A DNA stretch of 64,000 nucleotides, taken from NCBI RefSeq assembly GCF_013386115.1, contig NZ_JACAOR010000011.1, forward strand, positions 248,001-312,000, written 5' to 3'. This DNA comes from Pseudomonas gingeri (GTDB lineage: Bacteria; Pseudomonadota; Gammaproteobacteria; Pseudomonadales; Pseudomonadaceae). Under the pieces are notes generated by a model. It had not been told where the DNA came from and ran no database searches. It saw nothing but the letters and a program-made list of their open reading frames with translations. A program made the position numbers and the translations under genes. Below are positions 1 to 64,000 of the stretch, piece after piece; the stretch's first letter is position 1, and the number at the start of each line of letters is the position of its first letter.

Positions 1-2
1 AC

Positions 3-380
3 TTCGGTACGCTGAATTTCGGTACCACCGATAGCCTGTTCACCCAGACCGGCACCCAACTGGTGGCCGCCGGCGGTGGCGCGGTGTCGATCCAGTGCTC
101 GGCCGGCACCACGCCCACCGTGACCATCCAGGGCGGCCTGCACGACGGGCAGTCCACCGGTGGGACCCGGGCCCTGTACGACGGGGTGTCGCACTTCGTG
201 CCTTATGACCTCTACACCGACTCCGGGTACAACAACATTCTGGCGAGCAATGGGGTGATCAACCTCGCGGCCAGTACCGGCGCGGCCCAGACCATCAATC
301 TCTGGGGCAAGGCGGTGGGTAAACCCGGGCTGCCGGCCGGGACCTACAGCGACACCATCTCCGTGCAATTGAGCTTCTGA
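3..380 (+). CDS. Spore coat U domain pilin subunit (C-terminal part)
   Basis: The reading frame is open from the left edge and stops with TGA at 378-380, so only the last ~125 residues are present. They have the typical spore-coat-U (SCPU) pattern: a conserved Cys in 'VSIQCSAGT', a G/T/S-rich beta-sandwich sequence and the family ending 'PAGTYSDTISVQLSF'. SCPU proteins are subunits of archaic (sigma-class, Csu/CupE-type) chaperone-usher pili and assemble by donor-strand exchange outside the outer membrane. It lies 5 bp before a second SCPU gene and is followed by chaperone, usher and tip genes, matching the order of minor-subunit genes in csu/cupE operons. The signal peptide and N-terminal donor strand lie outside the window. 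Confidence 0.88.
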   Translation, partial: FGTLNFGTTDSLFTQTGTQLVAAGGGAVSIQCSAGTTPTVTIQGGLHDGQSTGGTRALYDGVSHFVPYDLYTDSGYNNILASNGVINLAASTGAAQTINLWGKAVGKPGLPAGTYSDTISVQLSF

Positions 381-385
381 GTGCG

Positions 386-886
386 ATGGCCGGCCATGGA
401 TGCGCCTTCGTGCTGCTGGCCTGCGCGAGCAGCCTGCCGTTGCCGCTGGCGGCGGTTACCAGTGCGAGTTTCCAGGTCAGTGCCAGCATTATCGCCGGTT
501 GCCTGGTGGTGGGCGGGGGCTCCAACTACGGCAACCTGAACTACGGCAGCTACTCGGCGTTGTCGACCAGTACGGTGTCGACCTCGCTGACCAGCGCAGT
601 GCAATTGCAATGCACGCCGGGGGTGACCCTGAGCATGAGTGTCGATGGTGGGCAGAACAACAACAGTGGCCGTCACCTGAAGCTCAACAGCGGCACCGCC
701 CTGGTGGCGTACCAGCTGTTCAGCGACGCCGGCCTGAGCCAGGCGCTGGGGATCAGCCAGAGCGTGAACGTGGCCTACGGCAATGCGAACAACATCAGCC
801 TGCCGATCTACGGCAGGGTGGTATTACCGGGGAATCAGCCGGCGGGAACCTACAGCGATGTGCTGCAGGTACAGCTGTCCTGGTAG
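386..886 (+). CDS. Spore coat U domain pilin subunit
   Basis: A 166-residue secreted protein. Residues 1-22 form a hydrophobic signal peptide with a likely cut near 'LAAVTSAS'. The mature part is one SCPU domain with two conserved Cys ('IIAGCLVVGG' and 'VQLQCTPGV') and the C-terminal signature 'PAGTYSDVLQVQLSW'. It is probably a minor subunit of the archaic chaperone-usher pilus encoded here (CsuB/CupE3 position, directly before the chaperone). The ATG lies 5 bp after the previous stop, which supports translation in one operon. The start has no strong Shine-Dalgarno sequence of its own, so translational coupling is likely. Which minor subunit it corresponds to cannot be settled from sequence alone. 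Confidence 0.88.
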   Translation: MAGHGCAFVLLACASSLPLPLAAVTSASFQVSASIIAGCLVVGGGSNYGNLNYGSYSALSTSTVSTSLTSAVQLQCTPGVTLSMSVDGGQNNNSGRHLKLNSGTALVAYQLFSDAGLSQALGISQSVNVAYGNANNISLPIYGRVVLPGNQPAGTYSDVLQVQLSW

Positions 887-921
887 GGGGCGGTTCAATT
901 GAAGCGACAAGGAGTTTGCGT

Positions 922-1716
922 ATGTATTCACCCTCCCGGCACTTGCGGGCCGTGCGTGACGGAGTGCTGGCCATGGTCTTGCTGGGCGCGGGCCAGGCCT
1001 GGGCGGCAAGCTCGGTATTGATCTGGCCGATCGACCCGGTCCTGGAGGCCGACCAGCAGGCCAGCGCGCTGTGGCTGGAGAATCGCGGCAATGAAACCAC
1101 CAACCTGCAGATCCGGGTCTTCGCCTGGAGCCAGAACGGGTTCGACGACCAGTACCAGAACCAGCGCGAGGTGATCGGCAGTCCGCCGGTGGCGCGCATC
1201 GAGCCGGGCCAGAAGCAGTTGGTGCGCCTGACCCGGACCCGCGACGTGCCACCGGGACGGGAGCAGGCCTACCGCATCATCATCGATGAGATCCCCTCGG
1301 CGAAATCGCCGGATACCGCCGCCTCGGAAGGCAAGACGGCGGCGGCGATCCAGTTCCAGATGCGTTACTCGGTGCCCTTGTTCACCTATGGCGCGGGGCT
1401 CTGGAGCAAGGAAGACCTGACGCGCCAGCGCGACCCGAAAAGTGCCGGGGTCCCTGACCTGAGCTGGCGCAAGGTGGCGGAGGGCGGGCGTTCCTATATC
1501 GAGATCCGCAATCGCGGCGCGGTGCATGCGCGACTGACCGATGTGGCGCTCAGGCAGGGCGGCCAGCCCCGGCCGGTGGTCGAGGGCCTGATGGGGTATG
1601 TCCTGCCGGGGGCGACCATGCGCTGGCCGGTGCCGGAACCCCTGGCCGGCGGCCAGGAACTGCTGTTGCGGGTCAATGGTGCACCACAGGTCCAGAGCGT
1701 CAAGGCGGATCAGTGA
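922..1716 (+). CDS. Periplasmic pilus chaperone (PapD-like, archaic class)
   Basis: A 264-residue periplasmic chaperone. The frame is open far upstream, but the ATG at 922 has an AAGGAG box about 8 bp before it and is followed by a signal peptide ending 'GQAWAAS', so I chose it. Domain 1 (about residues 32-150) contains the PapD-type beta strands 'ALWLENRGNETTNLQIRVFAW' in shortened form and the conserved 'PPVARIEPGQKQLVRL' segment. Domain 2 carries 'YIEIRNRGAVHARLTDV' and 'YVLPGATMRWPVP'. It would bind SCPU subunits in the periplasm, complete their fold and deliver them to the usher encoded next. It matches CsuC/CupE4 in position and length. Confidence 0.92.
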   Translation: MYSPSRHLRAVRDGVLAMVLLGAGQAWAASSVLIWPIDPVLEADQQASALWLENRGNETTNLQIRVFAWSQNGFDDQYQNQREVIGSPPVARIEPGQKQLVRLTRTRDVPPGREQAYRIIIDEIPSAKSPDTAASEGKTAAAIQFQMRYSVPLFTYGAGLWSKEDLTRQRDPKSAGVPDLSWRKVAEGGRSYIEIRNRGAVHARLTDVALRQGGQPRPVVEGLMGYVLPGATMRWPVPEPLAGGQELLLRVNGAPQVQSVKADQ

Positions 1717-1735
1717 AGAACAGGGAGTGAGCTGA

Positions 1736-4084
1736 GTGTGGGCTCGTCATATCCACTATCTGCCATGGCTGGCCATGGGCTGTTGCTGGCTGGTGTTCCT
1801 CCCGCGGGTCGGGGCCGGTGAACTGCCGCCGCCACCCACCAGCCTGGAGGCCATCCCCGATGCGCAACTGTACCTTGAGCTGCTGGTCAACCAGATGGAC
1901 ACCGGCAAGGTCATTGTCGTCGAGCAGCGGGCCGGCCAGTTGTTCCTGTCGGCCTCGGACCTGCAGGCGATCGGCATGAAACTGCCGCCGTCGGTCTCCG
2001 CCGAAGTGGCCCTCGACCAGTTGCCGGGCCTGCACAGCGAATACGACAGCCATGGCCAGCGCCTGCTGCTGACCGTACCGGCGGACTGGCTGCCGGCGCA
2101 GTTCCTCGGCAACCGCCAGGCCTATCCGCGGACCCAGGCGCTGACCAGCTTTGGCGCGATGCTCAATTATGACCTGTACCTCAATGACACCGACGACGCC
2201 GGCACCTACCTGGCGGCCTGGAACGAAGTGCGGGTGTTCGACACCTGGGGCACCCTGTCCAACACCGGGCAGTACCGCCGCAGTTTCGGCGCGAATACGG
2301 GCGGCGGGCTGGACAACGGTTATCTGCGCTACGACACCACCTGGCGTTATTCCGACGATGAGCGCCTGCTGACCTACGAGGCCGGCGACGTGGTCAGCGG
2401 CGCCTTGCCCTGGAGCAACTCGGTGCGCCTGGGCGGTGTGCAACTGTCCCGGGATTTCGGTGTGCGCCCCGACCTGGTGACCTATCCGCTGCCGCAGTTC
2501 GCCGGTGAAGCGGCGGTGCCGTCCTCGGTGGATCTGTTCATCAACGGCTTCAAGTCGTCCAGCGACAATGTGCAGCCCGGTCCCTACACCCTGACCAATA
2601 TCCCCTTCATCAACGGTGCGGGCGAGGCGGTGGTGGTGACCACCGATGCCCTCGGGCGACAGGTGTCCACCACCGTGCCGTTCTATGTCACCAGCACCTT
2701 GCTGCAAAAGGGCCTGGCGGATTTCTCGGTGGCCGCCGGTAACCTGCGCCGCGATTATGCGCAGCGGGATTTCGGCTATGGTCCGGGCGTGACCTCCGGC
2801 AGCCTGCGCTATGGCCTGAGCGACAGCTTCACCCTGGAAAGCCACGCCGAGGCGTCCAGCGACCTGGCCCTGGGCGGTGTCGGCGGCAACCTGCGCCTGG
2901 GCAACTTCGGCGTGCTCAACAGCGCTTTCAGCCAGAGCCGTTTCGACGGTCGCCAGGGCCAGCAGGTCAGCCTCGGCTACCAGTACAGCAGCCAGCGCTA
3001 CAGCCTGTCCTACCAGCGACTGGAGCGTCACGATCAATACGCCGACCTGACGGTCATCGACACGCCGTCGATCAGCCTGAGCAAACGCAGCGAGCAGGTC
3101 ACGGCCAGCCTCAACCTTGACAGCTGGGGCAGCCTGGGCGCCGGTTATTTCGATATCCGTGCCGCCGACGACTCTCGCACCCGCCTGCTCAACCTGACCT
3201 GGAACCGTCCGCTGTGGGGCAACAGCAGTTTCTACCTGTCGGCCAACCGTGAAATCGGCGACAGCAACTGGGCGGTGCAGGCCCAGGTCGTGATTCCCTT
3301 CGACCTCAACGGCAGCCTGAGCATGAGTGTCGAGCGTGACAAGAGCGGCGCGAGCCTCGAGCGGGTCAATTACAGTCGCGCCGTACCCAGCCAGGGCGGT
3401 GTGGGCTACAACCTCGGCTATGGTCATGGTCGGGGCCCGGATTACCGCCAGGCCGACCTGACCTGGCGCCTGCAGTCGGTGCAGTTGCAGGCCGGCGTCT
3501 ACGGCAGCAGCGAGGCCGAGACCCGCTGGGCCGATGCCAGCGGTTCGCTGGTGTGGATGGACAAGCAGGTCTTCGCCGCCAACCGCATCAACGACGCATT
3601 CGTGGTGGTCAGCACCGACGGTTACCCGAAGGTGCCGGTGCGCTACGAAAACCAGCTGGTGGGCGAGACCGACAAGTCCGGGCGGCTGCTGGTGCCCTGG
3701 AGCAGCGGCTACTATCGCGGCAAATACGAAATCGATCCGCTGAACCTGCCGGCCAACGTCCAGAGCCCGACGGTCGAGCAGCGCGTTGCGGTCCGTCGCG
3801 GCAGCGGCTACCTGCTGAAATTCCCGTTGAGCCGGATCGTTGCCGCCAGCGTCGAACTGGTGGATAGCCACAACCAGCCGTTGCCCCTGGGGGCCAACGT
3901 CATCCATGAGCAGACCGGGGCGGCGGCCGTGGTGGGCTGGGATGGCCTGGTCTACCTGGAAAACCTGGCGAAGCAGAACAGCCTCAAGGTGACCCTGGCC
4001 GATGGCGGCACCTGCCGGGTGCAGTTCGCCATGCAGGAGTCTGCCGAGCAGGTGCCTCTGGTCGGCCCGCTGGTCTGTCGATAG
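1736..4084 (+). CDS. Outer membrane fimbrial usher (archaic class)
   Basis: A 782-residue outer-membrane usher that secretes and polymerises the SCPU subunits. The start is GTG at 1736, with an AGGGAG box about 9 bp upstream, 19 bp after the chaperone stop. A signal peptide ends near 'GVGAGELPPPP'-like sequence (residues ~20-30). The N-terminal periplasmic domain ('YLELLVNQMDTGKVIVVEQ') precedes a long beta-barrel of alternating aromatic residues, a plug-type insert near 'SSVDLFINGFKSSSDNVQPG', and C-terminal domains with 'DGYPKVPVRYENQLVGETDKSGRL' in part. The length is normal for archaic ushers (CsuD/CupE5), which are shorter than classical FimD/PapC. It is encoded between the chaperone and the tip subunit. 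Confidence 0.93.
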   Translation: MWARHIHYLPWLAMGCCWLVFLPRVGAGELPPPPTSLEAIPDAQLYLELLVNQMDTGKVIVVEQRAGQLFLSASDLQAIGMKLPPSVSAEVALDQLPGLHSEYDSHGQRLLLTVPADWLPAQFLGNRQAYPRTQALTSFGAMLNYDLYLNDTDDAGTYLAAWNEVRVFDTWGTLSNTGQYRRSFGANTGGGLDNGYLRYDTTWRYSDDERLLTYEAGDVVSGALPWSNSVRLGGVQLSRDFGVRPDLVTYPLPQFAGEAAVPSSVDLFINGFKSSSDNVQPGPYTLTNIPFINGAGEAVVVTTDALGRQVSTTVPFYVTSTLLQKGLADFSVAAGNLRRDYAQRDFGYGPGVTSGSLRYGLSDSFTLESHAEASSDLALGGVGGNLRLGNFGVLNSAFSQSRFDGRQGQQVSLGYQYSSQRYSLSYQRLERHDQYADLTVIDTPSISLSKRSEQVTASLNLDSWGSLGAGYFDIRAADDSRTRLLNLTWNRPLWGNSSFYLSANREIGDSNWAVQAQVVIPFDLNGSLSMSVERDKSGASLERVNYSRAVPSQGGVGYNLGYGHGRGPDYRQADLTWRLQSVQLQAGVYGSSEAETRWADASGSLVWMDKQVFAANRINDAFVVVSTDGYPKVPVRYENQLVGETDKSGRLLVPWSSGYYRGKYEIDPLNLPANVQSPTVEQRVAVRRGSGYLLKFPLSRIVAASVELVDSHNQPLPLGANVIHEQTGAAAVVGWDGLVYLENLAKQNSLKVTLADGGTCRVQFAMQESAEQVPLVGPLVCR

Positions 4085-4100
4085 ACACAGGAGGTGTCGA

Positions 4101-5072
4101 ATGAAGGTGCGTAGTCTGGTCTCGGTTCTGCTGTTGAGCGGGTTGGCGTCCCAGGCCCAGGCGTTGTGTTCGGTGGTTGCCACGACAGCGGCGGGTTTCG
4201 GTCCGGTGAGTTCGATCCTGACACGGACCACGGTGCAATCGACGTCGACCACCAATGCCGGGCTGAGGTGTACCGGTTCGCTGCTGACCCTGCTGACCAC
4301 CAACGATCACTTCTATGCCACCATCAGTTCCAGCACTGCTGGCATGGTCGGTCCCACCGGCGATGTCATCAGCTACAACATCTACGCCAGCAACAATACC
4401 GGCGCGGCCTACCTGATCACCCGGAACACGCCCTATGATTTTGCCCGCAATGGCATCATCGACCTGCTGGGTCTGCTCGGCGGCTCGACGCCCAAGACCG
4501 TGCCGATCTACTTCGGGACAATAATCGGCAGCAACGTCGCGGCGGGGATCTACACCGAGACCCTGAGCATCTACTGGGATTGGAATTATTGTGCCGGCAT
4601 CGGTGCGCTGGGTATCTGCCTGGGGCGTGACGTCAGCACCGGCACGGCCAGCCTGACCGTGAACATGACCGTCAGCAACGACTGCACGGTGAGCGCGCCG
4701 AATATCAGTTTTGGTGGCGCCCCGGTGATCAGCGCCTTCGGGACGATCAACCAGACCATCAATGTGTCGTGCACCAAGGGCAGTCCCTACACGGTCGGCC
4801 TGGACCCCGGCCAGAACGCCAGCGGCGGCCGGCGGCGGATGGTCTCGGGGGGCAACTTCCTGTCCTACGACATCTTCAAGAGTGCCGGCACCACGGTCTG
4901 GGGCAGCGTCGGGCCGGCCCGTCGCTCGAGCAGCGACGCCGAGGTCAGTCCGGGCAACGGCCTGGGCCTGGGCAGCCAGGTGTTCAACTACAACGCCAAG
5001 GTCTACCCCGACCAGAACACGCCGCCGGCCGGCACCTACACCGACAACGTGATTCTCGACGTGGGGTTCTGA
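4101..5072 (+). CDS. Two-domain spore coat U protein, likely pilus tip adhesin
   Basis: A 323-residue secreted protein with two tandem SCPU domains, the layout of CsuE/CupE6 tip adhesins. The ATG at 4101 follows a strong GGAGG box (4090-4094) and sits 16 bp after the usher stop; the frame is open further upstream only inside usher sequence. The signal peptide ends near 'LASQAQA'. Domain 1 spans about residues 22-185 with several hydrophobic loop residues, typical of the tip finger loops. Domain 2 (about 195-323) begins 'NMTVSNDCTVSAPNISFGG' and ends 'PAGTYTDNVILDVGF'. By analogy with CsuE it would bind abiotic hydrophobic surfaces. It is the last gene of the pilus operon; the next gene is convergent. 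Confidence 0.88.
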   Translation: MKVRSLVSVLLLSGLASQAQALCSVVATTAAGFGPVSSILTRTTVQSTSTTNAGLRCTGSLLTLLTTNDHFYATISSSTAGMVGPTGDVISYNIYASNNTGAAYLITRNTPYDFARNGIIDLLGLLGGSTPKTVPIYFGTIIGSNVAAGIYTETLSIYWDWNYCAGIGALGICLGRDVSTGTASLTVNMTVSNDCTVSAPNISFGGAPVISAFGTINQTINVSCTKGSPYTVGLDPGQNASGGRRRMVSGGNFLSYDIFKSAGTTVWGSVGPARRSSSDAEVSPGNGLGLGSQVFNYNAKVYPDQNTPPAGTYTDNVILDVGF

Positions 5073-5090
5073 CGGGCCCGGTCGCGCAGG

Positions 5091-6143
5091 CTAGCGCTCG
5101 ATGCTGCGGTTCCAGCGGGCGTTCCATTCCGGGCGCAGCAGGTTGACCTGGTCCCAGTCGATGGCCACCGCGGTATCCAGGTATTTTTTCATGGCCTCGA
5201 CCTGGCCGCGGGTACGGTCGGTGGTCGGCGTGTTGGGGTTGGACGGAATCTGGTCGCCATCCTCCAGCGCCGCCGCCTGGGCTTCGGGCGTCAACAGGAA
5301 CTCGGCGAGTTTCTGCGCCAGTTCGGGCTGGGTGTTGTTGGCAATCGCGCACTCGGCCACGTTCAGCACCACCGCGCCCTCCTTGGGCTGGGCGTATTCC
5401 ACCGGGATCCCCTTGAGCTTGAGCGCGGTGACCTGGGTCGGGGTCAGCGGGAACAGCGCTGCCTCGTCGGTCTGGACCATCTCCGAGAGCTTGGCCGAAC
5501 TCGGGATGTACTCCAGCACGTTACGCCCGACACTGTTCGGCCAGGCCTTGAAGCCCGGGTCGACATTGGTTTCGCTGCCGCCCTGCAGCCGGTTGAACAT
5601 CAGGAACCCGTGCAGGCCGAAGGTCGAGGACGACATCGACTGGAACACCAGCTTGTCCTTGTACTTGCTGTCCGCCATGTCCATCCACGAGGTCGGCGCG
5701 GCCCAGCCTTTTTCCTTGAACAGGCGTGTGTTGTAGGCAAGTCCGGTCACGCCCAGGCTGACCGCCACCGCTTCGTCCTTGATCCGTCCCTTGGCCGGGA
5801 TCTGCGCCAGGGTCGGGTTGTCGGCGAGCTTGCTGCACAGGCCCATGGAGATCGCCCGGTACATGATCCCGTCATCGAGGAAGATCACGTGCATCTGCGG
5901 GTTGTCCTTGCTTGCCTGGACCTTGGCCAGGATGTCCGCGGAAGTGCCGGGGACGATGACCACCTTGACGTTGTTGGCCTTTTCGAAGGGCGGCAGCACC
6001 TTGTCGCTGTACAGGCGTTCCATGGTCCCGCCGTTCATGCCCAGGTACAGCGTGGGCTCGGCCCGGGCCGGCGCGGCGAGCAGCAGGGCAGTGAGAGGCA
6101 GGCAGGACAAACCGATCAGGGCATTGCGTGGGGCATTCTTCAT
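5091..6143 (-). CDS. ABC transporter substrate-binding protein (polyamine/Fe-type, family 1)
   Basis: A 350-residue periplasmic binding protein with signal peptide cut near 'APARAEPTLYLG'. The body resembles PotD/PotF/AfuA-like binding proteins ('GGTMERLYSDKVLPPFEKANNVKVVIVPG', 'LGVTGLAYNTRLFKEKGWAAPTSW', 'ALFPLTPTQVTALKLKGIPVEYAQPKEG'). It is the last gene of a seven-gene minus-strand operon that encodes the matching ATPase and two permeases upstream, separated by the three oxidase genes; the gap to the oxidase is 33 bp. The substrate is therefore probably the same amine or opine-like compound oxidised by the flavoenzyme. The exact ligand cannot be read from the sequence. Confidence 0.85.
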   Translation of the reverse strand: MKNAPRNALIGLSCLPLTALLLAAPARAEPTLYLGMNGGTMERLYSDKVLPPFEKANNVKVVIVPGTSADILAKVQASKDNPQMHVIFLDDGIMYRAISMGLCSKLADNPTLAQIPAKGRIKDEAVAVSLGVTGLAYNTRLFKEKGWAAPTSWMDMADSKYKDKLVFQSMSSSTFGLHGFLMFNRLQGGSETNVDPGFKAWPNSVGRNVLEYIPSSAKLSEMVQTDEAALFPLTPTQVTALKLKGIPVEYAQPKEGAVVLNVAECAIANNTQPELAQKLAEFLLTPEAQAAALEDGDQIPSNPNTPTTDRTRGQVEAMKKYLDTAVAIDWDQVNLLRPEWNARWNRSIER

Positions 6144-6176
6144 GGCGCGATCTTCCTCTGGGTTCTGACGGCCCGC

Positions 6177-7292
6177 TCAGACGGCGGGAGTGGCGTGGAA
6201 ACGGGTAATGGAAAACGCCTCGATCGGCGTCGACGAGCGGCCCTGGCACACCAGCTCGGCGAGGACTTCGCCCACCGCCGGGCCGATCTGGAAACCAGCC
6301 CCGGCAAAGCCGAAGGCGTGCAGCAGGCCGGGTTGGGTTGCGCTCGGGCCGATCACCGGCTGGCGGTCGGGCAGGTAACCTTCGGTGCCGCTCCAGGTGC
6401 GAATCGCCTGGGCACCTTCGAGAAACGGATAGAGTTCGACGGCCTGGCGCAGAATCTCCAGTACGGCGGTCTGCCCCGGGCGGGCCCGGGCATCATCAAG
6501 GGCAAAACCCTGGCCGCCGCCCAGCACGCAGTTGCCGCGAGCGACCTGGCGCGCATAGATGCCGCCGCCCTCGACACCGGTGCTGGCGTCCATCACCAGC
6601 GGCAACGGTTCGGTCACCAGCATCGCCGGGTGACCGGAGTGCAGGGGCACGGCTTCACCGAATTGCGCGGCGAGACTGCCGGCCCAGGCGCCGGCGCAAT
6701 TGAGCAGCCAGGCGGCACGGATCTCGTGGCCGTTGCGCGTGCGCAGGCGAAAGTGCCGGCCATCATGCTCGACCTGGCTGACCTCGCTCTGTTCCAGTAC
6801 GTTTGCCCCGAGCTGGCGGGCCGCACGGGCAAACGCCGGGGACACCAGTCGCGGGTTGGCGTGACCGTCATCGGGGCAGAACGACGCACCCTCGGCGATC
6901 TGCCCGACCCAGGGGAAACGCCGGTGCAACTGTGCGCGATCGAGTATCTGCAGGTCGAGGCCGAAGCCCTGGCTGCTGTCGGCGTAGGCCTGCAGGGCGG
7001 CCAGGTCGTCGAGGCTGCGGGCCAGCTTGAGATGCCCGGAACGCTGGTATTCGCCGTCGATGCCGAGCAGTTCCGGCAGGCGGCTCCAGATCCCGTGGGC
7101 ACGTTGCGACAGCGGCAACTGCGACAGCGGCCGGCCCTGGCGACGGACGCCACCGTAGTTGACACCGCTGGAATGGGAACCGCAGAAATCCCGCTCCAGC
7201 AGCACCACGCCGCGGCCCTGGCGGCTCAGGGCCAGGGCCGCCGATGCGCCGACGATGCCGCCGCCGAGAATCGCTACTTCGACGTCGATCAT
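6177..7292 (-). CDS. FAD-dependent oxidoreductase, HcnC/OoxB-like beta subunit
   Basis: A 371-residue D-amino-acid-oxidase-fold (DAO) flavoprotein. It begins MIDVEVAILGGGIVGAS, the Rossmann GxGxxG with glycine-rich dinucleotide loop. The ATG at 7292 overlaps the preceding gene's stop (ATGA), so I rejected the longer open frame. Further DAO features are 'LLNCAGAWAGSLAAQFG' (about residues 190-205), 'VLGGGQGFALDD' and the C-terminal FAD-binding 'LLHAFGFAGAGFQIGPAVG'. With the next two genes upstream it forms a heterotrimer of the hydrogen cyanide synthase / opine oxidase / D-hydroxyproline dehydrogenase type, in which this subunit carries the substrate amine site. Linkage to an importer argues for catabolism of an imported amine rather than cyanogenesis from glycine. 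Confidence 0.85.
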   Translation of the reverse strand: MIDVEVAILGGGIVGASAALALSRQGRGVVLLERDFCGSHSSGVNYGGVRRQGRPLSQLPLSQRAHGIWSRLPELLGIDGEYQRSGHLKLARSLDDLAALQAYADSSQGFGLDLQILDRAQLHRRFPWVGQIAEGASFCPDDGHANPRLVSPAFARAARQLGANVLEQSEVSQVEHDGRHFRLRTRNGHEIRAAWLLNCAGAWAGSLAAQFGEAVPLHSGHPAMLVTEPLPLVMDASTGVEGGGIYARQVARGNCVLGGGQGFALDDARARPGQTAVLEILRQAVELYPFLEGAQAIRTWSGTEGYLPDRQPVIGPSATQPGLLHAFGFAGAGFQIGPAVGEVLAELVCQGRSSTPIEAFSITRFHATPAV

Positions 7293-8644
7293 GGCGCGAT
7301 CTCCACGCCGAACGGCAATGGCTTGATCGGCGCCTGGGCACGCAGGCGGCCGATGGTGTCGAGGGCCAGGCCGCTTTCGCTGGCGATGATTTCCGCCGCC
7401 GCCGCGCCGCAGATCCGCCCCTGGCAGCGGCCCATGCCGACCCGGCAATGGGCCTTGACCCGATTGATCTCCCAGTGGCCCTCGCGGACCACCGCCCGGA
7501 CGTCGGCGACCCGCACCTCCTCGCAACGACAGAGCATCAGTTCGTCCGGGGCGTCCTGTGCCCATTGCGAGGGAAACGGGAAGGCGCTTTCCAGGCCCTG
7601 GCGAAAACCCTCGATGCGGGCCAGGCGTTGTTCCAGGCGGCTGCCGCGTGCCGGGTCGACGCTGTGCCCCAGGTCTTCCAGCAGCGCTAGGGCCGCACGT
7701 TCACCGGCCATTTCCGCCGCGTCGGCGCCCATGATGCCGGCGCCATCGCCCGCCAGGTAAATCCCGGTCACGCTGCTGCGACCGGCGCGATCGCGGTCCG
7801 GCAGCCAACTGCGGTTCAACGGGTTCCAGCTGAAATGGCAACCCAGCAGGTCCGCCAGTTGGGTCTCGCTGCGCAGGCCATGGGCGAAGGCCACGGCATC
7901 GCACTCGAGCGACTGCAGGCGACCGGCCTGGCGCCAGTGCAGCGCACGGACACGTTGCTCGCCTTCGATCTGTTCCAGTTGCACGCCCTGGTGCACGGGG
8001 ATGCCATGCGCGCTCAACCAGCCCCGGTAGTACAGGCCCTTGGCGAGGGTCAGCGGCTGCCCGAGCAATCGCGGCAGGGCCTTGCACTGTGCGGCGAAGG
8101 GCGAGCTGTCGAGGACCGCGACGACCCTGGCCCCGGCCTTGGCATACTGATAGGCCACCAGGTAGAGCAGGGGACCGCTGCCGGCGAACACCACCTGCTG
8201 GCCGATGGCGCACCCCTGGTATTTCAGGGCGATCTGCGCCGCGCCGAGGCTGAACACTCCCGGCAGGGTCCAGCCGGACACCGGCAGCACGCGGTCGGTG
8301 GCCCCGGTGGCAACGATCACGGCAGCGTAGTCGAGGCGTCCGGCCCGACCTTGTTGCAGGGTATCGAGGGCGTTGTCCTCGGCGTTCCACACCAGCGTAT
8401 CGGGACGGTAGTCGAGTTGCCCGCGCAGGTTATCGAGGCTCTGGTGAATCGCGTCGGCCTTGCGGGCTTCGAAACCATACAGTTGTTGCGACGAGCGACG
8501 GAAGTTCTCCGGCTGGCGCCGATAGATCTGGCCGCCACCGCGGGCGGACTCATCCAGCAATACCGGGCGCAGGCCATGCTCGACCAGGGTCTGGGCGGCA
8601 CGAATCCCGGCCGGTCCGGCACCGACGATCACCACAGCGCTCAT
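7289..8644 (-). CDS. NAD(P)/FAD-dependent oxidoreductase with BFD-type [2Fe-2S] domain, HcnB/OoxA-like
   Basis: A 451-residue flavoprotein. The N-terminus 'VVIVGAGPAGIRAAQTLVEHG' is an FAD-binding Rossmann motif, and a second dinucleotide motif is 'QVVFAGSGPLLYLVAYQ' near residue 150. The C-terminal part (about residues 375-425) has a BFD-like cluster-binding domain with Cys in 'LMLCRCEE' and 'HCRVGMGRCQGRICG'. This is the layout of HcnB, OoxA and the large alpha subunit of D-hydroxyproline dehydrogenase. It overlaps both neighbours by 4 bp (ATGA), indicating tight translational coupling and a fixed stoichiometry with the small ferredoxin-like subunit upstream and the DAO subunit downstream. 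Confidence 0.87.
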   Translation of the reverse strand: MSAVVIVGAGPAGIRAAQTLVEHGLRPVLLDESARGGGQIYRRQPENFRRSSQQLYGFEARKADAIHQSLDNLRGQLDYRPDTLVWNAEDNALDTLQQGRAGRLDYAAVIVATGATDRVLPVSGWTLPGVFSLGAAQIALKYQGCAIGQQVVFAGSGPLLYLVAYQYAKAGARVVAVLDSSPFAAQCKALPRLLGQPLTLAKGLYYRGWLSAHGIPVHQGVQLEQIEGEQRVRALHWRQAGRLQSLECDAVAFAHGLRSETQLADLLGCHFSWNPLNRSWLPDRDRAGRSSVTGIYLAGDGAGIMGADAAEMAGERAALALLEDLGHSVDPARGSRLEQRLARIEGFRQGLESAFPFPSQWAQDAPDELMLCRCEEVRVADVRAVVREGHWEINRVKAHCRVGMGRCQGRICGAAAAEIIASESGLALDTIGRLRAQAPIKPLPFGVEIAP

Positions 8645-8931
8645 GAGCGTACGCCTCCTTCACGACTGACCTGTTGCCCGGCTTCGAGCAGGGTCGAACA
8701 GGCCCGCACCCGACGCCCGTCGGCCAGTCGAACCCAGCAGTCCTGGCAGGCGCCCATCAGGCAGAAGCCTGCGCGGGGCTCGCCGCTGAAGTCGCTGTGG
8801 CGCAGGTATTCACCACGGGTGAGCAGCGCGGTCAGCAGGGTATCGCCCAGCAGGCCGCTGGCCGGCTCGCCGTCGAGGGTGAAGTCCAGGGCCGGGCGGT
8901 CGCCTTCGGCCAGTCGTTTCAGCAGCGCCAT
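8641..8931 (-). CDS. (2Fe-2S)-binding subunit, HcnA/OoxA-gamma-like
   Basis: A 96-residue ferredoxin-like subunit. The Cys pattern 'CLMGACQDCWVRLADGRRVRAC' in outline (C-x4-C-x2-C-x12-C, about residues 57-80) is that of plant-type [2Fe-2S] proteins and matches HcnA and the gamma subunit of D-hydroxyproline dehydrogenase. It would carry electrons between the two flavoprotein subunits encoded immediately downstream. The ATG at 8931 lies 7 bp after the stop of the second permease, and the gene ends in a 4-bp overlap with the next. The gene order A-B-C is the same as in hcnABC, but the transporter context differs from the cyanide operon. Confidence 0.86.
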   Translation of the reverse strand: MALLKRLAEGDRPALDFTLDGEPASGLLGDTLLTALLTRGEYLRHSDFSGEPRAGFCLMGACQDCWVRLADGRRVRACSTLLEAGQQVSREGGVRS

Positions 8932-8938
8932 ATCGCCC

Positions 8939-9733
8939 TCATTGTTTTCCTACCAGTACCCGATCCAGGCCATAGACCCGGTCGAGCAGAATCATCGTCA
9001 AGGCGGTCAGCGCGATCACCAGGGCCGAAACGGCCGCCATCATCGGGTCGATGGATTCGGTGGCGTACACGTACATGCGTACCGGCAGCGTCTGGGTCGC
9101 GGGGGAGGTGACGAAGATCGACAGCGTCACCTCGTCGAAACTGTTGATAAAGGCCAGCAGCCAGCCGCCGGCCACGCCGGGCAGGATCATCGGCAAGGTG
9201 ATCTGGCGGAACAGCGTGAAGCGTCCGGCGCCGAGGGATTCGGCGGCCTGCTCGGCGCTGCGGTCCAGGCCGATGGCGGCGGCCAGGACCAGGCGCAGCA
9301 CATAGGGCGTGATCACCAGCACATGGGCGAAGATCAGCCAGCTGAAGCTGCCGTTGACCCCCATCAGGGCGAACAGCCGCAACAGCGCCACCCCGAGGAC
9401 CAGGTGCGGGATGATGATCGGCGAGAGGAACAGGCCATTGAGAAAGTCCCGCCCGGGGAACTGATGGCGGGTCATCGCCAGGGCGGCCGGGACGGCGATC
9501 AGGGTTGCCAGGGTGGCGGCGCTGAAGGCCAGGATCAGGCTGTTGTAGAACGCCTGGACGAAGTCTGCGCGTTCGAACACCGCGCGGAACCAGCGCAACG
9601 AGAAATCCGTGGTCGGCAGGCTCAGGGTGTTTTCCGGAGTGAAGGCCACCAGGCACACCACCACCAGCGGGGCCATCATGAACACCACGATCAGGCTGTG
9701 GAACAACAGGGCCAACGGGCCGTTTCTGGACAT
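8939..9733 (-). CDS. ABC transporter permease (PotC-like)
   Basis: A 264-residue inner-membrane permease with about six hydrophobic segments, beginning 'LALLFHSLIVVFMMAPLVVV'. The EAA-type cytoplasmic loop that contacts the ATPase is visible as 'AAESLGAGRFTLFRQITLPMILPG' in outline (about residues 160-180). It is the PotC/PotI-type second permease of a polyamine-like importer. Its start is directly adjacent to the stop of the first permease (9734), and it is followed 7 bp later by the [2Fe-2S] subunit gene, so transporter and oxidase are one transcription unit. Confidence 0.9.
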   Translation of the reverse strand: MSRNGPLALLFHSLIVVFMMAPLVVVCLVAFTPENTLSLPTTDFSLRWFRAVFERADFVQAFYNSLILAFSAATLATLIAVPAALAMTRHQFPGRDFLNGLFLSPIIIPHLVLGVALLRLFALMGVNGSFSWLIFAHVLVITPYVLRLVLAAAIGLDRSAEQAAESLGAGRFTLFRQITLPMILPGVAGGWLLAFINSFDEVTLSIFVTSPATQTLPVRMYVYATESIDPMMAAVSALVIALTALTMILLDRVYGLDRVLVGKQ

Positions 9734-10609
9734 TTACGCGGCCCCCAGGGATTTCTTGTAGCGACGCTCGATCATCCGGTTCCACGACAGCATGATCAGC
9801 AGGTTGAGCAGCAGCAGCGCCACGGCGATCGCCGCGCCCATCGGCCAGTTGAGTTCCGACAGGTACTGGTCGTAGACCAGCGTCGCGACCATCTTCAGCC
9901 GTCGCCCGCCGAGCAGGCCGGGAATCGCGAAGGAACTGGCGGACAGGCCGAACACGATCAGCGTGCCGGACAACACCCCGGGCATGACCTGTGGCAGTAC
10001 CACCAGGCGCATCACCTTGGCGTGGCTGGCGCCGAGGGACAGCGCGGCCTGTTCGGCGGCGGGGTCGAGCTTCTGCAACGAAGTCCAGACCGGGATGATC
10101 ATGAACGGCAGCATCACGTGGACCAGGGCGATCACCACCGCGAACGGCGTGTAGAGCAGTTTCATCGGCGCCAGGCCGATGGCTTGCAGGCTCTGGTTGA
10201 CCAGGCCGTCGGCACCCAGCAGGAGGCTCCAGCCAAAGGCCCGGACCACCACCGAAATCAGCAGCGGCGTGAGGATCAGGATCAGGAAGATCGAGCGCCA
10301 CGGCGTGCCCATGCGGCTGAGGATGTAGGCCTCGGGCACGCCGATCACCACGCAGAGCAGGGTGGTCAGGCCGCTGATCCAGAAGGTGCGCAGGAATATT
10401 TCGTAGAAGTACGGGTCGCTGAGCAGCACGCCGTAGTGTTCCAGGGTGTAGGCATCGCCCTTGATGCCGGTCTGGTAGTCGAAGACGTTGAACGAGAGGA
10501 CGGCGGTCAGTCCCAGCGGCAGCACCAGCAGGCCGATATACAGGGCCAGGGCCGGTGCCGACAGCAGGTAGCCGTGGCGTCCCTCGCGCATGCGGGCCAG
10601 CAGGCTCAT
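9734..10609 (-). CDS. ABC transporter permease (PotB-like)
   Basis: A 291-residue inner-membrane permease with about six to seven transmembrane segments ('LYIGLLVLPLGLTAVLSFNVF', 'IPEAYILSRMG', 'LLISVVVRAFGWSLLLG'-like stretches). The EAA loop is 'AALSLGASHAKVMRLVVLPQVMPG' in outline, near residues 190-210. It is the PotB/PotH-type first permease. Its ATG overlaps the ATPase stop by 4 bp (ATGA at 10606-10609), and the second permease begins immediately after its stop. Together with the ATPase upstream and the binding protein at the operon end it makes a complete importer. Confidence 0.9.
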   Translation of the reverse strand: MSLLARMREGRHGYLLSAPALALYIGLLVLPLGLTAVLSFNVFDYQTGIKGDAYTLEHYGVLLSDPYFYEIFLRTFWISGLTTLLCVVIGVPEAYILSRMGTPWRSIFLILILTPLLISVVVRAFGWSLLLGADGLVNQSLQAIGLAPMKLLYTPFAVVIALVHVMLPFMIIPVWTSLQKLDPAAEQAALSLGASHAKVMRLVVLPQVMPGVLSGTLIVFGLSASSFAIPGLLGGRRLKMVATLVYDQYLSELNWPMGAAIAVALLLLNLLIMLSWNRMIERRYKKSLGAA

Positions 10610-11634
10610 GCCGGCACCTCGCCGCTTTCCAGGACCCGCAGCAGTTCGCTCGGCCAGTCCAGGCCGACCGCGACGCCTTCGTCCAGGGGCGCCGAACCGT
10701 CATTGCGACGGACCACGGTGACTTCGCCGATCATGCTGTCGACGCGGTACAGCCACTGGCTGCCGAGGAAAAAACGACTGAGGATGCGGCCTTGCAGACG
10801 TCCGCGGCCGGCTTCCAGCAGGTCGATCTTTTCCGGGCGCAGGCTCAGGGTCAACGCCCCGTCGCCCGGCAACTGGCGCACTTGCGGACAGCCGCTGGCG
10901 TCGCGGTCCCCGGGCAGCAGGTTGGCCTTGCCGACAAAACCGGAAATGAACCGGGTGCGCGGGTGTTCGTAGAGTTTGTAGGGCTCGTCGATCTGGGTGA
11001 TACGCCCGGCCTCCATCACCACCACGCGATCGCTGATGGACAGCGCCTCGGCCTGGTCGTGGGTGACCATCAGCGTGGTGATGCCGACTTCGCGCTGGAT
11101 GCGGCGAATCTCGAACTGCATCTCTTCACGCAGATTGGCGTCGAGGTTGGACAGCGGCTCGTCGAGCAGCAGCACCGGCGGCTCGATCACCAGGGCCCGG
11201 GCGAGGGCGACGCGCTGGCGCTGGCCGCCGGACAGCTCGCGGGGATAACGCTCGGCGTGGCGGTCCAGGCGTACCAACTGCAGGACCTTCGCCACCCGCT
11301 GCTGGACTTCGGCCGTCGGCACCTTGCGCATGCGCAGGCCGAAGGCAACGTTGTCGTGCACCGTCATATGGGGAAACAGCGCGTAGCTCTGGAACACCAC
11401 GCCGAGGCCGCGGCTGCTGGGCTTGGCGTGGGTGATGTCGCGGTTGTCGAGCAGGATCCGGCCGGCGCTGACTTCGACGAAGCCGGCGATCATCTGCAGG
11501 GTCGTGGTCTTGCCGCAACCGGAGGGACCGAGCAGCGAGACGAACTCGCCCTTGTCCACGCAAAGCTGGGTGGCGACCACCGCTTCGATGGCGCCATAGC
11601 GCTTGCACACGCCTTCAAGTCGTAGAAAGGCCAT
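10606..11634 (-). CDS. ABC transporter ATP-binding protein (PotA-like)
   Basis: A 342-residue importer ATPase. Walker A is 'GPSGCGKTT', the signature 'LSGGQRQR', Walker B 'VLLLDEPLSNLD', and the switch His is in 'MVTHDQAEAL'. The C-terminal ~100 residues form a TOBE-type regulatory domain ('LSLRPEKIDLLEAG'). The open frame extends to a GTG at 11664, but the ATG at 11634 has an AGGTGG box 9 bp upstream, which lies inside the longer version, so I chose 11634. This is the first gene of the operon; its promoter must lie in the 244-bp gap shared with the divergent IclR regulator. Confidence 0.92.
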   Translation of the reverse strand: MAFLRLEGVCKRYGAIEAVVATQLCVDKGEFVSLLGPSGCGKTTTLQMIAGFVEVSAGRILLDNRDITHAKPSSRGLGVVFQSYALFPHMTVHDNVAFGLRMRKVPTAEVQQRVAKVLQLVRLDRHAERYPRELSGGQRQRVALARALVIEPPVLLLDEPLSNLDANLREEMQFEIRRIQREVGITTLMVTHDQAEALSISDRVVVMEAGRITQIDEPYKLYEHPRTRFISGFVGKANLLPGDRDASGCPQVRQLPGDGALTLSLRPEKIDLLEAGRGRLQGRILSRFFLGSQWLYRVDSMIGEVTVVRRNDGSAPLDEGVAVGLDWPSELLRVLESGEVPA

Positions 11635-11822
11635 AACTGCGTTCCACCTGTATTTGTTGTGCACGCCGGGGCGCGCTTTTTTGTCATGGGCAGAGACGAA
11701 AGGACGTTGCGGGGGTGCGTGGTGCTCGACGTGTGTCGGCTACCGGTGTTGTTCGAATCGCCCCTTGTGGACGCAGAGTAGGACGAAGCCTAGGATGTGC
11801 GAAAGCCTGAATTTCACTGAAG

Positions 11823-11846
11823 GAATGACTATTTTAACTTTCATTC
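11823..11846. promoter_or_regulatory. Candidate operator in the IclR/transporter divergent region
   Basis: Inverted repeat GAATGA (11823-11828) and TCATTC (11841-11846) with a 12-bp AT-rich spacer, in the otherwise AT-rich stretch between the divergent iclR-type gene and the transporter-oxidase operon. The size and position fit an IclR-family operator. No binding data can be inferred; the call rests on symmetry and location. Confidence 0.35.
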
Positions 11847-11878
11847 ATTCAGCAAATTTAAACATTGGAAATACGCTG

Positions 11879-12715
11879 ATGAATTCCACTGAGCGGAATG
11901 AAAATAAAAATGAAGTCGGTGTCGGTGCGGTGTCCCGGCTGTTCGCGGTACTGCGCAGCCTGGGACAGACACCGGAAAACGGCGAGCGGGTGACCCAGCT
12001 GGCGGAGAACATCGGCTTGTCCCAGCCAACCACCCACCGCCTGCTGCGCAGCCTGGTGGAGGAAGGGATGGTCGAGCAGGACGGGCGCAGCAAGCGTTAT
12101 CGCCTGAGCCTGGAGTTCTTCGCCCTGGCGGCCCGGGCCGGGCAGAGCGGCAATCTGCGCGAACTGGTGCGTCCGGCATTGCTGCGTTTGTCGGCCTCCC
12201 TCGGTGACTCGCTGTTCCTGCTGGCGCGCAGCGGTTTCGATGCGATCTGCCTGGACCGCAGCGAAGGGCCGTTTCCGATCCGCACCTTTACCGGTGATAT
12301 CGGCGGTCGCGTGGCGCTGGGCGTCGGCCAGGGCAGCCTGGCGATCCTGGCCTTCCTGCCGGAGGATGAGCGGGAGACGGTGATTCGCTACAACCTGCCG
12401 CGACTGCGGGATTTTCACCTGTACGACGAGGTCTTCCTGCGTTCGGAAGTGGAGAACGTACGCAAGCTGGGGTACGCCGGGCGCAATACCGGCGTGTTGC
12501 AGGGAATGGCGGGGGTGGCGGTGCCGATCCTCGATCGCGAGGGCCGGGCGGTCGCCGCCTTGAGCGTGGCGACCATCAGTGACCGCCTCGGGCCGGACCG
12601 CCTGCCGACGGTGGTGGAATTGCTCAAGCGTGAAGCGGCGGTGATCGGGCCGCGGATCAATCCTTTCGATCCGCTGCTGCGCCGGCCTTCGCAGATCTTC
12701 GGCGCGCCCGAGTAG
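11879..12715 (+). CDS. IclR-family transcriptional regulator
   Basis: A 278-residue regulator. Residues ~15-75 form the winged helix-turn-helix ('GERVTQLAENIGLSQPTTHRLLRSLVEEG' in outline), and the C-terminal ~180 residues are the IclR effector domain ('GMAGVAVPILDREGRAVAALSVATISDR' in outline). The frame is open further upstream; I chose ATG 11879 because the HTH then starts at the family's usual distance from the N-terminus and a GGAA stretch lies 8 bp before it. It is divergent from the ABC transporter/amine oxidase operon, so it probably controls that operon in response to its substrate, and probably itself. ATG 11825 is an alternative start. Confidence 0.88.
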   Translation: MNSTERNENKNEVGVGAVSRLFAVLRSLGQTPENGERVTQLAENIGLSQPTTHRLLRSLVEEGMVEQDGRSKRYRLSLEFFALAARAGQSGNLRELVRPALLRLSASLGDSLFLLARSGFDAICLDRSEGPFPIRTFTGDIGGRVALGVGQGSLAILAFLPEDERETVIRYNLPRLRDFHLYDEVFLRSEVENVRKLGYAGRNTGVLQGMAGVAVPILDREGRAVAALSVATISDRLGPDRLPTVVELLKREAAVIGPRINPFDPLLRRPSQIFGAPE

Positions 12716-12730
12716 TCGGGCGCGCCGGAT

Positions 12731-12768
12731 TCGAGGAGCGTTGCCACGCTCTGCGCGGGAGCGATCAG
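12731..12768. repeat. Degenerate REP-like palindrome
   Basis: The stretch GCGTTGCCACGCTCTGCG followed by GGGAGCGATC is an imperfect hairpin and resembles the Pseudomonas REP family with core 'CGTTCCCACGCTC...GTGGGAACGATC'; a better copy is at 17761-17790. It sits between the convergent IclR and anti-sigma genes and may also act as a weak terminator. Confidence 0.45.
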
Positions 12769-12773
12769 TGCGC

Positions 12774-13523
12774 TCAGAACTGCGTGGTCTGTTGCAGCAC
12801 CTGTGCCGCCGGTGTGTCGGCCGGGGTGACCATCGCGTAGTTGTAGCCGCCGCCGGACCAGTACTCGGCCTGGAGTTCGCCGTCACGCCGCCGGCCACGC
12901 TCCAGCAGGTGGTTCTGCGGTCCTGGCGGACGCATGTAGTAGGTGATCCGCCGCCCCTGTGGGTCTTCGTAGAGGACCATCGCCGCCGCGCCCTGCTCGG
13001 TGCTCAGCAAGCGCGCGCTGACCGGCTTGAATCCGGCGCCCTGCAGGTTCGGCAGGCGGTTGGCGCGGGTGAAGTAGCGGTCGAGCCAGCCTTGCAGGTC
13101 GCCGTTCTGTTCGACCTTGAAGTCCGCCGGCAGGATGTCCTGGGTGGCGAACATGCGGTAGGCCTGCACCGCGTCGGCCATCGGTGCCGGGGTCGGGTAG
13201 CTCATCTGCCGCGCCTGCCAGCCGCCGAGGCCACCGACGCTCACGGCGATCAGCAGCACGGCCGCGCTCGCCAGGTGACGGCGCGACTGGCCGCGCAGGC
13301 GTTGGCGGATCATCGCCGGGTCCAATTGCGGATTGGCCGGCATCTGCAGCGCCCCGCCGAGGGCGGCACGCAGGTGCTGGGCATCGCGCTGCCAGTCGCG
13401 GACCTGCCGGGCCAGTTCCGGGTGGGTGGCCAGGTAGGTGTCCATCATTTGCCGGTCGGCATCGCTGAGCTGATGGTCGACATAGGCGTGCAAATCGCGT
13501 TCGCTGGGAGGAATCGTGATCAT
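12774..13523 (-). CDS. Anti-sigma factor (membrane-anchored, ECF partner)
   Basis: A 249-residue anti-sigma factor. The N-terminal cytosolic domain begins MITIPPSERDLHAYVDHQLS and has the zinc-finger-like anti-sigma fold outline ('DRQMMDTYLATHPELARQVRDW'). One transmembrane helix follows at about residues 88-105 ('LASAAVLLIAVSVGGLGGW'), then a periplasmic domain with 'YRMFATQDILPADFKVE'. The ATG at 13523 overlaps the sigma factor's stop by 4 bp (ATGA). The longer open frame runs back into the sigma gene in another frame and was rejected. It should hold the ECF sigma factor at the membrane until a periplasmic oxidative signal releases it. Confidence 0.87.
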   Translation of the reverse strand: MITIPPSERDLHAYVDHQLSDADRQMMDTYLATHPELARQVRDWQRDAQHLRAALGGALQMPANPQLDPAMIRQRLRGQSRRHLASAAVLLIAVSVGGLGGWQARQMSYPTPAPMADAVQAYRMFATQDILPADFKVEQNGDLQGWLDRYFTRANRLPNLQGAGFKPVSARLLSTEQGAAAMVLYEDPQGRRITYYMRPPGPQNHLLERGRRRDGELQAEYWSGGGYNYAMVTPADTPAAQVLQQTTQF

Positions 13524-14026
13524 TTCAGTATCCGCAGGGAAGGGCTGGTGATTTCGCCGTCGCTGATCTGGCGCAAGGCCTGGCGGGCGCGGGACAGGCG
13601 GGACATCACGGTGCCGGTGGGGACGTCGAGGATCTCGGCGACCTCCTTGTAGCTCAAGCCTTCCACCGAAACCCAGAGCAGCAGGGCCCGTTGCTCGGTG
13701 GGCAGTTGCTCGAAGGCTTCCAGGGTCGATTGCGCCACTACCGTGCGCTCCACCGACGGCTGGGCATCGTCGCGCCCGGTGAAGAACTCGAGCATCCGCG
13801 CATACCGCCGGTTGCGGCGGTGGGCGTCGAGGAATTGCCGGTAGAGGATCGAGAACAGCCAGGCCCGCAGATCGCCCTCGGGACGTTTTTCGCCCCAACT
13901 GGACAGCGCCCGCTCCAGGCTGGCCTGGACCAGATCGTCGGCGCTGCTAGGATTACGGGTCAGCGACACGGCGAAGCGCCGCATGCGGGGAATCAGTTCA
14001 CGTAGCTGTTCGTCGAGATCGTTCAT
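13520..14026 (-). CDS. ECF-type RNA polymerase sigma factor
   Basis: A 168-residue ECF sigma factor. Region 2 contains 'RRFAVSLTRNPSSADDLVQASLERAL' in outline (residues ~18-45) and 'LRAWLFSILYRQFLDAHRR'; region 4 is 'LPTEQRALLLWVSVEGLSYKEVAEIL' in outline, with the recognition helix 'PTGTVMSRLSRARQALR'. A GTG at 14047 would add seven residues, but the predicted promoter -10 element ends at 14066, which would leave almost no leader; the ATG at 14026 has an AGGA box 6 bp upstream and is preferred. It forms an overlapping pair with the anti-sigma gene and almost certainly activates both divergent promoters next to it. Confidence 0.9.
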   Translation of the reverse strand: MNDLDEQLRELIPRMRRFAVSLTRNPSSADDLVQASLERALSSWGEKRPEGDLRAWLFSILYRQFLDAHRRNRRYARMLEFFTGRDDAQPSVERTVVAQSTLEAFEQLPTEQRALLLWVSVEGLSYKEVAEILDVPTGTVMSRLSRARQALRQISDGEITSPSLRILK

Positions 14027-14065
14027 GGAATCCTGCAGGTTCTTCACCTGTCATCTTGGACTAGC

Positions 14066-14092
14066 AAGACGTCTGGACTCGAAGGTTATTCC
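14066..14092 (-). promoter_or_regulatory. ECF-type promoter for the sigma/anti-sigma operon
   Basis: On the minus strand GGAATAA (14092-14086) is followed after exactly 14 bp by CGTCTT (14071-14066). The same two elements with the same 14-bp spacing recur on the plus strand at 14136-14162. The start of transcription should fall near 14059, leaving a leader of about 33 bases to the ATG at 14026. This is the layout expected of an autoregulated ECF sigma gene. Confidence 0.72.
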
Positions 14093-14135
14093 AATGGCCG
14101 GAAAATAAATATTCGAAAAATAAATCTGGGCGCCT

Positions 14136-14162
14136 GGAATAAACCATCGCGACCTTCGTCTT
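14136..14162 (+). promoter_or_regulatory. ECF-type promoter for the peroxidase/cytochrome b561 operon
   Basis: GGAATAA (14136-14142), 14-bp spacer, CGTCTT (14157-14162): the same elements and spacing as the divergent promoter in front of the sigma factor gene. The predicted transcription start (near 14169) gives a leader of about 40 bases including the GGAG box ahead of ATG 14208. Confidence 0.72.
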
Positions 14163-14207
14163 ATAGCTCCTTCACCGTGTGGCCGCCTGAGGCCCTGGAG
14201 TTTTTTC

Positions 14208-15287
14208 ATGGTAGATCACACCCCGCCGCCCCTCAGCGGTTCGAGCAAGGCCCTGCGCCTGGCCGCTATCGCCGTGGTGGTCGCGGCCCTGGCCGGGGCC
14301 TTTGCCTACGTCAGCGGCCGGCTCGACCCGCAGCGCCTGACACCGACGCGTATTGTCGATACCTTCGAGAAAAACAATGGCCTGCATCCGGGGTTCCGGC
14401 GCAACCATGCCAAGGGTGTGTGCGTCGCCGGTTATTTCGAAAGCAGCGATGAAGCGCGGCCGTATTCGATTGCCAAGGTGTTCGCCGCGGGCAGCGTGCC
14501 GGTGGAAGGACGTTTTGCCCTGCCCAGCGGCAACCCCTACGCGCCGGACAGCAGTGTGCCGATCCGCAGCCTGGGCCTGCGTTTCATCCTCGCCAACGGC
14601 CAGCAATGGCGCACCGGGATGAACAGCATGCCGGTATTCCCGGTGGGCACGCCGGAAGCCTTCTTCGAGCAGCTCAAGGCTTCCGCGCCGGACCCGACTA
14701 CCGGCAAGCCGAACCCGGCGGCAATGGCGGCGTTTTTTGCCGGTCACCCGGAAACCGCGCCGTTCCTGCAGTGGGTCAAGACCGCCAGGCCATCGGCCAG
14801 CTATGCCACCGAAAGCTACAACGGGCTGAACGCCTTCTACCTGGTGAACGCCGCCGGCCAGCGCCAGGCGGTCCGTTGGGGGTATGTACCGTTGAGCCAG
14901 GATGCCCCGGGTGCCGTGGCCCCGGCAGGTGCCGATTTCCTGAACCAGGACCTGGAACAGCGGCTGGCGGCCGGCCCGTTGAAATGGCAATTGCGCATTA
15001 CCCTGGCCAATCCCGGCGATCCGACCGATGACGCGAGCAAGGCCTGGAGCGGCGAGCACAAGGTACTCAACGCCGGGACCCTGGTGCTGGAGAGCACGCA
15101 ACCGCAAGACAGCGGCGATTGCCGCGACATCAACTACGACCCGCTGGTACTGCCCAGTGGCATCGAGGCCTCGGCCGATCCGTTGCTGGCGGCGCGCTCG
15201 GCGGCCTATGCCAGTTCCTATCTGCGTCGCACCAGTGAAGTCGGCCAGCTGCCTGCCGGTCACGCCAAACAGGAGTCCCGCCCATGA
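14208..15287 (+). CDS. Catalase-family peroxidase (SrpA-like)
   Basis: A 359-residue small catalase-related peroxidase. Residues ~17-37 form a single N-terminal hydrophobic segment (signal anchor or uncleaved signal). The heme-catalase fold is recognised from 'HPGFRRNHAKGVCVAGYFES' (distal His in 'RRNHAKG', about residue 66), 'PSGNPYAPDSSVPIRSLGLRF' in outline, and 'SYNGLNAFYLVNAAG'. These mini-catalases lack the catalase C-terminal domain and act as peroxidases. It overlaps the cytochrome b561 gene by 4 bp, suggesting that electrons from the membrane cytochrome reduce the peroxidase in the periplasm. It is transcribed from an ECF-type promoter shared in sequence with the divergent sigma factor. 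Confidence 0.88.
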   Translation: MVDHTPPPLSGSSKALRLAAIAVVVAALAGAFAYVSGRLDPQRLTPTRIVDTFEKNNGLHPGFRRNHAKGVCVAGYFESSDEARPYSIAKVFAAGSVPVEGRFALPSGNPYAPDSSVPIRSLGLRFILANGQQWRTGMNSMPVFPVGTPEAFFEQLKASAPDPTTGKPNPAAMAAFFAGHPETAPFLQWVKTARPSASYATESYNGLNAFYLVNAAGQRQAVRWGYVPLSQDAPGAVAPAGADFLNQDLEQRLAAGPLKWQLRITLANPGDPTDDASKAWSGEHKVLNAGTLVLESTQPQDSGDCRDINYDPLVLPSGIEASADPLLAARSAAYASSYLRRTSEVGQLPAGHAKQESRP

Positions 15288-15823
15288 GCGCCCCTTCGAA
15301 GCATTTCGCCCCCCTGGCGCGCCTGCTGCACTGGCTGATGGCGCTGATGATCCTGGCGATGCTGTTTATCGGTGCCGGGATGGTGGCGTCGGTGTCGGCC
15401 CGGCATGAGTGGCTGATCCATCTGCACAAGCCGCTGGGCATCGCGATCCTGGCGTTGGTGATCGTGCGTCTGGTCGTACGCTTCAGCACCCGGCAACCGC
15501 CCTTGCCAGAGGATCTGCCGGGCTGGCAGGTGCTGGCGGCAAAGCTGTCCCACGTGTTGCTATACGCCTTGATGCTGGTATTGCCGCTGCTGGGCTGGGC
15601 GATGATTTCGGCGGCCGGTGATCCGGTGATGCTCAGCAGTTCGATTGAACTGCCGCCACTGCTCTCGGCCAATGCCACGACCTTTGCCTTCCTGCGCAAG
15701 GCCCACGGCTACCTGGCGTACCTGTTGTTCCTGACGGTGCTGATGCACCTGGCGGCAGCCTTGTTCCATGGCTTGATTCGTCGGGATGGCGTGCTGGAAA
15801 GCATGGTGCGCGGCAAGGATTGA
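15284..15823 (+). CDS. Cytochrome b561
   Basis: A 179-residue inner-membrane di-heme cytochrome b with four transmembrane helices. Candidate heme His ligands are in 'ARLLHWLMALM', 'HLHKPLGIAIL', and near 'FLRKAHGYLAYLLF' and 'VLMHLAAALFHG'. It belongs to the YodB/CybB bacterial b561 family that passes electrons from the quinol pool to periplasmic partners. Its start overlaps the stop of the peroxidase gene (ATGA), so the two proteins are probably made in equal amounts and form an electron-transfer pair detoxifying peroxide outside the cytoplasm. Confidence 0.9.
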   Translation: MSAPSKHFAPLARLLHWLMALMILAMLFIGAGMVASVSARHEWLIHLHKPLGIAILALVIVRLVVRFSTRQPPLPEDLPGWQVLAAKLSHVLLYALMLVLPLLGWAMISAAGDPVMLSSSIELPPLLSANATTFAFLRKAHGYLAYLLFLTVLMHLAAALFHGLIRRDGVLESMVRGKD

Positions 15824-15848
15824 AACCCTTGGGCGCCAGGGCTGGCGC

Positions 15849-15939
15849 CTTCGCGGGCAAGCCCGCTCCCACAGGGACAGCGGGGTGTACGGTATTTGTG
15901 GTTGGCCCGCCCCCTTGTGGGAGTGGGCTTGCCCGCGAA
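15849..15939. repeat. REP doublet (REPIN) in inverted orientation
   Basis: CTTCGCGGGCAAGCCCGCTC (continuing CCACA) at 15849-15873 and its reverse complement TGTGGGAGTGGGCTTGCCCG (continuing CGAA) at 15916-15939 form an inverted pair with a ~42-bp spacer, the standard REPIN layout in Pseudomonas. It lies between the convergent cytochrome b561 and MFS genes. No tyrosine-recombinase-like RAYT transposase gene is linked to it here. Confidence 0.85.
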
Positions 15940-15963
15940 TAGGCCGGCCCAGGCGGCCCTTAT

Positions 15964-17178
15964 TCAAGGATTTTTCACCACCCGCAGTGACCACCCCCAG
16001 TACCCCAGCGCCAGGGCATTGATTCCCGCCCCCAGCAGGCACACGCCCAGCCAGCCCGCCCACGCGTACATCGCCGTGGCCCCGAGGGCCCCGGCTGCGC
16101 TGCCGATCGAATAGAACAGCATGTAGCCCGCCGCCAACCGGCTTTGCGCCTGTGGCCTGACGCTGTAGATCAGGGCCTGGCTGGTGACGTGCACCGCCTG
16201 CAAGCCCAGGTCGAGGGTGATCACCCCCAGCAGCAAGGCCCAGAGCGACGATTGGGTAAAGGCGATCGGCAGCCACGACAACAGCATCAGCAGCAGCGAC
16301 AGGCCGCTGGTCCATTGCGCCCGGCCGCGATCCGCCCAGTGTCCGGCGCGGGCGGCGGCCAGGGCGCTGGCTGCCCCGGCGAGGCCGAACAGGCCGATCT
16401 CGGTATGCGACAGCGACAGCGGCGGGGCGCTCAGGGGCAGGACCAGCGGTGTCCACAGCACCGTCCCGGCGGCGAAGATCAGCATCGCCAGCGCGGCCCG
16501 GTCACGCAGGATCTTTTCCTCCCGGAACAGACTGAACACCGACAGGATCAGCGCTCCGTACGCCTGCCGCGCCTTGGCCGGTTCGTGCCTGGGCAACACC
16601 CGCCAGAGCGCCAGCGCCATGACCAGCGTCAGTCCCGACGACAGCAGATAGACCGAACGCCAGCCGGCCAGGTCGGCCATGCCGCCGGAAACGCTGCGCG
16701 CCAGCAACAGGCCGACCACGATGCCGCTGGTCACCGTGCCGACCACCTTGCCCCGTTCACCCGCCGCTGCCAGTTGGGCGGCATAGGCCACCAGGGTCTG
16801 GGTCACCACCGCCAGCAGTCCGACCAGGCCCATGCCCAACAGCAGCCAGAAGCTGTCGGGAGCCAGGGCGCTGAGCAGCAACGCCAGCACCGACACCAGC
16901 ATCTGCCCGACGATCAGCCGCCGGCGGTCGAGCAGGTCGCCGAGGGGCACCAGCAACAGCAGTCCCAGGCCGTAGCCGACCTGGGTCAGGGTTATCACGC
17001 CGCCCACGAGGGCGTGGTCCATGGCAAAGGTCTCGGCCATGGCATCCAGCAGCGGCTGGGCGAAATAGACATTGCCCACCGAGAGCCCGCAGGCGACGGC
17101 GAACAGCAGCACGACTGCCGCGCCAAGCCCCGTGGCCGGGGCTTGTGTATCGGTGGTGAGTGGGACTTCCAATGCCAT
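15964..17178 (-). CDS. MFS transporter, drug/sugar efflux type
   Basis: A 404-residue major facilitator with about twelve transmembrane helices. Family signs are the loop 2-3 motif 'GDLLDRRRLIVGQM' (~residues 80-95) and the second-half loop 'WADRGRAQWTS'. The start has an AGGAG box about 7 bp upstream. It resembles the arabinose-efflux-type exporters that respond to HxlR or MarR regulators. The divergent HxlR gene shares a 98-bp gap containing inverted repeats, so this exporter is probably its target. The substrate is unknown. Confidence 0.88.
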   Translation of the reverse strand: MALEVPLTTDTQAPATGLGAAVVLLFAVACGLSVGNVYFAQPLLDAMAETFAMDHALVGGVITLTQVGYGLGLLLLVPLGDLLDRRRLIVGQMLVSVLALLLSALAPDSFWLLLGMGLVGLLAVVTQTLVAYAAQLAAAGERGKVVGTVTSGIVVGLLLARSVSGGMADLAGWRSVYLLSSGLTLVMALALWRVLPRHEPAKARQAYGALILSVFSLFREEKILRDRAALAMLIFAAGTVLWTPLVLPLSAPPLSLSHTEIGLFGLAGAASALAAARAGHWADRGRAQWTSGLSLLLMLLSWLPIAFTQSSLWALLLGVITLDLGLQAVHVTSQALIYSVRPQAQSRLAAGYMLFYSIGSAAGALGATAMYAWAGWLGVCLLGAGINALALGYWGWSLRVVKNP

Positions 17179-17208
17179 GATGGGCTCCTGGTGATCTGGT
17201 TGCTTTTT

Positions 17209-17253
17209 AAAACCAGTTGTACCCTAGAGGGAGTGGTTTTATATTGCAACCAC
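17209..17253. promoter_or_regulatory. Candidate HxlR operator (two overlapping inverted repeats)
   Basis: In the MFS/HxlR divergent gap, AAAACCA (17209-17215) pairs with TGGTTTT (17234-17240), and GTGGTT (17233-17238) pairs with AACCAC (17248-17253) across 9 bp. The shared central arm gives two alternative dyads, a common layout for winged-helix dimer sites regulating a divergent pair. Confidence 0.45.
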
Positions 17254-17276
17254 ATTTTTCCGCAGGAGCCCGAGCC

Positions 17277-17720
17277 ATGGTCAAGCGTTCCAGCCTGGAA
17301 GCCGCCGAATGCCCGGTAGCCCGTTCACTGGATGCCATAGGCGACGGTTGGTCGCTGCTGATCATCCGCGACGCCTTCGACGGCATCCGGCGTTTTGGCG
17401 AGTTTCAGCGCAACCTCGGTCTGGCCAAGAACATCCTTGCCGCCCGTTTGAAAAACCTGGTGGGGCACGGCGTGTTGACGGTCGTTCCGGCCTCGGATGG
17501 CAGTGCCTACCAGGAATATGTGCTGACGGAAAAGGGCAGGGGGTTGTTCAATCTGATCATCGGCTTGCGCCAGTGGGGCGAGACCTATTTCTACGGCCCA
17601 CAGGAACAGCATTCGCGGATGGTCGACCGCGAACAGGGCTTGCCCCTCAGGCCGCTGGAGCTGCGGGCTGCAGACGGGCGACTGCTGGGGCCGGAGGACT
17701 GTCGACGGATTCCGGTCTGA
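17277..17720 (+). CDS. HxlR-family transcriptional regulator
   Basis: A 147-residue winged-helix regulator. The family signature 'CPVARSLDAIGDGWSLLIIRDA' in outline (residues ~12-33) includes the conserved Cys near the N-terminus; the recognition region is 'RFGEFQRNLGLAKNILAARLKNL' in outline. The frame is open to 17217, but ATG 17277 has an AGGAG box 8 bp upstream and puts the HxlR domain at its normal position. It is divergent from the MFS exporter and probably regulates it through the inverted repeats in the gap. The conserved N-terminal Cys raises the possibility of redox or electrophile sensing. Confidence 0.9.
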   Translation: MVKRSSLEAAECPVARSLDAIGDGWSLLIIRDAFDGIRRFGEFQRNLGLAKNILAARLKNLVGHGVLTVVPASDGSAYQEYVLTEKGRGLFNLIIGLRQWGETYFYGPQEQHSRMVDREQGLPLRPLELRAADGRLLGPEDCRRIPV

Positions 17721-17760
17721 GCGTTTTGCGTCACAAAAGCGGACGCAGCGTGTCCAGTGA

Positions 17761-17790
17761 GGCATTCCCCCGCAGGGCGTGGGAACGATC
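17761..17790. repeat. REP-like palindrome
   Basis: GGCATTCCCCCGCAGGGCGT followed by GGGAACGATC is a single copy of the second Pseudomonas REP family (hairpin 'CGTTCCCACGC...GTGGGAATGCC'). It lies between the convergent HxlR and GntR genes. A degenerate relative is at 12731-12768. Confidence 0.65.
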
Positions 17791-17796
17791 GGCGTG

Positions 17797-18513
17797 TTAT
17801 TCCCGGGAGAACCGTTCCCGACTGTTGCTCAGGTGGGTCCACATCGCCGCCCGTGCCGCATCGGCATCCTGGCGCTGGATCGCATTCAGAATCGCTTCAT
17901 GCTCCTGATTGGCCAACTGCCCCAGTTGCGCAAGGTCGGCGTCGCCGCGCTCGGCCCCCTGCACCTGGGTCCGCGGGATCATCGACTGCCCCAGGTGCAA
18001 CAGGATCTCGGCGAAATACGGATTGCCGGTGGCCTCGGCGATCAACAGGTGGAAGCGTTGGTCGGCGGCCACGCAACTGTCGTTGTTGGCCAGCAGGCTC
18101 TGGTATTCGTCGAGGGCTTCGCGCATCTGCCGCAGGTGTTCGGCGCTGCGCCGCCGTGCCGCCAGGGCGACGGCCTGGGTCTCCAGGCCCAGGCGCAGTT
18201 CGAGGATGTCGCGCACGCTCAGCGCGGTGTCGGCGCTCAGGCGCAGGCCATGGGCTTCCTCGCGTTCCAGCACGAAACTGCCGACCCCGTGATGGGTTTC
18301 CACCCAGCCCGAGGCCTGCAGCTTGGAGATCGCCTCGCGGACCACCGTGCGGCTGACCTTGTGTTCACGCACGATGGTGCTTTCCGAGGGCAGCTTTTCC
18401 CCCGGTTTCAACTGGCCCAGGCGGATCTGTTGGGTCAGGTGATTGACCAGGTCGGTAGCCAGGTTGGGCGTGCGCTTGCGGCGTGGTGCAGGGAGGTCGG
18501 TATCAAGGCTCAT
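17797..18513 (-). CDS. GntR-family (FadR subfamily) regulator of glucarate use
   Basis: A 238-residue regulator. The N-terminal GntR winged HTH covers about residues 18-80 ('GQLKPGEKLPSESTIVREH', 'SRTVVREAISKLQASGWVE'), followed by an FCD effector domain (residues ~95-225) with the metal-binding type residues in 'DQRFHLLIAEATGNPYF' and 'EHEAILNAIQRQDADAARAAM' in outline. It is divergent from the glucarate permease/dehydratase genes and is the obvious candidate repressor or activator for them; sugar acids are common ligands of FCD domains. Two FadR-like sites lie just upstream of its own start. Confidence 0.88.
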   Translation of the reverse strand: MSLDTDLPAPRRKRTPNLATDLVNHLTQQIRLGQLKPGEKLPSESTIVREHKVSRTVVREAISKLQASGWVETHHGVGSFVLEREEAHGLRLSADTALSVRDILELRLGLETQAVALAARRRSAEHLRQMREALDEYQSLLANNDSCVAADQRFHLLIAEATGNPYFAEILLHLGQSMIPRTQVQGAERGDADLAQLGQLANQEHEAILNAIQRQDADAARAAMWTHLSNSRERFSRE

Positions 18514-18550
18514 GGTCGTGTCGCGCAGGAGTGAAGCATGAGCTTAACAC

Positions 18551-18594
18551 TCGTCAGACAAGCTGTGCACAGGGCTGTTAAACATGTATGACAA
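18551..18594. promoter_or_regulatory. Candidate GntR/FadR-type operators in the gudP divergent region
   Basis: TCGTCAGACAA (18551-18561) fits the FadR-subfamily pattern TNGTNNNACNA exactly, and ATGTATGACAA (18584-18594) fits it except at the first base. The two are 33 bp apart, three helical turns, in the 349-bp gap between the regulator and the permease. The rest of that gap (to 18862) is AT-rich with no gene; it should hold the divergent promoters. Confidence 0.45.
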
Positions 18595-18862
18595 GCTTGG
18601 TTTTTGCAGCCGTTCCCTGGTGATTTTCTGATGATTTTCAAACGATGATAAGCTGTATGATGCGATGATCTGTTCGGTTTATCTGATAAATTTATAATAA
18701 AAACAATAGGTTGATTATTGTTCTGTCATTGCTTTGAAAAATCGCCAAGCACCAGGCAATCCGAAGGGACTTGTTAGCAGATTTTTCTACTCGTATGATG
18801 ACTGTCGACTGGTTCGGCTGAGCCAGCACCCCGCACACAAAAATAACCCGTGGGAGACCGTC

Positions 18863-20218
18863 GTGAACAACACCCTCGATCCGTCCGGAATACCGGAGCG
18901 TGATTCACTGCTGGCCGTCGCCGTGGCGAAGGTCAAGCGCCATGTACTGCCGCTGTTCGTCATCATGTTTATCGTCAACTACATCGACCGGGTGAATATC
19001 GGCTTCGTGCGCACGCACCTGGAGCATGACCTGGGCATCGGCGCCGCGGCCTACGGCTTTGGCGCCGGACTGTTCTTCATCGGTTATGCCTTGTTCGAAG
19101 TGCCTTCCAACATGTTCCTGCAGAAGGTCGGGGCGCGGCTCTGGCTGACCCGCATCATGTTCACCTGGGGCCTGGTCGCCACGGCGATGGCCTTTGTCCA
19201 GAACGAAACCCACTTCTATATCCTGCGTTTCCTGCTCGGTGTGGCCGAGGCCGGGTTCTTTCCCGGAGTGATCTACTACTTCACCCGCTGGTTGCCCGGT
19301 GTGGAGCGGGGCAAGGCGATTGCCATCTTCCTCAGCGGTTCGGCCGTGGCGTCACTGATCTCCGGCCCGTTGTCGGGGGCCTTGCTACAGATCGAGGGTT
19401 TCGGCTGGCACGGCTGGCAATGGATGTTCATCATCGAAGGCCTGGCCTCGGTGGTGCTCTGCGGTTTCACCTGGTTCTGGCTCGACTCCACGCCCCGCGA
19501 CGCCAAGTGGCTGAGCGCCGCCGAGCAGGACGTGCTGGTGCAGGTGATCGAGGATGAACAGCGTGCCCGCGAGGCGGCGATGCCGGTCAAGCCGTCGATC
19601 TGGACCCTGCTCAAGGACCGCCAGATCGTGCTGTTCTGCCTGTTGTATTTCTGCATTCAACTGACCATCTATGCCGCGACCTTCTGGCTACCCAGCATCA
19701 TCAAGAAAATGGGCGATCTGAGCGACCTGCAGGTGGGCTTCTTCAACTCCATTCCCTGGCTGATCTCGATCATTGCCATGTACGCCTTCGCGGCGGCCTC
19801 GGGCAAGTGGAAGCACCAGCAGGCCTGGGTCGCCACGGCGCTGCTGGCGGCGGCGGCGGGGATGTTCATGTCCACCACCGGCGGTCCGGTGTTCGCCTTT
19901 GTCGCCGTGTGTTTCGCCGCCATCGGCTTCAAGTCCGCCTCGTCGCTGTTCTGGCCGATTCCCCAGGCCTACCTGGATGCGCGGATCGCAGCCGGGGTCA
20001 TTGCCCTGATCAACTCCACCGGCAACCTTGGCGGATTTGTCGCGCCGGCCACCTTCGGCTTGCTGGAGGAGCGCACCGGTTCGATCCAGGGCGGCCTCTA
20101 CGGCCTGGCCGCGACCTCGGTGCTGGCGGCGATCCTGGTGTTCTATGCCCGCACCCGGCCCAAGACTTCCCACGCGCTGCCGGGGATCGTCAGCCCGGCC
20201 CTGAACAAACCCCATTGA
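18863..20218 (+). CDS. gudP: MFS transporter, D-glucarate/galactarate permease type
   Basis: A 451-residue permease of the anion:cation symporter (ACS) branch of the MFS, with twelve predicted helices. Family signs are '[12 protein letters not shown]' in helix 1 and '[22 protein letters not shown]' in outline after helix 2. The open frame reaches 18734, but GTG 18863 follows a GGGAG box 6 bp upstream and yields the family's normal length and N-terminus, so I chose it. It is followed 28 bp later by glucarate dehydratase, so uptake of D-glucarate (or a close aldarate) is the likely role. The call rests strongly on this neighbour; other aldarates are possible. Confidence 0.83.
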
Positions 20219-20246
20219 ACGACGCTTTTGCCGACAGGTACGAACC

Positions 20247-21599
20247 ATGACTACACAGCCCCTCAATGCCGCCGGCCAGACGCCGGTGATCAGCGGTTTC
20301 CAGGTTATCCCGGTGGCCGGCCACGACAGCATGTTGCTGAACCTCAGCGGTGCCCACGGCCCGTTCTTTACCCGTAATATCGTGATCATTACCGATAGCA
20401 GCGGGCGCACGGGCGTCGGCGAAGTCCCCGGCGGCGAGCGGATTCGCGCCACCCTGGAGGATGCCCGCTCGCTGCTGCTGGGCCAGTCCATCGGCAATTA
20501 CCAGAAGCTGCTCAACCAGGTCCGCCAGACTTTCGCCGAACGGGATTCGGGCGGGCGCGGGCAACAGACCTTCGACCTGCGTATCACCATTCATGCGGTG
20601 ACGGCGCTGGAGGCGGCGTTGCTCGATCTGCTCGGCCAGTTCCTCGGCGTGCCGGTGGCGGCGTTGCTCGGCGAGGGCCAGCAGCGGGAGGCGGTCAAGG
20701 TTCTCGGTTACCTGTTCTATATCGGCGACCGGGCCCGGACCGACCTGGCCTATCGCAATGAAGCCGAGGCCGACGACGCCTGGTTGCGCCTGCGGCATGA
20801 GCAGGCGATGACCCCCGAAGCCATTGTCCGTCTGGCCGAGGCTGCCCAGACACGTTACGGTTTCAATGATTTCAAGCTCAAGGGCGGCGTGCTCGACGGT
20901 GCCCGGGAGATGGAGGCGGTGACGGCCCTGGCCGAACGTTTCCCCCAGGCGCGGATCACCCTCGACCCCAACGGTGCCTGGTCGCTCAAGGAAGCGATTG
21001 CCCTGTGCCGCGACAAGCATGATGTGCTGTCCTACGCCGAGGATCCCTGCGGTGCGGAACACGGTTACTCGGGGCGCGAGGTGATGGCCGAGTTCCGCCG
21101 CGCCACGGGGCTGCCGACGGCGACCAACATGATCGCCACCGATTGGCGGGAAATGGGCCATGCGATCCAGTTGCACGCGGTCGATATCCCCCTGGCCGAT
21201 CCGCATTTCTGGACGATGCAGGGCTCGGTCCGGGTTGCCCAGATGTGCCATGAATGGGGCCTTACCTGGGGTTCGCACTCCAACAACCACTTCGACATTT
21301 CCCTGGCGATGTTTACCCATGTCGCGGCCGCGGCGCCGGGTGAGATCACCGCCATCGACACCCACTGGATCTGGCAGGACGGCCAGGGCCTGACCCGCGA
21401 GCCGTTGCAGATCGTCGACGGCTTTATCCAGGTCCCGCAAAAGCCGGGCCTGGGCATCGAGCTGGATCTGGACGCGGTAGCCAGGGCCCATGAGTGCTAC
21501 CGGAACATGGGCCTTGGCGCCCGGGATGACAGCGTGGCGATGCAGTTCCTGATCCCGGGCTGGTCGTTCGACAACAAGCGTCCGTGCCTGGTGCGCTAG
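20247..21599 (+). CDS. gudD: Glucarate dehydratase
   Basis: A 450-residue enolase-superfamily enzyme that dehydrates D-glucarate (and L-idarate) to 5-keto-4-deoxy-D-glucarate. Visible signatures are the base Lys motif '[11 protein letters not shown]' (~residue 211), metal ligands in '[10 protein letters not shown]' and 'YAEDPCGAE', and the second base region '[18 protein letters not shown]' (His ~residue 350). The length is normal for GudD (about 446-450). It is in one operon with the ACS permease and divergent from the GntR regulator. The downstream aldolase/dehydratase genes of the pathway are not in the window. Its stop overlaps the convergent neighbour's stop by 3 bp. Confidence 0.95.
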
Positions 21600-22249
21600 T
21601 CGGGGGTGAAGAGCGTCACGGCGACGATCTGTTCGCCCTCGACGCGAAACTGCAACACGCCACGGGGGGCCGGCTGACCTGCCTGGTAGCATTCCACCAG
21701 CACCCGGTCCGCCGCCGTGGCGGTGGCCTGGAGTTGATGGGGTTTACGCAACAGATCCCGTGCTGCCGGTGGGAGCGGGAAAGGGCTGTGGTCATGGTTT
21801 TCCCGCACCGTGTCACAGAACGCCAGCACCACGGCCCTTGGCGGCCTGGCCGGTGGCGAAACCATTCCGGCGTCGGCAAACAGATGGTTGAGCTGGTCGG
21901 CGGTGGCTACCGCGCGTGGGAAGCCGGTGAAGGCAGAGGCCTGCAACAGCAGTTCGGTGTATTCGCCGGGAGCCAGGCCCGAAGCCAGGCCGGTCTTGAA
22001 ATGCACGCTGAGCGGTGGCCCGACCATGCCGGCGGCAACGATGGCGGCGAAGGTCGCGGCTTCGCGCAACCGCGGATCGAGACCGGGGCGCTCGTGCAGA
22101 TGGCCGTAGACGACGCCGACCGCCAATTCGCCCAATGCCGGCGCGGTATGAAACAGCGCATCCAGGCGTGCGCCGCCATCAGGTACCAGCTCGATAAACT
22201 GCTTGCGGCCTTCACGGTACAGCTCTGCCACGGGGTCCTTGCTGTTCAT
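21596..22249 (-). CDS. Carboxymuconolactone decarboxylase-family / NTF2-like fusion protein
   Basis: A 217-residue protein. The N-terminal ~115 residues resemble the alkylhydroperoxidase/carboxymuconolactone decarboxylase (AhpD/CMD) fold ('[31 protein letters not shown]' in outline, '[29 protein letters not shown]'), but lack the CxxC of AhpD. Residues ~135-217 look like part of a SnoaL/NTF2-like domain ('[20 protein letters not shown]'). It is convergent with gudD and the two stop codons overlap. No substrate can be assigned. It may be a small lactonase/isomerase-type enzyme or a scaffold. Confidence 0.65.
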
Positions 22250-22414
22250 GGTATGTCCTCTGCGAAAGATAGGGGTTCGCGCGTCGACGACAGCAGGACA
22301 TCGACAGACAGGAGCCTAGCCAATCCGCGGGAAAATGCCTGCGCGGGAATATTTTTTCCGCGACCGATCAAGGCTAGAGTGGTGGGCTCCAGTGAACGCT
22401 TGCAGAGAGGGCGT

Positions 22415-23407
22415 ATGCCGACGTTTTACGACGCACGCGGGAATATCTATGCCGTGGCGAGCCCCGATGAAGTGCGTGGCCTGGGCTTCGAGGTGCCGCT
22501 GGACGCGGCGCAGGCGGCCTCGCAGCGGCTGACCTGGACCGCGGGGGCGGTGGAGGCGTTGTGCGGCTGGGGCGACCAGGCACCCGGGCGAGGTGGCAAG
22601 CACCATCGTTCCGATGGACTGCTGGTGGGGCCGTTCCAGTCCGCAGCCCCCTTCGATCTGCTGATCATCAATACCGACGGCACCCTGGCCGAACGCAGCG
22701 GCAACGGCTTGACGATTTTCGCCCAGGCGCTGGCCGAGCAAGGCCTGCTGCTGGCGCAAGGAAGCTGTCGGTTGCGGGTCCATCACGATCAGCCGGGCGG
22801 CGGCTCTCCCGTGGTCACGGTGGTCGAGCCGGCACAGGTCGAAGGTATCCAGGGTTTCTGGCTGGCGTTGGGGAAGCCGGCGTTCGGTCCTGCTGCCGTC
22901 GCGGCCGCCGGTATGGGGGATGCCGGGTCGAATGGCCGCCACCTGAGCCATATCCCGGGTCTGGCGAGGCTGAACAGCGCCTGGCAGCGCAGCCAGTTCG
23001 TGCGGATCGGCAATCCCCATTGCGTGACCCTGGTCGACGAGGCATCGGCGTTGCCGAGCAATGCGCAGATGCTCGAACCGGCCCTGGAAACCGGCTTGAC
23101 CGCGATTGCCTTTGCGCCGCCCGTGGGGACTGGCGTGCCGTGTCCGGCCGGTGTCAATTTGCAGTGGGCGACGCTCGCGGGCCCCGGGCACCTGCAAGCG
23201 CGGGTGTTCGAGCGCGGCGAAGGGCCGACCGCGTCCTCGGGCACCAGCGCCAGTGCCGTGGCCTGTGCGGCCTGGCGAGCCGGCTGGGTCGCGGCGGGCG
23301 AGGTCCGGGTCAGCATGCCCGGCGGCACCGCGCCGATTCGCCTGGTGGCGCAGGCGGGCGAGCTGCAGAGCGTCCATCTGTTCGGCGCTGCCCGGCGCCA
23401 GGGCTGA
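22415..23407 (+). CDS. Diaminopimelate-epimerase-fold protein with both catalytic Cys replaced by Ser
   Basis: A 330-residue protein of the DapF/PhzF/proline-racemase fold. The frame is open back to 21584, but ATG 22415 has a GAGAGG box and begins the domain, so I chose it. DapF landmarks align well: 'ERSGNGLTIF' (residues 93-102) for the first active-site loop, 'IGNPHCVTLVDE' (198-209), and 'ERGEGPTASSGTSA' (266-279) for the second. In DapF the two loops carry the catalytic Cys pair ('CGNG' and 'ACGxGA'); here they are Ser95 and Ser275. Racemisation by a Cys thiolate pair is therefore unlikely; a PhzF-like isomerase or a binding role is possible. The real dapF should be elsewhere in the genome. 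Confidence 0.8.
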   Translation: MPTFYDARGNIYAVASPDEVRGLGFEVPLDAAQAASQRLTWTAGAVEALCGWGDQAPGRGGKHHRSDGLLVGPFQSAAPFDLLIINTDGTLAERSGNGLTIFAQALAEQGLLLAQGSCRLRVHHDQPGGGSPVVTVVEPAQVEGIQGFWLALGKPAFGPAAVAAAGMGDAGSNGRHLSHIPGLARLNSAWQRSQFVRIGNPHCVTLVDEASALPSNAQMLEPALETGLTAIAFAPPVGTGVPCPAGVNLQWATLAGPGHLQARVFERGEGPTASSGTSASAVACAAWRAGWVAAGEVRVSMPGGTAPIRLVAQAGELQSVHLFGAARRQG

Positions 23408-23603
23408 CGACCGGCACGGGCGCGGTTCGACTCCGACACCGGGATCGGACTCGCCCGTCCCGCGGCGGTGCGGTTGTGCTCTTGTCCGCAGCGGGCGGTT
23501 TTGGCTTGAATGAGTCGATGGGGTGAAGGCCGATGACGGCCTCGCCCGGATCGGGCCGTGGAGACGGGCCCGGGTTTTCGATTCATTCAAAGGGAATTCG
23601 TTG

Positions 23604-24194
23604 ATGAGAGCTGTCAGAGGTTTATTCAGTACATGGCTGTGTGCCGGCCTGGTGTTCACGGCCTGTTCCAGTAGCGCGCAGCCGGGGCCCGGGCTGGACT
23701 CCAGCGACAGGATCGCGGCATCTTCCACCGCCACCGACGGCATCGAGTCCACGCCGGCGGAACTGCTGGTGGGCAGTCGCACCGATTATTTTTCCTGCTC
23801 GGTGGGACGCTTTCGCGGGGAGCTGGAGGCCAGGGTGGTGTTCGCCTCCGCCGGCAACACGGCCTATTTCGATGTCAGTGCGGTGCGCTACCGGATCGTC
23901 CGCAGCGACGGCCAGGGCGGCGGCAACAAGGCCAATATCAATTTTCACCTGGATACGCTGAACCGGCAGGGCGTGGTCAGGGGCAGCGACGCCTATCACT
24001 CGCCGGACTCATTGAAGCAGGATGGCAGTTGGCACATGCTCGATATCAATCGCATCGTGCGCACGGATTATCAGGGGGCGGTGACGTTTGAGTTCGTCTT
24101 CGACCGCTCCAAGGCCGCCGACACCCGCTGCGCGGCCCACAAGACCTACCAGTGGGCGGGGCCCTCGGCCGGTCTTTCCACCGCGTCCGAGTGA
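23604..24194 (+). CDS. Putative lipoprotein, hypothetical
   Basis: A 196-residue protein with a lipoprotein signal: hydrophobic residues 7-19 followed by the lipobox-like 'VFTAC' with Cys20. ATG 23604 follows an AGGGAATTCG stretch; a longer open frame to 23523 would bury the signal peptide. The mature part has Cys in 'TDYFSCSVGRFRG' and 'DTRCAAHKTYQW', which could form a disulfide, and a mostly beta pattern ('ARVVFASAGNTAYFDVSAVRYRIV'). I do not recognise the family. It stands alone between two unrelated genes and is convergent with the next one. Confidence 0.68.
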   Translation: MRAVRGLFSTWLCAGLVFTACSSSAQPGPGLDSSDRIAASSTATDGIESTPAELLVGSRTDYFSCSVGRFRGELEARVVFASAGNTAYFDVSAVRYRIVRSDGQGGGNKANINFHLDTLNRQGVVRGSDAYHSPDSLKQDGSWHMLDINRIVRTDYQGAVTFEFVFDRSKAADTRCAAHKTYQWAGPSAGLSTASE

Positions 24195-24200
24195 GCCGGT

Positions 24201-25172
24201 TCAACCCGCGTCGAGTCCTGGCGCCTGGCGAATCAGGAAGTGATCCAGGTTCTCGATTTCACAACTGAAGACACTGAAGGTCTGCTCCGGGTTTTTCTTG
24301 CTCGGCACCTGTTTCAACTCCGGGGTGACGCCGTAGAAGAAGCAGTAGAGATCGTCGGCCTGGTCGATCACGCTTTTGATTTCGGCAAGAAACGCCGTGC
24401 GCTGGCGGTAGCTTTCGATCAGGCCCTTGCTCAGGTAGACATTCACCGAACAGCGCTTCTTGTCGGCCCAGACCGGTTTGTCGAAGACGATGCTGAAGCT
24501 GCTCCCGTAATCCTTGATTTCCTTGATCCGGCCCCAGTAGATCAGGCCCTTGCGGTCCTGGCAGTACTCGACTTTCTTGAAGAAGGCCTGGTAGTTCAGG
24601 CTCTGCTCGCCGATGGTCAGCGGCATGCGCTTGAGCAGTTCCCTGTTGGCGAAGTTGGAGACAAAGCACTCCACCGGATGGGCAAATACGCTGGTGCGGT
24701 TCGGCACCGCCTTGGGCGCGTTGTCGGCGCTGCTCTCGGCTGGCGGTAGTACGACATCGGGTGCCGCCGCCGGCAGGCGGGTGTCGTTGCCGGCGGGCGC
24801 CTTGCGCGTGTAGACGCGGCGGGTCAGCAGCAGTTCGACCGGGAAGTTCTGTTCGCCCTCGATCTCGTCCTGCGGATGGTCGGGATCGAGGACGCCGGGG
24901 GCGGTTTCCGGGCTCAGGTACGGACAGTCCGCCAGGTGCCGGGTGCTGGGCATGTTCCTGAAGTGCGGGGTACGCTTGAAACGCACATTCGTGGCATTGT
25001 AGGTGGTCAACTGGTTGGTGCTGTCGAAGGCCGTACGGCAGGCATCGTTCGGGCACTGGAAGCATTCCCTGGCCGAATCGAACGCCACGGTCTCGTCGAA
25101 GTTGAGGTCGCGGACATCGTAGATCGTCAGTTTCTCGTCCAGGCTGACGCAGTAGGCTTTGTCGAATTTCAT
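24201..25172 (-). CDS. Hypothetical protein with Cys-rich N-terminal motif
   Basis: A 323-residue cytosolic protein of unknown function. The N-terminal ~110 residues contain 'ECFQCPNDACRTAF' and 'HFRNMPSTRHLADCPYL', a C-x2-C-x4-C ... H-x-n-H-x3-C layout reminiscent of the zinc-binding N-terminal region of CoiA/DUF-type nuclease-associated proteins. A Pro/Ala-rich linker follows (~residues 135-165), then a C-terminal domain with 'GLIYWGRIKEIKDYGSSFSIVFDKP' in part. The start is uncertain: ATG 25172 leaves an 84-bp AT-rich gap to the divergent acetyltransferase; ATG 25226 would add 18 residues. I cannot assign a function. Confidence 0.6.
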   Translation of the reverse strand: MKFDKAYCVSLDEKLTIYDVRDLNFDETVAFDSARECFQCPNDACRTAFDSTNQLTTYNATNVRFKRTPHFRNMPSTRHLADCPYLSPETAPGVLDPDHPQDEIEGEQNFPVELLLTRRVYTRKAPAGNDTRLPAAAPDVVLPPAESSADNAPKAVPNRTSVFAHPVECFVSNFANRELLKRMPLTIGEQSLNYQAFFKKVEYCQDRKGLIYWGRIKEIKDYGSSFSIVFDKPVWADKKRCSVNVYLSKGLIESYRQRTAFLAEIKSVIDQADDLYCFFYGVTPELKQVPSKKNPEQTFSVFSCEIENLDHFLIRQAPGLDAG

Positions 25173-25255
25173 GCTCGGTCCATCGGCGGCGGAATAAGGC
25201 ATTAATATCAGGCAATCTTTTTCCATGCACCTGCCGATCAAGGAAAGTCCCCACT

Positions 25256-25714
25256 ATGCAATCGATCATGCGCCTGGCTGAAGCACGCGACCTGCCCCGG
25301 GTCGAGGCCATCGTGGATGCGGCCTACCGCATCTATATCCCGCGAATGGGGCGAGAACCCGGCCCCATGCTGGAGGACTATGCCGCCGTGCAGCAGGCCG
25401 GGCACCTGTTTGTGCTGGAGATGTCCGGGCAAGTGGCCGGGATCCTCGTGCTGATCCGCGAGCAGGGTGTCATGTTGCTCGATAACGTGGCGCTTGCTCC
25501 TGAATATCAGGGGCGCGGGCTGGGTCGGGTGTTGATGGCGTTCGCCGAACAGGCCGCGCTCGATGCGGGGTGTCCGGCGATTCGTCTGTATACCAACGAG
25601 GCCATGAGCGAGAACCTGGTGCTGTATGCGCGGCTGGGTTATGTCGAAACCCACCGCGCCGCGGACTCGGGTTTTCAGCGGGTCTACATGACGAAGAACC
25701 TGAAGCCGCTGTAG
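25256..25714 (+). CDS. GNAT-family N-acetyltransferase
   Basis: A 152-residue acetyltransferase. The GNAT core is clear: 'VMLLDNVALAPEYQGRGLGRVLMAFAEQ' in outline (residues ~76-105) contains the acetyl-CoA pyrophosphate loop 'QGRGLG', followed by 'IRLYTNEAMSENLVLYARLGY' (~115-135), the motif-B region. A start at 25268 is also possible. It is divergent from the Cys-rich hypothetical and convergent with codA. The acceptor substrate is not evident. Confidence 0.88.
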   Translation: MQSIMRLAEARDLPRVEAIVDAAYRIYIPRMGREPGPMLEDYAAVQQAGHLFVLEMSGQVAGILVLIREQGVMLLDNVALAPEYQGRGLGRVLMAFAEQAALDAGCPAIRLYTNEAMSENLVLYARLGYVETHRAADSGFQRVYMTKNLKPL

Positions 25715-25733
25715 CGATCCGCTGCTGTGTGGA

Positions 25734-26972
25734 TCACTCCAGCAGTTCCACCCGCGCCGGTTCGCGTCGCATGAGTATTTTTCCCTGGCGAATCGAATAC
25801 AGCGGCAGCCCCTGGCTGCGGATCACTTCGTAGTCGTTGTCGGCCGGGAGGATCAGCAGGTTGGCCGGGCGCCCGGCTTCCAGGCCGTAGCGATCGCCCA
25901 GAGCCATGGCCCTGGCACTGTTGTCGGTGACCAGGTCCAGGGCGTTCTGCAGATTGCGATAACCGAGCATGTGGCAGATATGCAACCCGGCCTCCAGCAC
26001 CCGCAGGATATTGCCGTTGCCCAGTGGATACCACGGGTCGACGATGGAGTCCTGGCCGAAACAGACATTCATCCCGGCTTGCAGCAACTCATCCACGCGG
26101 GTCACGCCGCGGCGTTTCGGAAAACTGTCGAAGCGGCCCTGCAAGTGGATGCTTTCGGTGGGGCAGGAGACAAAACTGATGCCCGAGGCCTTGAGCAGGC
26201 GGAACAGCTTGGCGCAGTAGGCGTTGTCATAGGAACCCATGGCCGTGGTGTGACTGGCGGTCACCCGCGAACCCATGTCACGGCTGCGGGCCTCTTCGGC
26301 GAGGACCTCGAGAAAGCGTGAGTGCGGGTCGTCGGTTTCGTCGCAATGCACGTCCACCAGGCAGCCGGTCTTCTCCGCCAGGTCCATCAGGAACATCACC
26401 GACGAGACGCCCTGGTCGCGGGTGTATTCGAAATGGGGAATACCGCCGACCACATCGGCGCCGAGATTGATCGCCTCGACCATCAGTTCGCGGCCATTGC
26501 GATAGGACTCGATGCCCTCCTGGGGAAAGGCCACGATCTGCAGGTCGATCAGGTGCCGGGTTTCCTCGCGCACCTCGAGCATGGCCTTGAGCGCCGTCAG
26601 TTCCGGGTCGGTGACATCGACGTGGGTGCGTACATGCTGGATGCCGTGGGCGGCGAGGTTGCGGATGGTCTTTTTCGCCCGCGTCCTGGTGTCCTCGTGG
26701 GTAATGGTGGCCTTGCGTTCACCCCAGCATTCGATGCCTTCGAACAGGGTGCCGCTCATGTTCCAGCGCGGTTCGCCGGCGGTGAGGGTCGCGTCGAGGT
26801 GGATATGCGGCTCGACGAACGGCGGCACCACCAGGTTGCCCCGGGCGTCGAGGTCCGCCGGGCCGGCTGCCAGCAGGCCGGTTTGCGGGGTGATGCTCGC
26901 GATCCGTGCGTCCTCCAGGTGCAGGTCGTACAGGCCTTCGCGGTGGCGCAGCCGGGCGTTGAGGATATGCAT
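25734..26972 (-). CDS. codA: Cytosine deaminase
   Basis: A 412-residue metal-dependent amidohydrolase that converts cytosine to uracil (and may accept isoguanine-like substrates). Metal and catalytic motifs are 'EPHIHLDATL' (His pair, ~residue 55), 'DVHCDETDDP' (~205), 'ASHTTAMG' (~235) and 'CFGQDSIVDPWYPLGNGN' (Asp ~305). ATG 26972 gives the CodA-like N-terminus and has AAGGA 8 bp upstream; ten additional residues from 27002 are open but unlikely. It lies 26 bp after an AraC-type regulator on the same strand, so the two are probably cotranscribed. No codB permease is next to it. Confidence 0.9.
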   Translation of the reverse strand: MHILNARLRHREGLYDLHLEDARIASITPQTGLLAAGPADLDARGNLVVPPFVEPHIHLDATLTAGEPRWNMSGTLFEGIECWGERKATITHEDTRTRAKKTIRNLAAHGIQHVRTHVDVTDPELTALKAMLEVREETRHLIDLQIVAFPQEGIESYRNGRELMVEAINLGADVVGGIPHFEYTRDQGVSSVMFLMDLAEKTGCLVDVHCDETDDPHSRFLEVLAEEARSRDMGSRVTASHTTAMGSYDNAYCAKLFRLLKASGISFVSCPTESIHLQGRFDSFPKRRGVTRVDELLQAGMNVCFGQDSIVDPWYPLGNGNILRVLEAGLHICHMLGYRNLQNALDLVTDNSARAMALGDRYGLEAGRPANLLILPADNDYEVIRSQGLPLYSIRQGKILMRREPARVELLE

Positions 26973-26998
26973 GGGCGTGGTCCTTTTCGGGCATGTCG

Positions 26999-27775
26999 TC
27001 ATAAGGTAGCCGAAGTGTGCAGGAAACTGCTGGGGGATCGACCCAGCACCCGGCGGAACATGGTGGAGAACGCCGCCGGGCTCTGGTAGCCGAAGTCCAG
27101 GGCGATCCGTGTCACCGCTTCGCCTGCGCTCAGGCGGGCCAGGGCCTGCACCACGCAGACACGCTGGCGCCAGTGTGAAAAGCTCAGGGCGACCTGCTCC
27201 TGGAACAGCCGGCCGAAACTGCGCAGGCTAAGATGCAGGCGGTCCGCCCAGGCCTGGGGCGACTGGCGGATATCCGGTTGCTCGACGAAGGCCTGGCACA
27301 GTGGCAGCAGGCGCGGGTCCCGGGGCAGGGGAATATGCAGTGGCAGGCTGCTGGCGCTGGCCAGTTCATGCAGCACCAGCGTGATCAACGCGCCATCGCG
27401 GCCCTGTTCGTCGTACGCCACCGGCATCTCGACGGCGGCGATCAGCAGTTGCCGCAGCAGGGTAGAGACTTCCAGCACCTGGCACGTCGGGCTCATCGCC
27501 CCGGCGGCCGTCGGCTCGATGTACAGGCTGCGGGTACTGACCCCGAGCATCAGCACCTGGTGTGGCACCCCGGGGGGAATCCAGACCGCACGCTGTGGCG
27601 GGACGATCCAGTTACCGTCATCGGTCAGCACATGCATCACCCCTGTGGCGCCATAGAGCAATTGCGCCCGCCGGTGCTGATGGCGGGCCAGCAGGTGACC
27701 GTGGGGATAATCGGTGCCGATGGCGATCACTGTTTGGGGCAGGTGATCGTAGAGGGCGAGGGCGGTATTGCGCAT
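26999..27775 (-). CDS. AraC-family transcriptional regulator
   Basis: A 258-residue regulator with an N-terminal cupin-type sensor (residues ~10-110, 'GHLLARHQHRRAQLLYGATGVMHV') and a C-terminal double HTH ('WADRLHLSLRSFGRLFQEQVALSF' and 'VTRIALDFGYQSPAAFSTMFRRVLG' in outline, residues ~165-255). The start was set at ATG 27775, the family-normal N-terminus; eighteen more upstream residues are open. It resembles NimR/YdeO-sized AraC proteins that often control a neighbouring exporter. Either codA (downstream, same strand) or the divergent TauE/SafE permease could be its target. Confidence 0.85.
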   Translation of the reverse strand: MRNTALALYDHLPQTVIAIGTDYPHGHLLARHQHRRAQLLYGATGVMHVLTDDGNWIVPPQRAVWIPPGVPHQVLMLGVSTRSLYIEPTAAGAMSPTCQVLEVSTLLRQLLIAAVEMPVAYDEQGRDGALITLVLHELASASSLPLHIPLPRDPRLLPLCQAFVEQPDIRQSPQAWADRLHLSLRSFGRLFQEQVALSFSHWRQRVCVVQALARLSAGEAVTRIALDFGYQSPAAFSTMFRRVLGRSPSSFLHTSATL

Positions 27776-27884
27776 GGCGGGATTTGTCTGGCCGAAACTC
27801 AAACAGTATTGACTGGCTTGCGCAAGCACGCCAGATGTTGCCGGCTTAAGGTGGGCTTCTCTCTTCCAGAAAGGACCCGATGTG

Positions 27885-28694
27885 ATGCTCTATGGGCTGT
27901 TGGCGCTGTTTGGTGCACTGGCTGGCATGACCAGCGTGCTGTTCGGTTTCGGTGGCGGTTTTGTCGTGGTGCCGTTGTTGTACCGCATCCTGGGCGACAG
28001 TCCGGACCCGGCGATCAGCGGAGCGGCGATGCAGATCGCCGTGGCGACCTCGACCTGCGTGATGATCGTCAATGCCCTGATCGCCACGGGCAAGCACCGG
28101 CGTGCCGGTAACCTGCGGCGCGCGTGGATCTGGCCCCTGGCGGGATTCATCGGCCTTGGCTCGGTATCGGGGGCGGTGCTGGCGAGCCTGGTGAGCAGCG
28201 AGACGGTACGCTGGGCGTTTATCGTTTACCTGGGCCTGACCCTGGTGGATTGCCTGGCGCGGCGCGGTTTCATGCAGCAGGCGCTGGCCTCCCCGGCGAA
28301 ACCGCTCAAGCCTGCCGTCACGGTGGGCGGCGGCCTGTTGATCGGTGCCGTGGCGACCTTTCTCGGGGTCGGCGGCAGTGTCATGACCGTGCCGCTGTTG
28401 CGCCGCAATGGCCTGAGCATGACGCTGGCGACGGCGATGGCCAATCCGCTGAGCGTGCCGGTGGCGGTGGTGGGGACCCTGACCTATGTCGCTCTCGCCG
28501 GGTTCCGCCCGCTGGGATTGGGGCCGTGGTTCGCCGGCTATGTGGATCTGCCGGCGTTCGGCGTGCTGATCCTCGGATCGCTGGCGGGAATGCGCCTGGT
28601 GAGCCCCCTGATCGGGCGCATTCCGGACCGCCTGCATGCCGGGATCTATACCGGCTTGCTGGCGTTGGTGCTGCTGGCGATGTTGCTGGACTGA
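27885..28694 (+). CDS. TauE/SafE-family (UPF0721) membrane permease
   Basis: A 269-residue inner-membrane protein with about eight hydrophobic helices and the family's internal duplication: 'LFGFGGGFVVVPLLY' near the N-terminus and 'FLGVGGSVMTVPLLRR' in the middle. These families move sulfite, sulfoacetate and other organic anions. The ATG at 27885 (or GTG 27882) follows an AAAGGA box. The gene is divergent from the AraC regulator, with ~110 bp between starts, and convergent with uvrB. The substrate is unknown. Confidence 0.87.
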   Translation: MLYGLLALFGALAGMTSVLFGFGGGFVVVPLLYRILGDSPDPAISGAAMQIAVATSTCVMIVNALIATGKHRRAGNLRRAWIWPLAGFIGLGSVSGAVLASLVSSETVRWAFIVYLGLTLVDCLARRGFMQQALASPAKPLKPAVTVGGGLLIGAVATFLGVGGSVMTVPLLRRNGLSMTLATAMANPLSVPVAVVGTLTYVALAGFRPLGLGPWFAGYVDLPAFGVLILGSLAGMRLVSPLIGRIPDRLHAGIYTGLLALVLLAMLLD

Positions 28695-28745
28695 ACGGGC
28701 TATCAATAAGCCCGGCTCCCACAAGGGCTGTGGACAACCTCTGGA

Positions 28746-30761
<2,016 letters not shown>

Positions 30762-30870
30762 AACGTACCTCTGGGTCACGCCTGCCCGGCAAGCCGCGCA
30801 GCAACGAAAAAGATCGCCTGCAACAGCAGGTCGCAGGGAAAAAGCATGATAAGCCTAGATGTGGTGTTGC

Positions 30871-30904
30871 GTCCGACAGCTTTCAAGGCGGGTGTCTGTC
30901 GGAC
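30871..30904. repeat. Perfect 9-bp inverted repeat between uvrB and the aminotransferase
   Basis: GTCCGACAG (30871-30879) and CTGTCGGAC (30896-30904) are perfect reverse complements with a 16-bp spacer. A further short dyad CCGAC-AATA-GTCGG lies at 30961-30974, and TGTCGG recurs at about 30922. The 325-bp gap (30762-31086) has no gene and must hold two divergent promoters; a TATACT at 30998-31003 could be the aminotransferase -10. Confidence 0.55.
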
Positions 30905-31086
30905 GTTAATGTTGCATTTCGATTGTCGGTCGTAAAATAAATCAAAAAACTTGCCGGAATCCGACAATAGTCGGTCGCCCTCGCCGGTGATGGGCTCTAT
31001 ACTAGCTCCCCGTTTGTGCACCGCTCTAGTGCAATCGGCCGGAGCGTTGTCACCCCCTCCACCCCCCATTCAGAGCCGCCGCAATA

Positions 31087-32283
31087 ATGAGCCTGTTCTC
31101 CGCTGTCGAAATGGCACCACGCGATCCTATCCTGGGCCTCAACGAAGCATTCAATGCCGATACCCGTACCGACAAGGTCAACCTGGGTGTAGGTGTTTAC
31201 TGTGACGAAAGTGGGAAAATTCCACTGTTGCGTGCCGTTGTCGACGCCGAGACCCAGCGCGTGGCTCAGCATGCTTCCCGTGGCTACTTGCCGATCGACG
31301 GCATTGCCGCCTACGACAAGGCGGTACAAACCCTGCTGTTCGGTGAAGGTTCGCCGCTGATCGCCGCCGGTCGTGTACTGACCACCCAGGCTGTCGGTGG
31401 TACCGGCGCGCTGAAGATCGGCGCCGATTTCCTCAAGCAGTTGCTGCCGAACGCCACCGTTGCCATCAGCGACCCGAGCTGGGAGAACCACCGCGCGCTG
31501 TTCGAAGCCGCCGGTTTCCCTGTACAGAACTATCGCTACTACGATGCCGCGAGCAACGGGGTGAACCGTGCCGGCCTGCTGGAAGATCTCAACGCGCTGC
31601 CGGCCAAGTCGATCGTCGTGCTGCACGCCTGCTGCCACAACCCGACCGGCGTCGACCTGACCCCGGCCGACTGGCAGGACGTGCTGGACGTGGTCAAGTC
31701 CAGGGATCTGGTTCCGTTCCTGGATATGGCTTACCAGGGCTTTGGTGATGGCATCGAGGAAGACGCCGCCGCCGTGCGCCTGTTCGCCGGATCGGGCCTG
31801 ACGTTCTTCGTTTCCAGCTCGTTCTCCAAATCGTTCTCGCTGTACGGCGAGCGCGTCGGTGCGCTGTCGATCGTCAGCGAATCGAAGGAAGAGACCGCCC
31901 GTGTCCTGTCCCAGGTCAAGCGCGTGATCCGTACCAACTACTCCAACCCGCCGACCCACGGGGCGAGCATCGTCGCGGCCGTGCTGAACAACCCTGAGCT
32001 GCGTGCCCAGTGGGAATCGGAACTGGCTGAAATGCGCCTGCGGATTCGCGGCATGCGCATGCAGATGGTCGACCTGCTGGCCCAGTATGGCGCCAAGCGT
32101 GACTTCAGCTTCGTCGGTCGCCAGCGCGGGATGTTCTCCTACTCCGGCCTGACGGTGGAGCAGGTGGCACGCCTGAAGAACGAGTTCGGGATCTACGCGC
32201 TGGATACCGGTCGTATCTGCGTGGCCTCGTTGAACCAGCGCAATATCGAAGCGGTGGTGAAGGCGATTGTCCAGGTGATCTGA
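31087..32283 (+). CDS. Aromatic amino acid aminotransferase (TyrB/PhhC-like)
   Basis: A 398-residue class I PLP aminotransferase of the AspC/TyrB subgroup, transferring amino groups between aromatic amino acids (or aspartate) and 2-oxoglutarate. The PLP Lys is in 'SSSFSKSFSLYGERVG' (~residue 246). Other signatures are 'LGVGVYCDESGKIPLL' (~33-48), 'SDPSWENHRALFEAAG' and 'HACCHNPTGVDLT' (~178-190), which are typical of aromatic and aspartate transaminases. The length is normal. It is monocistronic, ending at a strong terminator 40 bp downstream, and divergent from uvrB. The aromatic rather than aspartate preference is an inference from overall resemblance to Pseudomonas enzymes. Confidence 0.92.
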   Translation: MSLFSAVEMAPRDPILGLNEAFNADTRTDKVNLGVGVYCDESGKIPLLRAVVDAETQRVAQHASRGYLPIDGIAAYDKAVQTLLFGEGSPLIAAGRVLTTQAVGGTGALKIGADFLKQLLPNATVAISDPSWENHRALFEAAGFPVQNYRYYDAASNGVNRAGLLEDLNALPAKSIVVLHACCHNPTGVDLTPADWQDVLDVVKSRDLVPFLDMAYQGFGDGIEEDAAAVRLFAGSGLTFFVSSSFSKSFSLYGERVGALSIVSESKEETARVLSQVKRVIRTNYSNPPTHGASIVAAVLNNPELRAQWESELAEMRLRIRGMRMQMVDLLAQYGAKRDFSFVGRQRGMFSYSGLTVEQVARLKNEFGIYALDTGRICVASLNQRNIEAVVKAIVQVI

Positions 32284-32322
32284 TGGGCGAATGGGCATTG
32301 TCCCTGTCGTACCACCCGATTG

Positions 32323-32353
32323 AAAAAAGCCCGCAGCGATGCGGGCTTTTTTA
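32323..32353. terminator. Bidirectional intrinsic terminator
   Basis: AAAAAAGCCCGCA - GCGA - TGCGGGCTTTTTTA: an 8-bp GC-rich stem with a 4-base loop flanked by A and T runs on both sides. It can end the aminotransferase transcript on the plus strand and the coiled-coil gene on the minus strand. Confidence 0.92.
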
Positions 32354-32405
32354 TTGTGTGATCTTTCTATCCGGCAGGCCTGCTGCCTGGTCCGGTTGGG
32401 TTGGC

Positions 32406-32867
32406 TCAGCCGAGGAAAGCCTTGCTCAGGAAGTCGTAGGCCAGCTTGATGGAGGGAATGCTGATACAGAGAAAAATAATACCAAACTGCCAATGCACGA
32501 GCTTGTGATGGGCCTCCAGTGAGGTGATCGATGACCGCAGGTCCGCGCCTTGTTTCGCTATCGATTCTCGAAGCTCCGAGCCTTGTGTCGATATCAATTC
32601 ACGAAGCTCCGAGTTCTGGGTCGCCATCGATTCTCGGAGTTCCGCGCCTTGTTCCTTGATCAACGCCCGCAGCTCCACACCCAGGGCGTTCATATCAGTC
32701 CTCAATTCCGAGATCGATGCGTTCAGGCGGGTCTCGGTGTGAAGCAGGTCCGATTTCGTAGCGAAATTCTGCATTTCGTCCTCCCAGGCATCCACCACGC
32801 CTTTGGCCTTGCCGGCTGGGATGCTGATGGCGGTCAGCGCGTCATACAGGTTGAGTGAGAATGTCAT
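32406..32867 (-). CDS. DUF1640-like coiled-coil membrane protein
   Basis: A 153-residue protein with a cytosolic coiled coil and one C-terminal transmembrane helix (residues ~125-145, 'WQFGIIFLCISIPSIKLAYDF'). Residues ~70-115 consist of four near-identical 11-residue units of the form xQGxELRExIx, visible also as 33-bp DNA repeats. The ATG at 32867 has an AGGAG box. The layout resembles bacterial relatives of the MCUR1/CCDC90 (DUF1640) family; the function in bacteria is unknown. It shares a bidirectional terminator with the convergent aminotransferase. Confidence 0.75.
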   Translation of the reverse strand: MTFSLNLYDALTAISIPAGKAKGVVDAWEDEMQNFATKSDLLHTETRLNASISELRTDMNALGVELRALIKEQGAELRESMATQNSELRELISTQGSELRESIAKQGADLRSSITSLEAHHKLVHWQFGIIFLCISIPSIKLAYDFLSKAFLG

Positions 32868-33243
32868 CTTGGCTCCTGCGATAACAATGGCCTGGAAACG
32901 CTCTCTGACTGCCGGTGCTGCCGACGATAGCGTTCTGAAACCAATCTTCGACTCAAACCTGTTGGATGATATAGCCAGCTATTTCCCCTGATTTTGTAGG
33001 CTCGTGCCTAGCTTCGCGTCTGTAAAGCAAACTCGCCTGCGTGCAGGGTTTGTTGCAAATTGTTGCAGATTGCGCAAAGCACTTTTATCAAATCCTCGTT
33101 TGTCTTGCTCCGAAGCCTCGACTTAAGCTTTCCCGAGCTTCGAAAGTCAACCTTGAGCGCCTGCGTCAACGGTTTGAACCATGATCGATTCGAACAATGG
33201 CCTCGCTGTCCACTTCAGTGCAAGCAAGAAGTAAGGATTCACG
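32868..33243. other. 376-bp gap before cfa, no gene; possible leader structure
   Basis: No credible ORF. Two tandem 10-bp copies TTGTTGCAAA/TTGTTGCAGA occur at 33050-33069. A hairpin can form between GACTTAAGCT (33120-33129) and AGCTTCGAAAGTC (33136-33148). The AAGGA box for the cfa gene lies near 33231. The length of this leader leaves room for more than one promoter (growth-phase control is usual for cfa genes), but I cannot identify a clear -35/-10 pair. Confidence 0.4.
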
Positions 33244-34431
33244 ATGCAGTCAAAGTGCGAAGATTCATTAGCCACCCGTTCTTCCAGTACTTCCAGTGTC
33301 TCCACCGAGGATACGTCCCACAGCAGTTCCTACCGACTGGCCGAGGAGCTTCTGGACAAGGCCGGCCTGCGCCTGAACGGCAACGCGCCGTGGGATATGA
33401 AGCTGAAAAGGCCCGGGGTTCCCGAGCGGGCCTTGTCCGAAGGCAGCCTGGGCCTCGGCGAGGCCTACATGGACGGCGACTGGGACGCCGATCAGCTGGA
33501 CGAGTTCTTTGCCCGCCTCATGCGTTCGGGCCTGGCCGATGGGGTCAACCCGATGGCCATGCTGTTTCATGCCGCACGGGTCAAGTTGCTCAACCTGCAG
33601 AACCGCAAGCGTGCCTGGCAGGTCGGCGAGCAGCACTATGACCTTGGCAGCGATTTCTACGCGAGCATGCTCGATCCGCGCATGACCTACACCTGCGGCT
33701 ACTGGCGCGAGGCAACCGACCTGGTCGAGGCGCAGAACGCCAAGCTCGACCTGGTGTGCCGCAAGCTGCGCCTGGAGCCGGGCATGCGGGTCCTGGACAT
33801 CGGCTGTGGCTGGGGCAGCTTCATGTCCTACGCGGCGCAGAACTACGGCGTCGAGTGTGTCGGCGTGACCATCTCCCGGGACCAGGCCGAGTGGGCCCGC
33901 CAGCGTTACGCCGGATTGCCCCTGGAGTTCCGCCTGCAGGACTACCGCGATGTCGACGAGCAGTTCGACCACATCGTCAGCATTGGCATGTTCGAACATG
34001 TCGGGCGCAAGAACCATCGCGTCTACATGGAAACCGCCGAGCGCTGCCTGAAGGACGACGGGTTGTTCCTGCTGCACACCATCGGCAAGAACCGCCGCAA
34101 CTCCAGTACCGATCGCTGGATCGACAAGTACATCTTCCCCAACGGCGACCTGCCTTCCATCGGCCAGATCGGCGATGCCGTCGACGGTCTGTTCGTGGTC
34201 GAGGACCTGCACAACTTCGGGGCCGACTACGACAAGACGCTGATGGCCTGGTGCGAGAACTTCGAAGCGGCCTGGCCACGCTTCGCCGGGCAGATGGGCG
34301 AGCGCTTCTACCGCATGTGGCGCTACTACCTGCTGTCCTGCGCGGGGGCTTTCCGGGCCAGGGATATCCAGCTGTGGCAGTGGGTACTCTCGAAAAAAGG
34401 CGTGGTCGGCGGCTACGAGCGCGTGTCCTGA
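33244..34431 (+). CDS. cfa: Cyclopropane-fatty-acyl-phospholipid synthase
   Basis: A 395-residue SAM-dependent enzyme that adds a methylene to the cis double bond of membrane phospholipid acyl chains. Key motifs are the SAM loop 'VLDIGCGWGSFMSYAAQ' (~residue 184), 'EHYDLGSDFY'-type 'QHYDLGSDFYASMLDP' (~136-151), 'MTYTCGYW' with the catalytic Cys (~155), and 'SIGMFEHVGRKNH' (~250). A Ser/Thr-rich N-terminal ~25 residues is likely disordered. The length fits CfaB-type enzymes. Its 3' end overlaps the convergent regulator by 19 bp. Confidence 0.94.
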   Translation: MQSKCEDSLATRSSSTSSVSTEDTSHSSSYRLAEELLDKAGLRLNGNAPWDMKLKRPGVPERALSEGSLGLGEAYMDGDWDADQLDEFFARLMRSGLADGVNPMAMLFHAARVKLLNLQNRKRAWQVGEQHYDLGSDFYASMLDPRMTYTCGYWREATDLVEAQNAKLDLVCRKLRLEPGMRVLDIGCGWGSFMSYAAQNYGVECVGVTISRDQAEWARQRYAGLPLEFRLQDYRDVDEQFDHIVSIGMFEHVGRKNHRVYMETAERCLKDDGLFLLHTIGKNRRNSSTDRWIDKYIFPNGDLPSIGQIGDAVDGLFVVEDLHNFGADYDKTLMAWCENFEAAWPRFAGQMGERFYRMWRYYLLSCAGAFRARDIQLWQWVLSKKGVVGGYERVS

Positions 34432-35108
34432 GCCGTCTTCCTCGTGCTCTTCCTGCTGCCGGCGGGAGCCTTGATCGTCGCCGTGCCGGCGGCAATCAAC
34501 GGCTCCGGCACCGCCTTGAGGTAGTTGTAGACCGTTGCCCGGGAGATCTCGAAGTAGTCGGTCAGGTATTCCATGAAGTTGCGTATTTCCAGGAGCCCGC
34601 TGGCCCGGGCTTCGGCCAGCGCCAGGGTGATTTCGCGGCGGCCGAACTCGCTTTTGCGCACTGAGGTCTCGAGGGAAATCCGTTCGACGATCTCATTGAG
34701 CTTCTCTCTCCAGTCCGCCTTGAACAGCGCCTCCGGCCGGGTTTGCGTGTTGAACCCGGCGGCGAAGCTGCCCAGCAGTTGCTGCACCTGGTTGATCACC
34801 GACACATCGAAGTTCAGGCACAGGAACGCGATGATCTCACCATGGTCGTCCCGGGCGGCAATGGTGATCGAGCGCAGGACCCGGCCATTGATCCCGTTGC
34901 TTTCGTAGGGGCCGATCACATCCGGTCCGGCTTCGAGCTGCGGGATATCCTCGATCAGCGAGGGATCGCCGACCTTGCGCTTGGAAAAATTGTTGGCGAT
35001 ATGGGCGATCAGGCCCGTCCTGGCATCGTGTACCACGGCCTCCAGATGCGGGTAGAGCAATCCGGCGATGCCTTGTGCCGTGGCATTGATGAAATTCATG
35101 TAGGACAT
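34413..35108 (-). CDS. YheO-family (DauR-like) PAS/HTH regulator
   Basis: A 231-residue regulator with an N-terminal PAS-like YheO domain ('GLLYPHLEAVVHDARTGLIAHIANNFSKRKVGD' in outline, residues ~14-115) and a C-terminal HTH ('MEYLTDYFEISRATVYNYLKAV' in outline, ~180-205). ATG 35108 has AAGG 7 bp upstream. The family includes DauR, the repressor of D-arginine catabolism in P. aeruginosa, whose operon also contains an ornithine-cyclodeaminase-fold enzyme, as does the divergent operon here. It is therefore probably the regulator of the divergent aminotransferase/cyclodeaminase pair. It overlaps the 3' end of cfa. Confidence 0.87.
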   Translation of the reverse strand: MSYMNFINATAQGIAGLLYPHLEAVVHDARTGLIAHIANNFSKRKVGDPSLIEDIPQLEAGPDVIGPYESNGINGRVLRSITIAARDDHGEIIAFLCLNFDVSVINQVQQLLGSFAAGFNTQTRPEALFKADWREKLNEIVERISLETSVRKSEFGRREITLALAEARASGLLEIRNFMEYLTDYFEISRATVYNYLKAVPEPLIAAGTATIKAPAGSRKSTRKTAQDTRS

Positions 35109-35250
35109 CTGCAAGCCTTCGATTCAGGTGGACAGCAACCGCGATGACAGGGAGGGCCGGTGCCTTTCGTCCAGGCGTGCGCACGTTACCGTACTCCCGG
35201 GCGATATTGGAACAGCCTTGAGCGGCTTGATAGGCAGGTGTTGAGCTTAA

Positions 35251-35276
35251 TTTAGACATAAAAAATAAATTAGACA
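35251..35276. promoter_or_regulatory. Direct repeat, candidate operator for the YheO-type regulator
   Basis: TTTAGACA (35251-35258) and ATTAGACA (35269-35276) are direct repeats 18 bp apart in a very AT-rich stretch of the 278-bp divergent gap between the regulator and the aminotransferase gene. Position and AT richness suggest a promoter/operator. The assignment to the regulator is inference. Confidence 0.4.
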
Positions 35277-35386
35277 ATATGTATAAGTCCGGATAGTGTC
35301 TTGCGGGTACTGCCACCGACCGGGCATCTGCGAGATCGTCCGCGGGCGGTGGACGACCTATCGCTCAGCTCAGCAGGGGACATCGC

Positions 35387-36520
35387 ATGGCCACGCTTCC
35401 AGACTTCCGCCTGGAGACCTATTTCTCCAAATGGGAATTCACCGCCCGCTACCACATGACCGCTTCCGATGCCGAAAGCATGACGCTCTCGGAGTTGCTG
35501 GCCCTGGCCAGCGACAGTGACCGCGCCGCGTTCGAGAACCTTTCGCTGGGCTACACCCAGACCTATGGCGCTCCGGCACTGCGGGAGACGATCGCCGCGA
35601 CCTACGACAAGGTCCGGCCGTCCGATATCCTGTGTTTTGCCGGTGCTGAAGAAGGGCTTTATGTGGCGATGCAGGCCTTGCTGGAAAAAGGCGACCACGC
35701 CATCGTCGTGACACCCAACTACCAGTCCGCCGAGACCATCCCCTTGAGCCTCTGCGAGGTCACCGGCGTGCCCCTCGACCCGGCGCGTGGCTGGACCCTG
35801 GATATCGACGCGGTGGCCGCGGCCATCCGGCCGAATACCAAACTGGTCTCGATCAACTTTCCCCACAACCCGACGGGCAAGATCCTCGAGCGCGAGCGCT
35901 TCGACGCGCTGGTGCAACTGTGCCGCAAACATGGCCTCTATCTGTTCAGCGACGAGGCCTATCGGCTGATCGGTGTCGGTGACTGCGAGCAACTGCCGGC
36001 GGTTGCCGACGTCTACGAGCGTGGCTTGTCGCTGGCGGTGATGTCCAAACCCTATGGCCTGCCCGGGCTGCGTATCGGCTGGATCGCCTGCCAGGACGCC
36101 GGGCTGCTGGTGCGCATGGAGCGGATGAAACACTACCTGTCCATCTGCAACTCGGGTCCCAGCGAAATCCTCTCGATCATCGCCCTCAAGGCCCGCGAGC
36201 GGATCCTCGCGCGCATCCACAAGCTGATGTCACACAACCTGGAAGTGCTGGACGGGTTCTTCGCCGAGTTCAGCGAGCGGTTCGACTGGTATCGTCCGGA
36301 CGGTGGCTGCATTGCCTATCCGCGCTACCTGGGCGGGGAAGGGGTGGAAAGCTTTACCGCCGACCTGGTCGAGCGCACCGGGGTGTTGCTGCTGCCGTCC
36401 AGCATTTATACCTCGGCGCTCGGCCCGGTGCCGACGGATCGTTTCCGGATCGGCTACGGGCGGGCGAATATCGAAGAGGGCCTGGAGGTGTTCCGGCGCT
36501 ACCTGAAAGGAGCGGCCTGA
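35387..36520 (+). CDS. Class I/II PLP aminotransferase
   Basis: A 377-residue fold-type I PLP enzyme. Signatures are 'FAGAEEGLYVAMQALLEKGDHAIVVTPNYQS' in outline (~residues 82-110), 'NFPHNPTGKILERERF' (~160-175), 'LFSDEAYRLIG' (~187) and the PLP Lys region 'LAVMSKPYGLPGLRIGW' (~215-232). Starting at ATG 35387 gives a normal length for this family. It overlaps the ornithine-cyclodeaminase gene by one base (TGATG) and is divergent from the DauR-like regulator. It probably acts on a basic or imino-acid-related substrate shared with the next enzyme; the substrate is not evident from sequence. Confidence 0.87.
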   Translation: MATLPDFRLETYFSKWEFTARYHMTASDAESMTLSELLALASDSDRAAFENLSLGYTQTYGAPALRETIAATYDKVRPSDILCFAGAEEGLYVAMQALLEKGDHAIVVTPNYQSAETIPLSLCEVTGVPLDPARGWTLDIDAVAAAIRPNTKLVSINFPHNPTGKILERERFDALVQLCRKHGLYLFSDEAYRLIGVGDCEQLPAVADVYERGLSLAVMSKPYGLPGLRIGWIACQDAGLLVRMERMKHYLSICNSGPSEILSIIALKARERILARIHKLMSHNLEVLDGFFAEFSERFDWYRPDGGCIAYPRYLGGEGVESFTADLVERTGVLLLPSSIYTSALGPVPTDRFRIGYGRANIEEGLEVFRRYLKGAA

Positions 36521-37491
36521 TGTTGCCGGTGCATGACTGGCCGGCCTTGCGCGCGGTCCTGCGGCACGATGCGATACTGGCTGCCATCCGTGAAGCATTT
36601 ATCCGGCATGCCGACGGCCAGGTGGTATCGCCCGCGCCCGGCGAGCTGCTGTTCGACCAGACACCCGGTGATTGCCATATCAAGTACGGCTACTTCAAGG
36701 GCGGCCCGGTCTTCGTCATCAAGATCGCCATGGGCTTCTACGACAATGCCCGGCACGGCTTGCCGACCAATAACGGCCTGATGGCGGTGTTCGATGCCCG
36801 CACCGGGCAGACCCTGGCACTGCTCAACGACGAAGGCTGGCTGACCAGCTGGCGCACCGCCGCATCGGGTGCCCTGGCGGCCGTCGCCCTGGCCCCCAGG
36901 CACATCACCGCGCTGGGGATCCTGGGCAGCGGCCATCAGGCGGAGCTCCAGGCCTTGTGGGCGTCCGTTGCGCTGGGCATCGACAAGGTCGTCATCTGGG
37001 GCCGCGACCCGCACAAGGCCGAGGCCCTGGCGGCTCGCCTGCGCGAGGAGGGGATCGCTGCCCACCCGATCGTGCGGGTCGAGGACCTGCTGCGCCAGTG
37101 CAACGTGATCATCACCTGCACCCCGGCGACCGAGCCGTTGTTTCCTGCCGCGGCGGTGAGGCCCGGCACCCATATCGTCGCGCTGGGTGCCGACAGCCAT
37201 GGCAAGCAGGAGATCGATCCCCTGCTGTTCCAGGTCGCCGGCCGGGTGGTGGCGGACGATATCAGGCAGTGCACGGATCGTGGCGACCTCGGCCATGCCG
37301 TCCGTGACGGCCTGCTGGAACCCACCTCGATAGTGCTGCTGGGTGATGTGTTGTCGGGCAAGGTGAAGGGGCGCGAGAGCGAGGACGCCATCACCCTTGT
37401 CGACCTGACCGGACTGGCGGCCCATGACGTTGCCATCGCGACCCTGGCCATTGATGCCTTGCAGGACCCGGATACGCGCAACGCGATCTGA
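36520..37491 (+). CDS. Ornithine cyclodeaminase / mu-crystallin family NAD(P)-dependent enzyme
   Basis: A 323-residue enzyme of the OCD/mu-crystallin family. The Rossmann motif is 'LGILGSGHQAELQALWASVALG' in outline (~residue 130). Other signatures are 'VFDARTGQTLALLNDEGWLTSWRTAA' in part (~90-110), which carries the substrate-binding Arg, and 'VALGADSHGKQEIDPLL' (~225). Family members include ornithine cyclodeaminase, alanine dehydrogenase, ketimine reductases and DauB. The start overlaps the aminotransferase stop (TGATG). With an aminotransferase partner and a DauR-like regulator, a role in imine/amino acid interconversion (for example reduction or deamination of a basic amino acid) is likely. 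Confidence 0.87.
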   Translation: MLPVHDWPALRAVLRHDAILAAIREAFIRHADGQVVSPAPGELLFDQTPGDCHIKYGYFKGGPVFVIKIAMGFYDNARHGLPTNNGLMAVFDARTGQTLALLNDEGWLTSWRTAASGALAAVALAPRHITALGILGSGHQAELQALWASVALGIDKVVIWGRDPHKAEALAARLREEGIAAHPIVRVEDLLRQCNVIITCTPATEPLFPAAAVRPGTHIVALGADSHGKQEIDPLLFQVAGRVVADDIRQCTDRGDLGHAVRDGLLEPTSIVLLGDVLSGKVKGRESEDAITLVDLTGLAAHDVAIATLAIDALQDPDTRNAI

Positions 37492-37500
37492 TCCCCCTCT

Positions 37501-37561
37501 GGTTAATTGCTTCCCCTAGTCGAGTTAATATCAATGAAAAATCTTTCATGGCTAATTAACC
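37501..37561. repeat. Nested inverted repeats in AT-rich gap
   Basis: GGTTAATT (37501-37508) pairs with AATTAACC (37554-37561), and inside it ATGAAA (37534-37539) pairs with TTTCAT (37544-37549) across AATC. These lie right after the cyclodeaminase stop at the start of a 416-bp gap (37492-37907) that is much AT-richer than the genome in its first 130 bp. They may terminate the operon or form a regulatory site for the porin gene. Confidence 0.45.
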
Positions 37562-37701
37562 CGACGAACATGGCTCGCTGTAATAAAAAAATATATATAG
37601 AAGCTGGCAGTCAAAAATAACAATAGAGGCCATTGGTTGATTTTCCGAAGTGTTCCGTTCCTGTATTGCACATGCCCTGCAAGGCAACTGTCGCCTGCGC
37701 G

Positions 37702-37818
37702 TCAGTGGCCGCAGGGCGTGCTCCGGAGCACACCCGGCAAGAGCTCGACCTGACCCACCTTCTGCAGCAGCGAAGATTGTCTTTGGCCTTCGGGCACTTC
37801 TGCCATTGATTGTTCCAT
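37702..37818 (-). CDS. Candidate small protein (38 aa)
   Basis: In the gap before the porin gene, the minus strand holds a 38-codon frame starting MEQSMAEVPEGQRQSSLLQK and ending 'LRSTPCGH'. The ATG at 37818 is preceded by a GAGGAG box with a 9-base spacer, a better ribosome site than many genes here, and the third codon positions are GC-rich like its neighbours. It has one Cys and no membrane segment. I do not recognise it. It could be a real small protein or a remnant of a decayed gene. Confidence 0.35.
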   Translation of the reverse strand: MEQSMAEVPEGQRQSSLLQKVGQVELLPGVLRSTPCGH

Positions 37819-37907
37819 GTTTCCACTCTCCTCGCGGATGACGGAGTGCGTTCTGTCGTTCGCACTAACAAGAGAGTGAAACTTTATTAACCAGGGGAAT
37901 TACAACG

Positions 37908-39233
37908 ATGTCGGTAAAAATCAACTTGCTCACACTGGCGGTATCGCTGGGCATGACCCAGTTCGCCATGGCGACCACCGTGACCGACCAGAGCGACGCC
38001 AAGGGCTTCGTCGACGACAGCAGTCTGAACCTGCACCTCAAGAACCAGTACTTCAACCGCGACCGGAAAAATGACAAGTCCGACCTCAGTGACTGGACCC
38101 AGGGGATCTTTGGCAACTACAGCTCCGGTTTCACCCAGGGTACGGTCGGTTTCGGCGTCGATGCCTTCGGCTACTGGGGCATCAAGCTCGACGGCGGACC
38201 GGGCACGGCCGGTACCGGCAACCTGCCGGTGGGACGCAACGGCTCTCCCGAAGACGATTACGCCAAGGCCGGTGGCGCGGTGAAGATCCGCGTCTCCAAG
38301 ACCGAGTTGCTCTACGGTGACATGCAACCCACCGCACCGGTGTTCGCTGCCGGTGGTACGCGGCTGATCCCGGAAACCGCCACCGGTTTCAACCTGCTCA
38401 GCAGCGAGATCAAGGACCTGGACCTGGAAGCCGGCCACTTCACCAGTGGTACCGGGGTGGTCACCACCAGCAGCGACCATGACCTGTTCGCCACCTATGC
38501 CAACGTCACCACCAGTGCCGTCAACTACCTGGGCGGCAAATACACCGTCAACGACAACCTCAACTTCACCCTCTACGGTTCCGAGTTCGAGGACGTCTGG
38601 CGCCAGTACTACACCAACGCCAACTACACCTTGCCGATTTCCCAGGCACAGTCGCTGAACTTCGATTTCAACCTCTACCGCACCCTGGATGAGGGCGAGG
38701 CCAAGGCCGGTCCGATCAACAACACCGCGTTCTCCTTCGCCACCGCGTACACCTTCCTGACCGCCCACACCGTGACCCTGGCTTTCCAGAAAGTCCATGG
38801 CAATACCCCGTTCGACTATGTCGGTTTCGGGACCAACGGTCCTGGCGACGGCGGCGACTCGATCCTGCTGGCCAACTCCGTGCAGTACTCGGACTTCAAC
38901 GGTCCTGGCGAGAAATCCTGGCAGGCGCGTTATGACCTGAAGATGGCGACCTACGGCGTTCCGGGCCTGAGCTTCATGACCCGCTACATCCACGGCGATG
39001 ATATCGACGGCAGCAAGATAGCCGCGGACAGCCCTTACCATGCCTACGGCTATGGCGCCAACGGCGAGCACCACGAGACCGATGTGGAAGCCAAGTACGT
39101 GGTGCAGAACGGCCCGGCCAAGGACCTGTCCCTGCGCCTGCGCGAGTCTATCCACCGGGGCAATGCCGACCAGGCCGAAGGCGACAACAACGAGCTGCGC
39201 CTGATCGCCGACTATCCTATCTCGATCTTCTGA
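37908..39233 (+). CDS. OprD-family outer membrane porin
   Basis: A 441-residue outer-membrane porin. The signal peptide is residues 1-22 ('LAVSLGMTQFAMA'), and the mature N-terminus contains the OprD hallmark 'GFVDDSSLNLHLKNQYFNRDRK' in outline. The barrel continues with repeated amphipathic strands and ends in '...ELRLIADYPISIF' with the C-terminal Phe recognised by the BAM machinery. The length is typical for OprD/OpdX porins specific to basic amino acids or small carboxylates. It lies downstream of the aminotransferase/cyclodeaminase operon in the same direction and could supply their amino acid substrate, but a 416-bp gap separates them. Confidence 0.92.
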   Translation: MSVKINLLTLAVSLGMTQFAMATTVTDQSDAKGFVDDSSLNLHLKNQYFNRDRKNDKSDLSDWTQGIFGNYSSGFTQGTVGFGVDAFGYWGIKLDGGPGTAGTGNLPVGRNGSPEDDYAKAGGAVKIRVSKTELLYGDMQPTAPVFAAGGTRLIPETATGFNLLSSEIKDLDLEAGHFTSGTGVVTTSSDHDLFATYANVTTSAVNYLGGKYTVNDNLNFTLYGSEFEDVWRQYYTNANYTLPISQAQSLNFDFNLYRTLDEGEAKAGPINNTAFSFATAYTFLTAHTVTLAFQKVHGNTPFDYVGFGTNGPGDGGDSILLANSVQYSDFNGPGEKSWQARYDLKMATYGVPGLSFMTRYIHGDDIDGSKIAADSPYHAYGYGANGEHHETDVEAKYVVQNGPAKDLSLRLRESIHRGNADQAEGDNNELRLIADYPISIF

Positions 39234-40057
39234 TCGGGAACGGGAAGAGGAGGGCGCGGGTTCTCTTCTTTCGCGTGTTCCGGCGTACAGGCCGCGGCGT
39301 CTGCCCGCGCCGCCTCGACGCGATTGCGGCCGGAGCGCTTGGCCTGGTACAACGCCGCATCCGCCAGCCCATAGGCACTGTCGAAACGGGTGCCGACGGG
39401 GCTGGCGCTGACGCCGAAACTCGCGGTGATCCGGCGGTTTACCGGCTGGCCGAAAACATGCGAGGCAATCGTGTCGCGCAGGGTTTCGGCCAGGGCCAGG
39501 CCTTCCTCGAGCGTGCCGGCGGGCATCAGCACGGTGAACTCCTCGCCGCCCACTCGCCCGATGAATCCGCCATTGCCGACGACACGCCGCAGGCAACCGA
39601 CGATGCCCTGGATTACCGCATCGCCGGCGGGGTGGCCGAACTCATCGTTGACCTGCTTGAAGTGGTCGATATCCAGCACCACCATCACCGCACCGGTTTT
39701 CTGCAGGGCCTGGACGGTCAGGTCAATGACCGCGCCACGATTCAGCACGCCGGTCAGCGCATCGTGGGTGGCGCGGTATTCGAGCTGATGGGCCAGGGTC
39801 TGCAACTGGGCATTGAGCGCGTTCATCTCGCGCTCGGCACGGTCGCTGCGGCGTATCAGGCGGCGTGTCTCGCGCATGAGCCGCTCGAAGTGCACGGTCA
39901 GGTCGGCGAGTGCCTGCTGGTACACCGGAGCCTCTGCTTCAGTCAGGGCCAGAATGGAACGGGCATGTTCAAGCGCGTCAGTTTCGCTTTTGAACAGGTC
40001 CGGTTCAGCGTCATCCTGTGCGCCAGCGAAAGTGACTGAAGCGGTCATGCTCATCAT
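39212..40057 (-). CDS. siaD: Diguanylate cyclase SiaD
   Basis: A 281-residue GGDEF enzyme. The N-terminal ~105 residues form a helical/coiled stretch ('MRETRRLIRRSDRAEREMNALNAQLQTLAHQLEYRATHD' in part) and the GGDEF domain follows with 'DALTGVLNRGAVID' and the active 'GGEEF' motif. The RxxD inhibitory site upstream of GGEEF is not visible. In P. aeruginosa SiaD is activated by dephosphorylated SiaC. It is the last gene of the siaABCD operon, 13 bp after siaC; an AGAAGG box directly precedes the first ATG, so initiation may occur at the ATG at 40048 instead. Its 3' end overlaps the end of the oprD gene by 22 bp. Confidence 0.9.
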   Translation of the reverse strand: MMSMTASVTFAGAQDDAEPDLFKSETDALEHARSILALTEAEAPVYQQALADLTVHFERLMRETRRLIRRSDRAEREMNALNAQLQTLAHQLEYRATHDALTGVLNRGAVIDLTVQALQKTGAVMVVLDIDHFKQVNDEFGHPAGDAVIQGIVGCLRRVVGNGGFIGRVGGEEFTVLMPAGTLEEGLALAETLRDTIASHVFGQPVNRRITASFGVSASPVGTRFDSAYGLADAALYQAKRSGRNRVEAARADAAACTPEHAKEENPRPPLPVPDQKIEIG

Positions 40058-40070
40058 CCTTCTCGGGGTG

Positions 40071-40460
40071 TCATTGGAGAGTCGTGGCGTGGTCGTTGAA
40101 GATGATGGCGGTAAAGTCGGCCTTCAGTTCTTCACCGAACTCGAAAATGGTTTCGTCTTCTTCGTCATGGTACCAGTTCACCTGCATCTCGTTGCCCGAT
40201 TGCGCGGCCTTGTCCAGCGCATCGAAGATGCTGAACAGCATCTTGGTGCTGGAACTGTTGAAATAGGCCAATGCGATATGGACGTTGATGGTGGTGTCCT
40301 CGCGGGAGGCGAGGTAGCCGCGCAGTTGCTGGAGCACGGGGGCATAGAAGGCGGCGGCGTTCTCCGGATAGGACTCGCCCTTTATCGTCAGCAGGTTCTG
40401 ATCGAAACGGAAGTCGACTTCCGGCGATGTGGCGGTTGCTTCGATGTAGAAATTATCCAT
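40071..40460 (-). CDS. siaC: SiaC regulatory phosphoprotein (DUF1987)
   Basis: A 129-residue small alpha/beta protein of the DUF1987/SiaC family. The conserved core 'LAYFNSSSTKMLFSIFDALDKAA' in outline includes Thr72, the likely counterpart of the Thr phosphorylated by SiaB in P. aeruginosa. Dephosphorylated by SiaA, SiaC binds SiaD and switches on c-di-GMP synthesis, driving aggregation and biofilm. It is located between siaB (19 bp upstream) and siaD (13 bp downstream), as in the known operon. Confidence 0.92.
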   Translation of the reverse strand: MDNFYIEATATSPEVDFRFDQNLLTIKGESYPENAAAFYAPVLQQLRGYLASREDTTINVHIALAYFNSSSTKMLFSIFDALDKAAQSGNEMQVNWYHDEEDETIFEFGEELKADFTAIIFNDHATTLQ

Positions 40461-40479
40461 GGTGATTGCGTCACTCTAC

Positions 40480-41049
40480 TCAAATGGTGGCTTTAAGGCA
40501 GAACAGCGTGGTTCCGGGCTCGTCCGCTCTCGGGTAGAAATCGAATTCCAGCGGGGCACAGGCATCGCGCGCCATGGTCAGGAAACCCAGGCCGGCGCCC
40601 TTGCTGTCGACGGGGGTTTCCGCGCGCAAGGTCACCTTGTAGGCCTGCTTGATCTCTTCCAGCGACATGTTGCGCAGGGGCTCCAGCTTTTCACGCAGGC
40701 GATCGACGTCGCTGGTGGCGATCGGGTTGGCGCAGAGCATCAGGTGGCGATCGCCGTCCGCACTGATGCATACCGCGCCCTGGCGCAGCGACGATTCGTC
40801 ACCGGGGTCGGTGGGCAACGAGTCGGAGGAGTAGTGAATGATGTTTTGCGACAGCTCGACGAAAGACGAAAACAGCTTGCGTCGCGTCGGCCCGTTGACC
40901 CCCGAGATCTCCAGCTGCAGCCGGACCACTTCGGCCATGGCGGTGATGATCGTGTGGGAGAAATACCCCATGTGATAGAAAATCACATTGCGCTGTTGGG
41001 CCAGGTCGAAGAAGTGGCAGTCGGAGTGGACAGCATTCGGATTAATCAT
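40480..41049 (-). CDS. siaB: SiaB-family threonine kinase
   Basis: A 189-residue protein with a GHKL-like ATP-binding fold: N-box 'ELSQNIIHYSSDSLP' (~residue 70) and G-box 'DSKGAGLGFLTMARD' (~145). SiaB phosphorylates SiaC and keeps it inactive. ATG 41049 overlaps the end of siaA (ATGATTAA), supporting coupling; fourteen more upstream residues are open but lie within siaA. The order siaA-siaB-siaC-siaD is the same as in P. aeruginosa. Confidence 0.88.
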   Translation of the reverse strand: MINPNAVHSDCHFFDLAQQRNVIFYHMGYFSHTIITAMAEVVRLQLEISGVNGPTRRKLFSSFVELSQNIIHYSSDSLPTDPGDESSLRQGAVCISADGDRHLMLCANPIATSDVDRLREKLEPLRNMSLEEIKQAYKVTLRAETPVDSKGAGLGFLTMARDACAPLEFDFYPRADEPGTTLFCLKATI

Positions 41050-42289
41050 GATCGTTTCCAAGACGCGCGCAGAAGAGGGTGAGATCGTCACGGCGGGTTT
41101 GCTCTCCCTGCCAATTGGCCAGCGTGCGTTGCAAGGCTTCGCAGATGACGGTCGCCGGCTGATTGCGATGTTCCAGTATCGTGTCGAAGGCCTTGCTCTT
41201 GCCGAAGGCGATGTTGCGCGGGCCGCCGATCTGGTCGGTCAGGCCGTCGGTCGCGATGAACACCAGGCTGGCCGGCGACAGTGCGATGCGGCTGACCGGC
41301 CACTGGTAGTCGATGGCGCTGTCCACGTAGCCGACACCCACGCGCTGCCCGGACAGGGTTTCCATCTGCCGGGCGTCGGGCGGCAAGACATGAAGGGCCA
41401 TGCGCGCACCGGCAAAGCTCAGGGTCTGGCTGGCGTTGTCGAACCAGAGAAACGCGGCATCCAGGCCATCGTCGGACTCGGGAATCTGCGCGCCGCTCTG
41501 CACCTGTCCCAGCAGTTCCTTGACGCTTTTGTTCACCGCCGCTAACAGCACGCCTGGATCCCGTGGACCGAAGCGCACCAGGGCCTGGGTCAGCGAGGAG
41601 GAGGCGATCAGGGTCATGAAGGCACCGGGAACGCCGTGGCCGGTACAGTCGGCAATTGCCCCGAACCAGCCGTCGGGATAGGCGCAGAAATGATAGAAGT
41701 CGCCACCGACCACATCCCGCGGTTCCCACAACAGGACGGCGTCTTCCAGGGTCGACTTCAAGGTATCGCGCGAGGCTCGCAGCATGGAGCGCTGGATAAC
41801 GCTCGCGTACTCGATGCTCTGCATGATCTGGCGGTTTTTCTCGGCCTGCATGGCGGCGACCACAGCCATCAGTTGCAGGCCGTTGCCCAGCCCGGCGAAC
41901 TGGCCGTTGCGGGTAATGATGAAACCGTCCGCGAGGGTCTTTTCGCCGGATTCCACGGTCTTGAAGGTCAATTCTTCAATGCTCATGCCGGCATCGACGA
42001 TCAACGGTTCCTTGTCCATGAAGGCAATGCAGCTTTTCTTGTCGTAGAGCTCGCGGTGAAACGGCTTGCTCATCATCGACAGGAAGATGTTGCGATTGAT
42101 CAGGCCGATGGGCCGCTCATCTTCCAGCACCGCCAGGCAGACCATCTCCTTCTGTGAGCTGAAAGTCTCCATGACCAGGGCATTGCTGCTGCTCCAGTCG
42201 ATCGCTGGCACTTCCGTGCACAGATCGCCGGCACAGCGGTGATCCTTGGGCCGTTGTGGACGCATGAAGGAGAAGGTTTCTGCGCGCAT
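41042..42289 (-). CDS. siaA: PP2C/SpoIIE-type phosphatase, SiaA-like with CBS pair
   Basis: A 415-residue protein. The C-terminal ~230 residues are a PP2C/SpoIIE phosphatase with metal-binding motifs 'VVGGDFYHF', 'IADCTGHGVPGAFM' and 'FIATDGLTDQIGG'. The N-terminal part (about residues 30-140) looks like a CBS pair ('VCLAVLEDERPIGLINRNIFLSMM', 'DGFIITRNGQFAGLGNGLQLM'), joined by a helical linker 'YASVIQRSMLRASRD'. P. aeruginosa SiaA is larger, with a periplasmic sensor, HAMP and transmembrane helices; none of these are present, so this SiaA should sense a cytosolic ligand. ATG 42289 was chosen over TTG 42307. It is the first gene of the operon. Confidence 0.85.
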   Translation of the reverse strand: MRAETFSFMRPQRPKDHRCAGDLCTEVPAIDWSSSNALVMETFSSQKEMVCLAVLEDERPIGLINRNIFLSMMSKPFHRELYDKKSCIAFMDKEPLIVDAGMSIEELTFKTVESGEKTLADGFIITRNGQFAGLGNGLQLMAVVAAMQAEKNRQIMQSIEYASVIQRSMLRASRDTLKSTLEDAVLLWEPRDVVGGDFYHFCAYPDGWFGAIADCTGHGVPGAFMTLIASSSLTQALVRFGPRDPGVLLAAVNKSVKELLGQVQSGAQIPESDDGLDAAFLWFDNASQTLSFAGARMALHVLPPDARQMETLSGQRVGVGYVDSAIDYQWPVSRIALSPASLVFIATDGLTDQIGGPRNIAFGKSKAFDTILEHRNQPATVICEALQRTLANWQGEQTRRDDLTLFCARLGNDHD

Positions 42290-42402
42290 GCTGGGGTCGC
42301 CGGGCAAAGTGAAGGCACAATGCTATCCCCGCAATATGAACCTTATGTTACGAATCTGCGCTGGGTCGCCGAGTGGCGACGGGGGTCGTATACCGCCCTT
42401 CG

Positions 42403-42437
42403 TGTATCAGAGTGTGTACGAACTCGGGGCTGATACA
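42403..42437. promoter_or_regulatory. Inverted repeat upstream of the RiPP locus
   Basis: TGTATCAG (42403-42410) and CTGATACA (42430-42437) are perfect reverse complements, 27 bp centre to centre, in the 275-bp gap between the divergent siaA and bufA-type genes. It sits about 130 bp before the first precursor gene and is the best operator candidate for the cluster; no cognate regulator is obvious. Confidence 0.42.
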
Positions 42438-42564
42438 TCCCGCGACCTCCTGCCCGGTTCCGGGACACAGAAGGGATACACGCTCGCGATTAACTTTGCT
42501 GGTCGAACAACGCAGCCCAAGACGCTGCTGATTCGCTCAATCCATTGTTGATCGGGAGATATCC

Positions 42565-42840
42565 ATGAAGAGCAGATACGCGGCCCTCGCAGCCACCCTC
42601 GCCATTTCACTCAGCGCGTTTGCCGTCGGTGCCCAGGCCGCCGATGGACAGACTCCCCAGGAAAAATGCTACGGCGTGTCCAAGGCCGGTCAGAACGATT
42701 GCGCCGCCGGCAAAGGCACTTCCTGCGCGGGCACCGCCACCGCCGACTACCAGGGCAATGCCTGGGTCCTGGTGGACAAGGGCACCTGCACCCAGATCAA
42801 GACGCCCAAGGGCTTCGGGTCCCTGACGGAGCAGCCATGA
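42565..42840 (+). CDS. bufA1: DUF2282 RiPP precursor, BufA1/GigP-type
   Basis: A 91-residue secreted precursor. The signal peptide is residues 1-26 ('[12 protein letters not shown]'). The mature part has four Cys (35, 46, 54, 75) in the family pattern '[22 protein letters not shown]...WVLVDKGTC'. Proteins of this family (bufferins; GigP in Cupriavidus) are exported metal-buffering peptides whose cysteines are oxidatively modified by a DUF692 enzyme such as the one encoded at 44575-45426. A GGGAG box lies 10 bp before ATG 42565, and the stop overlaps the start of the DoxX gene (ATGA). It is the first gene of the locus. Confidence 0.9.
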
Positions 42841-43274
42841 GCCGCGGCGCCGGGGCAGTGAGTGCCGGCCTCGGCCGGTTGTTGCCCGAGTCTCTGTTGC
42901 TGCTGGTAGCCCGTGTCGGGATCGCCTCGGTGTTCTTCCTGTCGGGACGCACCAAGGTCGAAGGCCTGTTGACGCTGAAACCTTCGACCTACGTGCTGTT
43001 CCGCTCGGAGTACGCGCTGCCGCTGATTCCGGCGGACCTGGCGGCCCACCTGGCGACCTATGCCGAGCACCTGTTCCCGGTCCTGCTGGTGCTGGGCTTG
43101 CTGACCCGGCCCGCGGCCCTGGCCTTGCTGGGCATGACCGCGGTGATCGAGGTGTTCGTGTACCCCGATGCATGGCCGACGCACCTGAGCTGGGCGGGTC
43201 TGCTGCTGCCGCTGATCGCCCATGGCGGCGGGAACTGGTCGCTGGATGCGCTGCTGCGCCGCCGACCGGCCTGA
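42837..43274 (+). CDS. DoxX-family membrane protein (GigT-like)
   Basis: A 145-residue inner-membrane protein with four hydrophobic helices. DoxX hallmarks are '[23 protein letters not shown]' in part (residues ~20-42) and '[22 protein letters not shown]' in part (~80-100). DoxX proteins accompany DUF2282/DUF692/DUF2063 genes in gig and bufferin operons. Their role is unknown; they may supply membrane redox equivalents. The ATG at 42837 overlaps the precursor stop by 4 bp. The longer open frame back to 42666 lies inside the precursor and was rejected. Confidence 0.88.
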
Positions 43275-43338
43275 CACCGCCCTCTCGGAACATGACTTTC
43301 AACCACAACATCAGGCCGAAGGCTTGAGGAGAAGCACC

Positions 43339-44103
43339 ATGCGTAAGTTACCCATCCTGGCCCTCAGTGCCCTGGCCATGAGCGCGCCACTGTTTGCCAG
43401 TGCGGCCGATCCGGTTCCGCCGACAGGTGCCAAGAACATCGTCATCGTGCACGGCTCGTTCGTCGACGGCTCGGGCTGGCGGGTGGTCCACGACATCCTG
43501 ATCCACAAGGGCTACCACGTCAGCGTCGTGCATCAGCCGGCCACCAGCCTGGACGCCGATGTGGCCGCTACCCGGGAAATCCTCGACCAGCAGGTCGGCC
43601 CGGTGGTGCTGGTCGGCCACAGTTCCGGCGGTGCGGTGATCGGTATCGCTGGCGAGCGGGACAAGGTCAAGGCACTGGTCTACGTCGCCGCGCTGCAACC
43701 GGAAGTCGGCGAGACCCTGGGCCAGTTGCTGAGTTCGATGCCGTCACCGAGCAACGACATCCATGGCACCCGCGACGGTCTGCTGTTCGTCGACCGCGCC
43801 AAGTTCGGCGAAGACTTCGCCGCCGACCAGACCACCAACCGCACCGACTTCCTGGCCGCTTCGCAGGTCCCGGCGACCACCGCCACTTTCGGCGCGCAGA
43901 ACTGGGCCGCCGCCTGGCACAAGAAGCCGAGCTACGGGATTGTCGCCACCGAAGACAAGGCCCTGAACCCGGACCTGCAGCGCTGGATGTACAAGCGTGC
44001 CGGCTCCAAGGTCACCGAGATCAAGGCCAGCCACACCCTGTACATCTCGCAGCCAGAAGCGGTGGCGAAAGTCATCGAAGAAGCCGCGCTGAACGCCAAG
44101 TAA
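43339..44103 (+). CDS. Exported alpha/beta hydrolase
   Basis: A 254-residue alpha/beta hydrolase with a signal peptide (residues 1-22, 'SAPLFASAADP'). The oxyanion segment is 'IVIVHGSFVDGSGW' (~residue 35) and the nucleophile elbow 'LVGHSSGGAVIGIAG' (Ser ~residue 95), with the likely catalytic His in 'IKASHTLYISQP' near the C-terminus. It resembles the salicylate-esterase-like exported hydrolases common in Pseudomonas. A GAGGAG box precedes ATG 43339. It lies between the two precursor genes of the RiPP locus, which suggests cotranscription; what it hydrolyses in the periplasm is unknown. Confidence 0.87.
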   Translation: MRKLPILALSALAMSAPLFASAADPVPPTGAKNIVIVHGSFVDGSGWRVVHDILIHKGYHVSVVHQPATSLDADVAATREILDQQVGPVVLVGHSSGGAVIGIAGERDKVKALVYVAALQPEVGETLGQLLSSMPSPSNDIHGTRDGLLFVDRAKFGEDFAADQTTNRTDFLAASQVPATTATFGAQNWAAAWHKKPSYGIVATEDKALNPDLQRWMYKRAGSKVTEIKASHTLYISQPEAVAKVIEEAALNAK

Positions 44104-44149
44104 ACCCCAACCCGACCTGTTGCAACCCTTATCTATCTGGAGAAACACC

Positions 44150-44416
44150 ATGGCTACCACCGCTTCCCGTTTGAGCATCGCTACCGCCGCCGCGCTGATC
44201 GCACTGTCTTGCGCTTCTTTCACCGTCTCCGCCAGCGCCGCCGACAAGGAGCAGCCGGGCCGCTGCTACGGCGTCAACAGCTGCAAGGGCGAAAGCCTCT
44301 GCGCCACCGCCAAGAATGACTGCAAGGGCCTGAACAGCTGCAAGGGGCAGGGCGTCGTGGTCAAGACCCCAAGCGAGTGCCTGAAGGCCGGCGGCACCCT
44401 GACCGAGCCCAAGTAA
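44150..44416 (+). CDS. bufA2: Second Cys-rich RiPP precursor, BufA2-type
   Basis: An 88-residue secreted precursor. The signal peptide is residues 1-31 ('FTVSASAADK'). The mature part has six Cys (39, 45, 51, 58, 64, 77), with the repeated motif CKG at 45-47, 58-60 and 64-66 and the family outline 'CYGVNSCKGESLCATAKNDC'. This BufA2 class differs from the four-Cys BufA1 at 42565 but shares the 'RCYGV' start. A TGGAG box lies ~8 bp before ATG 44150. It is the last precursor before the modifying enzyme gene, from which it is separated by a REP pair. Confidence 0.9.
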   Translation: MATTASRLSIATAAALIALSCASFTVSASAADKEQPGRCYGVNSCKGESLCATAKNDCKGLNSCKGQGVVVKTPSECLKAGGTLTEPK

Positions 44417-44430
44417 GCCTGAATCCATGA

Positions 44431-44524
44431 CCCCGTGGGAGCCGGCTTGCTGGCGAGGGTATCGACGCCTTGTGTCTGCCAGACCGTGTCGTCTGTATCG
44501 CCAGCAAGCCGGTTCCCACAGGGG
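44431..44524. repeat. REP doublet (REPIN) inside the RiPP operon
   Basis: CCGTGGGAGCCGGCTTGCTG (continuing GCGA) at 44434-44456 and its reverse complement TCGCCAGCAAGCCGGTTCCC (continuing ACAG) at 44498-44521 form an inverted pair. It separates the second precursor from the DUF692 gene and may reduce readthrough, keeping precursor mRNA above enzyme mRNA. The family differs slightly from that at 15849. Confidence 0.82.
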
Positions 44525-44574
44525 CGTGGTGTTCTTCGGTCGGTCTTCCCTTTCTCTCAAGCCGAGCACGCGCA

Positions 44575-45426
44575 ATGTCCATCTCCATTCCTGTTTTTCC
44601 GGGCTACGGCCTGGGTCTGCGCAAGGAACACTATCGGGATTTCCTGGAGACCGAGGTCCCTGTCGATTTCGTCGAGGTCATCTCCGAGAACTTCATGGTC
44701 GCGGGCGGCCAGCCCCGGCATATCCTGCGCCAGATCCGCGAGCGGCATCCGGTGGCGTTGCATGGCGTGTCGATGTCCATCGGCTCGGCGGACGGGCTCA
44801 ACCCCGACTACCTGCGCCGCCTCAAGGCGCTGGTCGACGAGATCGATCCGCTGTTCGTTTCCGATCACCTGAGCTGGTCGCGCATCGACCGGTTCAACTC
44901 CCATGACCTGTTGCCGGTGCCCTATACCGAAGAGGCCCTGGACAGCGTCTGCCGCAATATTTCCATGGCCCAGGATTTCCTTGGCCGGGCGATGCTGTTC
45001 GAGAACCCGTCGAGCTACCTGGCCTTCGACGGTGCGACGATGACCGAATGGGAGTTCATCGCGCGGATGTCGGAGCGCACCGGCTGCGGGCTGTTGCTCG
45101 ACGTCAACAATATCTTCGTCAGTGCGACCAACCACGGTTTCGACGCATTGGCCTTTCTCGACGGCCTGCCGGCTGATCGCGTGCGACAGATCCACCTGGC
45201 CGGACACAGCCAGGGGGCCGAGTTGCTGATCGACACCCACGACAGTCCGGTCTGCCAGGAAGTCTGGGCACTCTACGCCCTGGCGATTTCACGCTTCGGC
45301 CCGGTCGCCACCATGATCGAGCGGGACGACCGGATCCCGCCGCTGGCCGACCTGCTCAAGGAGCTGGACATGGCCCGTGCCCTCGGCTCGCTGGACACCC
45401 GCGGCTGCTCACGGAGGGCGTCATGA
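44575..45426 (+). CDS. bufB: DUF692 multinuclear non-heme iron oxidative enzyme (BufB/GigA)
   Basis: A 283-residue TIM-barrel enzyme of the DUF692/MNIO family, related to MbnB. Putative iron ligands are in 'EVISENFM' (~residue 37), 'ALHGVSMSIGS' (His ~61), 'LFVSDHLSWS' (~97), 'LLLDVNNIFVSATNHGF' (~180-196) and 'IHLAGHS' (~210). MNIOs use molecular oxygen to convert Cys in precursor peptides to oxazolone- or thiooxazole-type rings. ATG 44575 was chosen because it begins the domain; the frame is open to 44470. It overlaps bufC by 4 bp (ATGA). Its substrates should be the two precursors upstream. Confidence 0.93.
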   Translation: MSISIPVFPGYGLGLRKEHYRDFLETEVPVDFVEVISENFMVAGGQPRHILRQIRERHPVALHGVSMSIGSADGLNPDYLRRLKALVDEIDPLFVSDHLSWSRIDRFNSHDLLPVPYTEEALDSVCRNISMAQDFLGRAMLFENPSSYLAFDGATMTEWEFIARMSERTGCGLLLDVNNIFVSATNHGFDALAFLDGLPADRVRQIHLAGHSQGAELLIDTHDSPVCQEVWALYALAISRFGPVATMIERDDRIPPLADLLKELDMARALGSLDTRGCSRRAS

Positions 45427-46169
45427 ACCTGGCCGAGTTGCAACGCGAGTTCCATCACTGGCTGGTCAGCGCGGACGAGAGTGTCGCGCGACGCCTCGGC
45501 AGCAACGTGGCCGCGGGCTTGGCGGTGTACCAGAACAACTATCGGGCGCAATTGGTGGGCTGCCTGGAACAGGCATTTACGCAATTGCGCCGCTGGCTCG
45601 GCGACGAGGCGTTCCTCGCCGCAGCGGTCAGTCATATCGACCGGCAACCGCCCCACGCCTGGACCCTGGATGCCTATCCCGAGGGCTTTCACGCCAGCCT
45701 GGTGGAGCTGTTCCCGAACAACCCGGATGTCCAGGAACTGGCCTGGATCGAGGCGGCGCTCAATGACGCGTTTGTCGCCGCGGATGCCGAGGCCCTGTCA
45801 CTGGAGGCCCTGGCGACGATCGACTGGGATTCGGCGCGGCTGCGCCTGGCGCCATCCTTGCGCAGCCATGCCCTGACCACCAACGCCGAGGCGATCTGGT
45901 CCGCGTTGTGTGACGAGGTGACACCACCGGAAAGCGAGATGCTCGCCGAACCGGGCGGGGTGATCGTCTGGCGTCGGCAATTCACCTCGCGGCTGCGTCC
46001 GCTGGAGCAACTGGAATACGAAGCCCTGCTGCACCTGCAGGCCAACGGCAGTTTCGCCGCCCTGTGCGAGTGGCTGGTCGAGCGCCTCGGTGAAACCGAG
46101 GGCGTTGCCCGGGCCGGTGCGCTGCTGGCCGGCTGGCTCGCCAGCGAACTGATCGTCGATATCGCCTGA
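45423..46169 (+). CDS. bufC: DUF2063 partner protein (BufC/GigB)
   Basis: A 248-residue protein. The N-terminal DUF2063 domain (residues ~3-95) begins 'LAELQREFHHWLVSADES' and contains 'GLAVYQNNYRAQLVGCLEQAFTQLRRWLGD' in part; the C-terminal half is a MbnC-like region. DUF2063 proteins bind the precursor leader or core and present it to the DUF692 enzyme, forming the MNIO-partner complex. The ATG at 45423 overlaps the bufB stop, which supports complex formation. A Tat-exported hydrolase gene begins 31 bp after its stop. Confidence 0.92.
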   Translation: MNLAELQREFHHWLVSADESVARRLGSNVAAGLAVYQNNYRAQLVGCLEQAFTQLRRWLGDEAFLAAAVSHIDRQPPHAWTLDAYPEGFHASLVELFPNNPDVQELAWIEAALNDAFVAADAEALSLEALATIDWDSARLRLAPSLRSHALTTNAEAIWSALCDEVTPPESEMLAEPGGVIVWRRQFTSRLRPLEQLEYEALLHLQANGSFAALCEWLVERLGETEGVARAGALLAGWLASELIVDIA

Positions 46170-46200
46170 TTCCTGTCCCCCTGATCCGAGGAACCCCATC

Positions 46201-47259
46201 ATGTCCGAGTACCCGTTCAATCGCCGTCGTTTCCTGCTGTCCGCCGCTGCCGGAGCGGCGGCCATCGGCCTGGCGGATATGACCCCGGCACTGGCGTCGG
46301 CGAGCCAGGGCACGGCGCCTTACCAGCATCGGTCGAGCAAGCCGCTGACGCGTTTTCCGATCCGCCAGGTCAGTACCGACCTGCTGGATATCGGCTACCA
46401 CGAGACCGGCCCGGAGAACGGTCGGCCGGTGATCCTGCTGCATGGTTATCCCTACGACATCCACAGTTATGTCGAGGTCGCGCCACTGCTCGCGGCCCAG
46501 GGGTTTCGAGTGGTCGTGCCGCACCTGCGCGGGCACGGCAGCACCCGTTTCCTCGACAGTGCCACGCCACGTTCGGGCCAGCAGGCGGCGCTCGGCCAGG
46601 ATGTGCTGGACCTGATGAATGCGCTGCATATCCCCGAGGCGGTGCTCGCCGGCTACGACTGGGGCGGTCGTGCGGCCTGTGTCGCGGCGGCCTTGCGTCC
46701 GAGTCGCGTGGTCGGCCTGGTCTCGGTCAACAGCTACCTGATCCAGGACATCGCCAAGGCTGCCAGCCCGCTGCCGGCGCATGTCGAATGGGGACTCTGG
46801 TACCAGCATTACTTCCAGACCGAGCGCGGTCGCGCGGGGCTCGAGGCGAACCGTCGCGATATCGCGCGGATCCTCTGGCGCAACAACTCGCCGACCTGGC
46901 ACTTCGATGACCGCACCTTCGACCGCGCGGCCGAGGCCTTTGATAACCCCGACTATGTCGACGTGGTCATCCATTCCTATCGCCATCGCATGGGGCTGGC
47001 GGCGGGTTATCCGGATTACGCCGAGGCCGAGCAGAAGCTCGCGCTGTTGCCGGCGATCAGCGTGCCGGCCATCACCCTCGACGGCGTCGCCGATGGCGTG
47101 ATCGCGGCCACCGACGGCAAGGCCTCGGCGCCGCGTTTCAGCGGTCCGCGCAGTCATCGGCAGGTTCCCGGCGTGGGTCACAACCTGCCCCAGGAAGCCC
47201 CCAAGGTGTTTGCCGACGCCGTGACCGAACTGGTGCACGGCGGCAAATGGCGAACCTGA
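46201..47259 (+). CDS. Tat-exported alpha/beta hydrolase, epoxide-hydrolase type
   Basis: A 352-residue hydrolase. The N-terminus has a twin-arginine signal ('FNRRRFLLSAAAGAAAIG'), so it should be exported folded. Catalytic features are 'ILLHGYPYDIHSY' (HGxP oxyanion motif, ~residue 80) and the nucleophile elbow 'VLAGYDWGGRAACV' with Asp ~residue 153, as in epoxide hydrolases and haloalkane dehalogenases, and a C-terminal His in 'VPGVGHNLPQEAP'. It follows bufC by 31 bp on the same strand. The substrate is unknown. Its proximity to a Cys-peptide-modifying system and a second exported hydrolase suggests that this locus handles a small organic compound as well as metal. Confidence 0.86.
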   Translation: MSEYPFNRRRFLLSAAAGAAAIGLADMTPALASASQGTAPYQHRSSKPLTRFPIRQVSTDLLDIGYHETGPENGRPVILLHGYPYDIHSYVEVAPLLAAQGFRVVVPHLRGHGSTRFLDSATPRSGQQAALGQDVLDLMNALHIPEAVLAGYDWGGRAACVAAALRPSRVVGLVSVNSYLIQDIAKAASPLPAHVEWGLWYQHYFQTERGRAGLEANRRDIARILWRNNSPTWHFDDRTFDRAAEAFDNPDYVDVVIHSYRHRMGLAAGYPDYAEAEQKLALLPAISVPAITLDGVADGVIAATDGKASAPRFSGPRSHRQVPGVGHNLPQEAPKVFADAVTELVHGGKWRT

Positions 47260-47333
47260 TCGGCTGCCCCGGCGCAGCCTGTTGTCCCACCCCTGGTGAT
47301 CCCTCCGTATCCGTGGAGGCAAGGAGATAGAAC

Positions 47334-48668
47334 ATGAACAACACCCTCTCTGAAGCAAGCGCCGCACCGACGCCGGTAGACCGGTTACGCGTCGACAGTT
47401 ACACCCAGGGCCTGATCGGCCCGAGCCAGGCCATGCTCGGCCCGCTGGCCGACGGCGGCACCCTGATCACCGGCACGCCGCCGGGCTGCTGGGGGCCGAT
47501 GATCACGCCGGCCTTCCAGGGCGGCCATGAAGTGACGCAGCCGGTGGCGATTGCCGGCGCCGAAGTGGGCGATGCCGTCGCCCTGAAGATCCGCCGCATG
47601 CGAGTCACTTCCCTGGCGACGTCCTCGGGCGTGATGAGCTTTGTCGAAGGGCGTTATCACGGCGATCCGTTTGTCGCCAAGTTCTGCGCGGCCTGCGGTA
47701 CCGAACATCCGGCCAGCCATGTCGAGGGCATCGGCGAGGACGCGATCCGTTGCAACAACTGCGGTGCGGAAGTCAGTGCGTTTCGTTTCAGCCATGGCTA
47801 CGTGATCGTGCTGGATGCCGAGAACCAGGTCAGTCTCACCGTCAACCAGGCGGTCGCCGACCGGCTGGCGGGCAATGCCGCGCAGATGTCGGCGTTGCCG
47901 GACATGGCGGCACAGCATTCGATCCTGTCACTGGCCCGTGCCGACATTCCGGGACTGGCGGCACACATGCGGCCGTTTCTCGGCAACATCGGCACCACAC
48001 CGTCGCGGGACCTGCCGGACTCGCACAACTGCGCGGATTTCGGCCAGTACCTCGTGGGCGCGCCCCATCGTTATGGCATGACCCATGAGCAACTGCACGA
48101 AGCCAAGACCGACGGCCATATGGACACCAACTCGGTCCGCGAAGGCTGCGTGCTGATCTGCCCGGTGAAAGTGCCGGGGGCCGGCGTGTACATGGGGGAT
48201 ATGCATGCGCAGCAGGGCAATGGCGAAATCGCCGGGCATGCCACCGACGTTTCCGGCGAAACCGAACTGACGGTAGAGGTGATCAAGGGGCTGACGATCG
48301 ATGGCCCGATCCTGTTGCAGAACCTCGATGACCTGCCGCCCATGGCCCGGCCGATGAACGCCGAACAGCGCCAGAAGGTGCGTGAGCTGGGGGCCCTGTG
48401 GGGCCAGCACGAGGTCGAGGAGAGCGGCCCGATCACCTTTATCGGCAGTGGCGTGAACCTCAATGTGGCGACGGAGAACGGTTTGCGTCGTGCCGCTGCG
48501 GCCACCGGCCTGCCCTACGATGAAGTGCTCAATCGTGCCACGCTCAACGGTTCCATCGACATCAGCCGCTTGCCCGGCACCGTACGGGTGACCTTCCTGT
48601 GTCCGTTGCCGGTGCTGGACCGGATGGGCATCGGCCATCTGGTGCGGGAAAAGTATCAGTTGGCCTAG
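47334..48668 (+). CDS. Acetamidase/formamidase-family protein with zinc-ribbon insert
   Basis: A 444-residue protein of the acetamidase/formamidase (FmdA_AmdA) family, with 'PGCWGPMITPAFQGGHEVTQP' in part and 'GCVLICPVKVPGAGVYMGDMHAQQGNGEIAGHA' in part (His and Asp metal-site residues, ~270-300). Cys118, 121, 140 and 143 form a CxxC...CxxC zinc-ribbon-like insert that I do not associate with the standard enzymes. No signal peptide is seen, so it should be cytosolic. It follows the Tat hydrolase by 74 bp and precedes a strong terminator, making it the last gene of the locus. The substrate (formamide, acetamide or another amide) is unknown. Confidence 0.85.
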   Translation: MNNTLSEASAAPTPVDRLRVDSYTQGLIGPSQAMLGPLADGGTLITGTPPGCWGPMITPAFQGGHEVTQPVAIAGAEVGDAVALKIRRMRVTSLATSSGVMSFVEGRYHGDPFVAKFCAACGTEHPASHVEGIGEDAIRCNNCGAEVSAFRFSHGYVIVLDAENQVSLTVNQAVADRLAGNAAQMSALPDMAAQHSILSLARADIPGLAAHMRPFLGNIGTTPSRDLPDSHNCADFGQYLVGAPHRYGMTHEQLHEAKTDGHMDTNSVREGCVLICPVKVPGAGVYMGDMHAQQGNGEIAGHATDVSGETELTVEVIKGLTIDGPILLQNLDDLPPMARPMNAEQRQKVRELGALWGQHEVEESGPITFIGSGVNLNVATENGLRRAAAATGLPYDEVLNRATLNGSIDISRLPGTVRVTFLCPLPVLDRMGIGHLVREKYQLA

Positions 48669-48720
48669 ATCGCCATCACGCAGTGCTCCCTGCAAGTCTG
48701 GATAGACGTCTGTATCCCCG

Positions 48721-48759
48721 GCCCCGATCAGGCTCTTCGATCGGGGCTGTTTTTTTTCG
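48721..48759 (+). terminator. Intrinsic terminator after the RiPP/hydrolase locus
   Basis: GCCCCGATC (48721-48729) pairs with GATCGGGGC (48739-48747) with a 9-base loop, followed by TG and a run of eight T. It lies 52 bp after the acetamidase-family gene and ends the plus-strand locus; the convergent AraC gene stops at 48765. Confidence 0.93.
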
Positions 48760-48764
48760 TCTGC

Positions 48765-49715
48765 TCAATGCCGCTGACCCACAGGCAGGGACGGGTAGGC
48801 GCCGTTGTGCCGGAGCAGAGTCATGGCCGCTCCACGCCGATAGTCGCTGGGCGTCTGGTTCATCTCGAAGCGAAAGTGCCGGTTGAAGTTGGACAGGTTG
48901 CCGTAACCGACTTCGAAGCAGATATCGGCCACCGACATCTCGCTCTGCAGCAACAGCCGACAGGCACGTTGCACCCGCAACTTGCGCATCAGGTCGATGA
49001 AACCGTGCCCGGTGATGCGCTTGAAGAAGCGGGAAAAGCCCGGCTCGCTCATCCCCAGGCGCTGGGCGATGACCGACAGCCGCAGGTCGCCGGTCAGTTC
49101 CGTCAGCAGGTAGTCGAAGGCCTTGTGAATCCGTTCGGAGCTGCGTGCATCCAGGCTCGGGGCATAACAGACGCTGGCCAGCAGATGCACCTCCGGCTCC
49201 GGAGCCTGCACCAGGGTATTGATCAGTTGCAGGAACAGGATCAGGCGCTCCAGGCCCTCGGCGCGGCCAATCTGCTCCATCAGCCGGGCGGCCTGCAGCG
49301 CGGTCGCGCCAGTGAACTCCAGGCCGCGCCGGGCGCGTTCGAACAGGCTCTGCAGGCTCCCCAGTTCCGGTAGCGTGGCACGCAGGGCGAGCAGGGCGGC
49401 GCCGTCGAATTGCAGGACGACATCGCGGCCCACCAGGTACTCGCCGGGCGTCAGGTCGCCGATCCAGTCATGGGGCAGGTCGGGACCGATCAGCGCGACA
49501 TGGCCGGGACCGAACGCACCGATGTAGTCGCCCGCCACCAGCTTGCCGCTGCCATGGCGGATCAGGTGCAGCTCGAATTCGGGATGATGGTTCCAGCGGG
49601 CGAGCGGCGAGGGATAGTCGTGTTCATGCCAGCGAAAGCCGTGGTCGGGTTGCGGCAGGATCACTTCCAGCTCGGCCGGTCGTTGCTCGAACAGGGCTGT
49701 TCGACTGTCAGCCAT
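48765..49715 (-). CDS. mtlR: AraC-family regulator, MtlR-like
   Basis: A 316-residue regulator with an N-terminal cupin domain ('HGFRWHEHDYPSPLARWNHHPEFELHLIRHGSGKLVAGDY' in part, residues ~24-70) and a C-terminal AraC DNA-binding domain ('VIAQRLGMSEPGFSRFFKRITGHGF', 'VADICFEVGYGNLSNFNRHFRFEMNQTPSDYRR' in outline). The N-terminal sequence strongly resembles MtlR, the activator of the mannitol/arabitol/sorbitol operon in P. fluorescens. It is divergent from an MtlE-like binding protein gene, as expected. The gap contains a long inverted repeat that may be its binding site. Confidence 0.82.
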   Translation of the reverse strand: MADSRTALFEQRPAELEVILPQPDHGFRWHEHDYPSPLARWNHHPEFELHLIRHGSGKLVAGDYIGAFGPGHVALIGPDLPHDWIGDLTPGEYLVGRDVVLQFDGAALLALRATLPELGSLQSLFERARRGLEFTGATALQAARLMEQIGRAEGLERLILFLQLINTLVQAPEPEVHLLASVCYAPSLDARSSERIHKAFDYLLTELTGDLRLSVIAQRLGMSEPGFSRFFKRITGHGFIDLMRKLRVQRACRLLLQSEMSVADICFEVGYGNLSNFNRHFRFEMNQTPSDYRRGAAMTLLRHNGAYPSLPVGQRH

Positions 49716-49811
49716 GGCTTGTGCCTCTTGTTGTCATGCAGCTCATTGTCGTGCAGCCCTTGACCATACGCCGTCTCCACCCGGGTTCGCTAGCGCCTGT
49801 CCTGCCCATGA

Positions 49812-49866
49812 CCGGTACTTTTTTGATCGCCGGAGGCTTTGCCGTGGCCGGTTAAAAAAGTATCGG
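49812..49866. promoter_or_regulatory. Long inverted repeat in the mtlR-mtlE gap
   Basis: CCGGTACTTTTTT (49812-49824) and AAAAAAGTATCGG (49854-49866) are inverted with one mismatch and a 29-bp spacer. They lie between the divergent regulator and the binding-protein gene. They may form an AraC-type site or the stem of an old terminator; the symmetric A/T tracts fit both. Confidence 0.45.
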
Positions 49867-50002
49867 AAGGGCATCCCCGATTCGTTTGTCCGCCCCGGTG
49901 GAAGTTGCTGTAATCGAAGCGTCCGCCACCGCTGGCCGGCGTTCGTCCGGCCGTGGTCAACAACAAAAATAACAGTGCCTGGCGCCCAGGCCGGAGAACA
50001 CG

Positions 50003-51319
50003 ATGAAGTTGATTGCCACCGCGCTTGCCCTGTCCGCTGGCCTCTCGGCCGCCTGGGCCTGCCAGGCCGCCGAGACCGTGACCATCGCCACCGTCAACAA
50101 CGGTGACATGATCCGCATGCAACGCCTGTCCAGGGTCTTCGAGCAACAGCACCCCGAGGTGAAGCTGAACTGGGTGGTGCTGGAAGAAAACGTCCTGCGC
50201 CAGCGCCTGACCACCGATATCGCCACCCAGGGCGGCCAGTTCGACGTCTTGACCATCGGCACCTACGAAACACCGCTGTGGGGGGCCAAGCACTGGCTGG
50301 AGCCGATGACCGGGTTGCCCGCCGATTATGATGTCGAGGACATTTTCCCCTCGGTGCGCCAGGGCCTGTCGGTCGGCGGTACGCTGTATGCCTTGCCGTT
50401 CTATGGCGAAAGTACGGTCACCTATTACCGCACCGACCTGTTCAGGCAGGCCGGGTTGAGCATGCCCGAGCATCCGACCTGGACCCAGCTCGGCGAATTC
50501 GCCGCCAGGCTCAATCAGCCGGACAAGGAGCAATACGGCATGTGCCTGCGGGGCAAGGCCGGCTGGGGCGAGAACATGGCGCTGCTGAGCACCATGGCCA
50601 ATGCCTTTGGTGCGCGCTGGTTCAACGAACAGTGGCAGCCGCAGTTGACCAGCCCGGAATGGACCGCCGCCGCCGATTTCTACGTCAATACCCTGAAAAA
50701 ATACGGTCCGCCCGGCGTATCGAGCAATGGCTTCAACGAAACCCTGGCGCTGTTCAACAGCGGCAAGTGTGCGCTGTGGGTCGATGCCAGCGTCGCCGGT
50801 TCCTTCACCACCGACAAGGCGCAGAGCAAGGTGGCCGACGACGTCGGCTTTGTCGCGGCGCCGACGCAGGCGACCGACAAGGGCTCCTCATGGCTGTATG
50901 CCTGGTCGCTGGCAATACCCACCACCTCGCGGCACAAGGAGGCGGCCAAGGCCTTCGTGGCGTGGGCGACCTCCAGGCAATATATCCAGCTGGTCACCGA
51001 CACCGATGGCATCACCAACGTACCGCCGGGCACCCGCCTGTCCACCTACAGCGACGCCTACCTGAAGGCCGCGCCGTTCGCCAGGGTGACCCTGCAGATG
51101 ATGCAGCACGCCGACCCGACGCACCCCTCGGCGCAGCCGGTGCCGTATGTGGGAATCCAGTACGTGACCATTCCCGAGTTCCAGGCCATCGGCACTTCGG
51201 TCGGCAAGTCGTTCTCGGCGGCGCTGACCGGGCAGGTGACGGTCGAGCAGGCCCTGGCCGAAGCCCAGGCCAATACCGAGCGTGAAATGAAACGTGCGGG
51301 TTACCCGAAAAAGGGCTGA
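50003..51319 (+). CDS. Sugar-alcohol ABC transporter binding protein (MtlE-like), without transporter genes
   Basis: A 438-residue extracellular solute-binding protein (family 1) with signal peptide cut near 'WACQAAETV'. It resembles MtlE/SmoE mannitol-sorbitol binding proteins: 'LTTDIATQGGQFDVLTIGTYETPLWGAK' in part (~residues 70-100), 'GTLYALPFYGESTVTYYRTDLF' in part and the C-terminal 'VGIQYVTIPEFQAIGTSVG'. In mtl operons it is followed by mtlF, mtlG and mtlK (permeases and ATPase); here the next gene is an SDR dehydrogenase. An intact transporter elsewhere must supply the membrane part, or the protein acts as an orphan binder. Start: ATG 50003 has a CGGAG box. Confidence 0.86.
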   Translation: MKLIATALALSAGLSAAWACQAAETVTIATVNNGDMIRMQRLSRVFEQQHPEVKLNWVVLEENVLRQRLTTDIATQGGQFDVLTIGTYETPLWGAKHWLEPMTGLPADYDVEDIFPSVRQGLSVGGTLYALPFYGESTVTYYRTDLFRQAGLSMPEHPTWTQLGEFAARLNQPDKEQYGMCLRGKAGWGENMALLSTMANAFGARWFNEQWQPQLTSPEWTAAADFYVNTLKKYGPPGVSSNGFNETLALFNSGKCALWVDASVAGSFTTDKAQSKVADDVGFVAAPTQATDKGSSWLYAWSLAIPTTSRHKEAAKAFVAWATSRQYIQLVTDTDGITNVPPGTRLSTYSDAYLKAAPFARVTLQMMQHADPTHPSAQPVPYVGIQYVTIPEFQAIGTSVGKSFSAALTGQVTVEQALAEAQANTEREMKRAGYPKKG

Positions 51320-51377
51320 TCGCCGGCGCCCGTCGCCGGGCGCATTCCCCCAATCTGACGCAATGGATGAACCCTCA

Positions 51378-52151
51378 ATGAAACGACTGGAAGGCAAGAG
51401 TGCCCTGGTGACCGGTGCTGCCCGTGGTATCGGGCGAGCGTTCGCCCAGGCCTACATCGGCGAAGGCGCCACCGTGGCGATCGCCGACATCGACCTGGCG
51501 CGTGCCCGGGCCACGGCCACCGAACTGGGACCGAACGCTTATGCGGTGAAGATGGACGTGACCGACCAGGGCTCCATCGACGCGGCCATCGCCACGGTGG
51601 TCGGGCATGCCGGCAAGCTGGACATCCTGATCAACAATGCCGCGCTGTTCGACCTGGCGCCGATTACCGAGATCACCCGCGACAGTTATGACCGGTTGTT
51701 CTCGATCAATGTCGCCGGGACCCTGTTCACCCTGCAGGCGGCTGCCCGGCAGATGATCAGCCAGGGCCACGGCGGCAAGATCATCAACATGGCCAGCCAG
51801 GCCGGACGGCGCGGCGAAGCGCTGGTGGCGGTGTATTGCGCCACCAAGGCGGCGGTGATCAGCCTGACGCAATCGGCGGGCCTGAACCTGATCGGCCATC
51901 GCATCAACGTCAATGCCATCGCGCCCGGCGTCGTCGACGGCGAGCACTGGGACGGTGTCGATGCCCTGTTCGCCAGGCATGAGGGGCGGCCGCTGGGGGA
52001 AAAGAAACGACTGGTGGGACAGGAAGTGCCCTATGGCCGCATGGGCACCGCCGAGGACCTGACCGGCATGGCGATCTTCCTGGCCAGTGCCGAGAGCGAC
52101 TTCGTCGTGGCGCAAACCTATAACGTCGACGGCGGCAACTGGATGAGCTAG
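51378..52151 (+). CDS. Short-chain dehydrogenase, sorbitol/polyol dehydrogenase type
   Basis: A 257-residue classical SDR. Signatures are 'ALVTGAARGIGRAFAQAY' (TGxxxGIG, ~residue 12), 'DILINNAALFDL' (NNAG-like, ~85), catalytic Ser in 'INMASQAGRRGE' (~140) and 'YCATKAAV' (YxxxK, ~155-159), and the C-terminal 'NVDGGNWMS'. The sequence resembles the sorbitol dehydrogenases (SmoS/PolS) that oxidise sorbitol to fructose. ATG 51378 gives the typical N-terminus; ATG 51363 would add five residues. It lies 58 bp after the MtlE-like gene, which links the two to uptake and oxidation of a polyol. Confidence 0.88.
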   Translation: MKRLEGKSALVTGAARGIGRAFAQAYIGEGATVAIADIDLARARATATELGPNAYAVKMDVTDQGSIDAAIATVVGHAGKLDILINNAALFDLAPITEITRDSYDRLFSINVAGTLFTLQAAARQMISQGHGGKIINMASQAGRRGEALVAVYCATKAAVISLTQSAGLNLIGHRINVNAIAPGVVDGEHWDGVDALFARHEGRPLGEKKRLVGQEVPYGRMGTAEDLTGMAIFLASAESDFVVAQTYNVDGGNWMS

Positions 52152-52255
52152 CAGCGATCATGAAAACTCGCTGATCGGCGTACAAGGGACTTGGCTCGGC
52201 CCGAGGCACGGTGCTACAAGAATCGCTGAAAACGTTATTCCTTTCAGAGGTCGAT

Positions 52256-52924
52256 ATGAAGCGCTGGATCGTCAATAACCGCGGGCTGCTGATCTTTCTC
52301 CTGTGCTTCGGCATCTTTCGGACTTCCATGGCGGACTGGAACCCGATTCCGTCGGGTTCGATGCGACCGACCCTGCTTGAAGGCGATGTGGTGCTGGTCA
52401 ACCGGCTGGCCTATGACTTCAAGCTGCCGCTGAGCGATATCTCCCTCGCGGCCCTGGGTACTCCCCGGCGCGGCGATGTGGTGACTTTCACCTCGCCCAA
52501 GGACGGCGTGCGCCTGATCAAGCGGCTGGTCGGGGTGCCGGGTGACGTGCTGGAAATGCGCAACGAGGTGCTGTTCGTCAACGGTGTGGCGGCCCACTAC
52601 AGCGATGCGCGCGATATCGCCGAGCCGGGTGCCCACGACACGAGCATTCCCGGCGTGTCCGTCACCGAGGCGGCGGACAGCAGCGTGCGCCGGGTCCAGT
52701 TCCTGCGCGGCGTTGCCGCCGCGCGGGATTTCGGACCGATCACCGTGCCGGCGGACAGCTACTTCATGCTGGGCGACAACCGCGACAACAGTGCCGACTC
52801 GCGTTATATCGGTTTCGTGCCACGCCACCTGCTGATCGGCCGGGCCCATCACATCGTGGTTTCGGCCGATATCCTCGGGCGCTGGATGCCGCGCCTGGAT
52901 CGCACCGGCAAGCGCATTCTCTGA
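52256..52924 (+). CDS. lepB: Signal peptidase I (second copy type)
   Basis: A 222-residue membrane-bound signal peptidase of the S26 family. A single N-terminal transmembrane helix (residues ~8-22) precedes box B 'IPSGSMRPTLLEGD' with catalytic Ser (~residue 36), box C/D 'GDVVTFTSPKDGVRLIKRLVGVPGD' in part with catalytic Lys (~residue 90) and box E 'YFMLGDNRDNSADSRYIGFVP' in part. It is shorter than the main LepB (about 284) that lies with lepA/rnc elsewhere in pseudomonads, so this should be an accessory copy. The frame is open to 52211; ATG 52256 has an AGAGG box. Confidence 0.9.
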   Translation: MKRWIVNNRGLLIFLLCFGIFRTSMADWNPIPSGSMRPTLLEGDVVLVNRLAYDFKLPLSDISLAALGTPRRGDVVTFTSPKDGVRLIKRLVGVPGDVLEMRNEVLFVNGVAAHYSDARDIAEPGAHDTSIPGVSVTEAADSSVRRVQFLRGVAAARDFGPITVPADSYFMLGDNRDNSADSRYIGFVPRHLLIGRAHHIVVSADILGRWMPRLDRTGKRIL

Positions 52925-52937
52925 GGCAGGACAGGCT

Positions 52938-53558
52938 TCAGGGCAGCGTCGCCTTGAAGCTGGGCAGGGCCTGCACCTGTTGCCACCACTGGGCAAAACC
53001 CTCGACGTCGAATACCTGCGCGGCATCCGGGGTCAGGGCGATATAGGTGCAGAACGGCACCAGGTAGAAGTCGGCGAGCGAAACATTCGGCCCGGCGATA
53101 AAGCGGTCTTGCCCCTTGATCTTCATCAGTTCGCGCAGGACCCGGCGCGAGTTCTCTATGCCGTTGCGCCGGGATTCTTCGTTCTGCCCGCCGATAAAGT
53201 CGGGGAACAGGTGATAACCGGCCACCGACACCAGCGCACCGTAGCCATAGGAGTCGTAGATACCGATGGCCATGTTGGCACGGGCGCGGTCCCAGGCGGT
53301 TTCCGGCATCAGTGACGGTCCCGGCAGCACCTCGTTCAGATAGGCGGTGATGGCTCCGCTCTCGATCACCCGGAAACCGTCATGGTCGATCACCGGTACC
53401 TTGCCGAAGGGATGACGCAACAGGTGTTCGGGAGAGTGGGGTTCGCCCTGGAGGACATCGACCGGAACCTGTTCATAGTCCGCGCCTTTCTCGGCGAGAA
53501 GCATTCTGACGGTGCGCACGTAGGTGCTGCCGCTGTAGCCGTAAAGGGTGATGCTCAT
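52938..53558 (-). CDS. Glutathione S-transferase family protein
   Basis: A 206-residue GST. The N-terminal thioredoxin-like domain starts 'SITLYGYSGSTYVRTVRMLLAEKG' in part and has the cis-Pro/Glu-Ser glutathione-binding signature 'KVPVIDHDGFRVIESGAITAYL' in part (~residues 52-73). The C-terminal helical domain includes 'FIAGPNVSLADFYLVPF' (~150-166) with the N-capping Asp. It resembles phi/theta-like bacterial GSTs. It is convergent with lepB and lies in its own transcription unit. The conjugated substrate is unknown. Confidence 0.9.
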   Translation of the reverse strand: MSITLYGYSGSTYVRTVRMLLAEKGADYEQVPVDVLQGEPHSPEHLLRHPFGKVPVIDHDGFRVIESGAITAYLNEVLPGPSLMPETAWDRARANMAIGIYDSYGYGALVSVAGYHLFPDFIGGQNEESRRNGIENSRRVLRELMKIKGQDRFIAGPNVSLADFYLVPFCTYIALTPDAAQVFDVEGFAQWWQQVQALPSFKATLP

Positions 53559-53740
53559 GATGATGACCTCCTGGGTGAACCCTGCACTGTGATGATCGGG
53601 CCACCCGGTGCGGGTGGCTTGGGACCGGCACAGTTCATCGCGTGGATGTATCCACGGTGTGTCCGCTGGCGGCGACAGCTTGAGTCAGTGTGTCCGGCGC
53701 AAGGCTGTACACACTGTGATACGTGGGGGGAGGTCGACGC

Positions 53741-54637
53741 TTATTGATCGATGAAACGCCGGCGCCTGCCGATCTCCTGCACGGACTCGATCAGCGCATG
53801 GATGGCTGGGTCGGCGCGGTCGGAAAAGGCATGGAAACGTGCGTTCGCCAGCGCTGGAAGACCCTCGGCCGGGCCCAGCTCCCTGAGTCCGTCGCGCAAC
53901 TGGCTGCGGGCAATCGGGGTTACGGCGAAGCCCGCCAGGGCCGCGGCAATGCAACCGGCCATGCTGCTGCTTTCAAACGCCAGGCGCCAGGGCGTTCCCG
54001 CCAGGGCCAGCGCCTGGATGGCCGCCTCCCGGTAGACGCAAGGTTCCGGAAAGACGGCCAGGGGCAAGGGGATCGCGGTATCCAGGGGGATTTTCGCGGC
54101 GTAGGCCCAGACCAGCGGTTCTTCCCATAGCAACTCGCCGCCTTCGTCCACCCGGCTGCACTGTTTGCCGAACACCACGTCGAGCTGGCCGAGTTGCCGC
54201 TGTTGCACCAGATCGGAAGTGATGCCGACCTTCAACTCGATGGAGGCCCGTGGATGGCTGCGGCTGAAGGACTGCAACACGGCGGCCAGCCAGGTGCCGG
54301 CAAAGTCTTCCGAGGAGCCGACGCGGATCCGCCCTTGAATATGGGCTCCCCGCAGTTTTGCCCGGGCCTCGCGTTCCAGGCTGAGGATATTGCGGGCATA
54401 GGTGTAGAGGATCTCGCCCTCGGCGGTCAGGGACAGGCGGCGCGTGGTACGCGACAGCAGCTTCACCGCGACATCGTCTTCGAGGCGTTTGATATGCCCG
54501 CTCACCGCCGAGGGTGTCAGCGCCAGCAGGTCGGCAGCCGAGGCGAAGCTGTGGGTGTCTACCACCGTGAGAAACGTGCGCAGCAAGGCAATGTCGAGGG
54601 AGGCGGAAAGGGCGACGAGGGAGCGGTCCGTGTTCAT
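53741..54637 (-). CDS. LysR-family transcriptional regulator
   Basis: A 298-residue regulator. The N-terminal winged HTH is 'LLRTFLTVVDTHSFASAADLLALTPSAVSGHIKRLEDD' in outline (residues ~16-55), and the C-terminal ~210 residues are a periplasmic-binding-protein-like effector domain ('GRIRVGSSEDFAGTWLAAVLQSF'). ATG 54637 gives the normal N-terminus; fifteen more upstream residues are open. It is divergent from an epoxide-hydrolase-like gene with a 108-bp gap and probably controls it. Confidence 0.9.
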   Translation of the reverse strand: MNTDRSLVALSASLDIALLRTFLTVVDTHSFASAADLLALTPSAVSGHIKRLEDDVAVKLLSRTTRRLSLTAEGEILYTYARNILSLEREARAKLRGAHIQGRIRVGSSEDFAGTWLAAVLQSFSRSHPRASIELKVGITSDLVQQRQLGQLDVVFGKQCSRVDEGGELLWEEPLVWAYAAKIPLDTAIPLPLAVFPEPCVYREAAIQALALAGTPWRLAFESSSMAGCIAAALAGFAVTPIARSQLRDGLRELGPAEGLPALANARFHAFSDRADPAIHALIESVQEIGRRRRFIDQ

Positions 54638-54745
54638 CACTGATTCAACTTGAAAAATTGATAATAGGCCTTTACTCATCATGAATGATTCGTGGTGGCG
54701 ACGGTAGTCTTTCTCCAGACAACCGCCAACTCCGCAGGAATCGCC

Positions 54746-55666
54746 ATGAACTACTCATTTGTCACCACGCCATTGCTGGACATCGCCTACCTGGAGTGGA
54801 ACCCCGCTGGAGCCCGGGTGGCCGTGCTGGTCCATGGCTGGCCGGACAGTCCCGAGACCTGGACACGCACTGCCGGCCATCTGGCCGAAGCCGGCTACCG
54901 GGTGCTGGCGCCGGCACTCCGGGGTTTTGCACCGACGCGTTTTCGCCATGACGATACGCCGCGCAGTGGCGCGCTGGCAGCGCTGGGCATGGACCTGCTG
55001 GATTTCATCGATGCCCTGGGGCTCGATCGTCCGGTGCTGGTCGGACATGACTGGGGCGCAAGGGCCGTGGCCAATGCCTGTGGACTCAGGCCCGGTGTGG
55101 CCGCGGGGCTGGTGATGCTGTCGGTCGGCTACGGCACCAACGATCCGAACCAGGTGATTTCCCTGCAGCAGGCGCGCAATTACTGGTACCACTGGTTCAT
55201 GGCGACACCCCGCGGCCAGCAGGTCGTCGAGCACGAGCGCAATGTCTTCGCCCGCATGATGTGGGACACCTGGTCGCCCGCCGGCTGGTACACGGAGCAG
55301 GATTTCCAGACCGCCTGTCGCGCCTTCGCAGGGCCGGACTGGGCTGCGGTGGTATTGCATTCCTACCGGCATCGCTGGGGTTTCGTCGAAGGTGACGCGG
55401 CCTCCCGTGCCGAAGAAGCCAGGCTCAACCCGGCACCGGTATTGTCGGTACCCACGCTGGTGCTGCACGGTGGTGCGGACAGTTGCAATCACCCGGACAG
55501 TTCCAAGGGACGCGAAGGCTACTTCTCGGCGCGCTACGAACGCGTGCTGATCGACGGAGCGGGGCACTTTCCCCAGCGTGAGGCACCGGAGATTGTCGCG
55601 TACGAGATCCTGAGGTTTCTCAGGGCCGGGACTCGGGAGCTGCCGGTTATAGAGGAGAGGCGCTGA
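54746..55666 (+). CDS. Alpha/beta hydrolase, epoxide-hydrolase/dehalogenase type
   Basis: A 306-residue cytosolic hydrolase. 'VLVHGWPDSPETW' (HGxP motif, ~residue 30) and 'VLVGHDWGARAVANACG' (nucleophile Asp ~residue 99) mark the epoxide hydrolase branch. The lid domain contains 'YWYHWFMATPRGQQVVEHER' and the catalytic His is in 'IDGAGHFPQREAPE'. ATG 54746 has a CAGGAA box; the frame is open to 54692. It is paralogous to the Tat-exported enzyme at 46201 but lacks a signal peptide. It is divergent from the LysR regulator, its likely controller. Confidence 0.9.
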   Translation: MNYSFVTTPLLDIAYLEWNPAGARVAVLVHGWPDSPETWTRTAGHLAEAGYRVLAPALRGFAPTRFRHDDTPRSGALAALGMDLLDFIDALGLDRPVLVGHDWGARAVANACGLRPGVAAGLVMLSVGYGTNDPNQVISLQQARNYWYHWFMATPRGQQVVEHERNVFARMMWDTWSPAGWYTEQDFQTACRAFAGPDWAAVVLHSYRHRWGFVEGDAASRAEEARLNPAPVLSVPTLVLHGGADSCNHPDSSKGREGYFSARYERVLIDGAGHFPQREAPEIVAYEILRFLRAGTRELPVIEERR

Positions 55667-55790
55667 GGAATTTTCATACGCGGAGTACGTCGATTAATTT
55701 TTGACGTCAAAATGCCATCATTTTTATCAAGATATTTCTAACCGGGTCGATACGCTGAAAAACCACACTGACCTGGAGGACATATCGTTC

Positions 55791-57473
55791 ATGAAGCTTA
55801 CAGTCAAAGGCAAATTGCTGTGTCTGGCTATCATCCCCTCGTTGTTGTTCGCATTGATTATCAGCGGCCTTGCGTCGTGGATGTTGCAGCGCACTGCCGA
55901 CCAGCAAATGCTCGAAACCCGGGAGGGTTTGATCAAGCGCAATCGTGACGTGCTGAAGAACTATGTCGAGGTGGCCCTGACCACCATCAAGCCGCTGCAC
56001 GATGCCTCGGCAAAGGGCGATATGGCGGCCCGTGACAAGGCCCTCGAATTGCTCAAACCGGTAAAGTTCGGGGAGGAAGGCTACTTCTTCGGTTACGACA
56101 CCAAAGGCGTGCGCATCTTCCGTGGCGACAGCACCGCCGGGATCGGCAAGAGCTTCTGGGACACCAAGGATCCGGACGGTTCCTTCCACTACCAGACCTT
56201 TGTCGAAGTGGCTAAAAACGGCAAGCACTACGTCGATTACTTCGCGCCAAAACCAGGCCAGGAAAGTGTTCAGGTGCCCAAGCTTGGCTACACCATTTAC
56301 CTGGAAAAATGGGACATGGTGCTCGGCAGCGCAATCAATATGGATGACATCGACGCCGCCATGGTGCTGGAGCAGGCAGCGGTAACCGAACGCACCCGCG
56401 CTCTGCTGGGCAGCATCTTCCTGGTGACCCTGGTGCTGTTGCTGGTAACCGCAACGGCCGGTATCTGGACCGCCAATGGTGTTGTCCGCCCGCTGCGTGT
56501 GCTCAAGACCAACCTGGATGACATTGCCGCCGGGGACGGTGACCTTACCCATCGCCTGGCGATCACCAGCAACGATGAGTTGGGTGATCTCGCCGCCTCG
56601 TTCAACCGGTTCGTCGACAAGATCCACACCATGGTCAGCCAGGTGGCGAAGATGACTACCGACCTCGACGGTCTGGTGCATCAGGCGACCCAGCAAACCT
56701 TGCGTTCTGAACAAGCGATGCAGCGCCAGCGCAACGAGACCGACCAGGTTGCCACCGCTATCCATGAAATGTCGGCGGCAGCCCAGGAAGTCGCGGTCAG
56801 TGCCCAGCGTGCTGCCCAGGCTGCGGCAGAGACCGACCAGCAAGGCCATGTCGCGCGCAAGGTAGTGGGCGACAACATCAAGGGAATGAGCGCACTGGTA
56901 TCGGATATTCGCCTGAGCGGTACCAGCCTCGACAACCTGCAACAGGACGTGCGCTCCATTGTCTCGGTGCTCGATGTGATTCGCTCGATTGCCGACCAGA
57001 CCAATTTGCTGGCGCTCAACGCCGCGATTGAAGCCGCGCGTGCTGGTGAAGCCGGTCGTGGTTTTGCGGTGGTCGCCGATGAAGTTCGCGCACTCGCCAG
57101 CCGCACGCAACAAAGCACTCAAGAGATCCAGGACATGATCACGCGCCTGGAAGCGGGTACCACTGCCTCGGTCGCCGCGATGCATCGTTCGACCGAAGCC
57201 GGCGAGGGTGCGAACCAGCAGACCAACGAAGTGGGGGTTTCGCTGGATTCGATCTCGGACCTGATCGGCACGATCAACGCGATGAACGCGCAGATTGCCA
57301 GTGCCGCCGAAGAGCAGACCTCGGTCGCCGAAGAGATCAACCGCAGCGTGCATCAGATTGCTGGCGCGGTGGAAAGCCTGGCCGATGAAACCGAGCAAAG
57401 CGCGCGCACCATGCGTGATGTGTCTTCGCTGGGTGCCAACCTGAACGGCCTGGTACGCCAATTCAAGATCTGA
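55791..57473 (+). CDS. Methyl-accepting chemotaxis protein with sCache sensor
   Basis: A 560-residue chemoreceptor. TM1 is residues ~9-32, the periplasmic single Cache domain ~35-195 ('[22 protein letters not shown]', '[25 protein letters not shown]' in part), TM2 near '[22 protein letters not shown]', then HAMP ('[28 protein letters not shown]' in part) and the signalling domain with the hairpin '[28 protein letters not shown]' in part. sCache receptors of this kind in pseudomonads bind short carboxylates such as acetate, propionate, pyruvate or malate. The open frame reaches 55701; ATG 55791 starts the TM1 segment. It stands upstream of a gluconate-dehydrogenase-type operon. Confidence 0.92.
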
Positions 57474-57562
57474 ACAAGTGCGCCATTACCCTGAAACAGG
57501 TGGTGATAACCGTTTTAGCTACGGGTTATTTGTTAGCTTGATAATAATTAGGTAGCAATCAA

Positions 57563-57583
57563 TTTGCCGTTTCCCACGGCAAA
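57563..57583. repeat. Perfect short hairpin after the chemoreceptor gene
   Basis: TTTGCCG-TTTCCCA-CGGCAAA, a 7-bp stem with a 7-base loop, between the chemoreceptor and the dehydrogenase operon. It is not followed by a clear T run, so its role (terminator or regulatory element ahead of the operon) is undecided. Confidence 0.4.
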
Positions 57584-57635
57584 TCATAAGAAAAACCCAT
57601 GTACACCCGTGTTTAGACCCAGGAGTGAGTAACCG

Positions 57636-58379
57636 ATGTCCGAGAACGATACCTCCCCAGGGCGTCGCGACTTTCTACGCAAGTCGTTGACGATGATCCC
57701 TGTTGTCACACTGGCCAGTACCGGCCTTTCCACTGGCGCCTTCGCGCAGACCCCGGCAAGCGACAGCCAGACCGGTACGCCGGTACCAGCCAAGGTCGCT
57801 GACTACAAACCGACGTTCTTCACCCCGCAGGAGTGGGCCTTCCTGATTGCAGCCTGCGACCGCCTGATTCCGTCCGATCAGGTTGGCCCTGGTGCCGTCG
57901 AACTCGGCGTACCGGAGTTTCTCGACCGGCACATGCAGACGCCCTATGCCAATGGCGGCATCTGGTACATGCAGGGGCCATTCATCGAAGCGGCGCCGGA
58001 GTTTGGCTACCAGGGCCGCCTCACGTTGCGCGAAACCCTGCGGGTCGGGATCAAGGCCATTGACGCCAGTTGCCAGAAAAACTTCGCCGGCAAAGCCTTC
58101 GCCCAGCTCTCGACCGCCCAGCAGGAAGACCTGTTGAAAAACGCCGAGAGCGGCAAGCTGGCGCTGGAAGACATTTCCTCGAAGCTGTTTTTCAGCAACC
58201 TGCTCAACGAAGTGCGCAACGGCTATTTCGCCGACCCGTCCCACGGCGGCAATAAAAACATGGGGGCGTGGAAGATGATCGGTTATCCCGGCATGCGTGC
58301 CGATTACATGGACTGGGTAACGGTGCGTGACAAGCCGTACCCGTTGCCGCCGGTTGATCTGGCCGGGCGAAGGGGTTGA
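57636..58379 (+). CDS. Gluconate 2-dehydrogenase subunit 3 family protein (small subunit)
   Basis: A 247-residue Tat-exported subunit. The N-terminus has the twin-arginine motif 'GRRDFLRKSLTMIP' and a hydrophobic stretch ending 'TGAFAQTPA'. The Gluconate_2-dh3 domain includes 'FFTPQEWAFLIAACDRLIPSDQVGPGAVELGVPEFLDR' in part. In such complexes the small subunit escorts the FAD subunit through the Tat pathway and holds it to the cytochrome subunit. An AGGAG box lies ~9 bp before the ATG. The FAD subunit gene starts 2 bp after its stop. Confidence 0.92.
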   Translation: MSENDTSPGRRDFLRKSLTMIPVVTLASTGLSTGAFAQTPASDSQTGTPVPAKVADYKPTFFTPQEWAFLIAACDRLIPSDQVGPGAVELGVPEFLDRHMQTPYANGGIWYMQGPFIEAAPEFGYQGRLTLRETLRVGIKAIDASCQKNFAGKAFAQLSTAQQEDLLKNAESGKLALEDISSKLFFSNLLNEVRNGYFADPSHGGNKNMGAWKMIGYPGMRADYMDWVTVRDKPYPLPPVDLAGRRG

Positions 58380-58381
58380 GC

Positions 58382-60157
58382 ATGGCGAACATCAAGGCAA
58401 AAGCAGACGTAGTGATTGTAGGTATGGGCTGGACCGGGGCGATCATGGCCAAGGAGCTCACCGATGCAGGACTGCATGTGGTGGTACTTGAGCGCGGCGC
58501 CGACCGTGACACGCAGCCTGATTTCGCTTACCCGAAAGTGGTCGATGAGCTTGAAGGTTCGGTACATCGCCGGTACCTGCAAAGCTTGTCCCAGGAAACC
58601 GTCACCGCGCGGCACAACCTGACCTCCACGGCTGTGCCGTATCGGCAGATGGGCTCGTTCAAACCGGGCACGGGTGTCGGCGGGGCAGGTAGCCACTGGT
58701 CTGGCTGCCACTTCCGCGCGCTGCCGGAAGACTTCAAGTTGCGCAGCAATACCGAGCAGCGCTATGGCGCCAAATTCATTCCCGACGACATGACCATCCA
58801 GGATTTTCCGGTCAGCTACGAAGACCTCGAACCGCACTTCGATCATTTCGAACACGTGTGTGGCACGTCCGGCAAGGCCGGTGTGATCCAAGGGGTGAAA
58901 CAGGCGGGCGGCAACCCGTTCGAAGGGTCGCGCTCGCGTGAATTCCCGCTGGGCCCGAACCGTGATTACCTTGGTGCAGAGATGTTTTACGGTGCGGCCC
59001 GCGAGATGGGTTGGGACCCGTACCCGATCCCTGCGTCCAATGCATCGGCGCCTTACGTCAACCCCTACGGCTGCCAGATGGGCCCGTGCAACGCCTGCGG
59101 TTTCTGCAGTGATTACGGTTGCCTGAACTACTCCAAGGCCAGCCCGAACATCAGCATCTTGCCGGTGCTGCGCCAGCGCAAGAACTTTGAATTGCGTACC
59201 CATGCGCAAGTGCTCAAGGTCAATCTCGACAGCGATGGCAAGAAGGCCACTGGTGTGACGTACCTGGATGCCCAGGGGCGTGAAGTGGAGCAACAGGCCG
59301 ACCTGGTGCTGCTCTGCGCATTTTCGTTGTTCAACGTGCACTTGATGCTGCTCTCGGGGATCGGCAAACCCTACGACCCACTGAGCGGTGAAGGCACCAT
59401 CGGGCGCAATTACTCCTACCAGAACCTCAACCGAGTGGTGCTGTTTTTTGGCAAGGAAGTGCAGGCCAACCAATTCATCGGGATCGGCGGCGCGGGCACC
59501 ACCATGGACAACCTCAACGGTAACCAGCTGGACAATGCCAAGGCCGGTTTTGTCGGCGGTGGGATCATCTGGGCACGCCAGCCGGGTGCCGGCCCGGTAC
59601 GCGGGATCAACGTACCGCCGGGCACGCCCGCCTGGGGCACGCAGTGGAAACAGGCGGCCAGCGATGCGTTCCGTCACTCGTTCTACTTCGAAGTGCAGGG
59701 CGCCTGCATGTCTTACCGCCAGCACTACCTGAGCCTGGACCCAACCTACAAGGACGGTTTCGGTCGGCCGCTGCTGCGGATGAACTTCGACTGGCACAAC
59801 AACGAGATCAAGGCGTCGCAATTCCTGGTCGGCAAGGCGTTGGAAATGTCGAAGATCCTCAACCCGACCGCCATGGCCGGCGACGCCAAGAAGCCGGGTG
59901 AGCACTACAACATCACCAAGTACCAGAGTACCCACACCTGTGGTGGCGCGATCATGGGCAGCGACCCGAAAACCTCGGCATTGAACCGCTACTTGCAGTC
60001 GTGGGACGTGCATAACGTGTTCGCCATAGGCGCCAACGCGTTCCCGCAAAACAACGGTTACAACCCGACCGGCATGGTCGGCGCACTGGCGTATTGGTCT
60101 GCCTCGGCGATTCGTGAGCAGTACCTCAAAAACCCCGGCCCGCTGGTTCAGGCATAA
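58382..60157 (+). CDS. GMC-family FAD subunit, gluconate 2-dehydrogenase type
   Basis: A 591-residue GMC flavoprotein. The FAD-binding motif 'VVIVGMGWTGAIMAKELTDAGL' in part is at residues ~10-30, the second 'TGVGGAGSHWSGCHFRAL' around 100-118, and the C-terminal GMC domain contains 'HNVFAIGANAFPQNNGYNPTGMVGALAYW' in part (His/Asn catalytic region ~residue 550). The Cys-rich 'QMGPCNACGFCSDYGC' (~residues 240-255) resembles the segment that binds a 3Fe-4S cluster in related flavocytochrome dehydrogenases. It oxidises a sugar acid or sugar (gluconate, 2-ketogluconate or similar) in the periplasm; lacking its own signal, it is exported with the small subunit. Confidence 0.9.
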   Translation: MANIKAKADVVIVGMGWTGAIMAKELTDAGLHVVVLERGADRDTQPDFAYPKVVDELEGSVHRRYLQSLSQETVTARHNLTSTAVPYRQMGSFKPGTGVGGAGSHWSGCHFRALPEDFKLRSNTEQRYGAKFIPDDMTIQDFPVSYEDLEPHFDHFEHVCGTSGKAGVIQGVKQAGGNPFEGSRSREFPLGPNRDYLGAEMFYGAAREMGWDPYPIPASNASAPYVNPYGCQMGPCNACGFCSDYGCLNYSKASPNISILPVLRQRKNFELRTHAQVLKVNLDSDGKKATGVTYLDAQGREVEQQADLVLLCAFSLFNVHLMLLSGIGKPYDPLSGEGTIGRNYSYQNLNRVVLFFGKEVQANQFIGIGGAGTTMDNLNGNQLDNAKAGFVGGGIIWARQPGAGPVRGINVPPGTPAWGTQWKQAASDAFRHSFYFEVQGACMSYRQHYLSLDPTYKDGFGRPLLRMNFDWHNNEIKASQFLVGKALEMSKILNPTAMAGDAKKPGEHYNITKYQSTHTCGGAIMGSDPKTSALNRYLQSWDVHNVFAIGANAFPQNNGYNPTGMVGALAYWSASAIREQYLKNPGPLVQA

Positions 60158-60169
60158 GGAGAAAGACCG

Positions 60170-61531
60170 ATGAAAAAGTTTCTCCTGAGCCTGGTTGGAT
60201 TGGCTGTGGCGGTTTTGGTTGGATTGTTGGTGTTCGCTTTCTGGCCGACACACACACGGGCATTGCAAACGGCACCTGAAGCCGGGCAGGCCGCGTTGAT
60301 CGAGAAAGGGCGCTACCTGGCTGACGCAGGTGATTGCACGGCATGTCACACCGCCAAGGGGGGGCAACCGTTCGCTGGTGGCTTGGCGATTGCCTCGCCA
60401 ATCGGCACGCTCTACAGCAGCAACATTACGCCAGACAAAACCACAGGTATCGGCGGTTATTCACTGGAGGATTTTGACCGCGCGGTTCGTCACGGTATCG
60501 CGGCCAATGGCAGCAGCCTGTACCCCGCCATGCCTTACCCGGCGTATGCCAAGGTCAACGACGATGACCTGCGGGCGCTCTACGCCTATTTCATGCACGG
60601 CGTCACGCCGGTCAATGCCGAGAACCGCGCCAACGCGGTGCCGTGGCCGTTGTCCATGCGCTGGCCGCTGGCGATCTGGCGCAAGGTGTTTGCGCCCGAC
60701 CCCGATGCGGTGGTGTTCAAGGCCGATGGCTACAAGGACGCCGGGGTGGCACGTGGTGCGTATCTGATCCAGGGCCTGGGCCACTGCGGCAGTTGCCACA
60801 CACCGCGTGCGGTGACCTTGCAGGAGAAGGCGCAGGATGAGTCCAGTCCGGCCTACTTGTCTGGTGGACCAGTGATCGATGGCTGGCTGGCAGTGAATTT
60901 GCGCGGTAGTCCGGCGGACGGCCTGGGCAGTTGGAGCCTCGACGACATTGTCGCGACCCTGCGCAGTGCCCGCAGCGAAACCCATGCAGTGTTGGGTGGT
61001 GCGATGGGCGATGTGGTGGTTCACAGCACCCAGAACCTCAACGATAGCGACCTGCACGCGATGGCGGCGTACCTGAAAACGCTGCCTGCCGGCGAGCGTC
61101 AGGTATCGGGTTTCAGCGCCGACCCGGCCACCGCCAAGGCCTTGGCTGCGGGTCAGGAGGGCAGCCGTGGTGCGCAGCTGTACATCGACAACTGTGCGGC
61201 CTGCCACCGTACCAACGGTCAGGGCGACGCGCGGGTATTCCCGAAAATCGCCGGTAACTCGTCGGTGCTGTCTGAAGATCCGGTGTCGATGATCCGCCTG
61301 GTGCTGGCGGGCGGTAAATTACCTGCCACCACTACCGCGCCTTCTGAGCTGGGGATGCCGGGTTTCGCCTGGCGCCTGTCGGATGAAGAAGTGGCACAAC
61401 TGCTGAGCTTCATCCGCACCAGTTGGGGCAACCAGGCGCCGACCGTCAACGCAGCACAGGTCAAGCAACTGCGGGACACTTTGCCGAAGTCGTCACCTGA
61501 TGTTTCGCGCACGGATATCGCCAGGCCATAG
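60170..61531 (+). CDS. Tri-heme cytochrome c subunit of the dehydrogenase
   Basis: A 453-residue membrane-anchored cytochrome c. Residues 1-25 form a signal/anchor helix. Three heme-binding CxxCH sites are CTACH (56-60), CGSCH (~205-209) and CAACH (~342-346), the usual number for gluconate/aldehyde/fructose dehydrogenase cytochrome subunits. It passes electrons from the FAD subunit to ubiquinone. An AAGGAG box precedes the ATG, 12 bp after the FAD gene stop. The transcript ends at a terminator at 61599-61624. Confidence 0.93.
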   Translation: MKKFLLSLVGLAVAVLVGLLVFAFWPTHTRALQTAPEAGQAALIEKGRYLADAGDCTACHTAKGGQPFAGGLAIASPIGTLYSSNITPDKTTGIGGYSLEDFDRAVRHGIAANGSSLYPAMPYPAYAKVNDDDLRALYAYFMHGVTPVNAENRANAVPWPLSMRWPLAIWRKVFAPDPDAVVFKADGYKDAGVARGAYLIQGLGHCGSCHTPRAVTLQEKAQDESSPAYLSGGPVIDGWLAVNLRGSPADGLGSWSLDDIVATLRSARSETHAVLGGAMGDVVVHSTQNLNDSDLHAMAAYLKTLPAGERQVSGFSADPATAKALAAGQEGSRGAQLYIDNCAACHRTNGQGDARVFPKIAGNSSVLSEDPVSMIRLVLAGGKLPATTTAPSELGMPGFAWRLSDEEVAQLLSFIRTSWGNQAPTVNAAQVKQLRDTLPKSSPDVSRTDIARP

Positions 61532-61598
61532 GCGGTGCGATAGTTGAAGAGGGTGGGCTGACGTGCAAGGCGTCAGCCTTGCCGATGTGGCCAAAACG

Positions 61599-61624
61599 AA
61601 AAAACCGCCAGAAGGCGGTTTTTT
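61599..61624. terminator. Intrinsic terminator after the dehydrogenase operon
   Basis: AAAAAACCGCC (61599-61609) and GGCGGTTTTTT (61614-61624), loop AGAA: a strong stem flanked by A and T runs, able to work in both directions. It lies between the cytochrome subunit gene and the minus-strand tRNA-Asn. Confidence 0.93.
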
Positions 61625-61667
61625 CGGTGGTTTCAGAGATTTTTAAAGCCTTCCCCGCAACCTTGTC

Positions 61668-61743
61668 TGGCTCCACGACCTGGACTCGAACCAGGGACCC
61701 AATGATTAACAGTCATTTGCTCTACCAACTGAGCTATCGCGGA
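61668..61743 (-). tRNA. tRNA-Asn (anticodon GTT)
   Basis: On the minus strand the 76-base sequence begins TCCGCGATAGCTCAGTTGGT and ends in GGTTCGAGTCCAGGTCGTGG plus AGCCA. The acceptor stem TCCGCGA pairs with TCGTGGA, the D loop has GTTGGTAGAG, the anticodon loop is CTGTTAA with GTT, and the T loop is GGTTCGAGTCC. The CCA end is encoded. A phage-like lysis/tail segment lies immediately next to its 5' side. Confidence 0.98.
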
Positions 61744-61810
61744 ATGAGATGTATGTTACTGATATAAAAAGAGAAGTCAAGCCTGGAAAGTGATGCGCGC
61801 AAATCGCGAC

Positions 61811-62470
61811 CTATCTCCGGTCAGGGGTCGGGTTATCGGCGGCATCTGACTCGACAGGTACTTTCAGCACTTGCAGGGCGGTGTGGTAAAGCGCCAGTCG
61901 CTGGTCTGCGCCATTCGAACCGCCGTTTATGATTTGGGTGATTTCCTCAAAACACCTGTGGTCCGCCAGGTGATTGAGATTGTTGCATTTCCAGAACCAG
62001 CCGGCGGACAACGCAGCTCCCGATGGCTCGGCAAGCTGGCCAGGGTTGTCGATCAGGCCCAGTTCGAGTTCTGCATCGCAATCGCGATAGTTATCGCGGA
62101 AGGTCAGTTGAATCAGGCCGCGCCCTCGGTATTTCCAGCCGTCTCCCGTATTGGCGAGCCCGTTGCCGTAGCGGGAAGCGTAGGCGATGTTGGCGATCAT
62201 GTCTGGTTTGTACGCGCATTCATTGGCTGCCTTGCAATTGAAGCGATTTTTCCAGAGAAGCATCAACTGGGCTGCGCTGTAGTCGAGATTTTCGCTCAGT
62301 ATGCGTAACTGCTCACTTTCATAACCTACCTGGGCGAGAAAGGCGGCGATACGCAGCGGGCTGTCGATTGCATACCTCTGCATGGCTTCATTGAGAGGGG
62401 CGATGAACAAGGCGGCGGAGTCGCCCGATTTCGGCAGGATCGCCCGTAATACTTCTAGAGTGATGGTCAT
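61811..62470 (-). CDS. GH19 lysozyme/endolysin
   Basis: A 219-residue glycoside hydrolase of family 19 (chitinase-like phage endolysin). Key motifs are 'RIAAFLAQVGYESEQLRILSENLDYSAAQLM' in part with catalytic Glu (~residue 50), 'YKYRGRG'-like 'WKYRGRGLIQLTFRDNY' (~110-127), and 'INGGSNGADQRLALY' (~185-200). It would cleave peptidoglycan glycan strands. There is no signal peptide, consistent with holin-dependent release or delivery as a tail-associated lysozyme. It follows the tail collar gene by 59 bp on the same strand and lies 67 bp from tRNA-Asn. Confidence 0.92.
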   Translation of the reverse strand: MTITLEVLRAILPKSGDSAALFIAPLNEAMQRYAIDSPLRIAAFLAQVGYESEQLRILSENLDYSAAQLMLLWKNRFNCKAANECAYKPDMIANIAYASRYGNGLANTGDGWKYRGRGLIQLTFRDNYRDCDAELELGLIDNPGQLAEPSGAALSAGWFWKCNNLNHLADHRCFEEITQIINGGSNGADQRLALYHTALQVLKVPVESDAADNPTPDRR

Positions 62471-62529
62471 CCCTGTTTCCTCTGAGAGTTATGTCTGCAC
62501 GGTGTTGCGCGGCGGGCTGTCGGTTTTGC

Positions 62530-63126
62530 TCAACCGCGATGGTGGATGCGATACCGATAACGAATGATGTGGTTGAGATACAGATTGACCGGGCGCGTTT
62601 CCTTGGCCGTGCGTGGCGTGTCGTAGTCCGGGCTGGTGTCCTCGACAATGTCGGCGGTGGTTTTGGGGGCAGGGTCGAGGATCCAGCCTGGCGTACCTTC
62701 CCCGACTGCCGGCGGCCCTTTCTGGACCAGGGCGGTGTAATGGTGTTCGTGCCCCTGGAAGGCATCGGCCTGCAATGTCCCGACCCGATTGCCGACCGCC
62801 CCTTTTCCATCGGAACTCGATGCCTTGCGCGAATCTTTGTCGGGGTCTGTCGAACTATCGGCGCTGACGCCCCGGATGAATCGACCGCGCAGGTCTGGCA
62901 GATTGAAATGATCGGCATCCTTGTAGCCATATGCCTGGCCGATCACACCAAACAACTCCGGATAATCCTGACGATTCAATGAGGCGCCGTTACAGAACAA
63001 CCAACCGGCGCGGGCAAGGTTGGTCCTGATCTGATCCAGGTTGACGCCATCCCCGGAATCGGAGCTGGCCAGGGGACCCGCATAGGGGACAACCGCTCCC
63101 ACCGGGAAACAATCATTCATGTCCAT
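62530..63126 (-). CDS. Phage tail collar domain protein
   Basis: A 198-residue protein with a phage tail collar domain: 'FPVGAVVPYAGP' near the start, 'GWLFCNGASLNRQDYPELFGVIGQAYG' in part (~residues 40-68) and 'FNLPDLRGRFIRG' (~75-88). The C-terminal half is His/Asp-rich with 'GHEHHYTALVQKG', like tail-fibre tips. Its start overlaps the end of the upstream gene by several codons; the second ATG (63120) is equally possible. Tail collar proteins occur in phage tail fibres, tailocins and microcystin-dependent-like proteins. It is the middle of a three-gene minus-strand group. Confidence 0.85.
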   Translation of the reverse strand: MDMNDCFPVGAVVPYAGPLASSDSGDGVNLDQIRTNLARAGWLFCNGASLNRQDYPELFGVIGQAYGYKDADHFNLPDLRGRFIRGVSADSSTDPDKDSRKASSSDGKGAVGNRVGTLQADAFQGHEHHYTALVQKGPPAVGEGTPGWILDPAPKTTADIVEDTSPDYDTPRTAKETRPVNLYLNHIIRYRYRIHHRG

Positions 63127-64000
63127 GATTGATCGCCTGTGTCGGCTCTTGAGCGGTGGTCGGCATTGCCGGCAGTTGCGCCCCTTGCTGCAAGTACAGC
63201 AGCGAGGTCGGTAGCCGTACGGTCCAACGCCGACGTGTGCGCGCGACGTAGTCGGGCTCTGGTCCCTGTAGTTCTTCCAGCAAAAAGAGCGTGCCTTCGG
63301 TGACGGGAGTGCAGTGGATATCACCGATCCAGGGCTGGGGGAATTGCAGGGCAAACAGCAGTCGGGCCTCATGCCCCGGAGCGACCGGTATCCGTGCGGT
63401 GGCAACGCTGGCTTGCAAGAAGCGCGTGAACAGTTTTTCGGAGGTGGACGCGGTGATGGCAAGAGCGCCCACCGGGTCCTCCCCAACGATCTGCGCTTCG
63501 TAATGCCAACCCATTTCAGTCCAGCGCAGTTGTGCCGCCAGGTACCCGGCGTCGGTAGCCGGGGCGGGTGCCAGCAATGCCAGGCAGCCCTGCATCAGGG
63601 TTGTACGCTGTATTTCAGTGGTATGCCCGGCGCTGGTACTGGCGATCTGTCGGGCCAGTGCCGCCTGATAGTCATCCTGGGCCTGTTGCCAGGCCTGCTG
63701 CAGACGTTCGTAGGTACGCACTTGCCAGGACACCAGCAATGGGTCGCCATTTGTGGTGTCGCGCTTGCAGTTCACTTCGAGCGTCACACCCCAGACGGCG
63801 GCGGCCGACATGGCTGTCACGGGAATAGCCCCGATGAGACCTGCGACATGCTGCAGTTCCACGCTGCTGACCTGCGAGACCGGCATCGGCGTAGGTGTGA
63901 TCACCACGTTGCCCACGCTGGTCGAACTGTTGGTGCTCGGTGTGACGACGGTCAGTACCGCGGGTGTGCTCGTTGTGCCGGGAATAGTCTGGACCTGGCC
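63113..64000 (-). CDS. Large uncharacterised protein, C-terminal part (runs off window)
   Basis: The minus-strand frame is open from the right edge to TGA at 63113-63115; at least 295 residues are visible, and the GTG at 63916 is inside the open frame rather than a clear start. The visible part begins with Thr/Ser/Pro/Val-rich sequence ('TPAVLTVVTPSTNSS') and then has a helical segment 'WQVRTYERLQQAWQQAQDDYQAAL' and 'RWTEMGWHYEAQIVGEDP'. I do not recognise the family. Its position before a tail collar and an endolysin gene suggests a phage-, tailocin- or contractile-injection-related structural protein or a toxin-like large protein. Confidence 0.6.
   Translation of the reverse strand, partial: GQVQTIPGTTSTPAVLTVVTPSTNSSTSVGNVVITPTPMPVSQVSSVELQHVAGLIGAIPVTAMSAAAVWGVTLEVNCKRDTTNGDPLLVSWQVRTYERLQQAWQQAQDDYQAALARQIASTSAGHTTEIQRTTLMQGCLALLAPAPATDAGYLAAQLRWTEMGWHYEAQIVGEDPVGALAITASTSEKLFTRFLQASVATARIPVAPGHEARLLFALQFPQPWIGDIHCTPVTEGTLFLLEELQGPEPDYVARTRRRWTVRLPTSLLYLQQGAQLPAMPTTAQEPTQAINHGHE

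What the first reader, a model, noticed from the sequence alone, without database searches (positions are those of the whole stretch)
42565..48759. Expanded bufferin/gig-type RiPP locus with two precursors, two exported hydrolases and an amidase-family protein
Seen: on one strand, DUF2282 precursor, DoxX, exported alpha/beta hydrolase, second Cys-rich precursor, DUF692 (MNIO), DUF2063, Tat alpha/beta hydrolase, acetamidase/formamidase family protein, terminator. Known: DUF2282-DUF692-DUF2063-DoxX sets are bufferin (copper) and gigPABT (gold) loci in which the MNIO oxidises precursor cysteines. Inference: the extra two hydrolases and the Zn-ribbon amidase make this an elaborated version that may modify, release or detoxify a small molecule in addition to binding metal. 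I know of no description of this eight-gene combination.
Basis: partly seen in the sequence, partly recalled or inferred. Interest (0 to 1): 0.88.

Follow-up and report, generated by a model that had tools for sequence, protein, structure and literature searches.

The report
Stress-regulated double bufferin operon with amidase
This is an eight-gene bacterial operon that makes two metal-binding peptides together with three extra hydrolase-type proteins; the set recurs in distantly related bacteria and sits under a shared DNA switch that also precedes peroxide- and toxin-defence genes, which points to a wider stress response than copper buffering alone.

Summary
The eight genes are real, on one strand, where stated (42565-48668). 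Precursors, MNIO and DUF2063 form a bona fide bufferin set. The extra genes are not chance neighbours: all eight recur in Pseudomonas gingeri, Caballeronia and two Cupriavidus genomes, seven in a third Cupriavidus and a Paraburkholderia. The first six are kept in 10 of 10 uncut Pseudomonas relatives. The amidase-family gene (AMID) also heads an AMID-HvfB-type-DUF2063 cluster in 27 other Pseudomonas loci.

Outside the finding lies its probable control: a ~95-bp operator before this operon, AMID, hvfB, an HvfA-type precursor, ohr, GST and a PtrA-like gene. It has 69 sites in 39 of 149 genomes (reversed-pattern control 0). All 39 carry one OmpR-family regulator (80 of 149 overall), and 33 of 69 sites lie within 10 kb of it (0.35 expected).

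Against RiPP tailoring or release: AMID occurs without MNIO and MNIO without AMID, and both hydrolases lose catalytic residues in some relatives. Best reading: a co-regulated envelope-stress and metal/thiol defence operon. Seven of the eight gene types were already listed as 'Pep4' (eLife 2021). Regulator, signal and all chemistry here are inferred.

The parts
42403..42495 (+). Operator/promoter of the operon: TGTATC direct repeat (42403-42419), then ACACAGAAGGGATACA (42465-42480) and GATACA-N7-GATTAACT (42475-42495); TTAACT is a candidate -10
   Evidence: Patterns found with expectation 0.05 and 0.01 per window; first repeat lies 61-63 bp before ACAC in 90 of 92 distinct elements although it was not part of the search pattern
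42565..42840 (+). P1: DUF2282 (Buf1) precursor, 91 aa, Sec-like leader, 4 Cys
   Evidence: Pfam DUF2282; the 4 Cys present in 17 of 17 aligned sequences
42837..43274 (+). DoxX-family membrane protein; start overlaps the P1 stop
   Evidence: Pfam DoxX; HvfX model 45.8 bits, under its cut-off of 80
43339..44103 (+). ABH1: alpha/beta hydrolase with Sec-like leader; nucleophile motif GHSSG and His intact here
   Evidence: (hydroxynitrile lyase / esterase-like, E about 1e-7)
44150..44416 (+). P2: BufA2-family (Buf2) precursor, 88 aa, 6 Cys in the mature part
   Evidence: NCBIfam BufA2 above cut-off; the 6 Cys present in 17 of 17
44425..44529 (.). Inverted repeat with 32-nt arms (88% complementary, 41-nt gap) between P2 and the MNIO gene; looks like a Pseudomonas REP pair (recalled label)
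44575..45426 (+). MNIO (BufB) maturase, 283 aa
   Evidence: NCBIfam MNIO_BufB 385.6 bits over cut-off 310; best PDB match 3bww, E 9e-47
45423..46169 (+). DUF2063 partner protein (BufC/HvfC-like); start overlaps the MNIO stop
   Evidence: Pfam DUF2063; HvfC model 23.6 bits, under its cut-off of 142
46201..47259 (+). ABH2: alpha/beta hydrolase of epoxide-hydrolase type with Tat-like leader; Asp nucleophile motif GYDWGG intact here
   Evidence: (5bov 'putative epoxide hydrolase', E 2e-91)
47334..48668 (+). AMID: acetamidase/formamidase-family protein, 444 aa, two CxxC pairs (possible zinc ribbon), no leader seen
   Evidence: Pfam FmdA_AmdA
48731..48748 (+). Terminator-like hairpin followed by a T run
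   Evidence: weak by count
53632..53724 (-). Second copy of the same operator in the window, reading into the GST gene
52938..53558 (-). Glutathione S-transferase-family gene, inferred member of the same regulon
   Evidence: Pfam GST_N; a similar GST gene follows an HvfA-type precursor and DoxX behind the same operator in L239

Best explanation
A single stress-induced operon of the bufferin kind. Two Cys-rich precursors of different families (Buf1 and Buf2) are probably modified by the MNIO with its DUF2063 partner (by analogy Cys to 5-thiooxazole), exported by Sec, and bind Cu(I) or a similar soft metal in the periplasm; DoxX supports this in the membrane. The exported hydrolases and the cytosolic amidase-family protein are not part of RiPP maturation but co-regulated damage-control proteins against the electrophiles and peroxides that arise under the same stress. 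The operon is switched on through a ~95-bp operator (10-11-bp-spaced TGTATC repeats upstream of a weak -10) by an OmpR-family two-component regulator, which also controls GST, Ohr, HvfA/HvfB-type metallophore genes, a PtrA-like small protein and others. Shown here: gene content, cross-order linkage, the operator and its regulon, and its tie to one regulator gene. Inferred: the regulator's binding, the signal (copper, hypochlorite or organic hydroperoxide), the peptide modification and every enzyme activity.
For: Linkage: all eight genes in L089, L101, L125, L128 and seven of eight in L106 (no ABH1) and L129 (no ABH2), among the 80 best AMID loci; six-gene core in 10 of 10 uncut relatives, the eleventh being cut by a contig end. 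AMID tree: 34 of 48 rows of one clade (support 100/98) are MNIO-adjacent, 0 of 33 outside it. Operator: own genome, TGTATC-repeat pattern 5 matches, control 0; the four exact GATACA-N7-SNTKAACT matches lie at the same four places. Genus: 69 sites in 39 of 149 genomes, reversed-pattern control 0. 33 of 33 inspected sites precede a short list of gene types. Regulator: orthologue in 39 of 39 site genomes against 80 of 149 overall; 33 of 69 sites within 10 kb, 0.35 expected; it is present in 16 of 16 genomes with AMID (one of them broken) and 12 of 12 with this MNIO. In the own genome the order is operator, MBL-fold gene, this regulator, histidine kinase. The same operator with the same 62-bp spacing (1 mismatch) precedes the P. 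heleia operon. Oxidant link: Ohr in the regulon; an OhrR-like MarR gene divergent from the operon in L128; DUF692 clusters induced by hypochlorite in P. aeruginosa (PMC9023270, passage) and by HOCl in H. influenzae (PMC7907618, passages).
Against: No expression, binding or peptide data. No operator (up to 2 mismatches) in 5 of 6 Burkholderiales loci scanned, so the control is not universal for the eight-gene set. In the own genome none of the three sites that fit the full pattern is near the regulator; the site before the MBL-regulator pair lacks the ACAC part. The first trial pattern gave 11 hits against 8 in the control, and the GATACA pattern with one mismatch 16 against 9; only the exact or longer patterns are clean. 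Co-occurrence with the regulator is confounded by phylogeny; 41 genomes have the regulator and no exact site. Hydrolases that lose catalytic residues in relatives fit 'damage-control enzyme' poorly there. AMID in its outgroup sits in aromatic-degradation-like operons, which suggests catabolism.
Confidence: 0.62

Rival explanations
1. The amidase-family protein and the hydrolases act on the RiPP itself: they trim, hydrolyse or recycle the thiooxazole-bearing peptides, or release metal from them.
For: AMID is adjacent to two different MNIO types, BufB and HvfB-type; ABH1 and ABH2 are periplasmic by their leaders, where the mature peptides should be.
Against: 20 of 45 genomes with AMID away from MNIO have no MNIO at all. 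HvfB-type MNIO without AMID follows the operator in L212, L218, L221 and L228, and those four genomes have no AMID orthologue. The nearest relatives with the whole core (L063, L064) have neither ABH2 nor AMID. AMID has no leader while mature bufferins are periplasmic.
Confidence: 0.15
2. AMID is itself a protein substrate of the MNIO, through its conserved CxxC pairs (it occupies the precursor position in AMID-MNIO-DUF2063 clusters).
For: Gene order AMID-MNIO-DUF2063 in 27 loci without a separate Sec-type precursor gene between them; PMC12452194 proposes that MNIOs may modify proteins (abstract).
Against: The four Cys are invariant in 48 of 48 and 33 of 33 AMIDs of the two clades, including lineages without MNIO. 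An HvfA-type precursor gene behind the same operator exists elsewhere in several of these genomes (G045, G048 and G136).
Confidence: 0.05
3. An ordinary bufferin locus for copper, with accessory genes kept only because the cassette moves as a block; the extras have no joint function.
For: The eight-gene set shared by P. gingeri and Burkholderiaceae suggests transfer as a unit; PMC12452194 says additional conserved genes are rare in bufferin BGCs (section 14).
Against: The shared operator also lies before AMID and GST when they stand apart from bufferin genes, which block transfer does not predict.
Confidence: 0.15

Closest known systems
Bufferin BGCs (Buf1 = DUF2282, Buf2 = BUF_6/12Cys; Antoine et al. 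2025, PMC12452194)
   Same: Precursor, MNIO and DUF2063 genes in the order A-B-C, plus DoxX; Cys patterns of Buf1 (4) and Buf2 (6); tandem precursors are reported there.
   Different: Both precursor families in one operon, split by DoxX and ABH1; three extra hydrolase-type genes; no sigma factor or NrsF gene beside it; an OmpR-type regulon instead (inferred). The main text has no occurrence of amidase, acetamidase or formamidase.
Pseudomonas BGC 'Pep4' (PMC8719888, eLife 2021; passages seen)
   Same: DUF2282, DoxX, hydrolase, short peptide, DUF692, DUF2063, hydrolase: the same first seven gene types in the same order.
   Different: No amidase-family gene listed, no function or regulon assigned.
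HvfABC/HvfX - captophorins/oxazolins (H. influenzae, N. gonorrhoeae; PMC13097082, passages seen)
   Same: The MNIO beside AMID in other Pseudomonas is of the HvfB family (421 bits, cut-off 360), and the co-regulated DoxX is HvfX (150, cut-off 80).
   Different: The window's own MNIO is BufB, not HvfB (265.7 under 360); the hvfA- and hvfB-type genes in these Pseudomonas are in separate operons behind the same operator.
gig operon (C. metallidurans, L. pneumophila; PMC5413113, search listing only)
   Same: DUF2282, DUF692, DUF2063 and DoxX genes, metal-responsive.
   Different: No second precursor, hydrolases or amidase recalled there (recalled, not read).
Formamidase/acetamidase FmdA_AmdA (PF03069; PDB 3tkk, 5ubu)
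   Same: Family membership; 3tkk aligns over GDxHAxxGxGE, E 1.2e-12.
   Different: Scores 32.7 against the formamidase equivalog cut-off of 500: substrate unknown.

Membership tests
Bufferin BGC | BufB-type MNIO above curated cut-off | tested here: met
   385.6 bits against 310
Bufferin BGC | Precursor of Buf1 and/or Buf2 with 4 or 6 Cys | tested here: met
   DUF2282 87.9/22.4; BufA2 89.1/60; Cys conserved in 17 of 17
Bufferin BGC | DUF2063 partner directly after the MNIO gene | tested here: met
   Pfam 69.4/27.2, overlapping start; HvfC equivalog not reached (23.6/142)
Bufferin BGC | DoxX gene in the cluster | tested here: met
   62.9/23.6
Bufferin BGC | Cys modification and copper binding of the product | not testable with these tools
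   Needs mass spectrometry
HvfABC (captophorin) system | HvfB-type MNIO and EGKCG precursor | tested here: not met
   Window MNIO 265.7 under 360; no EGKCG motif in either precursor. Met only by the AMID-linked MNIO of other Pseudomonas
Formamidase (FmdA) equivalog | Score over the NCBIfam cut-off | tested here: not met
   32.7 against 500; PF03069 superfamily membership met (140.2/27)
Epoxide hydrolase-type alpha/beta hydrolase (ABH2) | Asp nucleophile and C-terminal His | tested here: met
   GYDWGG and VGHNLPQ in the window; absent or incomplete in 7 mini forms and L106 of 12 aligned. Activity not tested
OmpR/PhoB-type regulon | Direct repeats at 10-11 bp near the promoter and a linked OmpR-family regulator | tested here: met
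   binding itself not tested
OmpR (orthologue of E. coli OmpR) | NCBIfam OmpR cut-off | tested here: not met
   242.3 against 331

The most novel reading that the evidence does not exclude
Pseudomonas has an undescribed two-component regulon, marked by a ~95-bp TGTATC-repeat operator, that unites three kinds of MNIO metallophore (Buf1, Buf2, HvfA type) with peroxide and electrophile defence (Ohr, GST, alpha/beta hydrolases), and AMID is a portable dedicated partner of these thiooxazole systems that moves between BufB and HvfB clusters. Bufferins would then be one arm of an oxidant/thiol-stress response rather than stand-alone copper buffers.
Probability: 0.45. Interest if true: 0.78.

Novelty: new variant of a known kind. 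Interest (0 to 1): 0.6.

Why it matters
MNIO-modified peptides are a large new RiPP class whose physiological trigger is unsettled (copper, gold or hypochlorite, according to the study). A defined operator and a candidate regulator in tractable pseudomonads would make the trigger directly testable, and would tie the metallophores to peroxide and electrophile defence. AMID and the degenerating hydrolases are new candidate partners to test.

Tried and rejected
Chance neighbours: rejected. AMID as MNIO substrate: rejected as the main reading. AraC gene downstream (48768-49715, -) as part of the unit: its orthologue appears beside the operon only in P. gingeri L089 among the loci mapped, so it was left out. 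The kinase-regulator pair beside DUF2063 in L074 as the regulator: found in only 3 loci (L074, L075, L098), dropped. Sigma-70 scan: 0 promoters, 1.2 expected in shuffles, no help. First operator pattern with one mismatch: 11 against 8 in the control, not usable alone. Literature: 'acetamidase' with 'DUF692' 0 papers; 'DUF2282' with 'hydroperoxide' and 'Ohr' 0 papers; 'TGTATC' with 'Pseudomonas' and 'response regulator' 6 papers, none on this by title; the library is open-access only. Structure prediction and fold search were not used.
Full report
Observation. The eight genes lie on the + strand between 42565 and 48668 in the order given, with overlapping or short gaps except 158 bases between P2 and the MNIO gene, which hold a 105-base inverted-repeat element. 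Family assignments are by curated models. The MNIO passes the BufB model and P2 the BufA2 model; P1 is a clear DUF2282 protein. AMID belongs to PF03069 but is far under the formamidase equivalog (32.7 against 500). ABH2 is closest to a solved 'putative epoxide hydrolase' (5bov, E 2e-91); ABH1 is hydroxynitrile-lyase/esterase-like (E about 1e-7).

Own genome. It is held as G000 (7.35 Mb, 29 contigs) and has three MNIO genes. The other two have their own Cys-rich precursors and DUF2063 genes beside them (read from the ORFs of L002 and L003). The closest named relative by AMID is P. gingeri D8001 (97%); the tool may leave out nearer records, so the species is inferred.

Linkage inside the genus. 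In 149 Pseudomonas genomes an MNIO of any kind occurs in 121, but the orthologue of this one (79% identity or more) in 12 including the own genome. Of the 11 relatives, 10 keep P1-DoxX-ABH1-P2-MNIO-DUF2063 and one is cut by a contig end. AMID orthologues (83% or more) occur in 15 genomes including the own, plus a broken copy in G086; the other hits of the 49 matching genomes are short and weak. In none of the 14 other genomes is AMID beside this MNIO, but in 10 of them, and in G086, it is directly followed by another MNIO about 40% identical. Taken alone this would have made the window's arrangement look like a local fusion.

Linkage across orders. Mapping all genes shows all eight in P. gingeri L089, Caballeronia glathei L101, Cupriavidus yeoncheonensis L125 and Cupriavidus sp. 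YR651 L128; seven in C. pampae L106 (no ABH1) and Paraburkholderia heleia L129 (no ABH2); and remnants (ABH2-like, AMID, DoxX-like) in Massilia polaris L142. In 27 further loci, all Pseudomonas, AMID is followed by the second MNIO and its DUF2063 gene. That MNIO is of the HvfB family (421 bits over 360, tested on the L074 copy).

AMID tree (81 rows). One clade of 48 rows (100/98) holds all MNIO-adjacent AMIDs: 27 HvfB type, 7 eight-gene type, 14 neither. The 33 rows outside have no adjacent MNIO by my tblastn map; 30 sit beside a Rieske-type operon. The eight-gene label needs 5 changes, so the association was gained or lost repeatedly; 4 of 500 shuffles were as low for that label. Of the AMID loci without an adjacent MNIO, 45 of 47 genomes were held: 25 have an MNIO somewhere, 20 none. 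Within the 48-row clade this is 12 of 13, outside it 13 of 32. AMID is thus often, not always, tied to MNIO, and is not an MNIO substrate by its Cys, which are invariant in both clades.

Degenerating hydrolases. Seven relatives (L066-L072) have after DUF2063 a 149-178-aa version of ABH2 that keeps the leader and N-terminal half but lacks the His-bearing C-terminal part; five of the seven also lost the Asp nucleophile. L063, L064, L065 and L073 have none. L106 lacks the His region. ABH1 has lost its Ser in L125 (GHGYG) and L129 (GDGYG) of 16 aligned. In the window both triads look intact. This argues that catalysis is not the only reason these proteins are kept, or that it is being lost where the need is gone.

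Operator and regulon. The upstream regions share an element first seen by eye: TGTATC direct repeat, an inverted GATACA, then ACACAG-N4-GATACA-N7-SNTKAACT. In the own genome the repeat pattern has 5 matches (control 0) and the GATACA pattern 4 exact matches, at the same four places: this operon; the GST gene at 52938-53558; a YbdD-like gene plus cytochrome P460 next to SCO/PCuAC-like copper chaperone genes (the latter named by eye); and an MBL-fold/DUF2790 pair. A fifth place, with one mismatch in each pattern, precedes an AEGGSDR-repeat small protein. With one mismatch allowed the patterns are not specific (16 against 9, and 11 against 8 for the first trial pattern). The combined exact pattern in 149 genomes gives 69 sites in 39 genomes and 0 control hits. 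The 33 sites in the 30 loci fetched precede: the buf operon 6, AMID 4, HvfB-type MNIO after AMID 3, the same MNIO without AMID 4, AEGGSDR-type protein 8, DoxX with Ohr (Ohr gene visible in one of the three) 3, Ohr 2, EGKCG precursor with DoxX 2, P460 operon 1 (several of the AEGGSDR genes were read by eye from the complementary frame). Among 92 distinct elements in all loci, 90 have TGTAYH 61-63 bp before ACAC, which was not part of the search (many elements come from close relatives). The P. heleia operon has the element at the same 62-bp spacing with one mismatch; five other Burkholderiales loci, among them L101, L125 and L128, have none within 2 mismatches. L128 instead has a divergent OhrR-like MarR gene (122 bits, under the cut-off of 200).

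Regulator. An OmpR-family regulator gene lies 70-1,500 bp from the AEGGSDR-side site in several genomes, and its 88%-identical orthologue in the own genome follows the MBL gene behind site four, with a histidine kinase after it. Orthologues occur in 80 of 149 genomes (E <= 1e-105) and in 39 of 39 site genomes (hypergeometric 9e-14, ignoring phylogeny); 33 of 69 sites in 21 genomes are within 10 kb of one, 0.35 expected. In L085, L086, L077 and L088 the kinase-regulator pair stands beside, or within a few genes of, AMID-MNIO-DUF2063. It is not OmpR itself (242 under 331).

Signal. Literature passages: hypochlorite induces a DUF692 RiPP set in P. aeruginosa (PMC9023270) and the DoxX-DUF2063 operon in H. 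influenzae (PMC7907618); copper, gold and oxidants induce thiooxazole pathways (PMC13097082). With Ohr and GST in the regulon I favour oxidant/thiol stress with copper as a partner, but no test was possible.

Verdict. Real, conserved, a new variant of bufferin loci; seven of its eight gene types were listed before as Pep4 (PMC8719888). The newest parts are the AMID-MNIO association and the regulon. I found no description of either in the searches named under Tried and rejected, which cover open-access papers only.

Noticed in passing
L135-L155 and others (30 loci): AMID homologues of Acinetobacter, Zoogloea, Xanthobacter and others sit beside a Rieske oxygenase gene, often with StyA-like monooxygenase, flavin reductase and SDR genes (names by eye): an aromatic-degradation-like operon.
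   Followed up: partly
L066-L072, after DUF2063: A conserved shortened alpha/beta hydrolase (149-178 aa) without its catalytic C-terminal part; probably a pseudoenzyme.
   Followed up: partly
L125 and L129, ABH1: The nucleophile Ser of ABH1 is replaced (GHGYG, GDGYG) while the gene stays intact.
   Followed up: partly
L102 and L109: AMID stands among exported epoxide-hydrolase-like genes without MNIO next to it (names by eye).
   Followed up: no
L194 1138-1419 (-), L208 1592-1969: Small exported proteins with AEGGSDR repeats behind the operator; the L208 one just reaches the PtrA N-terminal domain model (31.7 against 31).
   Followed up: partly
L239 6214-8462: Operator, EGKCG precursor, DoxX, GST and a dienelactone-hydrolase-like gene in a row, away from its HvfB-type MNIO.
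   Followed up: partly
window 44425-44529: Inverted repeat between P2 and the MNIO gene, perhaps setting precursor-to-enzyme expression ratio.
   Followed up: no
window 39212-42307 (-): Divergent GGDEF and siaABC-like genes, also upstream of the operon in L063, L064 and L089 but not in the other mapped relatives.
   Followed up: no
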